This document shows, one piece after another, positions 1 through 41,069 of a stretch of 41,069 nt of DNA (positions are counted from its first letter, which is position 1; each line of letters opens with the position of its first letter). The notes beneath the pieces are model-generated. The model saw only the letters and a list, made by a program, of their open reading frames with translations, made no database searches and was not told where the DNA came from. Both the position numbers and the translations under genes were made by a program. Source of the stretch: Nitrososphaerales archaeon (lineage in GTDB: Archaea; Thermoproteota; Nitrososphaeria; Nitrososphaerales; JACAEJ01); the NCBI GenBank assembly GCA_013388925.1, contig JACAEJ010000054.1, forward strand, positions 1 to 41,069, in the 5' to 3' direction.

Positions 1-331
1 CGTTAAGACCTAGGTTAAGGACCGTATCCATCATGCCAGGCATCGAGATTGGTGCCCCCGAACGAACGGAGACTAACAGAGGATCCGACGGATCACCGAA
101 CTTCTTCCCTGCCTTCTCTTCTATATGCTTGATCTTTTCTAGAACCTCCTCTTCCAAGCCGTCTAGAAAGTGTTGACCCTTGGCGAGGTACTCCTTGCAA
201 GCCTCGGTGGTTATAGTAATACCTGGAGGGACTGGCAGGCCTATCCTCGTCATTTCAGCAAGATCTGCTCCTTTGCCACCCAAAAGGAACCTTAGTTTCG
301 TACTCCCTTCTTCAAACAGGTAGACCCACAT
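1..331 (-). CDS. ppdK: Pyruvate, phosphate dikinase, N-terminal part (cut by window edge)
   Basis: The protein starts with ATG at 331 on the minus strand (MWVYLFEEG) and runs off the window after about 110 residues. It interconverts pyruvate, ATP and phosphate with PEP, AMP and PPi in the cytoplasm. The N-terminal ATP-grasp nucleotide-binding domain is recognisable from [19 protein letters not shown] and, near the window edge, [19 protein letters not shown], a typical PPDK sequence. PEP synthase shares the fold, but the SMPGMMDT stretch favours PPDK. It lies 147 nt downstream of rpsS on the same strand, so it could be read through from the ribosomal operon or have its own promoter. The swivelling His domain and PEP-binding domain lie outside the window. 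Confidence 0.93.
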
Positions 332-478
332 TTCTTTACTCTGCAATCCCTAACTTGAATCGATATTTTAGGCTTACTGAGAAAATCTGAATCAAAGTCT
401 CATGCTCAATATGGAAAGCATTCAGGAGAGAACAAAGGCCCTTGCTAGGGATGCTGTCGAAAAATCATATAATTGATA

Positions 479-874
479 CTACTTGAGAGGCACGTACAGA
501 GACGAGCGAGACGAGCCTATCCCCGGAGTGCCATGGGCCACTCTCTTGTTAGTTATTACATATTCTCCAAGATAGTGTCCTATCATCTGAGGCTTGATCT
601 CTACAGGAACGAACTCCTTGCCATTGTGAACATGAATCGTCAGCCCGACCATGTAAGGCAGTATTATCATATCCCTTGCATGGGTCTTTATTGGATTCTT
701 CAGTCTGCCATCCCTTGCAGTCCTAACCTCCTCTAGCAACTTCCTCTTTTCATCAGATATCCCCCTGTTTAGGGACCTTCTCTGCCTTGAAGGTAAGAGA
801 GATAAAAATGCATCCAAAGACATGGATTGGAGTTGATCTAACGTATAGCCTCTGTACTTGAACTCCTTGACCAT
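479..874 (-). CDS. rpsS: 30S ribosomal protein S19 (uS19)
   Basis: A 131-residue protein of archaeal/eukaryotic S19 type, which binds 16S rRNA in the head of the small subunit. The N-terminal archaeal extension ([18 protein letters not shown]) is followed by the conserved core with [19 protein letters not shown], the K-P[10 protein letters not shown] motif and a basic [12 protein letters not shown] tail. Its ATG at 874 is three bases after the L2 stop codon, so it is translated in the same operon. In most archaea S19 is followed by L22 and S3; here it is the last ribosomal gene before ppdK, so the cluster is broken at this point. Confidence 0.97.
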
Positions 875-877
875 GCT

Positions 878-1618
878 CTAGCCCATCCCCACCTTTCTGG
901 TTATGCGCTTCCTACCTGTCTTCCTTGGTGCAATGATCCCTACCTTGCGCCCTGGCGGTGCGAGCCTAGATACTGATGTGGGTTTGCCAGGGTGCTGATG
1001 CCTTCCACCTCCATGGGGATGGTAAACAGAAATCATGGCAACCCCCCTCACTCGAGGGTAGGCCTTTCCTTTCGCCCTCATGGCGTGATACTTGGCACCG
1101 GCTCTCAAAAAAGGCTTCTCTATTCTGCCTCCACCCGCTATCTCACCAATGGTCGCTCTGCACCTTATGTCCATTGTAGCGGTTCTACCCGATGGAAACT
1201 TTATCACAGCGCCTGTAGCAGTCTTTGAGAAGAGTGTCGCTGAGGAGCCCGAAGCTCTCACGAACTTGCCACCATCCCCAAATCTTCGCTCTATGTTGCA
1301 GACGCTCATACCCTCTGGTATCTTCTCCAACGGAAGGATGTTCCCTTGCCTTGGATCTGCTTCTGGCCCCATTTCTATCTTGTGCCCTTGATATAGACCG
1401 TTCACGGCGGGAAGGTAGGCGACCCTCCCATCATCAAAGGTTATCTGGGCCAAAGGTGCACTCCTCCCCCTCTCGTTTACTATCCTTGTGATCATCCCCC
1501 ACCTAGTTTCAGACCTAAGAAAGTCGGGATACTTTGCAGGGGCTATCTTTCCCCTCTCTGGCGCACGGAATTGCATGCCCCCGCGGCCCCTTCTTCGTTG
1601 GAGAGTTCTCTTACCCAA
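878..1618 (-). CDS. rplB: 50S ribosomal protein L2 (uL2)
   Basis: A 246-residue L2, the RNA-binding protein near the peptidyl-transferase centre that helps subunit association. The basic N-terminus (GKRTLQRRRGRGG), the OB-fold region, the SH3-like region and the signature HPHGGGRHQHPGKPTSV near residues 200-216 are all present. The start chosen is TTG at 1618, because the MGKR start fits archaeal L2 proteins and the next in-frame ATG (1576) would remove the conserved basic N-terminus. It follows L23 by 54 nt and precedes S19 by 3 nt. The stop codon is TAG, which matters for judging the in-frame TAG in atpB. Confidence 0.97.
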   Translation of the reverse strand: MGKRTLQRRRGRGGMQFRAPERGKIAPAKYPDFLRSETRWGMITRIVNERGRSAPLAQITFDDGRVAYLPAVNGLYQGHKIEMGPEADPRQGNILPLEKIPEGMSVCNIERRFGDGGKFVRASGSSATLFSKTATGAVIKFPSGRTATMDIRCRATIGEIAGGGRIEKPFLRAGAKYHAMRAKGKAYPRVRGVAMISVYHPHGGGRHQHPGKPTSVSRLAPPGRKVGIIAPRKTGRKRITRKVGMG

Positions 1619-1672
1619 GGACTGTCACCAAGAATCTGTTTGTTGCCCCTCTTAAGTCTTTACAATCTCTCG

Positions 1673-1948
1673 TTATACGAGACCCAGTTTTGTAGCCAAG
1701 TCCGTTGCAGAGTTCTCCTTGGAAAGCTTAACATAAGCCTTCTTTCCATATATAGTGTTTGCGGTGTTCAAAGAATCGACCCTCACATCATAAAGAATCT
1801 CTATAGCCTCCTTTATTGCCTTCTTGCTGGCCTTCTCTTCCACTATGAAGACGAGTTTGTTCTCTCCCTCGATAAGGCTGAAGGTCTTCTCCGTTACGTA
1901 GGGTCTCTTCACTATCCTTGATGCATCTTCAACTCGCAAGCCTTCCAA
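1673..1948 (-). CDS. rpl23: 50S ribosomal protein L23 (uL23)
   Basis: A 91-residue L23, which sits at the polypeptide exit tunnel and forms part of the docking site for SRP. Family features are RPYVTEKTF near the N-terminus, a helix rich in K/A (ASKKAIKEAIEILY), the V-x-S-L-N-T segment and the KKAYVKL strand. The frame overlaps the end of rpl4 by 20 nt. The TTG at 1948 lies almost on top of a GGAGGTGG Shine-Dalgarno-like run (1949-1956), which is very short spacing. A second in-frame TTG at 1939 has about 10 nt of spacing and may be the true start; it would remove only three residues. Confidence 0.95.
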   Translation of the reverse strand: MEGLRVEDASRIVKRPYVTEKTFSLIEGENKLVFIVEEKASKKAIKEAIEILYDVRVDSLNTANTIYGKKAYVKLSKENSATDLATKLGLV

Positions 1949-2741
1949 CCACCTCCATCAGGGGCTTACTCAGAGAATTTAGGGCAGACTTGGACCACAC
2001 AACGAGCCTACCTGGCTGAGAGCCGGGTGCCAAGTGCAATACGCTCAAGTCCCTTGCCAAAACACAATCTATGCCTGGTAAGTTCATCGATGCCCTTCCT
2101 ACGCCTTTGTCCTCCGATATAACTATCAATGGTCCTTTTGCCACTCTCTTTGTTCTACCCCTCATCCTAGGCTTGCCAGAAAGGGTTTTTCTCTTCCCAG
2201 ACGCTCTGTTGACATCCTCGTCAAGGCCCAGTCTCCCAAATAAAGAACCAAGGTCCTTCGCCTTCTTTATACTTTGGAGATCGTCGGACACTACGAGAGG
2301 TATGCTCGGAACCTTGTCTATCTTGTGTCCCCTTAGCACTATTAGCTCTCTATTGGCCGAAGAAGCTATGGAGGATGCCGTGGCCAATAGCCTCTCCTTC
2401 TTATTGATCTCCTTTCTCATTATCTTCTCAGACCTTGGCGGATGGGCCTGCCTGCCCTTTACCACGCTGGCTATGCCCGCTGCCTGTCCAGATCTAGGGT
2501 TCCTCTCTCCCTTGACTCTTGGGACTCTTGAGATACCACGACCTGTTGGAGGATTGTAGGTCGATGCGCTAGTCTTCTTTCCAGCCATAAAGTCTCTACC
2601 CTGAGGCTGAAGCTTGTGAGAAGACAGAGCGATGTAGGCCCTATGAATTACATCGGGTCTGAAGGGAGTGGAGAAGACCTCTGGCAGTTCTACATTGCCA
2701 GCCTTAGAACCATCGAGGTTATATATAGGAACCTTGACCAT
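1929..2741 (-). CDS. rpl4: 50S ribosomal protein L4 (uL4)
   Basis: A 270-residue archaeal/eukaryotic-type L4 that reaches into the exit tunnel. Visible features are the N-terminal strand with PIYNLDGSKAGNVELP, the tunnel loop rich in basic and glycine residues (RGISRVPRVKGERNPRSGQAAG, residues about 68-90), the RMRGRT segment near residue 192 and a Rossmann-like C-terminal half ending in DLSVLHLAPGSQPGRLVVW. The ATG at 2741 is five bases after the L3 stop. Its 3' end overlaps the start of rpl23, a sign of translational coupling. Confidence 0.96.
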   Translation of the reverse strand: MVKVPIYNLDGSKAGNVELPEVFSTPFRPDVIHRAYIALSSHKLQPQGRDFMAGKKTSASTYNPPTGRGISRVPRVKGERNPRSGQAAGIASVVKGRQAHPPRSEKIMRKEINKKERLLATASSIASSANRELIVLRGHKIDKVPSIPLVVSDDLQSIKKAKDLGSLFGRLGLDEDVNRASGKRKTLSGKPRMRGRTKRVAKGPLIVISEDKGVGRASMNLPGIDCVLARDLSVLHLAPGSQPGRLVVWSKSALNSLSKPLMEVVGRLAS

Positions 2742-2746
2742 GGTGA

Positions 2747-3742
2747 CTACTTCCTTGTGCCCATCTCCACTATCTTTGGTAGTAGAACTTTTGCCCTAGG
2801 CGATCTTAATGGGAGACGTATCTTGACGAGCCTTTTCGCAGGTCCTGTCACGGAGCCCTTCAGGACTATATAATCTCCGTCTATGATGCCAAAATCGGCG
2901 AATCCTCCCTTAGGGTTTATCACTGTCTCCTTCGAGTTGGATACCGAGAGAACCCTCTTGTTGTATTCAACTCTCTGGTGATAGCCCATCTGGCCCGCCC
3001 TAGGAACCGTGTACATGACTGCAGCTGGGTGCCAAGGTCCAAGGGTGGCTACCGCTCTAACGCTCTTCCTAGACTTCGCCTGCTTTCTCTTTATCCCAAA
3101 CCTTGTCACGGGTCCTTCGATCCCCTTGCCCTTGCTGACAGATATAACGTCTACGTAAGTGCCAGGCTTGACTACATCACCAATCACAATCTCTTTGCCG
3201 AGCAGACTCTTTAGGTATTCAAAGCGCGCCTTCATATCCCCCCCACTAACACCCATCTCAAAGAGCAAAGACTCCTTTTGTGACAATCCAGCATCCTTAG
3301 GATAGACGCTGACTATGGCGGACAGCTGAGCTACTCTATCCAAATTGGCTTCTATGTCTTTTAGAGCCCCTTCCATAGACCTTGGTGCCTTTCTCTTCTT
3401 ACTCAAGCTCTTCGGCAGTTTTTCACTATAGGCATCCCCTATTACAAACATGCCCCTATCACTCCTGCCATAAGCTCTCATCCCATATACGAAGATGGGC
3501 GGCGTGCTAATTATAGTGGCCGGGTTGAAGACGGGCTTCCCAAAATTGGGGGTCTTCTCTCTGTCGTCTATGGTTATGACATGCGTAGAGCCTGCCTTGA
3601 AGCCTGCAAAGCCTAGAAGCGATGGTTTATCTATTGAAAGTTCGGGCCAAGTCCTTACAGTAGGCACTATACTCGTTGCCCTTCCCCTCGGCCTATATGC
3701 CAACGATCCCCTTCTAGGAGCGCTCTTCTTTCTATGACCCAT
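2747..3742 (-). CDS. rpl3: 50S ribosomal protein L3 (uL3)
   Basis: A 331-residue L3, close to the usual archaeal length. It opens with the family start MGHRKKSAPRRGSLAYRPRGRA and contains the KGKGIEGPVTRFGIKRKQAKSRKS and GPWHPAAVMYTVPRAGQMGYHQRVEYN segments that contact 23S rRNA close to the peptidyl-transferase centre. It is the first gene of the L3-L4-L23-L2-S19 operon. An AT-rich box (TTTAAAAAA, about 3766-3774 on the minus strand) lies about 25 nt before the ATG, so the transcript is probably leaderless or has a very short leader. Confidence 0.97.
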   Translation of the reverse strand: MGHRKKSAPRRGSLAYRPRGRATSIVPTVRTWPELSIDKPSLLGFAGFKAGSTHVITIDDREKTPNFGKPVFNPATIISTPPIFVYGMRAYGRSDRGMFVIGDAYSEKLPKSLSKKRKAPRSMEGALKDIEANLDRVAQLSAIVSVYPKDAGLSQKESLLFEMGVSGGDMKARFEYLKSLLGKEIVIGDVVKPGTYVDVISVSKGKGIEGPVTRFGIKRKQAKSRKSVRAVATLGPWHPAAVMYTVPRAGQMGYHQRVEYNKRVLSVSNSKETVINPKGGFADFGIIDGDYIVLKGSVTGPAKRLVKIRLPLRSPRAKVLLPKIVEMGTRK

Positions 3743-3853
3743 CTTGCTCTAAAGAGATTTTCAGGTGTTTTTTAAATGTTTATTGGCATGGATGTAAGAA
3801 TAAAAGGCAAGAACCAACTTAAAATTGGAAAGTCCTAATCAGAGGTTGTTGTT
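3743..3853. promoter_or_regulatory. Divergent intergenic promoter region between rpl3 and the ABC exporter
   Basis: This 111-bp spacer separates the minus-strand ribosomal operon from the plus-strand ABC exporter. On the minus strand, TTTAAAAAA about 25 nt before the L3 ATG is a likely TATA box. On the plus strand, ACTTAAAATT near 3818-3827 lies about 27-35 nt before the GTG at 3854. Both assignments rest on base composition and spacing only. Confidence 0.5.
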
Positions 3854-4759
3854 GTGCCTATAGTAGTATCGGCAGAAAGTTTGACGAAAAGGTATGGAGA
3901 CCTGCTAGCAGTTGATGGCATAAGTTTTGACGTAGAACAGGGTGAATGCTTTGGCTTTTTGGGACCCAATGGCGCTGGAAAGACTACCACGATAAAGATG
4001 ATCCAATGCTTCTCCCAGAAGACTTCTGGTAAACTCGAAGTTTTTGGAATGGATGTAGGTTTTCACCCAAAGGAGATCAAAAGAATCTTGGGCGTAGTGC
4101 CCCAGGAAAACAACCTTGATCCGACTTTACAGTTTACGAGAACCTCATGGTCTACTCTCGATACTTCAACATTCCGAAGGAAGAGGCAAGGGAAAGGATT
4201 GAAAGGCTTATAAAATTCGTCCAGTTGGAAGACAAGAAGGACACTATCATCGAGAAACTCTGGAGGGATGAAGAGAAGATTAATCCTTGCTAGGGCCCTT
4301 ATTAACGACCCAAGGGTACTGATTTTGGACGAACCCACGATAGGTCTAGATCCTCAGGCAAAGCATCTTATCTGGGACAAACTGAGGAGCCTGAAGAGGG
4401 AAGGGGTTACTATAATACTTACTACTCACTATATGGAGGAGGCATCACAGCTTTGTGATAGGCTGGTAATAATGGACTTCGGCAGGATTCTGGTCGAAGG
4501 AAACCCTGATGATCTAGTGAAAGAGCAGATTGGAACCAGCATCATTGAGGCCAGGGCAGACCCGGAGTTTCTTTCCTGTCTACAAAAGATGAAGCTAGAG
4601 TTTGAGGTCGTCGGGGATACTATTCATGTTTTTACCGACAGGCCTTCAGATTTGATGTTTTCCCTCTTGAACCAGTGCAGACTCGGTCAGACCACCGTAA
4701 GGTCTGCGACTCTCGAAGACGTATTTCTTAAGTTGACAGGGAGGGTTCTCAAAGAGTGA
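3854..4759 (+). pseudogene. ABC transporter ATP-binding protein, frame broken twice (or sequencing errors)
   Basis: This encodes the ATPase of an ABC-2/drug-exporter type transporter (DrrA/CcmA-like). The first part reads from GTG 3854 to about 4129, with Walker A GPNGAGKTTT and Q-loop VVPQEN. A missing base near 4127-4130 (PTL should continue TVYENLMVYSRYFNIPKEEA) shifts the frame and leads to a stop at 4211-4213. The homologous protein continues in another frame from 4132 to 4260, and two more bases are missing at 4261, exactly in the Ser codon of the LSGG signature. From 4262 on the original frame resumes, with GGMKRRLILARAL, Walker B VLILDEPTIGLDP and H-loop TTHYMEEA, ending at 4759. The separately readable parts are 3854-4213 and 4268-4759. 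The two deletions sum to 3 nt. The gene is either inactive or a short read-error zone. The permease start overlaps its stop codon. Confidence 0.85.
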
Positions 4760-5547
4760 GGATGCCCTCCTACCTGAAGTTCCTTAGGGTGAGCGGTTTG
4801 GCTTGGAAGGTCTGGATGAGGAACAGGGATGTATTTATGAAGACATACAAAGTCAACTTCATTCTACCCCTCCTCGAACCCATCCTCTACCTTCTGGCCC
4901 TGGGCTTTGGACTGGGCCTATACATAGGGACAATAGACGGAACCCCATACGCGGTGTTCATAGCCCCTGGGCTGATCTCCATCTCAATCATGAACTCAGC
5001 CTTCTTCGAATGCACCTACGGATCATATGTGAGGATGTACTATCAGAAGACCTTCGATGCGATAGTCGCAACGCCCCTTAACTTGGACGAAGTCATCACC
5101 GGTGAGATACTCTGGGGCGCGACTAGGAGCCTTATAAACGCCTCTCTTATGCTCATGGTGATCATAGCCTTCGGGCTCGTAAGCCTTCCTACAGCTTTAA
5201 TCATAATTCCCTTTTCTTTCCTCGCGGGCTTTCTCTTTTCGACCATAGCCATGTGCTTTATCGCTGTATCCCCCACCATAGACTCTCTCAACTACCCGAT
5301 CTTTCTGCTGATTACTCCCATGTTTCTCTTCAGTGGAACCTTCTTCCCCATATCCATACTGCCCCAACCCATTCAGTACATCTCTATTGCCAGCCTACCC
5401 TTGGTCCACGTAGTCGAAATATCGCGAGCCCTAACGATGAGTAGATGGGACGAGCTTCTACTGTTCAATCTGGTTTGGATAACCATCGTCTCTATTGTGT
5501 TCTTTGTGTTATCGGTTAATTTGATGAAGAGAAGGCTGATATCATGA
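4756..5547 (+). CDS. ABC-2 type transporter permease
   Basis: A 263-residue inner-membrane permease with about six hydrophobic segments (roughly residues 33-57, 67-85, 115-140, 144-168, 175-198 and 230-255). The pattern is that of the ABC-2/NodJ/DrrB exporter family: a cytosolic N-terminus (WKVWMRNRDVFMKTYK), the PLLEPILYLLALGFGLG segment and the SPTIDSLNYPIFLLITPMFLFSGTFFPIS motif. The substrate cannot be told from the sequence. The GTG start at 4756 overlaps the TGA of the ATPase frame, so the two are coupled; an ATG at 4762 is an alternative. Its own frame is fully intact, which argues that the two frame breaks in the ATPase may be recent or artefactual. The 3' end overlaps a convergent small gene by 32 nt. 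Confidence 0.93.
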   Translation: MRMPSYLKFLRVSGLAWKVWMRNRDVFMKTYKVNFILPLLEPILYLLALGFGLGLYIGTIDGTPYAVFIAPGLISISIMNSAFFECTYGSYVRMYYQKTFDAIVATPLNLDEVITGEILWGATRSLINASLMLMVIIAFGLVSLPTALIIIPFSFLAGFLFSTIAMCFIAVSPTIDSLNYPIFLLITPMFLFSGTFFPISILPQPIQYISIASLPLVHVVEISRALTMSRWDELLLFNLVWITIVSIVFFVLSVNLMKRRLIS

Positions 5548-5812
5548 AAATGCTCCCAAGTGATTTTTGATATAATTCCATACTTTCTTCTTCAAATTCG
5601 TCTTCATTCTTTACCGACTTTTTGTACAGAATGTAGAAGAAGACGGCAGATACAGGAAGTAAAATGCCCATGGCTATCAGAAAGGTTGATACCTCAGCGT
5701 CATAAGGTCTGGCAAAGAAGCCAAATACGATGGCACCAATACCTATCACTACCATCGAAATGACCGTCGTCCGTATGGGCATGGGCTGACCAGAAGGCTC
5801 CGTCGAAGCCAT
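5516..5812 (-). CDS. Small two-helix membrane protein of unknown function
   Basis: A 98-residue protein with two clear transmembrane segments (about residues 15-33 and 42-62). The loop between them is short, and a charged, acidic segment (KNEDEFEEESMELYQK) follows. I do not recognise a family. The hydrophobicity pattern and positively charged residues after the second helix (YKKSVK) look like a real membrane protein, whereas the overlapping plus-strand frame (5560-5763) does not. Its 3' end overlaps the permease gene by 32 nt in convergent orientation. The last residues (ISAFSSSN) are read from the permease tail, so the original C-terminus may have been shorter. Confidence 0.65.
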   Translation of the reverse strand: MASTEPSGQPMPIRTTVISMVVIGIGAIVFGFFARPYDAEVSTFLIAMGILLPVSAVFFYILYKKSVKNEDEFEEESMELYQKSLGSIFMISAFSSSN

Positions 5813-5864
5813 ACTTCTATTAAGAACATCCTAATATTGAACTTTTATCAAGGGGCCATCAAAT

Positions 5865-6716
5865 ATGCAACTGATGATAACCCCACTGTTATGGGTTGCC
5901 ATGCCAGATTCACTGGTATCAGACGCGGCACACCTTAGAGATAAGACGTTAAAGGTGGGCATGATCGGTAGGGCCTGCTCTATTTTTGGCGTTTCAAGGA
6001 TATACCTTTACAAAGATGGCATAGAGAATTATGAGGAAGACGGCAAGACCATAAGGACTCTTCTTGAATATATGGAGACCCCTCAGTACCTCAGGAAGAA
6101 ACTCTTTGGGCGATTAAGCGCCCTCACATACGCGGGCCTCCTCCCACCCTTGAGAACCCCTCACCATAAGTTAGAAGTCCCTATATCCAGTATTCGAGTT
6201 GGGGATTTTAGAGAAGGCGTGACCATGAAGATTGGAGGGAGGACGCTGGTAGACGTAGGTCTATCCTCCCCCATACCTCTAGAAGGTACTGCGAAGGAGG
6301 ATGAGAGAGTAACCATCGTCTTTACATCGCCCTTCCCGAACCCAAAGTGCAGGATGGTAAAGAAGGATGAGGCAAAAGACTATTGGGGGTATGAAGTCAA
6401 GCAGGCACCATCCTTAGGAAAGCTTGTAAAGAGTGTCAAGGTAGACTTGGTGATCTTAACATCAAGAAAGGGCAGGATGGTAGCAGAACTTTGGCCAGAT
6501 CTAATACGTGAAACGAAAAAAGCAAGGAGCATACTGCTTGTCTTTGGTTCTCCCAAAAGAGGAGTATTTGAAATCCTCTCGGAAGAAGGTATGAATCCTG
6601 TGCAGATTAGCGGGTTTACTATTAACACCATACCTGATCAGAAGACGGCGACCATTAGAACCGAAGAGGCGCTATTGGCATCTCTGACCATATTGAACTT
6701 AGCTATTCACTTATGA
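5865..6716 (+). CDS. Putative SPOUT-class RNA methyltransferase (archaeal C9orf114/DUF171 type)
   Basis: A protein of up to 283 residues related to the SPOUT methyltransferases that archaea encode near the rpl3 cluster; such proteins transfer a methyl group from SAM to RNA through a trefoil knot. Visible features are the N-terminal SLVSDAAHLRDKT-x-K-x-G-x-IGRA core, an inserted domain around residues 95-160 (VRDFREGVT-like strands) and the C-terminal knot segment SILLVFGSPKRGVFEIL followed by NTIPDQKTATIRTEEALLASL, the likely SAM-binding loops. The first ATG is at 5865, but ATG 5901 (MPDSLVSD) matches the usual family N-terminus better. In many archaea this gene precedes rpl3 on the same strand; here it is about 2.1 kb away on the other strand, with the ABC exporter between them. 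Confidence 0.85.
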   Translation: MQLMITPLLWVAMPDSLVSDAAHLRDKTLKVGMIGRACSIFGVSRIYLYKDGIENYEEDGKTIRTLLEYMETPQYLRKKLFGRLSALTYAGLLPPLRTPHHKLEVPISSIRVGDFREGVTMKIGGRTLVDVGLSSPIPLEGTAKEDERVTIVFTSPFPNPKCRMVKKDEAKDYWGYEVKQAPSLGKLVKSVKVDLVILTSRKGRMVAELWPDLIRETKKARSILLVFGSPKRGVFEILSEEGMNPVQISGFTINTIPDQKTATIRTEEALLASLTILNLAIHL

Positions 6717-6752
6717 AGATATCTTGACAGATTAAAGACTTGGCACAAATTA

Positions 6753-6762
6753 CTTATAAATA
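6753..6762 (+). promoter_or_regulatory. TATA box and ribosome binding site of pdxS
   Basis: CTTATAAATA is a strong archaeal TATA-like box about 50 nt before the pdxS ATG. A Shine-Dalgarno sequence, GAGGTTG (6794-6800), lies 5 nt before the ATG, so this transcript should have a leader of roughly 20-25 nt, unlike several probably leaderless genes nearby. Confidence 0.55.
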
Positions 6763-6805
6763 GGCAAAAATCCTCTTAAGTAAGAGAGCCTTAGAGGTTG
6801 AAGAA

Positions 6806-7729
6806 ATGGTGATTGCCACAACAGAGACAAGGTTGAGCAAACCCGAATTTGGCACGATCAGGGTGAAGAGGGGCTTCGCCAAGATGCAGAAGGGAGGGGT
6901 GATAATGGACGTTACCAACGTAGAGCAGGCCCAGATAGCGGAAGAATCTGGTGCCATAGCCGTCATGGTACTGGACAAACTGCCAGCAGACGTTAGAGCT
7001 GTGGGAGGAGTCGCTAGAATGTGCGACCCCACGAGGATACAAGAAGTCATGGACCATGTCACAATCCCTGTTATGGCAAAGTGCAGGATAGGACACTACA
7101 TGGAGGCAAAAATCCTCGAAGCATTAAGAATTGATATGATAGACGAGAGTGAGGTCCTGACCCCCGCCGACGATGTCCATCACATAGACAAGTGGGAGTT
7201 CACAGTTCCCTTCATCAACGGGTGTAGAGATCTTGGGGAGGCTCTGCGCAGAATAGCAGAAGGGGCTTCTATGCTCCGGACAAAGGGGGAGGCTGGCACC
7301 GGAAACGTCGCAGAAGCGGTTAAGCACATGAAGCTAATAATGGGGAAGATAGGGGAGTTGAAGGGCTTGGGTGGTGAACAGATCATAGATATAGCCAAGG
7401 AATACAGAGTTCCCGTAAAGCTGATAAAGGAGACGGCAAAGCTCGGCAGGTTGCCAGTTGTGAACTTCGCCGCAGGGGGGATAGCTACGCCAGCTGATGC
7501 TGCCCTTATGATGCACCTAGGAGCTGATGGAGTCTTTGTAGGCTCAGGCATATTCAAGTCTAAAGACCCTCTGACCAGGGCTGAGAGCATAGTCATAGCG
7601 ACCACCTACTGGGACGATCCAAGGATGGTACTAGAAGCGAGCAAGATGATATCCGAAGAGAAATCCATGATGGGAATAGATATCAAGACTCTGAAGCCTG
7701 AGCAGATGATGCAAGTCAGGGGAGTGTGA
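6806..7729 (+). CDS. pdxS: Pyridoxal 5'-phosphate synthase, lyase subunit PdxS
   Basis: A 307-residue PdxS (Pdx1/SNZ family), slightly longer than the usual 290-300. It builds PLP from ribose 5-phosphate, glyceraldehyde 3-phosphate and ammonia delivered by PdxT. The (beta/alpha)8 barrel carries the conserved [15 protein letters not shown] segment with the catalytic Asp (D35), the Lys that first binds the pentose in [10 protein letters not shown] (K92) and the second catalytic Lys in LRTKGE (K160). Also present are [17 protein letters not shown] and [14 protein letters not shown], the phosphate-binding loops. It is followed after 10 nt by pdxT in one operon. PLP is needed by the class V aminotransferase at 10485. 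Confidence 0.98.
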
Positions 7730-7739
7730 GAAGGTAGAG

Positions 7740-8390
7740 TTGGCTCCATTAAGAATAGGTGTCCTTGCCCTTCAAGGAGACGTGTCCGAGCACACAGACA
7801 TGGTGAATTTAGCTTTGAAAAGGATGGGCTTGGAAGGAGAAGCAATAAAGATAAAGAAGAAAGAGCAAATTGATGAAATTCACGGCCTCATAATACCTGG
7901 TGGCGAGAGTACCACTATGGGGAGGGTGTCTGAGCTCTACGGCCTCATTAAGAGCATCAAGGATGCCGCCTTGGCTGGCATGCCTATGCTTGGCACGTGC
8001 GCTGGCTTGATCCTGATGGCCAAAAAGGTTCAGGATGCAAAGATGGGAGAGACGAAGCAACCGACCCTAGGATTATTAGAAGTAGAGGTGGTAAGAAACG
8101 CCTTCGGCAGGCAGAGGGAGTCCTTTGAAACGAATGTCAAGATACCAAAGATAGGGAAGAAGCCTTTTCCGGGAGTCTTCATAAGGGCTCCCATCATAGG
8201 ATCAATTCTTAGCAATGATGTTGAGGTGCTTGCCCATCACGATGACAAGATCGTGACTGTTCAGCAGGACGGACTTATAGGGATAGCATTCCATCCCGAG
8301 CTTGCAGATGATACGAGGCTTCACGAGCTCTTCATCGAGCTCATACTAAAGTCTACCTTCAAGAATAGGTTTTCTAAAGAGGATGCATGA
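7740..8390 (+). CDS. pdxT: Pyridoxal 5'-phosphate synthase, glutaminase subunit PdxT
   Basis: A 216-residue class I glutamine amidotransferase (Pdx2/SNO family) that hydrolyses glutamine and channels ammonia to PdxS. The start is TTG at 7740, giving MAPLRIGVLALQGDVSEH, which fits the family. Key features are the PGGEST motif at residues 53-58, the nucleophile Cys in LGTCAGL (C87) and the His/Glu pair of the triad in AFHPELADD near residue 187. It is somewhat longer than the usual 190-200 residues because of a C-terminal tail (KSTFKNRFSKEDA). It forms an operon with pdxS, and the next gene follows after 20 nt. Confidence 0.98.
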   Translation: MAPLRIGVLALQGDVSEHTDMVNLALKRMGLEGEAIKIKKKEQIDEIHGLIIPGGESTTMGRVSELYGLIKSIKDAALAGMPMLGTCAGLILMAKKVQDAKMGETKQPTLGLLEVEVVRNAFGRQRESFETNVKIPKIGKKPFPGVFIRAPIIGSILSNDVEVLAHHDDKIVTVQQDGLIGIAFHPELADDTRLHELFIELILKSTFKNRFSKEDA

Positions 8391-8410
8391 CGCATTTGTG
8401 AGTCGATGAT

Positions 8411-8764
8411 ATGGGAGAAGATAGAGACCTAGAAATAATAAGGGCAAAGAAGATGCTGGAGCTTAGGAAGAAGCTTGCAAGGAGGAATGAGGCGCCAAGA
8501 GATATTCTGCTCAGCAGACTTGTAGATAGAGGGGACGAAGTCCTTCTTATGGCCGAGAAGTCTTACCCAGAGGTTACGACCAAAATCGTTAATAGGCTAG
8601 TAGAGTTAATCAGATCCGGCACTCTGAAAGGGTTCATATCTGGAGGGGAGCTCCTCTGGCTCTTTAGGGCGCTTGGCATGGACGTAAGAATCGAAACCAA
8701 GATCATGGTAAAGAAGGATGGGAGACTCGTCTCCATAAGAGACAAACTAAAGTCCAGCCAATAG
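8411..8764 (+). CDS. PDCD5-like DNA-binding protein
   Basis: A 117-residue, mostly helical, basic protein that resembles the archaeal PDCD5/TFAR19 family. That family has a three-helix DNA-binding core and is found across archaea and eukaryotes. The order of features fits: an N-terminal charged helix (DLEIIRAKKMLELRKKLA), a proline-containing turn (EAPRDILLSRLVDRGDEVL), a central helix (YPEVTTKIVNRLVELIRSG) and the LKGFISGGELLWLFRALG helix. The C-terminal extension VKKDGRLVSIRDKL is basic. It follows pdxT by 20 nt in the same direction. The family call is by pattern only, and the match is moderate. Confidence 0.6.
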   Translation: MGEDRDLEIIRAKKMLELRKKLARRNEAPRDILLSRLVDRGDEVLLMAEKSYPEVTTKIVNRLVELIRSGTLKGFISGGELLWLFRALGMDVRIETKIMVKKDGRLVSIRDKLKSSQ

Positions 8765-8823
8765 CACACAATTGAGTTAAGTATTTTAATAAAGTAGCCG
8801 TATCCCTGCCTTGGCGTCATACA

Positions 8824-10473
8824 ATGAAAAAGCACGCTACGATAATGATAATCGCGCTCTTGCTGATAATGCCATCTATCTCTTATCGAGCAGAGGCACA
8901 AGTTAGTATTGGGGAGATATCCTACTTCGACCATCAAATGATCCTTAACGATAACGGCTTCGTCCTTGTGAACGATACCCTAGTCGTCGTGAACGAATTT
9001 GAAAGCCCAGCAACTCTACCATCTATTAATATGACCTATCCTCGTGAGCTCTACGATCTCATAAAGGCATATTCGATAAGCCCCGATGGTTTTGTTTTCG
9101 AAAAAACACTTACAGAGAACTCCACAGAAGTTACCATATCCCCGCCTCAGGGCTATACCATACAACCAGGCGATAACGTCAGCATCTCGATCAGGGTCTA
9201 CCTTGTAAGGACATTCTCCCCAATTGCTGGTTTGAACTATAGTGCTTCCATTCCTCTAGTCCCCGCCCTGAGCTTGCCCATAAACCGCGTCGATTCTTCT
9301 TTGGCCCTTCCGCCAGCCATATTCTTCTCCACTCAGCACGAAAACTTCACATCCTCGGTAATCAACAACAGGTGGACACTAAAAGGAACCTTTTACAATG
9401 TCAGCGAAGGCTCATTCAGAACGGACATAGTTAAGATAAACGTCTTTGAGGGCACTTACTTTGCCCTTCTAGAATTTACTGAAGCGAAGAGAGAGTTTAT
9501 AATATCACCATTGGGAAGCATCACTGTCAGAGACACCATAACGATGGTCAATTACGACAACAAAACCATAAGCAAGCTGAAACCAGATCTGTTGACTGAA
9601 GACTTTGGGGGCGTTATGATAATCCCACCCCTGGTCAACCCCTCTCTCAACCCTTCGAGCGATGCCAACAACAAGCAGGTGGATTTGGGTACTGGTTTGA
9701 AGGAGGGAGAGAGATACACCCTGACGCTAGAATACCCTATAAGGTCAACAGATTTTATGAAGGCAAGGGATGGTTTGTTAGAGCTCTTTCTACCTTTGAA
9801 ACCTCCCGTCGATGGCGTTGTGTATGATTATGCCTTAAAATTAGTACTGCCAGAAGGTTTCTCAGCGTATAGCGAAACCGAAGAGTCCAGAGCAAACGCC
9901 AGTCCCATGGATGGTGAGCAAAGAATGGACATCCGCCTTGGACTGGCTTGGGCCTCCCAAGATATCATGCCCATTGCCTCCTTTGTCTTTATATTTGCGT
10001 TGGTAGCCCTTCTGATCGTAGGGAAGCCAGAGATGGCAGAGGCAGCAAGGGAGATAGACATTATGGTAAGAGAGTATGTGGAGACCTTTAAGGACAGAAT
10101 GGCAACTAGCAAAGAGCTGGCAGATCTCTACAGGAAGAGGCAGTCAGGCCAAGTCTCCAAGGTAGAATTTAAGAGGACGCGCCAGCTACTCGAGGAAAGG
10201 AGGGAGAAGTCTCTCACAAGGATGAACGAACTGAAACCAAAGCTAGTTTCTCTAAAACCCTCCTTACAAGAGCAATTGTCCAAGATAAGCGACCTTCATC
10301 GTGATCACGATCGAGTATTGAGGGGCCTACTCAACCTCTACGATCAACTCTACTCAAAGAAGGTCAAGGAAGAAGTCTTTGATAGATTCCTACCGAGCCA
10401 TCAAAGAAGGATTAATGAAATCGAGGAGAGCCTATCGGGTGGTATGGACGATCTTCTCCACGAGGTAGAATAA
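8824..10473 (+). CDS. Large surface protein with signal peptide, one membrane anchor and coiled-coil tail; function unknown
   Basis: A 549-residue protein. Residues 1-26 form a signal peptide (MKKHATIMIIALLLIMPSI, cleavage probably near AEA-Q). Residues about 27-383 form a beta-rich extracellular region with many N-x-S/T sites and repeated internal patterns such as EISYFDHQMILNDNGFVLVN and the later FIISPLGSITVRDTITMVN, as in S-layer or adhesin-like modules. A single transmembrane helix spans about residues 384-403 (IMPIASFVFIFALVALLIVG). The C-terminal 145 residues are charged and helical (EMAEAAREIDIMVREYVETF, RQLLEERREKSLTRMNELK), probably a cytoplasmic coiled coil. No catalytic motif is seen. 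It ends 11 nt before the convergent aminotransferase gene and has a likely TATA box (TATTTTAATA) near 8782. Confidence 0.85.
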   Translation: MKKHATIMIIALLLIMPSISYRAEAQVSIGEISYFDHQMILNDNGFVLVNDTLVVVNEFESPATLPSINMTYPRELYDLIKAYSISPDGFVFEKTLTENSTEVTISPPQGYTIQPGDNVSISIRVYLVRTFSPIAGLNYSASIPLVPALSLPINRVDSSLALPPAIFFSTQHENFTSSVINNRWTLKGTFYNVSEGSFRTDIVKINVFEGTYFALLEFTEAKREFIISPLGSITVRDTITMVNYDNKTISKLKPDLLTEDFGGVMIIPPLVNPSLNPSSDANNKQVDLGTGLKEGERYTLTLEYPIRSTDFMKARDGLLELFLPLKPPVDGVVYDYALKLVLPEGFSAYSETEESRANASPMDGEQRMDIRLGLAWASQDIMPIASFVFIFALVALLIVGKPEMAEAAREIDIMVREYVETFKDRMATSKELADLYRKRQSGQVSKVEFKRTRQLLEERREKSLTRMNELKPKLVSLKPSLQEQLSKISDLHRDHDRVLRGLLNLYDQLYSKKVKEEVFDRFLPSHQRRINEIEESLSGGMDDLLHEVE

Positions 10474-10484
10474 CCTAAAGAACT

Positions 10485-11633
10485 CTAAATCTTTTCAAGA
10501 CAGGGTCTGGCGGCTTCTACCGCTAATCCTGCCCTTATATTTATGTTGACGGCCCTTAAAGACATCTCGAGTGCTGAGAGGAGAGCGAGAACATCCCTTG
10601 GGGTTATGCCCCCAAAATGGCCTATCCTGAGCATCTTGCCCTTCAGTTCGCCCAAGCCTTGGGCCAGTTGGATCTTGTATCTATTTCTCATCATAGAGTA
10701 GATATCGAACGCTTTATCCTTAGGAGTATAAAAACCAGTTACTGTATTTGCTCTGTAACCCTCCTCAACTGTAAGGTCAACGTTCAACCCTTCCAAACCA
10801 GCTCTTATGGCGTCTGCTATGATTTTGTGCCTCCTCCACCTCTCCTCCAACCCCTCTTCTTTTATCATCAACAAAGCCTCACGAAGGGCGAGCAAAATCT
10901 GTATGGAGGGCGTAGTGAGGTACATCCCAGGGTTCTCCATGAACTTTCTCCATCTTGCCAAGTTCATGTAGTACGATCGTATGGGAGTCTTTCTGTTTTC
11001 AAAGGCATCGAGTGCCCTTTTGGATATAGCCAGAAGGGTTGCGCCTGGGGGAGCGGATATGGCCTTCTGGGAGCACGTTATTACTATATCTGCTCCAAGC
11101 CTATCGAAGACAAGCTCACATCCCCCCACACCTGCAACGGCGTCGATGACGCTGTAAACGCCATGTTTTCTCGCTATTTTCACCAGATCTATAATGGGGT
11201 TTGCCAAGCCAGTCGATGTCTCAATATGCGTAATAGTTACGGCTTTGTAGCCACCCTCGGAGAGCTTCTCGTCGACAGCTTCAGGGTCTGCATGCCTTCC
11301 CAATTCGAAACACAAAGTTTCTACCTTTGCACCATGTATTGTAGAGAGGTCTACGAACCTTCTTCCAAAAAAGCCATTGTCGAGGCACAGCACTTTGTCC
11401 CCATGCTCTACAAGGCTGACTATGGCTGCCTCCATGCCTATGGTGCCAGAGCCTGATATTACAAAGGGTGTGCCAGTCTGATTTACGAACAGGTAGCGGG
11501 CAAGGTCTAGAACTTCCTTGAAGCTCTCAACGAATCTAGGGTCTGTATGGCTCAGCTGGGGTCTGCTCATGGCCTCCATTACTCGAGGGGCAAGATTTGT
11601 GGGCCCCGGTATCATCAAGAGTTCATCAGGCAT
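10485..11633 (-). CDS. Class V aminotransferase (alanine-glyoxylate / serine-pyruvate type)
   Basis: A 382-residue PLP enzyme of fold type I. The N-terminus MLIPGPTN-like (LLMIPGPTNLAPRVMEAM), the SGSGTIGMEA PLP-phosphate loop, HIETSTGL, the Asp that pairs with the pyridine nitrogen in SVIDAVAGVGG (D164) and the internal aldimine Lys in TCSQKAISAPPG (K190) are all present. The family includes alanine:glyoxylate, serine:pyruvate, serine:glyoxylate and phosphonopyruvate-related aminotransferases, so the exact substrates are open. It lies 54 nt downstream of a HAD phosphatase that looks SerB-like, which makes a serine-linked role attractive but unproven. A TATA-like TTTAAG before its ATG suggests its own promoter. 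Confidence 0.92.
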   Translation of the reverse strand: MPDELLMIPGPTNLAPRVMEAMSRPQLSHTDPRFVESFKEVLDLARYLFVNQTGTPFVISGSGTIGMEAAIVSLVEHGDKVLCLDNGFFGRRFVDLSTIHGAKVETLCFELGRHADPEAVDEKLSEGGYKAVTITHIETSTGLANPIIDLVKIARKHGVYSVIDAVAGVGGCELVFDRLGADIVITCSQKAISAPPGATLLAISKRALDAFENRKTPIRSYYMNLARWRKFMENPGMYLTTPSIQILLALREALLMIKEEGLEERWRRHKIIADAIRAGLEGLNVDLTVEEGYRANTVTGFYTPKDKAFDIYSMMRNRYKIQLAQGLGELKGKMLRIGHFGGITPRDVLALLSALEMSLRAVNINIRAGLAVEAARPCLEKI

Positions 11634-11687
11634 AATATCACGTAACCATAACCATGATCATTATTCTACTTAAAGGCTTTTTGGAGA

Positions 11688-12320
11688 TCAAAGGTAATTC
11701 AGTACATCTCTCAAGTTTTTGATGGATCTTACCCTGAGACTTAATGCTATATCTTCGCTACCAAGGTACAGTCCAAGCCCAACCATCTGGAGAAATTTTA
11801 TATCATTAATCGAGTCATCGATGGCTACACATTCGCTCAAATCCAACCCTAAAGACTCTGCCACCTCTAATAACGTCAAGTGCTTGAACATAAGATCGAC
11901 TCTCATCACCCCCTCTCCAGTTAAGAACCCTTTTTCATCTGTGCAAAGCTCGTTAGCATAGACCCTCTCTATCTTCAATTCCTTAGCAACAAAATCAGCG
12001 AGCAGGCTTATCCCAGCAGATATTATAGCCGTAGTAATCCCTCTTTTATGGATAGCATCTATAACCTCCTTTGCCTCAAATCTTAGATCAAGGCTTGATA
12101 GTATCTTTGAGATCTTCGATATGTGCAAAGGCTTCGGCCATGTGGCAATGTCTCTCCTCATGAACTCTTTGTAGTCTATCATGCCATTGCAGTACATATC
12201 ATAGTTCTTTCTTGCCATTGGTGCAGTGCCAAAGTAATCATGAACAGCGTCCCAGCTACTCTTCCGCATCAATAATGTACCATCCAAATCGAAGGCTATG
12301 AGCTTGTACCTATTGCCCAA
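11688..12320 (-). CDS. HAD-superfamily phosphatase, phosphoserine-phosphatase-like
   Basis: A 210-residue soluble HAD hydrolase. Motif I is FDLDGTLL with nucleophile D11 and acid/base D13; motif II is the Ser in AIISAG; motif III is probably the Lys in MFKHLTLLEVAESLG; motif IV is AIDDSIND with the Mg-binding Asp residues. In SerB proteins motif IV usually reads GDGxND, so the DDSxND form is a mild deviation and the substrate may differ. The helical cap between residues 20 and 75 is of C1 type. The start is TTG at 12320, with GGTGTGAT upstream as a possible ribosome binding site. It is transcribed toward the aminotransferase gene. Confidence 0.88.
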   Translation of the reverse strand: MGNRYKLIAFDLDGTLLMRKSSWDAVHDYFGTAPMARKNYDMYCNGMIDYKEFMRRDIATWPKPLHISKISKILSSLDLRFEAKEVIDAIHKRGITTAIISAGISLLADFVAKELKIERVYANELCTDEKGFLTGEGVMRVDLMFKHLTLLEVAESLGLDLSECVAIDDSINDIKFLQMVGLGLYLGSEDIALSLRVRSIKNLRDVLNYL

Positions 12321-12388
12321 TAATCACACCCTTGAGCAAAGTAGCTACTATTATTAAGGTTAATAAAGAGCTTTAATTTGGTAAAATA

Positions 12389-13132
12389 TTGGATTGTGAG
12401 CGGGTGGTTTATTCCCTCCGTTCCGCTGTAAAAACCCCAAAAGGGAAAAAATTGGAGAGAAGAATCAAAAGAACTTGGAATGGAAAGGAGCTGGTCTGGG
12501 CAGGAGATGGAAAGACCTTCCTAAGAGGGGTAGGAGAAGACTTCCTGACTCACCCTTTCTTCGAAGAAGCCTACGAAAGGATACTATCAAACTATAGGCC
12601 CAAGATTCATTATAAATTATGCCTATTCCTACCTTGCTCTTACGGCAAGCCCTACTCACAATCATACATCCACTATGCGATAATAAAGTTGCTGAGGAGT
12701 TTGAAGAGCAATTACAACAAGGTTCACCAAGTTATACTCACAAATGCTGGTATAGTCCCAAGGGAGCTGGAGGAGTGCTATCCCTTCTGCTGTTACGATT
12801 GGAACCCGAAATTCGAAAATTCTGAAATAAAAGACAGGTACACAAAAGTGCTCTTCAATAGGCTCAAGGGTTACATCTTAAAGTTCTGTGATCATTACGA
12901 TAATTACGCTTGCTATCTGAGATGGAATTCTGACAGCTACAAAGCGATAAGTATGGTCGAGCGCGATCTTGATTTGAAGATTCCCAACCTCTCTCTCAAT
13001 CCGATCTATATACCAGAGTCGAAGATTGGCAAGATTTCCTTCGACGTTTATAATCATGAGGAGGATCTGATTCTGATAACACAAAAGAACCTTCAGAACC
13101 TTCTTCAGAGGGTAAGGGAAGTTATGAGTTGA
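12389..13132 (+). CDS. arcS: Archaeosine synthase core protein ArcS (DUF5591-only form)
   Basis: A 247-residue protein with the exact ArcS active-site pattern PCx3KPYx2Sx2H (PCSYGKPYSQSYIH, residues 82-95). ArcS joins lysine to preQ0 at position 15 of tRNA, and the partner RaSEA then converts the adduct to archaeosine. Typical euryarchaeal ArcS proteins are more than twice as long and carry TGT-like and PUA domains; this one consists only of the core domain, with N- and C-terminal arms. The start is TTG at 12389, about 26 nt after a TAATAAAG box, so it may be leaderless. Its TGA overlaps the TTG of the radical SAM partner, which strongly supports the assignment. The tgtA gene for preQ0 insertion is not in the window. 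Confidence 0.85.
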   Translation: MDCERVVYSLRSAVKTPKGKKLERRIKRTWNGKELVWAGDGKTFLRGVGEDFLTHPFFEEAYERILSNYRPKIHYKLCLFLPCSYGKPYSQSYIHYAIIKLLRSLKSNYNKVHQVILTNAGIVPRELEECYPFCCYDWNPKFENSEIKDRYTKVLFNRLKGYILKFCDHYDNYACYLRWNSDSYKAISMVERDLDLKIPNLSLNPIYIPESKIGKISFDVYNHEEDLILITQKNLQNLLQRVREVMS

Positions 13133-13863
13133 TTGGCATACTATACGATGAGGGAGAAAGAAGGGCAACAGCCATTCTGAAGGGATTCGTCTGCTCTTGG
13201 AATAGGTGTACCTTCTGTTGCTTTTATGAGGAGGCAGCAAAAGATTTAGACGATCTGACCTCTACAGCGAAGAGTATAATCAAAAAAATAAGGGATTTGA
13301 CGATCAAAAAGCCTGTAGATAGACTATCCTTCTTCAATGGGGGCTCCTTCCTCGAGCTACCATGGAAGGTGATTGACGATCTTTCAAAGGTAACCAAGCA
13401 GAAAATGGTAGATGTGGAGAGCAGACCAGAATTTCTTACCATGGACAGCATAAGCCGTCTTTACAAGGTTTTGAGCCCTGGAAAGCTCGTTATAAGGATA
13501 GGTTTCGAGTCTGTCAACGATAGTGTAAGAAATGGTCTCCTGAACAAGGGCATAAGCTCATACGAATTGAAGAGGATATTAGGACTCAGAGATGAAGTGA
13601 AGAATAAGTTTAATGACGCTATAGAATTTGTATCCTATGTGCTCTTTGGCATAGAAGGTATAGAAGATGAGAGCATTGTGGAAAGTGTGAAGGAGTTCAA
13701 AAAATTTCTTGATGGTGTAATTGCCATAAAGTATAGAAGGTATCATAAATGGATGCCAAAAGAGGTAAAAGCATCCCAAGAGTTGCTAAGATTTCTAAGA
13801 GCCAACCATATTGATGTAGACATGACAGAATCGAAGATATGGAAAATAAACCATCAACCTTAA
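13129..13863 (+). CDS. raSEA: Radical SAM enzyme RaSEA (archaeosine biosynthesis)
   Basis: A 244-residue radical SAM protein. The cluster-binding motif is Cx4Cx2C (FVCSWNRCTFC, C22, C27, C30), the non-canonical spacing seen in the RaSEA/Elp3-like group. The FFNGGSFLE segment (residues about 69-77) corresponds to the SAM-binding GGE-type motif, and RIGFESVNDSVRNGLLNKG to the family's G-x-E-S segment. It is expected to turn lysine-modified preQ0-tRNA into archaeosine-tRNA. It is shorter than many RaSEA proteins, mainly at the C-terminus. The start is TTG at 13129, overlapping the arcS stop (TTGA), which points to translational coupling and a shared pathway. Confidence 0.82.
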   Translation: MIGILYDEGERRATAILKGFVCSWNRCTFCCFYEEAAKDLDDLTSTAKSIIKKIRDLTIKKPVDRLSFFNGGSFLELPWKVIDDLSKVTKQKMVDVESRPEFLTMDSISRLYKVLSPGKLVIRIGFESVNDSVRNGLLNKGISSYELKRILGLRDEVKNKFNDAIEFVSYVLFGIEGIEDESIVESVKEFKKFLDGVIAIKYRRYHKWMPKEVKASQELLRFLRANHIDVDMTESKIWKINHQP

Positions 13864-14104
13864 TGTATCTTTGAGATTTAAACTTCATCCTTTTTGGCTT
13901 GAATTGAGACGTTCTATCTTGGCAATCCCATTGCTCTATCTAACGCCCTCACAACAACTAACCAGATTCCCCTTTCTCTTCGGTCTTACGTTCTTCAACC
14001 TTATACCCACTGTAGTCGCTAAACCGAGCCCCTCAAAGAATCAATAATCTACCAAAGGGCTTAAATCTTATAAAGAGAATTAAGAATTACATAGGGAAAT
14101 TGGA

Positions 14105-14284
14105 TTGAGCGCGGATTATCTTCAAGTATTTCCTAAAGATAAAATCTTCTGCTACAGGTGCAGAAAAGAAGTCGGGATAAAGTACCAGATTCTGCATTAT
14201 TGTAGCACGATACTGTACACAGAATTGGAGTGCAACCATTACTATCTGATGCTGTGTGTTGAAAAGGACTGGAAGCGAAATTAA
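14105..14284 (+). CDS. Small Cys-rich (probable zinc-binding) protein, 59 residues
   Basis: A short open frame with TTG start at 14105 and TAA at 14282. It contains FCYRCR (C16, C19), then C33, C43, H45 and C51, a spacing that would suit a zinc site, with a hydrophobic, aromatic core (YQILHYCSTILYTELEC). A strong TATA-like box, CTTATAAAG (14067-14075), lies about 30 nt before the start, which supports transcription and a nearly leaderless message. The family is not recognised. It sits between the raSEA and gins23 genes and is in the same direction. The 241 bp before it (13864-14104) hold no convincing gene. Confidence 0.5.
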   Translation: MSADYLQVFPKDKIFCYRCRKEVGIKYQILHYCSTILYTELECNHYYLMLCVEKDWKRN

Positions 14285-14388
14285 TATCAAAAGGCTGACA
14301 GGTCAAGACTATCTTACGATATGTTGTACTTTTTATAATAGATGGGCTTTATAACCACCTGCTTTACTAGAGCACAAAGAAGATAGCC

Positions 14389-14949
14389 TTGAGCAAGATG
14401 GAGAGAGAGTTGGTGAGCTCCCTAAAGGACCATGAGACGGCTTTCCTACTCGCCACCGTCAAAGCGATCATGAAGCAGAGTTTACCACCCATAGAGATAG
14501 GCTCGGTATCTCTGCCAGAGACCCATGAAGGCGATGTTATCGAAATTCCTAGATGGATAGCCGAAGTCATGGCACAGATGGGCTTCGCTGAAATTCAGGA
14601 GGAGAGCTTTGACATAGAACTCTTCAAGGCTCTGAGCAGAGAGCGCATACAGGCGTCTTCACAGATCTCAACCCTGAAGAGTGACTTCTACCATAGGATG
14701 AAGAGGCATACGGATTTGATGAAGTCCTTGGCGGAAAGGGATGAAAGTTTGAGAAAGGATTATGAAAAGTTTTCAGCCTCGGCCTACGATCTTATAGCCC
14801 TGAGGACGAGCAAGCTCCTGTATCTGGTCGGGTCATCGCCTCTATCTCCGGATCTGGAGAAGAAGCTGACTCCAGAAGAAAAGGAACTGTTCAATTCCAT
14901 CCGCTCTATTATCGAAAATTGGAAGAGAACAATCTTAGAGGGTGAGTGA
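14389..14949 (+). CDS. gins23: GINS complex subunit, Gins23 type
   Basis: A 186-residue protein assigned to GINS, the factor that joins MCM and GAN/Cdc45 in the replicative helicase. The domain order fits the Psf2/Psf3 (Gins23) class: a small beta domain first (PPIEIGSVSLPETHEGDVIEIPRWIAEVM, in which EIPRWIAE matches the P-x-W-x-A motif) and the helical domain after it (ELFKALSRERIQASSQ, DFYHRMKRHTDLM). The adjacent mcm gene overlaps it by 8 nt, as in Sulfolobus, where gins23 also precedes mcm. TTG 14389 or ATG 14398 may be the start; a TTTATAA box near 14347 lies upstream. Confidence 0.82.
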   Translation: MSKMERELVSSLKDHETAFLLATVKAIMKQSLPPIEIGSVSLPETHEGDVIEIPRWIAEVMAQMGFAEIQEESFDIELFKALSRERIQASSQISTLKSDFYHRMKRHTDLMKSLAERDESLRKDYEKFSASAYDLIALRTSKLLYLVGSSPLSPDLEKKLTPEEKELFNSIRSIIENWKRTILEGE

Positions 14950-17017
14950 TATGAGTATGGCAACTCCAGCAAAAATGGCCGAAGCTCTTGAGTCTTTCCT
15001 TAAGAACTTCAAAGACAAGGTCGGCAAGTTGAAGTATAGAGACAGGCTCTCTCAGACGGTTTCGGCGAATTCGAAGTCTCTAACAATAGACTTTGAGGAC
15101 CTTCTTGTGCAGAATGTGGATATGGCCAATAGACTTCGAAACAACCCTGACGAACTACTATTGAATAAACCCGATGAAATTTCTGCTTTTAATAAGGCGG
15201 CATACGAGACCCTTAGAATCATCAACCCTAACTATGCCGAGAAGATCAGGAAGGACATTCAAGTTAGGATAAGAAACCTTACCGACAGCGTCTCATTAAG
15301 GGGGATAACCACGGAGCATCTTGACAAGTTGGTATCGGTCAACGGGATGGTGGTAAGGGCCTCGGAACTCAAGCCTCTGGCTGTGGAGGCCTCCTTCAAG
15401 TGTACAAATGGGCATGTAACAAAGGTAACACAGTCTGGAATGGTTCTGAAGAAGCCCCAAAGGTGCGATGAAGCGAGTTGCAAATCCGTCAAGTTTGAGC
15501 TTGATATGAAGAATACTGTTTTCGTGGACTATCAGGTAATAAGGTTACAAGAGCCGCCGGAAGAGTTGCCCCCTGGGCAGCTCCCTCAAGCCTTCGATGT
15601 GAGTATGCAAGGGGATATAGTGAATACAGCAAGACCAGGTGATAGAGTGATCTTGACGGGTATAGTGAGGGCTGAGGCAGAGTACTCTCAGATCGTAGGG
15701 AAGCTCAGGCTCTTCAGATCGAGGATAGAAGGGAATTACGTAGAAGTTCTTGGCAAGGAGCCGGAGCTGATACAGATAACAAAGGAGGATGAAGAACTCA
15801 TTCATAGCATAACTTCCCAGCCAGAAGCCTATGAGAAGTTGATAGAATCGGTAGCCCCGGCCATTCATGGCTGTGAAACACAGAAGGAGGCCATATTGCT
15901 TCTCGTAACAGGCTCGCCTCAGAGGGTTATGCCTGATGGCACAACGATAAGGGGGGATATGAACGTATTGTTGGTAGGAGACCCTGGCACTGCAAAGAGC
16001 GAACTTCTAAAGTACACCGCTAGAATAGCCCCGAGAGGGCTATACACTTCTGGGCGTGGTAGCACAGCGGCGGGCTTGACAGCGGCAGTGGTCAGGGAGA
16101 AGACAGGGATGATGATGCTCGAAGCCGGAGCCGTAGTCTTGGCCGACCAAGGCGTTGCAGCTATAGACGAATTTGACAAAATGCGCCCCGAGGATAGAAA
16201 CGCTCTTCACGAAGTGATGGAGCAACAGACCGCAAGCGTGGCCAAGGGAGGGATAGTAGCAACGCTAAATGCAAGAGCATCCATTCTGGCAGCATCCAAT
16301 CCTGTTCTTGGCAAATACGATCCCTACAGGAACATTGCCGATAACTTGAACCTACCAATACCATTGCTGACAAGGTTCGATCTTATATTCGTGATGAGAG
16401 ATATGCCCGACAGGACCAGGGATGAGCAACTGGCAAGGCATGTATTGGAACTACATAGGAAGGGAGAGTACGTAAGAGCCCCTCCTATCGACTCCAACCT
16501 TCTCCGTAAGTACATCGTCTATGCTAAGAGAATCCAACCCATTCTTACCAAAGAGGCAGAGGAGAAGCTTTTGGAGTACTACCTTGAGATGAGAAAGGCA
16601 GGTTCCGAGTTCATGATCACAGTAACTCCTAGGCAGTTAGAATCCATGATAAGGCTGGCTACAGCGAGGACAAGGATAATGCTAAGGGATAAGGTTACGG
16701 AGGAGGACGCGATAAGAGCCATATCCCTTATGAGGAGGATGCTCGAGACGGTGGGCGTGGACGTGAAGACAGGCAAGATGGACCTCGGGGTGCTTCATGG
16801 CAAGCCTCTCAGCGAGAGAACTCTGTTGGAGACAGCCTTGGATATATTCAAGACTCTTGAAGGTCCACAGAAGAATCCAGTAGAAGGTAGAACGTTCGTG
16901 GACGAGTTGGTGAAGACAGGCAAGTTCAATCAAGATGATGCCCAGAGGATGCTTCAAACCCTGAATCGAAGTGGTCAGATCTACGAAATAAAGCCAGGTT
17001 TCTACAGGAAGCTATAA
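14942..17017 (+). CDS. mcm: Replicative DNA helicase MCM
   Basis: A 691-residue MCM, the hexameric 3'-5' helicase of archaeal replication. The N-terminal domain has the helical A subdomain, a zinc site of unusual make-up (CTNGH ... RCDEASC, residues about 154-178, giving three Cys and one His) and the OB fold with the DNA-binding loop. The AAA+ domain carries Walker A GDPGTAKSELL (about 346-356), Walker B AIDEFDKM (about 407-414), sensor 1 ILAASNP, the arginine finger LLTRFD (about 474-479) and sensor 2 TPRQLESMIRLA. A winged-helix tail ends in ...GFYRKL. The start is GTG 14942, overlapping gins23; ATG 14951 or 14957 are alternatives. A decayed copy of its C-terminal segment lies just downstream. 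Confidence 0.97.
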   Translation: MSDMSMATPAKMAEALESFLKNFKDKVGKLKYRDRLSQTVSANSKSLTIDFEDLLVQNVDMANRLRNNPDELLLNKPDEISAFNKAAYETLRIINPNYAEKIRKDIQVRIRNLTDSVSLRGITTEHLDKLVSVNGMVVRASELKPLAVEASFKCTNGHVTKVTQSGMVLKKPQRCDEASCKSVKFELDMKNTVFVDYQVIRLQEPPEELPPGQLPQAFDVSMQGDIVNTARPGDRVILTGIVRAEAEYSQIVGKLRLFRSRIEGNYVEVLGKEPELIQITKEDEELIHSITSQPEAYEKLIESVAPAIHGCETQKEAILLLVTGSPQRVMPDGTTIRGDMNVLLVGDPGTAKSELLKYTARIAPRGLYTSGRGSTAAGLTAAVVREKTGMMMLEAGAVVLADQGVAAIDEFDKMRPEDRNALHEVMEQQTASVAKGGIVATLNARASILAASNPVLGKYDPYRNIADNLNLPIPLLTRFDLIFVMRDMPDRTRDEQLARHVLELHRKGEYVRAPPIDSNLLRKYIVYAKRIQPILTKEAEEKLLEYYLEMRKAGSEFMITVTPRQLESMIRLATARTRIMLRDKVTEEDAIRAISLMRRMLETVGVDVKTGKMDLGVLHGKPLSERTLLETALDIFKTLEGPQKNPVEGRTFVDELVKTGKFNQDDAQRMLQTLNRSGQIYEIKPGFYRKL

Positions 17018-17136
17018 TCCTAAATCAATCTTGTTATCATCTGGAAGAAGAGATGACAATAAGTAGAAGAGCCTAAAGGAAACTTCTACGAACTTTTTCG
17101 AAGGTTATGCATGGCTTCTTCAAGGGAGTGAATGGT

Positions 17137-17261
17137 AAAGTTACGGAAGAGGATGCTATAGGCACAATATCTTTTATGGGACATTAGGGGTAGATGTGAA
17201 GAAAGACAGGACAGACCTTGGAGTACTCCGTGGAAGACCTTTGAGTGAGAGAACATTATAA
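17137..17261 (+). pseudogene. Remnant of a second MCM gene (C-terminal AAA+/tail segment)
   Basis: Two short blocks translate into MCM sequence. Block 1 (17137-17178) reads KVTEEDAIGTISFM, against KVTEEDAIRAISLM in the intact mcm (16691-16732), 11 of 14 identical. Block 2 (17184-17258) is in another frame and reads LGVDVKKDRTDLGVLRGRP followed by LSERTL, 18 of 25 identical to the intact gene at about 16751-16825. Between the blocks 13 nt are missing relative to mcm, which explains the frame change, and a TAA follows block 2. Upstream bases (about 17085-17136) may also derive from mcm but are too decayed to align by eye. The rest of the 353-bp gap (17018-17370) holds no gene. Not functional. 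Confidence 0.82.
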
Positions 17262-17370
17262 AGATAATCCCATATACTTATCACTCTACCCTTCCACTCG
17301 CTTAAACAATTATAATTCTAAATAAAAACCGTCTTTGCAACAATATAACACATAAGTTTATAAATCAGTC

Positions 17371-18078
17371 ATGCTATCTTTCGAAGATAGTGATATCATG
17401 CCTTCGAAATCGACTGAAGCTTTGTCTAAGGGTGTTGACACTTCAACCAAGAACTTTGGTTTGTTCGTTCCTATGCTTGCACCACTAATCATTCATTTGA
17501 TCTTCCTTATACTAGCCTACGTAGTCTTTCCGACGAGAATCGGCTTCTATCCTTACTTCTACATAGAAGTCCCAAACCCATGGCTGATCTGGGGTGGCTA
17601 TTTCATAGCATCCATCATTTGGTTCATAGTCGGCTGCATGATCGTTGATATGGCTAACGATGTTATCAATGGACGACCAATGAACATGAATAAAAGTATG
17701 AAGGTTGTAACTGGGAGACTGGGCACTCTGTTCGTCGCTGCCATTATTTCAGCCATATTCTTCCTACTGTTCTTCCTAATTCCTGTTGCTCTATTCATAA
17801 TTACAATTGCCATAATAGAAGGAAAAGATGCTATGGAGAGTACAAAAAGATCGTTTGACTTCGTTGTCAAGAACCTCGGAGAAGTCATCGTTTTCGTAAT
17901 CATAGTAATTGTTGTTGAAATAATCCTGGGCATTGGTTTTGCATTTATTCCAGTTGTTGGTGCTTATCTAGGAGCCATAGTGAGCTGGATTCTAAACGTT
18001 ATTTTCACAGTCGCTGCTGTGTACTTCTATCTTTCTTTGAGGCAACCGACGCCTCCTCCTCCACCGCCACCTCCATAA
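17371..18078 (+). CDS. Polytopic membrane protein with polyproline C-terminus; function unknown
   Basis: A membrane protein of up to 235 residues with about five or six hydrophobic segments (residues 28-53, 72-95, 117-150, 165-190 and 195-222 in the longest version). The EGKDAMESTKRSFDFVVKNLG loop is like that in archaeal proteins related to the glycerophosphodiester-phosphodiesterase membrane domain or DUF7847-type proteins. The C-terminus is RQPTP followed by eight prolines, encoded by CCT/CCA/CCG repeats. ATG 17371 is the first start, but a GTTTATAAAT box at about 17355-17364 would place transcription start near 17385, so ATG 17398 (MPSKSTEALSKG, 226 residues) may be the true start. No function is claimed. 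Confidence 0.82.
   Translation: MLSFEDSDIMPSKSTEALSKGVDTSTKNFGLFVPMLAPLIIHLIFLILAYVVFPTRIGFYPYFYIEVPNPWLIWGGYFIASIIWFIVGCMIVDMANDVINGRPMNMNKSMKVVTGRLGTLFVAAIISAIFFLLFFLIPVALFIITIAIIEGKDAMESTKRSFDFVVKNLGEVIVFVIIVIVVEIILGIGFAFIPVVGAYLGAIVSWILNVIFTVAAVYFYLSLRQPTPPPPPPPP
17374..17390. repeat. Short inverted repeat near the start of the 17371 gene
   Basis: CTATCTT (17374-17380) and AAGATAG (17384-17390) are perfect 7-bp arms around a 3-bp centre. The element lies about 20 bp after the TATA-like box and just before ATG 17398, so it would sit over the transcription start. It could be an operator or chance. Confidence 0.35.
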
Positions 18079-18221
18079 CTTCAATTCACTTTTCTTTTTT
18101 TCATTAAAGGTTCAAGCGTTAGAATTAACAAAGATCACATATACTGAACACCGTGAGTTTTTTTAGCTTTCTAACTCATTTTGGAATCCGTCTCTTTCCC
18201 TCAGGCATATATTTGCAAAAG

Positions 18222-19481
18222 TTATTCGTACTCTATCGTTGCAGGTGGCTTAGGAGATAGATCCCAATAAACCTCTCTCACATTGCACCTTTCGACTATC
18301 TTGTCGGCTATCTTTTCTAAGGTCTCCATGGGAATCTCATTGATACTTGCTGTCATGGCATTGGAACTGTTTACCGACCTTATAGCTACTATGTATCCTA
18401 GCGAACCATTCTTCGAACCAACCCTGTACAATACTCTTGAGAATCGGGTATCTGGTGGTATTTCTCTACCTACTCTCTTCAAAGTATCATAGTCCAATTC
18501 AGAATCGCTTTCAATACAGAGAGGATGGCTATAGACCCTCTTGCCCTCTCTTACCCCTGTAACATTCGCGTTCAGAATCTTACATCTAATGCTTCTTCCC
18601 GTCTTCTCCCTCAGCAATGGCATCACTTCTTCCGTTTTTATGAATGCACCGTCGAAGGTTGCTGCAAAGGATTGAAAGGGTATCTGCTCTCCCGTCCTAT
18701 CATCTATGTACAGATTAACACCGAATCTACTCCTCGTGTGTTCTTCGATCATCCGCTCTACTACATCGTTCGCCCTCTTTTCTATATACAACTTTTCTGG
18801 TGTTATGGCCCCCACAGCTCTAACAGACAAGCCTGGGCCTGGGAAGGGTTGTCTCCTGGGTGCATCTTTTAAGACCTTCATGTTATACTTGGACCATAAG
18901 AACTCAGCAACCCTTCTCACTTCGTCCTTATATAATCCAGCAAGGGGCTCTATGACCCTCCCAACCTTTGTGAATTTCAACTGCACGTTATGTTGGCTCT
19001 TTATCCCACCCTCGGTTTCGATGATGTCTGGCATTATGGTCCCTTGGGTCATTACGTTGCATTCGGACTTGGCCATCTGTCGATCCGTTGAGATCTCGTA
19101 AGCCCTACGAAAGCCCAGCCTCTTCTGCTCCGCATCCGAGATGCCCATCACTCTTTTATAGAATAACGCTCTGGCATTTATGATCTTGAAGTTCTTGAAC
19201 TCGGAGAATCTTTCATCTATTATCTCTGACTCTTCCCTCCCGCCCATAAGCCTCATGAAGCCAGTATCCAAATGTGTAACATAGAGCCTATCTCCTATCT
19301 CAAGGTGAAAGAGGGCGGCCGTGACTGTAGAATCTACTCCCCCAGAAACCATTATCGCCACCCTGTCTCTAGGTTTTACGTGCTCTTTGACGAACTTCAT
19401 TGCGCCCTTCACGAAGCCTTCAGGGTCCTTCTTTGGAGAAACTTCGGGCTTTATGTACCTAAACAAAACGGCTATAGACAT
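18222..19481 (-). CDS. guaAB: GMP synthase ATP-pyrophosphatase subunit (GuaA B-type), unusually long
   Basis: A 419-residue protein of the two-subunit archaeal GMP synthase, which adenylates XMP and aminates it with ammonia from a separate glutaminase subunit. The PP-loop SGGVDS lies at residues 46-51, followed by QGTIMPDIIE, IKSQHNV, IEPLAGLYKDEVR, RRQPFPGPGLSVRAVG and a C-terminal SPKPPATIEYE. Archaeal B subunits are normally near 310 residues; the excess lies around residues 245-360 in the dimerisation domain (segments such as YIDDRTGEQIPFQSFAATFDG). The loop after the PP-loop (LDTGFMRLMGG) also differs from the usual DNGLLR. The glutaminase partner is not in the window. It may be a true GMP synthase or a divergent paralogue. 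Confidence 0.88.
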   Translation of the reverse strand: MSIAVLFRYIKPEVSPKKDPEGFVKGAMKFVKEHVKPRDRVAIMVSGGVDSTVTAALFHLEIGDRLYVTHLDTGFMRLMGGREESEIIDERFSEFKNFKIINARALFYKRVMGISDAEQKRLGFRRAYEISTDRQMAKSECNVMTQGTIMPDIIETEGGIKSQHNVQLKFTKVGRVIEPLAGLYKDEVRRVAEFLWSKYNMKVLKDAPRRQPFPGPGLSVRAVGAITPEKLYIEKRANDVVERMIEEHTRSRFGVNLYIDDRTGEQIPFQSFAATFDGAFIKTEEVMPLLREKTGRSIRCKILNANVTGVREGKRVYSHPLCIESDSELDYDTLKRVGREIPPDTRFSRVLYRVGSKNGSLGYIVAIRSVNSSNAMTASINEIPMETLEKIADKIVERCNVREVYWDLSPKPPATIEYE

Positions 19482-19524
19482 TAAAATTGGGGGGGAGGGT
19501 TGAGGATTTAAGCTTAATTCTATA

Positions 19525-21693
19525 TCATTTTGATAGTTGTATCTTTATGCTCTTTGCGATGGCCATGCCTATCTTCGGAACTAAAGCTATCTTGTCCAAG
19601 GGTGCAGATGCCAATTTGGCAATATCCGTAAAGTCGTGGTTATACAATGAACGGGCCCTGACTCTCCCGATTCCCTCCAACCTTGCCAAGGGTATGAGTT
19701 CAGGCCTTATGCCCTGATCAATCCTTTGCATCAATTCTCTGATCTCAGATAAAAGGTCGGTCCTTCCTATCAACTTGGAGAGCTCAAAAAGAGAGTGAGC
19801 AAGCCATTTTGATGTCTCTACGGCTCTGTGAAGGTCTCCTGGCTCTACCCCCAGCTTGTCGAGCAATCTATCTTCGCTCCATTCGTTTATCCACCCATAG
19901 AGGACCAGAAGGCTCCTAAAATCCTCAAGGTACTCTTCATAATCAAACTCGTCTTTAGGGATGGGTAGTAGAAACTCTTCTTTGTTTTGGTCTATGAGCA
20001 TCATTGCTTCGTCGATATCCTTGTTTCTTAAAAGGAACTTTGGGGTAAAGTCTGGCGATGAAACTAATAGGTGAAGGAAGCCCAGCATGTGAGGTTTACC
20101 ACCTTCTGCAAAGTTTATCGCCCTTCTGAACAAGACTCCAGTGACAGGGTCTATATAGAGCGTCGAAACCCTTCTGCCAAATTCGCTGGGAATGTAGCGC
20201 CTACCCCTCCTTTCTACAAGCCCCTCTTCTGCAAGGTAACCCATGGTCCTATCCACCTTTGTTCGAATCGTAGCACGCCTGTACTGAATGGCCAAAAGAG
20301 ATCTTGAGAGCAAGTCGAGAATTCCATCGTCACTTATCCCGGGGAGACTGGCTATTGTAGCTAAAAGGTGGGTCCTAAGGTCAGGCTCGTTGTATAGCCT
20401 TGAGCGAAGGGGCTCAGGTTCTCCCTTTATGTACCTATATAGAATTTCATCGGCATTACTTTGGTGGGATGATATTATTACTGTCTCCCCTCTATCATCA
20501 TACTCTGGTCTTCCCGCTCTCCCACACATCTGTTTGTACTCCATTACGCTGATGGGTGCCTTTCCCCCGTAGTCCGAATTGTACCTCATTAAGCTACTTA
20601 TGACCACTCTTCGAGCCGGGAGGTTAACCCCGGCCGCCAGCGTAGGGGTGGCAGTAAGAACCTTGATCAGACCCTTTCTGAAACCATCCTCTATGATAGA
20701 TCTATGGGCCCCAGAAAGCCCAGCATGATGGAAAGCTGTACCCTTCTCTACAACTTTCAATAGAGTCCTACTTAACTCCGTCTCCTCCCCCGACGAAACG
20801 ATTTTCTTCGAGACCCTCCTGACCTCTTCAGATTCCTCCCTTGTAAGATAGTGCTGAGTTACCTCGGAAGCCTTTATGGCGTAGCTCACCGCCATCCTCC
20901 TTGTCTCTGCGAAGATCAAAGACTGGCCTCCCTCTGAGATTATATCTATGGCTACGTCTATGACAGGCCCCCTGTTGGTCGGCTTTACCTTTCTTATCGA
21001 ACCATTAGAGAAGCTGATCTCTCCGTGCTGATAGACTCCTTCGACCAGCTCTACGGGCCTCCATCTTGTATCTATAAGCTTGGCTCCAAGCCACTCGGCC
21101 AACTCCTTTGAATTCTTCACCGTAGCACTTAATGCAAGGATTTGTGCCCCATGGACATAAGTTAGAATCTTGGTTACTGTCATCTCGAGGGTTGGACCTC
21201 TGTCATCATCCCCAACTATGTGAATTTCGTCTGCTACAAAGAGCCTCACAGAGTCTATCCAAGACACCCCATGGCGAAGAATGGAATCGAACTTTTCATT
21301 TGTGAGGATCAGTATGTCCCCTATCCCTAGAGATTCGCCCGATACATCATAGTCCCCTGTTGAGATTAGAACCTTCACGTTGTTCCCATTCTTCTTGGTC
21401 ATGCCCTCTAAAGCCCTGAATTCGTTATACTTCTCGCTTGCAAGGGCTCTCAATGGGGTAAGATATACAACCTTCCCCAAACCTTCTAAAACCATCTTCC
21501 CGGCAACAAGCATGGCTACAAGAGTCTTTCCACTGGCTGTTGGCGTCGTGAGGAGCAGATTTCGACCCTCGAGTACCCCGGCTCTTACGGCCTCTTCTTG
21601 AGGAGGATAAAGATCAGAGTAGCCAAGCGACTCCATGAATCTTTTTAATTTATCTGGGATCCGTAGCTCCCTTATCTTCAATCTACCATTCAC
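19525..21693 (-). CDS. hel308: Hel308-type superfamily 2 DNA helicase
   Basis: A 722-residue Ski2-like helicase of the Hel308 group, a 3'-5' helicase that acts at stalled forks. Motifs in order: Q-motif region YPPQEEAV, Walker A TPTASGKT (I), TPLRALASEK (Ia), DEIH (II), ALSATVKN (III), FAETRRMA (IV), AAGVNLPAR (V) and QMCGRAGRP (VI). The winged-helix and ratchet domains follow, then a helix-hairpin-helix tail (LEGIGRVRARSLYNHDF ... VPKIGMAIAKSI). Length and order match the family. The N-terminus is MNGRLKIRELRIP from the ATG at 21693. It is transcribed away from the DUF5679 gene region on the same strand. Confidence 0.95.
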   Translation of the reverse strand: MNGRLKIRELRIPDKLKRFMESLGYSDLYPPQEEAVRAGVLEGRNLLLTTPTASGKTLVAMLVAGKMVLEGLGKVVYLTPLRALASEKYNEFRALEGMTKKNGNNVKVLISTGDYDVSGESLGIGDILILTNEKFDSILRHGVSWIDSVRLFVADEIHIVGDDDRGPTLEMTVTKILTYVHGAQILALSATVKNSKELAEWLGAKLIDTRWRPVELVEGVYQHGEISFSNGSIRKVKPTNRGPVIDVAIDIISEGGQSLIFAETRRMAVSYAIKASEVTQHYLTREESEEVRRVSKKIVSSGEETELSRTLLKVVEKGTAFHHAGLSGAHRSIIEDGFRKGLIKVLTATPTLAAGVNLPARRVVISSLMRYNSDYGGKAPISVMEYKQMCGRAGRPEYDDRGETVIISSHQSNADEILYRYIKGEPEPLRSRLYNEPDLRTHLLATIASLPGISDDGILDLLSRSLLAIQYRRATIRTKVDRTMGYLAEEGLVERRGRRYIPSEFGRRVSTLYIDPVTGVLFRRAINFAEGGKPHMLGFLHLLVSSPDFTPKFLLRNKDIDEAMMLIDQNKEEFLLPIPKDEFDYEEYLEDFRSLLVLYGWINEWSEDRLLDKLGVEPGDLHRAVETSKWLAHSLFELSKLIGRTDLLSEIRELMQRIDQGIRPELIPLARLEGIGRVRARSLYNHDFTDIAKLASAPLDKIALVPKIGMAIAKSIKIQLSK

Positions 21694-21815
21694 TCTGTAG
21701 GAAGGCTGCCCTATTCTTGCTAGATCCGATTATTAAACAGTTGATGCCTCCATCTCTTTTGGATAGAAGCTTACTCATAATTATAGTGAAAAGACAAAAA
21801 ATAAGGTGGGGTATC

Positions 21816-21959
21816 CTATGCCTTTCCTATTCTGTAGATCGTGGTCCCACAGACGGGGCATGTGCCTTTTATGGCTGGTCTTCCGTTCTTTAGCTTCACT
21901 GACTTGGGATCTTTTATCTCACGTTTCGCCTTGCACTTCACACAAAACGCTTGAACCAT
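21816..21959 (-). CDS. Small zinc-ribbon protein, DUF5679 type (47 residues)
   Basis: ATG at 21959 to TAG at 21816 gives a 47-residue protein starting MVQAFCVKCKAKREIKDP, with a second knuckle GTCPVCGTTIYRIG. Two CxxC pairs (C6/C9, C34/C37) form a zinc ribbon. The KNGRPAIKGTCPVCGT stretch is characteristic of the DUF5679 family, which is widespread in archaea and some bacteria but has no known function. The 292 bp upstream (21960-22251) hold no gene I can support. Confidence 0.88.
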   Translation of the reverse strand: MVQAFCVKCKAKREIKDPKSVKLKNGRPAIKGTCPVCGTTIYRIGKA

Positions 21960-22251
21960 CTCTATCTACCTGACTTTTCGTGCTCACCATCTCTTGTATC
22001 TGCGCCGTATTTAAGCGTGAGCCTTCAGCTCCTCATAATGACCAAATGAAGGCGAAGAAAAGAAGTAATCGGAGACCCCTTATAATATGGATTGGCGTTA
22101 TACGAATGTATTAAGAAGCTGATGAAGCATTGTAGAAATCAGCCCATCCAAGCTCCTATTCTCCTTGACATTGTCCTATGAGCTTCCACTCGAAGATATC
22201 GTAAAACCTATGTACCATAGATCTCTTCGTACTAACTTTTGCGTAGGGAGT

Positions 22252-22713
22252 CTAAATCAATTCATTTGGTGACAGTAATCTACCACAATATCTACACCTA
22301 AGCAAGGGTGGATTCTTTCTCACGGCATCTATTATGTAGGATACGGGTTCGTTGGAGTTGGATATGCATGTAGGGTTTGGACACTTAAACACATTCACAA
22401 AGGTGTCTGGTATCTCGACTTTCCTCTTCTCAAAAACTTGATAATCCCTGATTAGGTTTACCGTCGCCCTAGGCGCTATCAGAGCGATTCTGTTTGTCTC
22501 TTCAGGCTTCAGAAACCTGTTCTCGATCTTTATTATATCCTTTTTTCTTAACTTCTTGCTCGAGACGTTCATGGCTACTGTTACTATGTTGCCATTCTTA
22601 CCATCTATGTTCAGAGCCTGCAAGACCTGAAGGGCTCTCCCTTGCTCGACATGGTCAAGGACCGTGCCCTCTTTTATCTTTCTGACGAGTTGCTCCTTGC
22701 TCATATGATTCAC
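22252..22713 (-). CDS. pyrI: Aspartate carbamoyltransferase regulatory subunit PyrI
   Basis: A 153-residue regulatory chain of ATCase, which binds CTP/ATP and transmits feedback control to PyrB. The N-terminal allosteric domain carries VRKIKEGTVLDHVEQGRALQVL and the VNLIRDYQVFEKRKVEIP strand. The C-terminal zinc domain has CPNPTC and CRYCGR, the four Cys that bind zinc and contact PyrB. The start is ATG 22713 (MNHMSKEQ) or ATG 22704. A TTATAAAAAG box (22740-22749, minus strand) about 30 nt upstream suggests a nearly leaderless message. pyrB and pyrI usually form one operon in archaea; here they are divergent and separated by 428 bp. Confidence 0.96.
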   Translation of the reverse strand: MNHMSKEQLVRKIKEGTVLDHVEQGRALQVLQALNIDGKNGNIVTVAMNVSSKKLRKKDIIKIENRFLKPEETNRIALIAPRATVNLIRDYQVFEKRKVEIPDTFVNVFKCPNPTCISNSNEPVSYIIDAVRKNPPLLRCRYCGRLLSPNELI

Positions 22714-22786
22714 TAATGAATTATGAATACTTAAGCTATACTTTTTATAACCCTATCTGTCGAAGAATCCACAGACAATCCCGTAG

Positions 22787-22936
22787 TTGATCTGCAGAAA
22801 CAAGATAATTGTTTCTGGCATAATATTTGAAGCCGATGGTATTATATTTGTCACTCTTGATGGGTTCAATGGATATGTTGGGAAGATAATCCGAATAGAG
22901 ACAGATCTTGGGGAGTTTGTGACTAATCAGGTTTGA
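22787..22936 (+). CDS. Possible 49-residue protein, weakly supported
   Basis: A TTG-started frame of 49 residues ending at TGA 22934-22936, with an ordered alternation of hydrophobic and polar residues (GIIFEADGIIFVTLDGFNG, then VGKIIRIETDLGEF). This looks like a small beta-rich fragment rather than random sequence. The TATA-like TTTTTATAA at 22742 lies upstream. No family is recognised. It could be a gene remnant or non-coding. An overlapping minus-strand frame (22745-22948) looks less convincing. Confidence 0.22.
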   Translation: MICRNKIIVSGIIFEADGIIFVTLDGFNGYVGKIIRIETDLGEFVTNQV

Positions 22937-22937
22937 T

Positions 22938-23078
22938 TTAGGCAACACCGGCTGGCCTCTTTTTGTGCTCCTTCTTATGTAATTCTATCTTATGTACAAA
23001 AGCAAAAGGGCGGGAATCTTCGATTATTAATCCACAAATTTGGCAGACATATCTGTAAAGTTTATTGGAGTATGCCAT
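22938..23078 (-). CDS. Tiny zinc-finger protein (46 residues), possible transcription regulator
   Basis: ATG at 23078 to TAA at 22938 encodes a 46-residue protein with a CxxC knuckle (VCQICG, C12/C15) and a His-rich helix (H29, H34, H38 in FVHKIELHKKEHKKR), resembling a C2H2 zinc finger. The basic tail suits nucleic-acid binding. The shared AT-rich box ATTTAAATA (23100-23109) is about 27 nt before the ATG, so the message is probably leaderless. A 9-bp inverted repeat covers the start codon. It lies between pyrI and pyrB; a link with pyrimidine regulation is only an inference from position. Confidence 0.65.
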   Translation of the reverse strand: MAYSNKLYRYVCQICGLIIEDSRPFAFVHKIELHKKEHKKRPAGVA

Positions 23079-23087
23079 TACTCCAAT
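23064..23087. repeat. Perfect 9-bp inverted repeat, probable operator
   Basis: ATTGGAGTA (23064-23072) and TACTCCAAT (23079-23087) flank the 6-bp centre TGCCAT. The repeat straddles the start codon and probable transcription start of the minus-strand zinc-finger gene and lies about 12 bp before the TATA box of pyrB. It is well placed for repression of one gene and control of the other. Confidence 0.6.
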
Positions 23088-23099
23088 AAGTCCACTTCA

Positions 23100-23109
23100 A
23101 ATTTAAATA
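23100..23109. promoter_or_regulatory. Probable bidirectional TATA region for pyrB and the zinc-finger gene
   Basis: The AT-rich sequence ATTTAAATA is near-palindromic. Measured on the plus strand it would place transcription start near 23131, 11 nt before the pyrB ATG; on the minus strand near 23079, at the zinc-finger gene ATG (23078). Assignment is by spacing only. Confidence 0.45.
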
Positions 23110-23141
23110 GATTTATATCTTCATAGAATGCAGAAGGAATT

Positions 23142-24083
23142 ATGAGAAATCCATTCTTTGATCGAGATATTATCTCGATAAAGGATTTTTCCCGATCTGA
23201 ACTTGAGTATCTATTCTCCTTGTCTAACCGTATGGATTCTCTTGACCGTGAGAAAAGAAGGAATTTGGGAAGAGGCAAAATTCTTGGGCTACTGTTCTTC
23301 GAGCCCAGCACGAGAACTAGGCTGAGCTTCGAGGCTGCAATGTTATCCATTGGAGGCAATGTCTTGGGCTTTGCCCATCCTAGAATGTCTTCTGTGGAGA
23401 AGGGGGAGAACCTCGCTGATACCGTTAAAACCGTAGAGAACTACGTTGATGTGATGGTCCTTAGGCATCCTATGGAAGGTGCGAATCGTTTCGCAGCGGA
23501 AGTAGCATCAAAGCCCATAATAAATGCTGGTAGCGGGACAGAGGAGCACCCTACCCAAGCCATGCTCGACCTCTACACCATCATGAAGGTGAAGGGAAGG
23601 ATAGATGGATTGAACATAGCCATAGTGGGGGATTTGAAGTATGGAAGGACGGTGTACTCCCTCATCTATGGTTTGTCAAACTATAGAACGAGGATATTCT
23701 TGGTATCCCCTCCACAGCTAAGAGTTAGAGAAGAGGCTCTGTTCAACATTGGGGATAAGATCAAAGTATCAGAGCATGGAGACATTAGGGAGATAATAGA
23801 GGATTTGGATGTTATATACGCCACTAGAATTCAAAGAGAGAGATTCCCTGATCCTCATGAATATGAAAAGGTCAAGGGCTCTTATGTGATAGACATCGAT
23901 CTGCTCAAAAGCGGCAAGGATGATTGTATAGTCATGCACCCCCTCCCTAGAGTGGGGGAGATAAAGCCAGAAGTCGATAACACTCCAAGAGCAAAGTACT
24001 TTCTACAGATATACCTTGGCAAGGTGATAAGGGCTACCCTGTTGGCTTCTATCCTTAACCCTAATCCTTACGCTCTATTCTGA
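23142..24083 (+). CDS. pyrB: Aspartate carbamoyltransferase catalytic subunit PyrB
   Basis: A 313-residue ATCase catalytic chain that makes N-carbamoyl-aspartate from carbamoyl phosphate and aspartate, the committed step of pyrimidine synthesis. Visible motifs are the carbamoyl-phosphate loop FFEPSTRTRLSFEAA (about 53-67), SVEKGENLADT (the 80s loop with catalytic Ser/Lys), VLRHPMEGA, GSGTEEHPTQAMLDLYT (with the active-site His), VGDLKYGRTVYSL, YATRIQRERF (240s loop) and MHPLPRVGEI. Length is normal. It is convergent with nrdJ, and only one base separates their stop codons. The separate pyrI gene is divergent upstream. Confidence 0.98.
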   Translation: MRNPFFDRDIISIKDFSRSELEYLFSLSNRMDSLDREKRRNLGRGKILGLLFFEPSTRTRLSFEAAMLSIGGNVLGFAHPRMSSVEKGENLADTVKTVENYVDVMVLRHPMEGANRFAAEVASKPIINAGSGTEEHPTQAMLDLYTIMKVKGRIDGLNIAIVGDLKYGRTVYSLIYGLSNYRTRIFLVSPPQLRVREEALFNIGDKIKVSEHGDIREIIEDLDVIYATRIQRERFPDPHEYEKVKGSYVIDIDLLKSGKDDCIVMHPLPRVGEIKPEVDNTPRAKYFLQIYLGKVIRATLLASILNPNPYALF

Positions 24084-24084
24084 A

Positions 24085-26298
24085 TTATTCACATTGAGAG
24101 AAGTTGCACGATATACACCTTAGGCAACCTTCAACGAATATTACCTGACCTCCACAGGCAGGGCATGCACCGAGGCCGTTGAACTTATCAATGGATTTTT
24201 GATGATCCTTTTTGTCGAACATCTCCTCTATCGATTTTGCTACAGCATCTATGCATGAAAGTACTCTGTTTTGACCGATTCCTTCCTGTTTATGGCAACT
24301 TATTCCCATGAGCTCACTCTCCACTTCCCTTAGGGTTGCACCATACTTTAGAGCCAGAGAGCAAGCCCTGGCTAACCCCTCTGTGAAGGCGGCGGCGCAC
24401 CCCCCGGCCTTGCCCAGAGTTATGAAGATTTCAAAAGGCTCATTCATCCCATTATTGAAGACCTTTGTGTAAATATTACCACACCCAGTTCTCTTCCTTA
24501 GACGCACCCCGTAAGCTTTTTCTGGCGTTTCCTTTTTGGCAATCATTTTGGCTCTTGCTTCCATCTTTGTCTTCTCGGTCTCCAGGACTTGTCCCTCCCT
24601 ACTGGCATCCCTATAAACAGTAACACCCTTGCATCCCAAATCGTAGGCCAATATGTAGACCTTTTTTATATCATCAACCGTTGCGCTGTTTGGGAAGTTC
24701 ACGGTCTTTGACACAGCGTTGTCGGTGTATCTTTGAAAGGTCGCCTGCATCCTTATGTGCCACTCAGGAGATATATCATAAGCCGTAACGAAGACCTTCT
24801 TTACATGCTCGGATATCTCTTTGATATCCTTAAGCGATCCATTCGTAGCAATCTCCTTTATCAAATCCTCGCTGTAGAAGCCCTCCTCCTTGGCGGTCCT
24901 CTCGAATAGCTGGTTTATTTCGATAAGCCTCTGGCCTTCAAGGACGTTGCGAGTGTAGCATACTGCATAAAGGGGCTCTATACCGCTGGAGCAACCCGCG
25001 ATCATAGATATGGTCCCGGTCGGGGCTATAGTGGTCAAAGAAGCATTTCTTAACTTCGTTCCTCCTAAAGCATCATATACGCTCCCATTGTAGTTTGGGA
25101 AGCACCCCCTCACTTCTGCAAGCTCGGAAGAAGTTCTTCTTGCTTCGTCTCGAATGGTCTTCATAACCCTCTCTGCAATTCCAACAGCTTCTTCAGAATT
25201 GTAGGGTATGCCAAGTTTTATGAGCATATCTGCAAAGCCCATGACCCCCAGACCTATCTTCCTATTCGCCTTAGTCATTCTCTCTATCTGAGGCAATGGG
25301 TACTTGTTCACGTCTATTACATTGTCAAGGAAATGGACGGCCGTTCTGACCGTTCTTATCAACTTGTCATAATTCACCATCCCATCTTCGACCATCGAGG
25401 ATAGGTTTATGGAGCCCAGATTACATGATTCAAAAGGCAACAAAGGTTGCTCGCCGCAAGGATTTGTGCTTTCTATCATCCCCATGTGAGGCGTGGGGTT
25501 GAATTCGTTTATCCTGTCTAAGAATATTACTCCGGGCTCACCATTCTTCCATGCCATGCTCACTATCAACTCAAATGCCTCTCTGGCCGACAACCTTTTT
25601 ACAACCTCTTTCGTGCGGGGATTTGTCAAATCATAGTTTTCGTTCCTTTCTACAGCCTTCATGAACTTGTCCGTTAGAGCCACTGAGATGTTAAAGTTGT
25701 TGAAGGCATCGCTTTCCTCCTTTGCCTTTATGAACTCGAGTATATCTGGGTGATCTACCTTCAATATGCCCATGTTGGCACCTCTCCTCCTGCCCCCTTG
25801 CTTTATTACTTCGGTCGCAATATCGAATACCTTCATGAAAGAGACAGGGCCCGAGGCTATGCCACCCGTTGACCTCACTGCATCATTCTTTGGTCTTACG
25901 TTAGAAAAGGAAAAGCCAGTACCGCCACCAGACTTATGGATCAAAGCGGTGGCCTTGACGGCGTCGAATATGCTATCTATAGAGTCATCGACTGGAAGTA
26001 CAAAACATGCGGATAGCTGGCCCAGTTCTGTTCCAGCGTTCATCAGGGTTGGGGAATTTGGCAAGAACTCCAGATCTATCATCATCCTGTAGAACTCTTC
26101 CTCGGTCTTTTTAACATCGACACATGGATCGTATAAGGCATCTGCCTCCGCTATGGCCCTAGCCACTCTACGGAACATCTGATCTGGAGTCTCTACTAAA
26201 TTACCTTCTTCATCCTTCTTCAGATACCTCTTTTCCAATACCTTCAAAGCGTTAGCAGAGAGGCATCTTGTAACTTCTTTTTCTGCAGTAAGAACCAT
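24085..26298 (-). CDS. nrdJ: Adenosylcobalamin-dependent ribonucleotide reductase (class II)
   Basis: A 737-residue class II reductase that makes deoxyribonucleotides using adenosylcobalamin to generate its radical. The catalytic core carries FLPNSPTLMNAGTELGQLSACFVLPV (first redox Cys near residue 97), SGGGTGFSFSNVRPK, the NPCGEQPLLPFESCNLGS signature (about 277-294, with the N-x-C-x-E catalytic triad), and LTTIAPTGTISMIAGCSSGIEP. The C-terminus has a zinc-ribbon-like end, CPACGG ... CLRCISC, which includes the Cys used for re-reduction. There is no intein and no N-terminal ATP cone. The dependence on B12 matches the BtuFCD-like importer at 38320-41069. A 226-bp spacer upstream holds repeated motifs. 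Confidence 0.96.
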   Translation of the reverse strand: MVLTAEKEVTRCLSANALKVLEKRYLKKDEEGNLVETPDQMFRRVARAIAEADALYDPCVDVKKTEEEFYRMMIDLEFLPNSPTLMNAGTELGQLSACFVLPVDDSIDSIFDAVKATALIHKSGGGTGFSFSNVRPKNDAVRSTGGIASGPVSFMKVFDIATEVIKQGGRRRGANMGILKVDHPDILEFIKAKEESDAFNNFNISVALTDKFMKAVERNENYDLTNPRTKEVVKRLSAREAFELIVSMAWKNGEPGVIFLDRINEFNPTPHMGMIESTNPCGEQPLLPFESCNLGSINLSSMVEDGMVNYDKLIRTVRTAVHFLDNVIDVNKYPLPQIERMTKANRKIGLGVMGFADMLIKLGIPYNSEEAVGIAERVMKTIRDEARRTSSELAEVRGCFPNYNGSVYDALGGTKLRNASLTTIAPTGTISMIAGCSSGIEPLYAVCYTRNVLEGQRLIEINQLFERTAKEEGFYSEDLIKEIATNGSLKDIKEISEHVKKVFVTAYDISPEWHIRMQATFQRYTDNAVSKTVNFPNSATVDDIKKVYILAYDLGCKGVTVYRDASREGQVLETEKTKMEARAKMIAKKETPEKAYGVRLRKRTGCGNIYTKVFNNGMNEPFEIFITLGKAGGCAAAFTEGLARACSLALKYGATLREVESELMGISCHKQEGIGQNRVLSCIDAVAKSIEEMFDKKDHQKSIDKFNGLGACPACGGQVIFVEGCLRCISCNFSQCE

Positions 26299-26524
26299 TT
26301 TATATTACACTTGTAAGTTGATGGTATTGACCTTGCCAAGATTTAAAGGTTTAACAAAAAAATATCGACCAAATCTTGCCTCTAATCCTTTTCTTGCCCT
26401 ACATATACCCTTCATGGAAAGATTTGGTAAAATTAAATTGACTTGGATGCTCCCTCTCATTTTGGGTTTAACTCAGATATGATTTGTAACACAATAACCA
26501 TCAAAAACTAGTTAAAAAGAGCAT
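26299..26524 (-). promoter_or_regulatory. Long nrdJ upstream region
   Basis: This 226-bp spacer between the NrdD-like gene and nrdJ holds no gene. An AT-rich CTTTAAATCTT (about 26336-26346, minus strand) is the likely TATA box of nrdJ, and three copies of an AAGATTT core occur within it (near 26338, and the inverted pair described separately). It is much longer than most same-strand spacers in this window, which suits a regulated promoter. Confidence 0.45.
26368..26428. repeat. 10-bp inverted repeat in the nrdJ promoter region
   Basis: ACCAAATCTT (26368-26377) and AAGATTTGGT (26419-26428) are perfect inverted copies with 41 bp between them, about five helical turns centre to centre. A partial third copy (CCAAGATTTAAAGG) lies near 26336. 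Spaced operator pairs of this kind suit a dimeric or looping regulator; the NrdD-like HTH protein next door is a candidate, by inference only. Confidence 0.5.
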
Positions 26525-28615
26525 TTATGCTGTAAAGTAATAAGTTAGAGCTATGGAATTGCAGACTTTGCATCTGTCGACCTCCATCGCGAACTTGGCC
26601 CCGCACTTCTTGCATATCGTTATCTTTTTGTTAATCTTAAAAAAGTCGAGCTTACCATCAACCTCAAAAATCGTCCTTTCAATAACGTCCACACCACTCT
26701 TTGATGGGATATCTATAATGGTAGAAAAGCCACCTCTTAGGCTCTTGGACAGGTAGTTCAATTCATCAATAAAATTTTCATTGGTAAGATCAGCATCTTG
26801 AATAAATGGGATCTGAGAGTAAGTGTTCTTTCCACCCTTCGTAACTACAATAGATTTTCCATACCTCTCGATGTCAAGAGCATAGAAACGCTCTGAGCTA
26901 TCGCTCTTTAACATAGACAACCCCATCTCCCCTCCAACCTTTCTAGCCTCCTCGCCCATAAACTTCAAGGCAGTCTCTATCACTTTTTCCATCAAGGCTC
27001 TCTTGTCCAATTGCGTAGCCTTCTCACCGATCAAGTTCGAGATTGATTCATTCAATCCTACGAGGTTTATAATGGCTGGCATATGGTCCAGAGATATGAC
27101 GCTTGGATTCTGAGCCAATATTGGTAAGAGACCCTTATCTATCGCCTCTCCAACGATCTCCCTTCTTTTTGCTAGGGCACTTATGGATAGTTGAAGGAGC
27201 ATGGCCAACTTCGCTCTAAAATATGTCTCGTCTTTGTTGGACTCATAAGAAAGCCTTGGTAGATTCAAAGATAGAGCGTTAATGGTGCCGAAGTTGTTGA
27301 TCTGGCGATCTGTGGCCAGGGCACCCTTCATTCCCTCATAGGATCGAATCACATCTTGCTGGGTCGATATCGAGACGCACCCTCCCAAATTCAGGATAGA
27401 CGCTATATGCTTTACTAGTCTCTCATCAGAGCCTTTGTCCAAAAGGGCAACCATTTTTATTTGTGGTATTGAGATACTATTGGCGTAGTCTTTGTAGCCA
27501 TCTAGAGTAGCCATCATGATCTTATTTCTTAATTCCTCGCTCAAACCAGAGGCATACGAGTCGATATGGATTGTTACCTTGGGTTCGTTGTATGGGTTGA
27601 TCAATGTAGAGGATATGGACAAAAGAGCCCTTAGAATGGCATTCTTGAGCTCTTTATGATTCTTCCTTTTTGCATATTTTCCTAAGTACGTTGGAAAGTT
27701 ATAATAGACAATTTCGGATGCCACCTCTAGGCTGAGAGAAGAGGTCAGGATCGTCAATTCGTTCATAGCCTCTTCTAGACTATTGGGAGGCCCTAACTTT
27801 TGCATCAAAGACAGTCTACCCAAGTTTATGCTGTTATTGTTCAGCGATGAGAGATCCATAAAGAGAGCATCGGGCATCAGGCCCCAGCAACCCATGCTGG
27901 ATAGATGGATATCTCCAGATAGATGAGCATCGGACACATCACGAGGAAGCTGGGCAAGAAGTAAATACTCTGAAAAGACTGATTTTGCAGTATGCCCCAA
28001 GACCACATCCAACCCTTCCCTAACCTTGCCAGCTTTGTTCATCAATTCTGTTACATCGAAGACAGGCATGCCCAATCGGGTCAATTTGTGCCTATACTCC
28101 TCGTAACCGTGCTCTATGAGCAAGGCATTCACCATTTCTCTTATTAGAGGGGCTGTGAGGTAAGCAGTCTGGAATTTGGAGATCCTCCCTTCTACCTCGC
28201 TGGTTACCCTCTGGGCTAGCTCTACTGGCATCCCAGCTTCTTTGATAAGAGATTGGAGAATCTTGTTTGGGTTGAACTCCTCTATAGTCTGTCTCGATGT
28301 CCTCACATAGAACTTGCCACTCTCCAGCATGGACTGCTCCTCTATCTGTCTTGTGAGATTTAGCACCAATCTGCCTAGGCTTGAAATGGAGTACTTCCTC
28401 TCACCCCTATTCAGAGAGACAAGGGCCTGCTTCACAAGCTTGCGAAGATGGTAGGCAAACTTTCCCGACTCCTTCTTAGATTTGAAGCCAGCTAGGGTCT
28501 TTAGCTCGGAGTAGCTCAGAGACCCTTTGGCATTGAGGATTCTTAGAACCTCTAGTCTATTGGGGGAGGCAATAGCAGAGTATATGCTCTTTACCCTTCT
28601 TGACGCATGCTCCAT
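26525..28615 (-). CDS. HTH / ATP-cone / NrdD-like protein, apparently non-catalytic; putative nucleotide-sensing regulator
   Basis: A 696-residue protein with an unusual domain order. Residues 1-85 are an ArsR-like winged helix (SPNRLEVLRILNAKGSLSYSEL, then FAYHLRKLVKQALVSL). Residues about 104-195 are an ATP cone (FYVRTSRQTIEEFNPNKI ... HKLTRLGMPVFDV), the dATP/ATP-sensing domain of ribonucleotide reductases. Residues about 205-640 are like anaerobic reductase NrdD (AHLSGDIHLSS, PTYLGKYA, NNFGTINALSLNLPRL). Residues 667-690 are a zinc ribbon (C668, C671, C682, C685). The chain ends 11 residues later with no RVxGY-type glycyl-radical motif. In NrdD a Cys is expected in the P-x-C-x-x-x-D-L segment after GDIH; here it reads PDALFMDL. 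No NrdG activase is seen nearby. It lies directly upstream of nrdJ on the same strand. Confidence 0.8.
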   Translation of the reverse strand: MEHASRRVKSIYSAIASPNRLEVLRILNAKGSLSYSELKTLAGFKSKKESGKFAYHLRKLVKQALVSLNRGERKYSISSLGRLVLNLTRQIEEQSMLESGKFYVRTSRQTIEEFNPNKILQSLIKEAGMPVELAQRVTSEVEGRISKFQTAYLTAPLIREMVNALLIEHGYEEYRHKLTRLGMPVFDVTELMNKAGKVREGLDVVLGHTAKSVFSEYLLLAQLPRDVSDAHLSGDIHLSSMGCWGLMPDALFMDLSSLNNNSINLGRLSLMQKLGPPNSLEEAMNELTILTSSLSLEVASEIVYYNFPTYLGKYAKRKNHKELKNAILRALLSISSTLINPYNEPKVTIHIDSYASGLSEELRNKIMMATLDGYKDYANSISIPQIKMVALLDKGSDERLVKHIASILNLGGCVSISTQQDVIRSYEGMKGALATDRQINNFGTINALSLNLPRLSYESNKDETYFRAKLAMLLQLSISALAKRREIVGEAIDKGLLPILAQNPSVISLDHMPAIINLVGLNESISNLIGEKATQLDKRALMEKVIETALKFMGEEARKVGGEMGLSMLKSDSSERFYALDIERYGKSIVVTKGGKNTYSQIPFIQDADLTNENFIDELNYLSKSLRGGFSTIIDIPSKSGVDVIERTIFEVDGKLDFFKINKKITICKKCGAKFAMEVDRCKVCNSIALTYYFTA

Positions 28616-28767
28616 GTTTAAGAGACTATTTCTAAGAAAGTATTTTAGTGTTATGAATGGTTTCTGAATGTTGTCACTTGGATGAACAAGCCATCATAAT
28701 GTGGGCTCTTTATAACGTTGTTTAGAAAGCTAGGAATTTCAAAAGTTTTTGAAGCAATCTAAGAAAG

Positions 28768-28779
28768 TTTTTAAATATT
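28768..28779 (+). promoter_or_regulatory. TATA-like box of atpI
   Basis: TTTTTAAATATT lies about 35 nt before the atpI GTG, followed by a purine-rich GGGGGATCGTG that can pair with 16S rRNA. The spacer from 28616 to 28809 also serves the divergent NrdD-like gene, whose likely TATA box (CTAAAATAC, minus strand) is near 28640. Confidence 0.5.
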
Positions 28780-28809
28780 GTATTTGTAGGGGGATCGTGT
28801 GATGCTAGA

Positions 28810-30783
28810 GTGCTAAAGCCTCTCCCAATGATGCGCTTTTCTCTTGCTGTACCGCGTCCATATGAAGATGAAGTTGTTGAGGAGATCGGAAGGCTTGGAA
28901 TAGCTCAGCTGACAAAGGAAAGAGTTGAAATTGGTGAGGAAGTTAGTGAGATTATAACATATGACAAGTTTCTAAGGCTCAGTGATAGAGTATCGACCCT
29001 TTTGACGTCTTTTGAAGCTTTCCTCGGCTCTAAAGAGGAGTATGGTAGAGTAGAAAGAAGCCTAAGGATGAGTCTTGATGAAATGGATAAGTTCAGTGAA
29101 GAGTATGGAAAGATTGTAGACGAAATAGCCAGGGATACCGATAACATTCAGAGGGAGAATGAAGAACTTGGAAGCATGATGAGCAATCTTGAATTCTTAA
29201 GAATGTATAAGATCAGGCTTGACGAGATAGGGGAATTAAAACACGTTTTTGTGAAAGTAGGCTTCGTCCAGAACGTCTTCCTAACCAAGCTTGATGAATA
29301 TCTAAAGGACATGGAGACAGTTTTTGAAGCAAAACCTGGAAGGAAAGGAGAATCCTTCTTAGTGATTGTAGGAAACTTGGAGTACAAGCTAAACGTGGAA
29401 AAGGCTCTAACCCTGCTGAATTTTGATGAGATAAAGTTCCCAGGCTGGGTTAACCCTGATCCCGAAATTGCTTTACAAGATATAAAAAAGAAGATGGACT
29501 CTAACGTCGAAGATGTTCGAGATCGATATAAGAAACTGATAAGACTACACGAAAAAATCTTTGAGAGGAAGCCTTATGTGAGTTTTATGAGAGAATCAAA
29601 ATCCTCTCTTTTGAGGACAAAGAACCTTAGCTTGCTCCAAGGATGGGTGTCTGCCGAAAGCAGCGGGGCTTTGAAGGATAAAGTTGAGGCTCTTACCGAG
29701 AAAGTTATGTATGTAAAGTTTGAGGAGCCAAAGCACGAAGAAACCGTTCCTGTAAAACTTAGGGATAAGGGAATACTATCCAATTTTGAGCTACTGACAG
29801 TCCTAAGAGGCGTTCCAAACTACTTTGAGATAAACCCAACACCGATATTCATGGTACTATTCATCCTTATGTATGGTATGATGTTTGGAGACTTTGGAGA
29901 AGGGATAGTTTTGTCTCTTTTAGGAGCCTTTCTCGCTAGCAGAAAAAAGGGAATCATGGGTCTAGGACGAAGGGGCATAAACAAACTCGGTTGGATAATG
30001 ATATTTTCAGGTATTGTCGCTACGTTCTTTGGACTGCTATATGGAGAGGCCTTCTTGTACGAATCTCACCTTCTTGAGGAAGTAAGACATGCTCTAGGTC
30101 TGCCAGCCCTCGGCCCCCTCACTGAGCTGGACAAGATCACGCAGATGATAGTGATAGCACTGATCTTTGGGGTAGTGCAGTTGACTATAGCCCTAGGCTT
30201 GGGCTTTCTAAACAAGCTTCTAAAAGATGGCTCAGTGGAGGCCATATTTAATGGTAAAGGACTTTTGGGAATTATACTATATGTCACTGGGGTATTTCTT
30301 ATTATCAACGTCATACAAAGCGGGATGAGGATCGAGGCATTTCTCTTCCCAGAGAACATACCCCTCACAGCAATCTGCATAACCTCTCTTATGCTGATAT
30401 TTTTCTCGCCACTTATAGTCTCTCTCCTAGAAAAACATAAAACTCATCTTTTGGAGAAGGTCTTGGAGGGCTTTGGCGAGGCAATAGAGACCTTTCTAAG
30501 TTTTCTGGCGAACTCATTCTCATATCTTCGTATTGCAGCCTTTGCTGTAGCCCATGCAGCCCTAGGGCTTTCGGCGATAATGTTATCCCAAGTGGCTGGA
30601 GATATTGTAGGTTACCTTGCTATGAATGTCATTGGGATACTTATAGAGGGGTTTGTTGTAGGCATTCAATCGATTAGGCTTCTATACTATGAATTCTCTA
30701 CGAAGTTCTTCAGTGGTGGCGGAGTAGCTTATAGACCTCTAACCTTGACTACAACCTTCGAAAAAGATATAAAGCCCTCCTAG
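28810..30783 (+). CDS. atpI: A/V-type ATP synthase subunit I (a subunit)
   Basis: A 657-residue membrane stator subunit that carries the proton (or sodium) half channels. The N-terminal half (about 1-330) is soluble and rich in coiled coil (MSLDEMDKFSEEYGKIVDEI, VEDVRDRYKKLIRLHEKIFE). The C-terminal half holds about seven or eight transmembrane helices with the conserved MYGMMFGDFGEG motif (about 356-367) and LANSFSYLRIAAFAVAHAAL (about 564-583), where the Arg is the essential channel residue. The start is GTG at 28810; the upstream ATG at 28802 is in another frame. It is followed after 19 nt by the c subunit, apart from the other ATPase genes. Confidence 0.96.
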   Translation: MLKPLPMMRFSLAVPRPYEDEVVEEIGRLGIAQLTKERVEIGEEVSEIITYDKFLRLSDRVSTLLTSFEAFLGSKEEYGRVERSLRMSLDEMDKFSEEYGKIVDEIARDTDNIQRENEELGSMMSNLEFLRMYKIRLDEIGELKHVFVKVGFVQNVFLTKLDEYLKDMETVFEAKPGRKGESFLVIVGNLEYKLNVEKALTLLNFDEIKFPGWVNPDPEIALQDIKKKMDSNVEDVRDRYKKLIRLHEKIFERKPYVSFMRESKSSLLRTKNLSLLQGWVSAESSGALKDKVEALTEKVMYVKFEEPKHEETVPVKLRDKGILSNFELLTVLRGVPNYFEINPTPIFMVLFILMYGMMFGDFGEGIVLSLLGAFLASRKKGIMGLGRRGINKLGWIMIFSGIVATFFGLLYGEAFLYESHLLEEVRHALGLPALGPLTELDKITQMIVIALIFGVVQLTIALGLGFLNKLLKDGSVEAIFNGKGLLGIILYVTGVFLIINVIQSGMRIEAFLFPENIPLTAICITSLMLIFFSPLIVSLLEKHKTHLLEKVLEGFGEAIETFLSFLANSFSYLRIAAFAVAHAALGLSAIMLSQVAGDIVGYLAMNVIGILIEGFVVGIQSIRLLYYEFSTKFFSGGGVAYRPLTLTTTFEKDIKPS

Positions 30784-30802
30784 ATAGGATTTGTGAGCGG
30801 TA

Positions 30803-31165
30803 ATGAAAATGAACACAAGAAGAATTACCGAATTCTTTTCGAACCCAAAAAGGCTCCTCACATTCTTAATCTTCTTCAACATCGCAGTACTTGTAATCTC
30901 CCTTCTTGCATTCCAACCATCCATAGCGAGGGCTCAGGAAGCCGCCCCTGCTGAGGCAGGATTTGGATTAATGGCCGCAGCTGTTGCGGTAGCAGGGTCA
31001 GGTATAGCAGCGGGTATAGCCGTATACGGTGCGGCTACAGCTGGTGCAGCAGCGATAGCTGAAAGACCTGGCATAGCCACATGGGTCATAATACTTGCAG
31101 GACTCGGAGAAGGGATTGCTATCTACGGTCTTATCATCTCTATACTGATCATTGGGTCAATCTAG
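30803..31165 (+). CDS. atpK: A/V-type ATP synthase subunit K (c-ring proteolipid)
   Basis: A 120-residue proteolipid forming the rotor ring. Residues 1-45 are a basic segment plus hydrophobic helix that look like a signal peptide, with a possible cleavage near ARAQ. Then come two transmembrane helices: the first is Gly/Ala-rich (AAAVAVAGSGIAAGIAVYG) and the second carries the ion-binding Glu in LAGLGEGIAIYG (E103). A mature protein of about 75 residues would be of the usual single-hairpin type. The stop codon overlaps the start of a hairpin terminator. It is co-transcribed with atpI. Confidence 0.95.
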   Translation: MKMNTRRITEFFSNPKRLLTFLIFFNIAVLVISLLAFQPSIARAQEAAPAEAGFGLMAAAVAVAGSGIAAGIAVYGAATAGAAAIAERPGIATWVIILAGLGEGIAIYGLIISILIIGSI

Positions 31166-31186
31166 GAAGCTCGGGCTTCCTTTTTT
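31165..31186 (+). terminator. Hairpin plus T-run terminator after atpK
   Basis: GGAAGC (31165-31170), a TCGG loop, GCTTCC (31175-31180) and a run of six T residues form a textbook stem-loop and T-tract in the 29-bp gap between convergent atpK and atpC. Archaeal termination mainly needs the T-tract, so it should stop plus-strand transcription before it runs into the opposing operon. Confidence 0.75.
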
Positions 31187-31194
31187 ATTACTCT

Positions 31195-32253
31195 CTAAGT
31201 GTAGAGGATACTCCTTAACTTGTCTTCTGTAAGACCGAGCTGTCTTCCTGTTGCTATGGTCGTTATATTCCTTGCTTCGAACTCGCACAAGGAGAGGTAG
31301 GCTATTACGAAGACAAGTTTGAAAGGCTTCTCATGCATAGTCTTCAAGTCTTCATGGTAGAGAGAGTTGAATACTGAGTGTTCTATCTCGCTTATTGTAC
31401 CCTTTTCGATCTCATCCCTTAGACCTGAAAGATATTTCCTATAGTATGTTCTAGTCACAGCATCAAAGATAGATTCTGCCCTCTCCTTGGCAAGGCTTGA
31501 GGCAATTCTCTTGTTCAATTTATAGTACGTTTTGATCAGAGACGCTTCAATGAGCTCAGCAGGCATATTCTTCGCCTTCAATCCTAGGATCAGAATAAGG
31601 TTTTTGAGGTCCATCTCCTTTCCGATCCTCTTCTTAACTTCGTTGTCGGAGAGCTTTTTTGCATCTCTCCATAGCTCTTCAAAGTATATGCTCTCCAATA
31701 CACCCTCAAAGACGAGGGTAGTGTTGTACTTCTTGTAAAGCTCTATACTATCTATAAGAGGAGCATATATCGTCTCTTTAAGAATCCCTACACTCTCCTC
31801 CAGATCCTTTGCTACTATCATGGCTGGAAAGTTTACATTAGTGTATTCTCTGGGTATGGGTACAAGCAACTCTTCTGTGATTGTCTCTTTACCATGCTTT
31901 GCCCTCAGTATCCTTTTGATGTTCTCGACTTCTAGCCTCTTGGCATAGTCCTTGAAGAACCTCCCCAAGGAGCCTCTAGTCATCCTTAAAAGAAAGTTGA
32001 ACCTATCAGCCAGCTTCTTGTAGAATACTTCCGTTAGGCTTACAGCGTTCATCCTCTCAAAAGGTATTCCACTCACATCCTGAGCATAGTCGCCCTTCAA
32101 AAGAGCCTCGACTATAACCGAGAGGTCTGATGCCTTACTCAGGCTCGATATATCCTCTGGCTTGAAAAGATGGGTTCTGAGCCCATGGACCCTTGTTATG
32201 AGGTAGATTACTTCGGGCGATCTTGGCTTTGGGATCTTCTTAAGATATCTCAT
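31195..32253 (-). CDS. atpC: A/V-type ATP synthase subunit C (d subunit of the stalk)
   Basis: A 352-residue, largely helical protein of the family that caps the c-ring and links it to the central stalk. It starts MRYLKKIPKP and includes ITRVHGLRTHLFKPEDI, an EVENIKRILRAKHG segment and MDLKNLILILGLKAKNMP, typical of AtpC. Its ATG overlaps the atpD stop (ATGA), so it is translationally coupled. It is the last gene of the F-H-E-A-B-D-C operon. Confidence 0.94.
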   Translation of the reverse strand: MRYLKKIPKPRSPEVIYLITRVHGLRTHLFKPEDISSLSKASDLSVIVEALLKGDYAQDVSGIPFERMNAVSLTEVFYKKLADRFNFLLRMTRGSLGRFFKDYAKRLEVENIKRILRAKHGKETITEELLVPIPREYTNVNFPAMIVAKDLEESVGILKETIYAPLIDSIELYKKYNTTLVFEGVLESIYFEELWRDAKKLSDNEVKKRIGKEMDLKNLILILGLKAKNMPAELIEASLIKTYYKLNKRIASSLAKERAESIFDAVTRTYYRKYLSGLRDEIEKGTISEIEHSVFNSLYHEDLKTMHEKPFKLVFVIAYLSLCEFEARNITTIATGRQLGLTEDKLRSILYT

Positions 32254-32864
32254 GCCCTCCTCCTCCTTATTACCTCTCTAATATGCTTCGTCCTTATGAA
32301 CTCCTCCAACATCTCTTCATAGAGCCTCCCTTCTATGTATCTTATAGTGCCGGCTATTGATGGTATTACGATCTGTTCCAGTGCATTTACCTTTCTATTC
32401 GTCGACATGAATTCATCTACAAGCCTCTCTATCTTTGCCTCACTCTCACCAAGCTTGATGATCTTCATGAGAAGTGGGGAGAGTTTCTCTGAAGTCTCGT
32501 AAGCTACACCAGAAGGGATGTTACTTATGTCTGCATCCCTCTCGATTCTCAACTCTGGGACTATTACTCCCATCACACTGTAAGTCAATCCACTTACATC
32601 AGTTTGCCCGACTGTTAGAGCGATGGACTGAAAGTTTTGGTAGCCGAGCATGGAGTAAGCCTTCTTAAGAGAATCATACGCACCCATTATCTCCTTTTCA
32701 AGCTCGCCCCTTACCCTCACTTCAGCTAGGAGACTATTGACCTCCCCAGCCAATCGCTCTCTCTTCATCTTTAGTATTTCTCTACCTTTCTCGATGAACT
32801 GTAGCTGCTCTCTGAGCCTTAGGAGGACTCCTTTTGTGGCTGCGACCCTCCCCATGAAGCTCAT
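32250..32864 (-). CDS. atpD: A/V-type ATP synthase subunit D (central stalk)
   Basis: A 204-residue long antiparallel coiled-coil protein that rotates inside the A3B3 head. The start reads MSFMGRVAATKGVLLRLREQL, and the end has the basic helix EEFIRTKHIREVIRRRRA. Between them the alternating heptads (LEKEIMGAYDSLKKAYSML) fit the family. It follows atpB by 29 nt, overlaps atpC by 4 nt and has the normal length. Confidence 0.95.
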   Translation of the reverse strand: MSFMGRVAATKGVLLRLREQLQFIEKGREILKMKRERLAGEVNSLLAEVRVRGELEKEIMGAYDSLKKAYSMLGYQNFQSIALTVGQTDVSGLTYSVMGVIVPELRIERDADISNIPSGVAYETSEKLSPLLMKIIKLGESEAKIERLVDEFMSTNRKVNALEQIVIPSIAGTIRYIEGRLYEEMLEEFIRTKHIREVIRRRRA

Positions 32865-32893
32865 ATCTTATCTCCCATTAGAGATCGTTCATC

Positions 32894-34297
32894 TTACATC
32901 TTCTTGTATTGGGGATGGTACTTCTTGACGTAATCTTCTTTTATCCTAACGAGCTCTCCTTCAGGTAGGACTGAAAGTATTTCCCATGCTATGTCGAGGC
33001 TCTCCTCAATGCTTCTGTTTTCGTACTCTCCTTGGCTGACGAACTTCTTTTCGAACTCATCCGCAAACTTAAGGAACCTCCTCTCACGATCGCTCAGGCC
33101 CATCTCTCCTACGATTCTGGCAAGGTCTCTTGCCCTCATACCTCTGGAGTAGGCATCATAGAGCTGGTCTGAGACACCTCCATGGTCCTCTCTTGTCTTG
33201 CCTATACCAATGCCCTTTCTCATCAATCTGCTTAGAGATGGGAGAATGTTTATTGGAGGATATATCCCACGAGCGTTGAGAGTCTTATCAAGAATCACTT
33301 GCCCTTCAGTTATATAGCCAGACAGGTCAGGGATAGGGTGACGAAGGTCTCCTCCTGGCATTGTAAGGATGGGCATCTGTGTCAGAGATCCCTTCTTGCC
33401 AATAATTATTCCTGCTCTTTCATAGTTTGAGGCAAGGTCGCTGTAGAGATAGCCTGGGTAACCACCCTTTCCAGGGACCTCCTCTCTGGCAGCACTCATC
33501 TCCCTTAGGCTCTCTGCATAGTTTGTCATATCGCTGAGGATTGCTAGAACGTGCATGCCGAGGTCATATGCCAAATATTCTGCGACTGTAAGGGCTATTC
33601 TTGGTGTGAGGAGCCTCTCAATGGCAGGATCATCGGCAAGGTTCATTATCACAACTGATCTATCGGTAACACCAAACTTCTTGAATTCATCGATAAAGAA
33701 CTGAGCCTCATCGTGCTTCAGACCCATGGCTGAAAAGACAAGTGCAAACTCCTCAGCCTCACCTCTTACCGTTGCCTGTCTAGCTATCTGGGCTAGAATC
33801 CTATTATGTGGTAGACCACTCTCCGAGAAGATCGGGAGTTTCTGTCCTCTGACAAGTGAGAGACAGCCATCTATAGTGGAGATGCCTGTCTGGATAAAGT
33901 TATTTGGATAAACTCTAGCCTTTGGATTTATTGGAGAGCCATTGATATCCCTCAGATCTTCTGAAGATATGGCAGAGATCCCATCTATAGGCTCATACAT
34001 CCCGCTGAACATTCTTCCCAAGACTTCATCAGATAATGGTATCCTCATGGCCGAGCCGGAAAACTTTATGATGCTATCCGCCTGAAGTCCCATCTCTCCA
34101 CCGAAGACCTGTATGACCGCTACATTCTTGCTTACATCCAAGACTCTGCCCATTCTATCTATGCCATCTGGGGATCTTATCTTGACTATCTCATCATATG
34201 AGACATTCTTGACACCCTAGACGACTAGGAGTGACCCCCTTACCTCCTGCACCCCTCTATACATAAGTCCATACAAATCTTTGATTGAAGTTGACAT
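32894..34297 (-). CDS. atpB: A/V-type ATP synthase subunit B, with an in-frame TAG near the N-terminus
   Basis: This is the regulatory, non-catalytic B subunit of the head. The natural start is the ATG at 34297 ([15 protein letters not shown]), 19 nt after the atpA stop and preceded by GGTGGTGAT. Translation reads VRGSLLVV, then TAG (34217-34219), then [25 protein letters not shown] in the same frame. Homologues have a residue such as Glu at this site (LMIVEGVKG-type), so one base change GAG to TAG explains it. Downstream the protein is complete, with [53 protein letters not shown] and YITEGQVIL. Starting at ATG 34153 gives 419 residues and would lose the N-terminal beta barrel. Either a sequencing error, a mutation or readthrough. 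Confidence 0.9.
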
Positions 34298-34316
34298 ACT
34301 CTATCACCACCATCTA

Positions 34317-36140
34317 CTAAATCTTGTATTCTAATGCTATCTTATCCAGTTGGCCCATAACCTCGTCCATCAAGCCCTCTATTACAACTATTCCCTTCTC
34401 TTGCTCCTTGACCCTTATCATCCTTGAAATCTGTGGTAGCTCCCTTATTCTCTCGATAGGAACCCTGTTCAAGATCAGCATATGCGCCTTCTTGTAAAAG
34501 TCGATAATCATCCTTAACATCAATGCCTGTTTTTCAGGCTCACAGAAAGCATCGACTTCATGGTAGGCAGCTTGCCTTAGAAAGCCCTCTTTCAATAGCT
34601 CTGATGTAAGCAGGATGAGCCTCTGATCATCCGGAAGGGCGCTCTCACCGATTATCCTCGCTATGGATTCTATTTCTGCTGCCGAGCTCAAGAGCTCAAG
34701 GGCCTCAGTCCTATATTCAGGAAAGCCCTCGAAGGTCTCACGCCACCAATCGATGAGCTTATGTGAGTATTGTGATATGCTCTCCATGCTTGGAGCTAGG
34801 CTTAGGCCTGTCGATACGATGCGTGAATAGAGGCTGTAGCTTTTGAGCCAGTGTATTGCTGGAAAGTGCCTGCTGTATGCCAGCTCAGCGTCCAAGGCCC
34901 AGAAGACTCCAGTGAATTTGAGGGTATGTATCGTTACAGGCTCATTGAAGTCTCCACCTGGTGGTGAAACCGCTCCTATAAGCGACAAAGATCCTTCTCT
35001 CTCAGGTCTACCCAGAACCTTGACCCTTCCCGCCCTCTCATAGAATTCAGCCACTCTGTCAGGCAGATAGGCTGGATAGCCTTGCTCGACAGGCATCTCC
35101 TCAAGCCTGCCAGATATCTCTCTCAAAGCCTCGGCCCATCTAGATGTTGAATCTGCCATGAGGCCTACATCATAGCCCATATCTCTATAATACTCACCCA
35201 TAGTAACACCCATGTAGATGCTGGCCTCCCTAGCTGACACAGGCATGTTACTTGTATTGGCTATGAGTATGGTTCTCTCCATAAGGGGTCTACCGGTTCT
35301 AGGATCCTTAAGTTCAGGGAAATCTGTAAGGACTTCACACATCTCATTACCTCTCTCACCACACCCAATATAGACTACGACCTTGGCTTCACTCCACTTT
35401 GCTAGCTGGTGAAGCATGACCGTCTTTCCTGTTCCGAAACCTCCAGGTATGCACGCTGCACCACCCTTGCTTACAGGGAAGAACGTGTCTATGACCCTCT
35501 GACCTGTTATAAGGGGCATTGTCAACGGCAATCTCACATAAGAGGGCCTAGGAACTCTCACAGGCCACTCTTGGAACATCTTCAAGCCAACCTCTTCCCC
35601 GTCTGACCTAACCTTGGCAATATCTTCATCGACATTGAACTTCCCCTCCTCAATAGCAACTACCTTTCCCTTTACACCAATGGGAACCATGATCTTGTGT
35701 TTGATTGCTGGTGACTCGTCGACCTCTCCTATGATATCTCCTTCACCAACGACCGTCCCGGGCTTCACTATTGGCTTGAAAAGCCATTCAGCCTTGCGTG
35801 GTAGAGTGTTGACTTTAATGCCTCTGCCTATTAAAGGCCCTCCAAGTCGTATCAATTCTTCCAGAGGTCTTCCTATACCATCAAATACACTGTTCAAAAG
35901 ACCAGGGCCCAGTTCGGCCACGAGCCTCCTCCCTGTTGCAACAACTTTTTCACCAGGCTTTATACCGCTAGTCGTCTCATAGACCTGAACTGTAAAGATC
36001 TTGCCAGACTCATCAATTCTAATGGCTTCGCCTATCAGCCCCTCTTCTCCAACTTCGACAACCTCACCTATGGAGATATCTTTTATGCCCGAAACACTCA
36101 TTACAGATCCAGCTATCCTTTCTATTTCCCCTTTTCTCAC
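34317..36140 (-). CDS. atpA: A/V-type ATP synthase subunit A (catalytic)
   Basis: A 607-residue catalytic subunit. The N-terminal beta barrel is followed by the non-homologous insert (about 110-190: KAEWLFKPIVKPGTVVGEGD, VPIGVKGKVVAIEEG) and the nucleotide-binding domain with Walker A GGFGTGKT (about 229-236), GCGERGNEM, and the SRWAEALREISGRLEEMP and GAVSPPGGDFNEP segments. The usual Walker sequence is GPFGSGKT, so GGFGTGKT differs slightly but keeps the G-x-x-x-x-G-K-T pattern. The start is GTG at 36140, six bases after the atpE stop. It ends with TAG, showing that TAG is an ordinary stop codon here. Confidence 0.97.
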   Translation of the reverse strand: MRKGEIERIAGSVMSVSGIKDISIGEVVEVGEEGLIGEAIRIDESGKIFTVQVYETTSGIKPGEKVVATGRRLVAELGPGLLNSVFDGIGRPLEELIRLGGPLIGRGIKVNTLPRKAEWLFKPIVKPGTVVGEGDIIGEVDESPAIKHKIMVPIGVKGKVVAIEEGKFNVDEDIAKVRSDGEEVGLKMFQEWPVRVPRPSYVRLPLTMPLITGQRVIDTFFPVSKGGAACIPGGFGTGKTVMLHQLAKWSEAKVVVYIGCGERGNEMCEVLTDFPELKDPRTGRPLMERTILIANTSNMPVSAREASIYMGVTMGEYYRDMGYDVGLMADSTSRWAEALREISGRLEEMPVEQGYPAYLPDRVAEFYERAGRVKVLGRPEREGSLSLIGAVSPPGGDFNEPVTIHTLKFTGVFWALDAELAYSRHFPAIHWLKSYSLYSRIVSTGLSLAPSMESISQYSHKLIDWWRETFEGFPEYRTEALELLSSAAEIESIARIIGESALPDDQRLILLTSELLKEGFLRQAAYHEVDAFCEPEKQALMLRMIIDFYKKAHMLILNRVPIERIRELPQISRMIRVKEQEKGIVVIEGLMDEVMGQLDKIALEYKI

Positions 36141-36146
36141 TTACAC

Positions 36147-36773
36147 TCACCCCTCAAACAAAGCAACCAGGAGTTTTCCACGCAATTCTTCAAACGTCCT
36201 ATTCAACCTAGCTTCAAAAGTGTTATTGTAAACTTGCTTGCCATCCTTCGAATAGGCTATTACCCCGCCAATAGTATCCATGGCTTTATCATCGAGCTCT
36301 ATATCGACCTCTGCATCTTTTGTCTTCGAGACCATGTTTTTGATCTGTGGGGCTATCTTTTCTAAAATATCTCGGTCCCTCTTATTTGCAGAAATCAATA
36401 CTTCCTTACCATATATATTCGATGCAGACTCTATGGCCAAGTTTGTGAGTATGTCGCGATACTTCTCACCCATCTTGCCAGACAAAAAGCCTTTCAATCT
36501 ATTCTCAGCCTCCTCGGATGTCTTTCTTAGAAAATCATCCTTGATCTTCATAACCCTCTTTCTGCCCTCCATCCTTGCCATAGACATCTCTGCCTTCTCT
36601 TTCTCATCCATCTCCTTCTTTACCTTTCTGAGTTTTTCATCTTTTATTCTGGCAACCTTGCTCTCACTCTCTCCTATTATCCTCTTGGCAGCCTCTTCAG
36701 CTTCACCGGTGATCTTCTTTACTTCTTCATCGGTCTTGCCCCTTATGTAGAGTTCAAGTTTTTCTTTACTCAT
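36147..36773 (-). CDS. atpE: A/V-type ATP synthase subunit E (peripheral stalk)
   Basis: A 208-residue peripheral stalk protein. The N-terminal 100 residues are a long charged helix (EEVKKITGEAEEAAKRIIGE, KVKKEMDEKEKAEMSMARME), and the C-terminal globular part has the family pattern with DIELDDKAMDTIGGVIAYSKDG and NNTFEARLNRTFEELR. It overlaps the atpH stop codon (ATGA). It pairs with subunit H to form the stalk that holds the head. Confidence 0.93.
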   Translation of the reverse strand: MSKEKLELYIRGKTDEEVKKITGEAEEAAKRIIGESESKVARIKDEKLRKVKKEMDEKEKAEMSMARMEGRKRVMKIKDDFLRKTSEEAENRLKGFLSGKMGEKYRDILTNLAIESASNIYGKEVLISANKRDRDILEKIAPQIKNMVSKTKDAEVDIELDDKAMDTIGGVIAYSKDGKQVYNNTFEARLNRTFEELRGKLLVALFEG

Positions 36774-37090
36774 ATCTTGACACCCAAGATCCTTTCTAAG
36801 GCGATATCTGCTGCCTTGCCCAAATTTTTTTCAGCCTTTTTCGCCAGTTTCTCACAATCATCATCAGACTGTTTTAGTACTATCTTCCTCTTCTCATCTA
36901 TTTCTTTCGTCCTTTTATCGATAAAATCTTGGAAGAAGGTTTCTTTTTGTGCCTTTTCAACAATCTCCTTGGCCCTTCTTTTGGCACCCTCCAAGATTTC
37001 ATCAGCTTTTTTCTTGGCTTCTTCTAGAGTCTTCTCTGACTTCTTCTCTTCCTCGATAAGTTCCACCAATTCTAGAGACATAGTCATCAC
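36770..37090 (-). CDS. atpH: A/V-type ATP synthase subunit H (peripheral stalk coiled coil)
   Basis: A 106-residue almost purely helical, highly charged protein (LEEAKKKADEILEGAKRRAKE and similar), the partner of subunit E in the peripheral stalk. A hendecad-like spacing of hydrophobic residues fits the right-handed coiled coil of this family. Start codons GTG 37090, ATG 37087 and ATG 37081 are all in frame; the first overlaps the atpF stop. Sequence conservation in this family is low, and the call relies on position between F and E. Confidence 0.85.
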   Translation of the reverse strand: MMTMSLELVELIEEEKKSEKTLEEAKKKADEILEGAKRRAKEIVEKAQKETFFQDFIDKRTKEIDEKRKIVLKQSDDDCEKLAKKAEKNLGKAADIALERILGVKI

Positions 37091-37407
37091 TCGAGTTTAA
37101 GTTTCACTCCAACAGCCTGACTTACAAGAGAATAGAGCTCGTTTAACCTCTCGCCTTTAGGTCCTTCTAAACCTGGGATGATAGCGAAGATGGGGTATAC
37201 TTTTTCTCTCCATTCCTCTCTATCCTTTCTCAACTTTATCGCCATACCCTCAGATATTATAACTATTTTACATTTTCCTTCCTTGATGAGCTCTTCTATC
37301 TTTTTTCTCGCTTCCACTTCATCTCTTACTATAAAGCCCGGAACTCCTGCCAGTCTATAACCGGTAACAAAGAACTCATCGCCTATTACTACTATACTCA
37401 TAGTCAT
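37087..37407 (-). CDS. atpF: A/V-type ATP synthase subunit F (central stalk)
   Basis: A 106-residue Rossmann-like subunit that regulates and couples the central stalk. It starts TMSIVVIGDEFFVTGYRLAGVPG, typical of AtpF, and includes KCKIVIISEGMA and FAIIPGLEGPKGE. It is the first gene of the minus-strand ATPase operon. A TTTTAAATA box about 20 nt before the ATG suggests a leaderless message from ATG 37407 or 37401. Confidence 0.95.
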   Translation of the reverse strand: MTMSIVVIGDEFFVTGYRLAGVPGFIVRDEVEARKKIEELIKEGKCKIVIISEGMAIKLRKDREEWREKVYPIFAIIPGLEGPKGERLNELYSLVSQAVGVKLKLE

Positions 37408-37492
37408 CCCTCGGGCTCTAACATTATTTAAAACTTATGTGATGATGTAAAAAATATAACTCCGTTTACAAACCAAAAGACTTTAATATACC
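37408..37492. promoter_or_regulatory. Divergent promoter between the ATPase operon and the radical SAM/ABC importer operon
   Basis: The 85-bp spacer contains TTTTAAATA (37425-37434, minus strand) for atpF, and AAAAATATAAC (37449-37460, plus strand) about 35 nt before the ATG at 37493. Both messages should have very short or no leaders. No riboswitch-like structure fits in the plus-strand leader, so any B12 control of the importer would have to be at transcription start. Confidence 0.5.
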
Positions 37493-38323
37493 ATGGTTGG
37501 ATTATCCAGCCATGTGATAGGAATGATGACGAACATCTATCATATGGTATACCATACTCACGATAATTCCATATACATTTCTTTTGAAGGATGCAACTTT
37601 AGATGTATTGGTTGTTTATTGAAACAATCAATATGGGACTGTCACCTCGCTGATAATGTTCAACATAAGCTTCAAGCAGTTAATAATGTTGAGCGGTTAT
37701 CTTTAGGTGAATTTAGGACCATTGTTGAAAGATTTGATGTAAAAAGAGCTGTATTAGGTGGGGCAGAACCTACTCTCGACAAGGAGCTAATAAAGGTGAT
37801 CGATTCGCTCAACACTCTTGATATTAAAACTGACCTATTGACCAATGGTTATATCTTGAATGAAAAGTTTGTAGAGGAGTTGGAAAAGGCAGGACTCACA
37901 AGCGTCCGTGTAAGTATTAAAACACACAATGATGATACTCATCAGTTTTACACAGGACAAACTAATAGTCCAGTTTTAGATAATTTCAAACTCCTTAACG
38001 AAAGCCAAATCGAACTCAAAGCAGAAAGTGTCTTGATTCCAGGATTAATTGAAAAAGATGAAATTGGGAGAATAGCTAGATTTATTACAAATGTCAACTT
38101 ATCAATACCTTATAGAATCGATGGGTTTATCCCAATCCATGATACACCATGGCGATCTCCTTCTCCAAAAGAAGTGATCGAGGCGGCACAAATAGCTAGA
38201 AGATACTTAAAGAACGTTAGCTACATCCATAGCAAAACGAAGATTAAGGAAGAAATTATCAATGTTTATCCCATTATAAAAGATGAATCTTATCCCAAAA
38301 CCATGGAGGTTGAAGTTGCATGA
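37493..38323 (+). CDS. Radical SAM protein, activating-enzyme-like, of unknown substrate
   Basis: A 276-residue radical SAM protein with a canonical Cx3Cx2C cluster motif in FEGCNFRCIGC (C34, C38, C41), a GGAEPTLDKE motif (the SAM-binding GGE-type segment, near residue 99), LLTNGYIL and VRVSIKTHNDD. It resembles pyruvate-formate-lyase activating enzyme-type proteins in layout, but has no ferredoxin-type extra cluster sites. The start may be ATG 37493 or an ATG at 37523 or 37526. Its TGA overlaps the ATG of the next gene, the substrate-binding protein of an ABC importer, so a linked function in uptake, modification or salvage of a cofactor is likely but unidentified. Confidence 0.82.
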   Translation: MVGLSSHVIGMMTNIYHMVYHTHDNSIYISFEGCNFRCIGCLLKQSIWDCHLADNVQHKLQAVNNVERLSLGEFRTIVERFDVKRAVLGGAEPTLDKELIKVIDSLNTLDIKTDLLTNGYILNEKFVEELEKAGLTSVRVSIKTHNDDTHQFYTGQTNSPVLDNFKLLNESQIELKAESVLIPGLIEKDEIGRIARFITNVNLSIPYRIDGFIPIHDTPWRSPSPKEVIEAAQIARRYLKNVSYIHSKTKIKEEIINVYPIIKDESYPKTMEVEVA

Positions 38324-39264
38324 AACAAAAAAATGTATTTATTGCCATTATATTGATCTCAATTATTGTATTCACAGTGGGGATAACATGGCAATTATTG
38401 CCAAAAACATCGACAGGACCTACTGGACCGATCAGCGTTATCGACGATCTGGGAAGAAATGTTACGATAACCAATTACCCACCAGAAAGGATAGTTTCTC
38501 TGGCACCAAGTAGCACCGAAATTCTCTTTGCTTTAGGCTTGGGAGACAAAATCGTAGGCGTAGATTCATATTCCGACTATCCCCCAGATGCAATCAACAT
38601 AGAGCCAAAAGTAGGGAGTTTCTCTAGCATTAATATTGAAACTGTTCTAGGGTTGCAGCCAGATTTGGTTTTAGCAACAGGAGGAATCCAGCGAATTGTT
38701 GTCGAAGCACTTGAAGAACTTGGCGTGGTTGTCGTAGCCCTCTACCCCCAGAACATTTCAGCTGTACTCTCCGACATTACTTTGGTTGGAAAAATTACTG
38801 GAAAGATTAGTGAAGCAAATGTGCTTATAACCGATATAAGTGAAAGAATTCAGGATATTGCTGACATAACACAGGACGCTTTAAGACCACGTGTATACAT
38901 TGAATATTTCTTTAATGGTGGATATTGGAGTTATGGATCAGCATCAATGGTCAATGAGATGATTTATAATGCAGGAGGAATCAATGTTTTTGCAGGTTTT
39001 GCTGGAGACTATATGTCCACATCTGATGAGGCGATAATTAATGCTGACCCAGAAGTCATAATTATAAGTCAGGGAGCTATGGCAGAGTCTTGCGGGCTTA
39101 CGATAGACGTTATAAAAGGGCGGATGGGCTGGGGTGACGTATCTGCAGTGGAGAACGATCGAATATATGAGATTGACGAAGCTATGCTTGTGAGACCAGG
39201 TCCAAGAATAGTGGATGCTATAGAAACACTCGCCTACTTAATTCATCCTGAACTATTCAGTTAA
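38320..39264 (+). CDS. ABC importer substrate-binding protein, BtuF/FepB-like
   Basis: A 314-residue periplasmic-binding protein of the class III (TroA/BtuF) fold. An N-terminal membrane anchor (about residues 7-27) is followed by a short linker and VIDDLGRNVTITNYPPERIVSLAPSSTEILFALGLGDKIVGVDSYSDYP, the hallmark of B12 and iron-chelate binding proteins. The GRMGWGDVSAVENDRIYEID segment near the end is also typical. There is no lipobox Cys, so it is held by an uncleaved helix. The ATG overlaps the radical SAM stop. Cobalamin is suggested by the B12-dependent reductase elsewhere in the window, but Fe-siderophore or haem cannot be excluded. Confidence 0.92.
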   Translation: MKQKNVFIAIILISIIVFTVGITWQLLPKTSTGPTGPISVIDDLGRNVTITNYPPERIVSLAPSSTEILFALGLGDKIVGVDSYSDYPPDAINIEPKVGSFSSINIETVLGLQPDLVLATGGIQRIVVEALEELGVVVVALYPQNISAVLSDITLVGKITGKISEANVLITDISERIQDIADITQDALRPRVYIEYFFNGGYWSYGSASMVNEMIYNAGGINVFAGFAGDYMSTSDEAIINADPEVIIISQGAMAESCGLTIDVIKGRMGWGDVSAVENDRIYEIDEAMLVRPGPRIVDAIETLAYLIHPELFS

Positions 39265-39272
39265 TAATATGG

Positions 39273-40379
39273 TTGGGAGAGAATAAAGAAGCGGGCACCA
39301 TGAGCATGCATGATGAGGAGACTGGTTACTTCAAGCGATTCAAAAGATGGAAGATGATAATCATCTTCCTAGTTTTGGCTTTGGTGCTTACGATTGCATT
39401 TGCTGTAGCAGTGGGTCCATTTCAGATTTCACCGTTAGAAACTTGGAGGATTATTATCAAGAATATACCCTTTTTAGGCAGTCTAGTTAATGATGGATCT
39501 TCTGGTGTTGAGGAGGTCATAATCCTACAGTTCAGATTACCTCGAACTATTGCGGCTATGACTGTTGGAGTAGCCCTTGCAGTTGCTGGTGTTGTTCTGC
39601 AAGGATTATTTAGGAATCCTATGGCTGAACCTTATCTATTGGGGATTTCTTCAGGGGCTGCCTTAGGGGTTGCGATTGCGATAGGTCTTGGAATCAGGTT
39701 GAGTTTTTTGGGCATATTAGACTCTATGCAGCTAATGGCTTTTATTATTGCTCTGGCCACAGTTTTTGTTGTATATAATGTCGCAAGAACAGGTCCAAGG
39801 GTACCTATGCTGACGGTGTTGCTGGCAGGAATTGCTATGACTAGCTTTTTATCAGCTATTATCTCGCTCATCATGATAACCCTAGGTGAGTCTTTACACG
39901 CATTGATCTTTTGGCTATTTGGCACTTTTAGTGGAATTAAATGGAGTGATGTGACGATTTCTTTGCCCCTCATAACATTTGGCTTGTTCACAATCCTTGT
40001 TTTTTCTAGACAGTTTAACATAATGTTACTTGGTGAAGATGAGGCACAGCAACTAGGTGTAGATACCGAAAGACTGAAAAAGATCATGCTCATATTTGCA
40101 ACCTTGATAACGGCGACAGCAGTGTCGATCAGTGGAACAATAGGCTTCGTGGGGTTGGTAATACCACACATAGTGAGAATTCTAGTCGGACCAGATCATC
40201 GCATCTTGATACCCTCTTCAGCTCTCGCAGGAGCAATAATTCTAGTCTTATGCGATACCTTGGCTCGTATCATTATACAACCTGCTGAACTTCCCGTTGG
40301 AGTGCTAACTGCATTTTTTGGTGCTCCTTTCTTTCTCTACCTTTTACGTAAAAAGAAAGGTTTAGGTATGAGAGGGTGA
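39273..40379 (+). CDS. ABC importer permease, BtuC/FecCD family
   Basis: A polytopic permease of 368 residues from TTG 39273, or 359 from ATG 39300, with about nine or ten transmembrane helices. FecCD landmarks: [48 protein letters not shown], the [17 protein letters not shown] cytoplasmic loop that contacts the ATPase, the [24 protein letters not shown] segment and [22 protein letters not shown] near the C-terminus. The first helix is preceded by a basic patch (KRFKRWK). The gene lies between the binding protein and the ATPase. Confidence 0.95.
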
Positions 40380-40383
40380 GAGT

Positions 40384-41069
40384 TTGGTCAAATTAAATAT
40401 TAATGGTGTAGATTGCTTTTATGGTTCGGTCAAAGTTCTTGAGAATATCGTCTTTTCAGTTGAAGGAGGAGAATTTGTTGGTATATTGGGGCCAAACGGC
40501 TCGGGTAAGACTACTTTACTAAAAACTATCAGCAGAATCTTAAAGCCAAAGGTTGGTTCTATTCTTCTAGATGATATTGATGTTTACATCATGAGGGCAA
40601 TGGAGATCGCCAAAAACATAGCGGTCGTACCTCAAGACACGAGCGTAACCTTTGATTTCACAACTTTGGACATCGTTCTTATGGGACGGAACCCACACAT
40701 AGGACTTCTTGAGACTGAAACTGAAAAGGATTTGGCTATTGCAAAGAAATCTATGGAACTGACGAATATATGGCATTTGGCTGATAGGAAAGTAAATGAG
40801 TTAAGTGGTGGAGAGAGACAGCGCGTTGTAATAGCACGTGCATTAGCTCAAGAGCCAAAAGTGCTACTTCTCGATGAGCCGACAAGTCATTTAGACATAA
40901 ACTATCAGATAGAAGTAATGGACATCCTAAGAGAGCTTTGCAAAAGGAAGAAGCTAATAATCTTGGCTGTTTTACACGATTTCAACTTAGCCGCAAGATA
41001 CTGTGATTCTGCCATTTTACTTAACGAAGGAAGGATAATTTCCATAGGACCTATAGGCGCTGTTCTAAC
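40384..41069 (+). CDS. ABC importer ATPase, BtuD/FepC family (3' end beyond window)
   Basis: Starts at TTG 40384, four bases after the permease stop, with GGGTGAG as ribosome binding site, and runs off the window after 228 codons. Walker A is GPNGSGKTT, the Q-loop VPQD, the signature [15 protein letters not shown], Walker [13 protein letters not shown] and the H-loop VLHDFNLA, all intact, in contrast to the broken ATPase at 3854. The LSGGERQRV pattern and [11 protein letters not shown] are typical for the FepC/BtuD group. Only the C-terminal end is missing. Confidence 0.96.

Follow-up and report, generated by a model that had tools for sequence, protein, structure and literature searches.

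The gene at positions 26525-28615 of the window (the whole stretch of DNA that was analysed, 41,069 nucleotides from a Nitrososphaerales archaeon) encodes, at a probability of about 0.72, a transcription factor dedicated to ribonucleotide reductase: a protein that would bind a palindrome, sense nucleotides and repress nrdJ. Its architecture, its apparent inactivity as a reductase, its linkage to reductase genes and a palindrome common to two promoter regions can all be read from the DNA sequence. Judged on the same basis, the protein is derived from NrdD, yet it is not an NrdD. The gene and the regions of its product are:

26525-28615, minus strand: candidate regulator gene, 696 aa from an ATG start, comprising a winged helix, an ATP cone, an NrdD-like barrel and a zinc site
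28325-28615, minus strand (aa 1-97): winged helix-turn-helix (ArsR-like; Pfam DUF7347)
28061-28324, minus strand (aa 98-185): ATP cone
26636-28060, minus strand (aa 186-660): NrdD-like barrel without the catalytic Cys, the radical-Cys pair and the NxN flap
26546-26635, minus strand (aa 661-690): four-Cys zinc site without an ensuing radical loop

The original prediction had described a winged helix, an ATP cone, an NrdD-like region and a four-Cys ribbon, and all of these were recovered. In Pfam, the N-terminus matches the DUF7347 winged helix (PF24038; aa 10-85, E 5e-9, 36.6 bits against a cut-off of 27.6), and in relatives this domain is matched by HTH_5/HTH_20. The ATP-cone model (PF03477) is matched above its cut-off by aa 103-174 (E 3e-9) and the NRDD model (PF13597) with an E-value of 2.5e-32, the best stretch being aa 438-687. 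The score against the NCBIfam NrdD equivalog is 98.7 bits, with a cut-off of 326, and the protein is therefore no NrdD equivalog. An AlphaFold2 model was built from 42 family members (mean pLDDT 87.6, pTM 0.78). Its winged helix consists of the helices 2-15, 18-30, 35-42 and 47-62 and the wing strands 66-69 and 74-77. When the model was compared to the PDB with Foldseek, the top matches were all class III ribonucleotide reductases (S. thermophilus, E 1e-21; T. maritima, P. copri and T4). The C-terminal zinc site (C668, C671, C682 and C685, invariant in 42 members) is the counterpart of the zinc site in the glycyl-radical domain of NrdD. The cone resembles that of the active archaeal NrdD at locus L107 (VRTSR...DDF); the loop of KRDG type reads RTSR in the 696-aa protein, and the active L107 enzyme has the identical loop. 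The fold of the cone is retained, but with the loop altered the binding of ATP/dATP is plausible, not certain.

The catalytic residues were compared in an alignment of 40 family members with four intact NrdDs taken from the same loci. The first catalytic Cys, on the first barrel strand, is found in none of the 40 members and in 4/4 of the true NrdD controls. The radical-Cys pair at the tip of the finger loop is likewise absent from all 40, with a lone Cys at the second column in one of them, whereas the four controls all have the pair. The NxN substrate flap has no counterpart in any member and is intact in every control. A glycyl-radical loop (RVxGY), kept in 4/4 controls, is missing from 20/20 Nitrososphaeria members and eroded in the 20 others (e.g. 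YSRTASGYLPL, or LGRASALLQPTDMW as against WSRITGYYQAVSGW). The catalytically dead NrdD body that had been proposed for the single protein is, by sequence, a property of the family, with catalytic residues missing in 40/40, and an intact radical tail occurs in no family member. Two readings of the 696-aa chain itself were confirmed: it ends 11 residues past the last ribbon Cys without an RVxGY-type motif, and the segment that follows GDIH (...GLMPDALFMDL) contains no Cys. The short C-terminus is no assembly accident, since 20/20 aligned Nitrososphaeria homologues stop about 5-15 residues past the ribbon and the four zinc-site Cys are the only conserved Cys columns among 42 members. NrdG was found above its curated cut-off in 0/41 genomes, although this cut-off is insensitive (it was passed by 3/10 control genomes with matches).

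An active enzyme was rejected on account of the missing catalytic residues, and even an unusual radical enzyme that uses other residues is strongly disfavoured and barely credible. Ala or Ser does stand at the radical position in several members outside Nitrososphaeria, and in other glycyl-radical enzymes Ala, Ser or Thr can carry the radical instead of Gly (PMC11528403). Moreover, the NrdD of T. maritima is active without the pre-positioned Cys (PMC4493059). That enzyme still needs its Cys pair, however, which is missing in the candidate regulator, and the Nitrososphaeria members have neither the loop, nor the NxN flap, nor any conserved Cys beyond the zinc site.

In a tree calculated without the winged helix, 32 members group together in one clade (99/99) that excludes seven true NrdDs. 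This clade adjoins the archaeal NrdD with a cone. The tree points clearly to a single origin of the candidate regulator family. Genome searches covered the window's phylum, Thermoproteota. The family is matched in 38/41 relatives, in 282/300 sampled Nitrososphaeria genomes (66/69 genera) and in 314/398 genomes of the phylum, the last number being an upper bound because true reductases probably account for the weakest phylum matches (E 1e-4 to 1e-10). Strong matches are present in more than 100 genomes from other classes of the phylum, and the family is mostly single copy per genome. The candidate regulator family is old. A relative on a Methanomethylovorans plasmid was rejected: what matches is an ordinary NrdD, with an unrelated protein of 668 aa encoded upstream of it.

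Shrunken members are found in other orders of Nitrososphaeria (L139-L144). They measure about 584-656 aa and give short NRDD matches only, and no reductase gene was seen alongside. It seems that these proteins are losing the reductase body but retaining the winged helix, the cone and the zinc site.

Within Nitrososphaeria, pairwise identity amounts to 0.91 in the recognition region (aa 35-62), 0.77 in the winged helix, 0.71 in the cone and 0.28-0.47 in the barrel. The N-terminus, which had been thought to be of a DNA-binding type, is thus the most conserved part of the protein in this class. An exception in the barrel is the segment around NLPRLxYESNKDETYF, which is 79% identical within Nitrososphaeria; the conserved core of the barrel is aa 446-470 (ALSLNLPRLSYESNKDETYFRAKLA). 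In the phylum-wide comparison (A2) the cone is the best-conserved part, with 0.62 against 0.48 for the winged helix, and the cone positions R105, F114, I119, E126, R159, N163, R180, G182 and P184 are invariant in 42 members. A decaying enzyme would not show such a pattern, which instead suits a putative DNA-binding sensor. The regulator might also bind DNA and sense no nucleotide via its cone. Cone and barrel would then be a dimerisation scaffold, and the signal would be zinc or redox, B12 or none. The poorly conserved barrel, the altered nucleotide loop of the cone and the further shrinkage of the body, to open frames of 596-656 aa in the other orders of the class, would suit such a scaffold. 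The conservation of the cone across the phylum speaks against it, however, and the nine invariant positions exceed what a scaffold needs, which leaves this explanation unlikely.

The position beside a reductase gene was also predicted to be meaningful, and it proved to be fixed. The neighbouring features in the window are:

24085-26298, minus strand: nrdJ, class II (B12-dependent) ribonucleotide reductase, the presumed target; 737 aa, Ribonuc_red_lgC E 4e-147
26341-26347, minus strand: likely TATA box of nrdJ, TTTAAAT, judged by eye
23142-24083, plus strand: pyrB (aspartate carbamoyltransferase), convergent with nrdJ and within the conserved gene order; its regulation is not claimed

In 37 of the 38 carrying Nitrososphaerales genomes (17 families), nrdJ directly follows the candidate regulator on the same strand; in the 38th (G006) both genes are at contig ends. 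Three genomes (G012, G032 and G037) contain neither the candidate regulator nor a linked nrdJ, and in three genomes from another order (L135-L137) the two genes are arranged tail-to-tail. At the 20 loci from other classes, the candidate regulator is found upstream of a catalytically intact nrdD in four cases (L100, L107, L109 and L118) and upstream of nrdJ in one (L111), while in 15/20 genomes no reductase adjoins it; most of these have it beside pyrB. In the window and in many relatives, pyrB follows the reductase in convergent orientation. The simplest history would be an ancestral order regulator - reductase - pyrB, in which the reductase was later swapped for another class or lost from the locus. 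The link of the candidate regulator to reductase is well supported. A search for a B12 riboswitch ahead of nrdJ gave no Rfam match within the window.

Constant adjacency would suit a protein complex equally well. As a pseudoenzyme subunit or chaperone of NrdJ/NrdD, the protein would act on the reductase and not on DNA, its winged helix serving for protein contacts. In the window's family the linked NrdJ (737 aa) has no ATP cone of its own, so that an external sensor could provide one. In most other families, however, the linked NrdJ has its own cone and the gene is still kept. The partner may moreover be class II or class III, with little common surface, and both the nearly invariant recognition helix and the palindrome common to the two promoters argue for DNA as the target. 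Action on the reductase protein is accordingly very improbable.

The palindrome is represented in the window by two elements, neither of which is assigned to a strand:

26426-26443: AGTCAATTTAATTTTACC, a predicted operator located 145 nt ahead of the nrdJ start
28632-28649: degenerate copy of the palindrome in the candidate regulator's own promoter, ACTAAAATACTTTCTTAG, at about -34

The palindrome tGTcAAAnnnnTTTgACa occurs between the candidate regulator and nrdJ and, independently, upstream of the candidate regulator gene, in both cases far above controls. EM on 33 regulator-nrdJ intergenic regions yielded an 18-nt palindrome, gGTcAAAtataTTTgACc, with a log-likelihood of 84 against 31.7 +/- 2.6 (maximum 36.5) for 24 dinucleotide shuffles; the significance tests on the palindrome are based on shuffles, in which relatedness is not fully removed. 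With each family left out in turn, the nrdJ-side palindrome reached a Fisher p of 1e-7 over 13 families. In eight families the locus-wide best position falls in the regulator-nrdJ intergenic stretch in at least one genome each. A matrix trained on the nrdJ side only predicts the copies upstream of the candidate regulator (17 families, Fisher p 2e-10). When EM was run de novo on the sequences upstream of the candidate regulator alone, it returned tGTcAAAaATtTTTgACa, which correlates at 0.79 with the first matrix, and the top restarts all agree.

The element at 26426-26443 is the best palindrome match in the 41-kb window, with 13.9 bits against 11.5 for the next, scored with a matrix that included this sequence. 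With its own family left out it scores 8.2 bits (p 0.18) and is not significant alone. Among sister genera, no other conserved block of the intergenic region is as long. The copy at 28632-28649 is weak in the window's family, and other families have clear copies at the same position. No palindrome was found before nrdJ in Nitrososphaeraceae or Nitrosocosmicus, several of which have a copy upstream of the candidate regulator. The original prediction had pointed to paired inverted repeats at 26368-26428 instead. These do exist (26368-26380 and 26416-26428; 13-nt arms, 92% complementary, 35 nt apart), but a regulatory role did not hold up: the arms are unconserved in sister genera, where the conserved block is the palindrome at 26426-26443, and the repeat pair was rejected as operator.

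In 26 loci, at a threshold of at least 9.5 bits, 46% of the candidate-regulator promoters score, against 5% of 119 other genes. The top three scorers among those other genes are on loci where they lie near the candidate regulator. Conceivably, a different factor binds the palindrome, or the element belongs to promoters in general, and the protein has some other regulatory target. The palindrome is A+T-rich and in some promoters overlaps a TATA-like stretch (about -34), as would be expected under this explanation. The rarity of scoring sites at other genes of the same loci and the flanking GT...AC half-sites, which are conserved beyond a TATA box, nevertheless make it quite unlikely.

The linked nrdJ had been called the only reductase in the window. 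This holds within the window; the genome, however, has a second nrdJ on contig C82 (G000:C82:1-1557), which is unlinked. Second unlinked copies are also present at G004:C156, G001:C19, G003:C38 and G026:C57. They are ~66% identical and have their own N-terminal ATP cone, and the palindrome is absent from nearly all of them (the exception, L133, scores 11.0 bits). With a cone-less linked copy in the window's family and a cone-bearing second copy mostly without palindrome, the two look differently controlled. In families f17 (G022; L154:6303-9482) and f14 (G019; L155) the linked nrdJ is of exceptional length, with 1081 and 1046 aa, and divergent, possibly owing to inserts or an intein. In G001 (L023; G001:C20:17264-20707) the linked nrdJ is broken between residues 170 and 119 by ~1.1 kb within a single 1149-aa open frame, and this points to an in-frame insertion, for example an intein. 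Elsewhere in the window, an ABC transporter ATP-binding gene (3854-4759) is apparently split into the ORFs 3854-4213 and 4268-4759, owing to a frameshift of the gene itself or to faulty assembly.

For the candidate regulator we infer palindrome binding, nucleotide sensing, and repression rather than activation; it would then probably be a dATP/ATP-switched repressor. An archaeal class III NrdD with an ATP cone would have gained an ArsR-like winged helix and then lost its catalytic residues. The dead NrdD would have been kept as a regulator beside the reductase gene in use in the respective lineage, be it nrdD or nrdJ. As a dimer, the regulator would bind the palindrome of the nrdJ promoter region through its winged helices and, in most families, also the palindrome in its own promoter. 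The dATP/ATP balance would be read by the ATP cone, and perhaps also by pockets of the barrel that once held effector or substrate. High dATP would pair the cones and favour DNA binding, and both nrdJ and the regulator would be repressed.

In the class III reductase of S. thermophilus, dATP pairs two cones and ATP separates them (PMC12662201). As the winged helices are located directly in front of (N-terminal to) the cones, dATP would join two winged helices on the palindrome. From this architecture one would expect high dATP to cause repression, as it does with NrdR (PMC9110341). The NrdD of P. copri, however, behaves differently from the S. thermophilus enzyme (PMC11226230), and the sign of the control could thus be reversed. 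Self-repression is suggested by the palindromes at about -34 of the regulator start, where they overlap a TATA-like stretch. On the nrdJ side, the distance from palindrome to start codon is 60-330 nt; these sites are harder to interpret, and simple TATA occlusion does not suit every one of them. A more far-reaching proposal, to which we give even odds, is that the whole dead reductase is a dNTP-sensing transcription factor and a counterpart of NrdR, old and Thermoproteota-wide, which stayed at the locus through the class III/II swap and in which the dATP-paired cones carry winged helices.

Bacterial NrdR, composed of a zinc ribbon and an ATP cone, represses ribonucleotide reductase genes at high dATP. 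The candidate regulator may work like NrdR, but it is not NrdR: the 696-aa protein does not match the NrdR model (TIGR00244). As in NrdR, an ATP cone is joined to a DNA-binding domain, a zinc site is present, the gene lies beside reductase genes and self-regulation is apparent. However, NrdR binds DNA via its N-terminal zinc ribbon, whereas the candidate regulator has an N-terminal winged helix and its zinc site is C-terminal. It also carries a whole dead reductase barrel, has no homology to NrdR outside the cone, and its predicted operator is the palindrome instead of NrdR boxes. No NrdR was found over the cut-off in the window's genome or in any Nitrososphaerales genome examined, and NrdR is reported to be rare in archaea (PMC9110341). 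A curated NrdR match is present in 35/398 genomes of the phylum, nearly all of them in family f25. In the three f25 genomes that were checked (G546:C123, G543:C1 and G433:C6), NrdR is immediately upstream of an unlinked nrdD, the position that the candidate regulator holds elsewhere, while the candidate regulator itself stays at the pyrB locus without a reductase. The nrdR-nrdD pair of f25 is possibly an imported cassette that displaced the original system. Of the proposal that the protein does the job of NrdR in archaea, the parallel role is supported, with NrdR absent from the order; the mechanism is the conjectural part.

The candidate regulator shares with NrdD the cone, the barrel and the C-terminal zinc site in identical order, and its best structural matches are all NrdD. 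It differs in the added winged helix and in the missing catalytic Cys, NxN flap and glycyl-radical loop. With ArsR-like and DUF7347 regulators it shares the N-terminal winged helix (DUF7347 above the cut-off), and the conserved palindrome is located at the right places for a winged-helix operator, its binding being a prediction. Those regulators, in contrast, are small or have other sensor domains, and to our knowledge none carries a reductase body. Transcription factors derived from enzymes, such as BirA and PutA, use a metabolic enzyme body to read their own pathway and control their own genes. BirA and PutA remain active enzymes, however, while the candidate regulator appears to be dead and its enzyme type is a reductase. 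It would be a reductase-specific ATP-cone transcription factor, of an architecture for which no published description was found in a literature search whose coverage left out subscription papers and preprints.

How dNTP supply is matched to replication in archaea without NrdR is a matter of which no description was found in the literature. For the order to which the ammonia oxidisers belong, the family is a concrete and nearly universal candidate, and it comes with a DNA site and a structural switch, both predicted. If the proposed role is true, an essential enzyme would have been wholly reused as the regulator of its own replacement, and intermediate stages of this conversion, the eroded radical loops, would still be visible.
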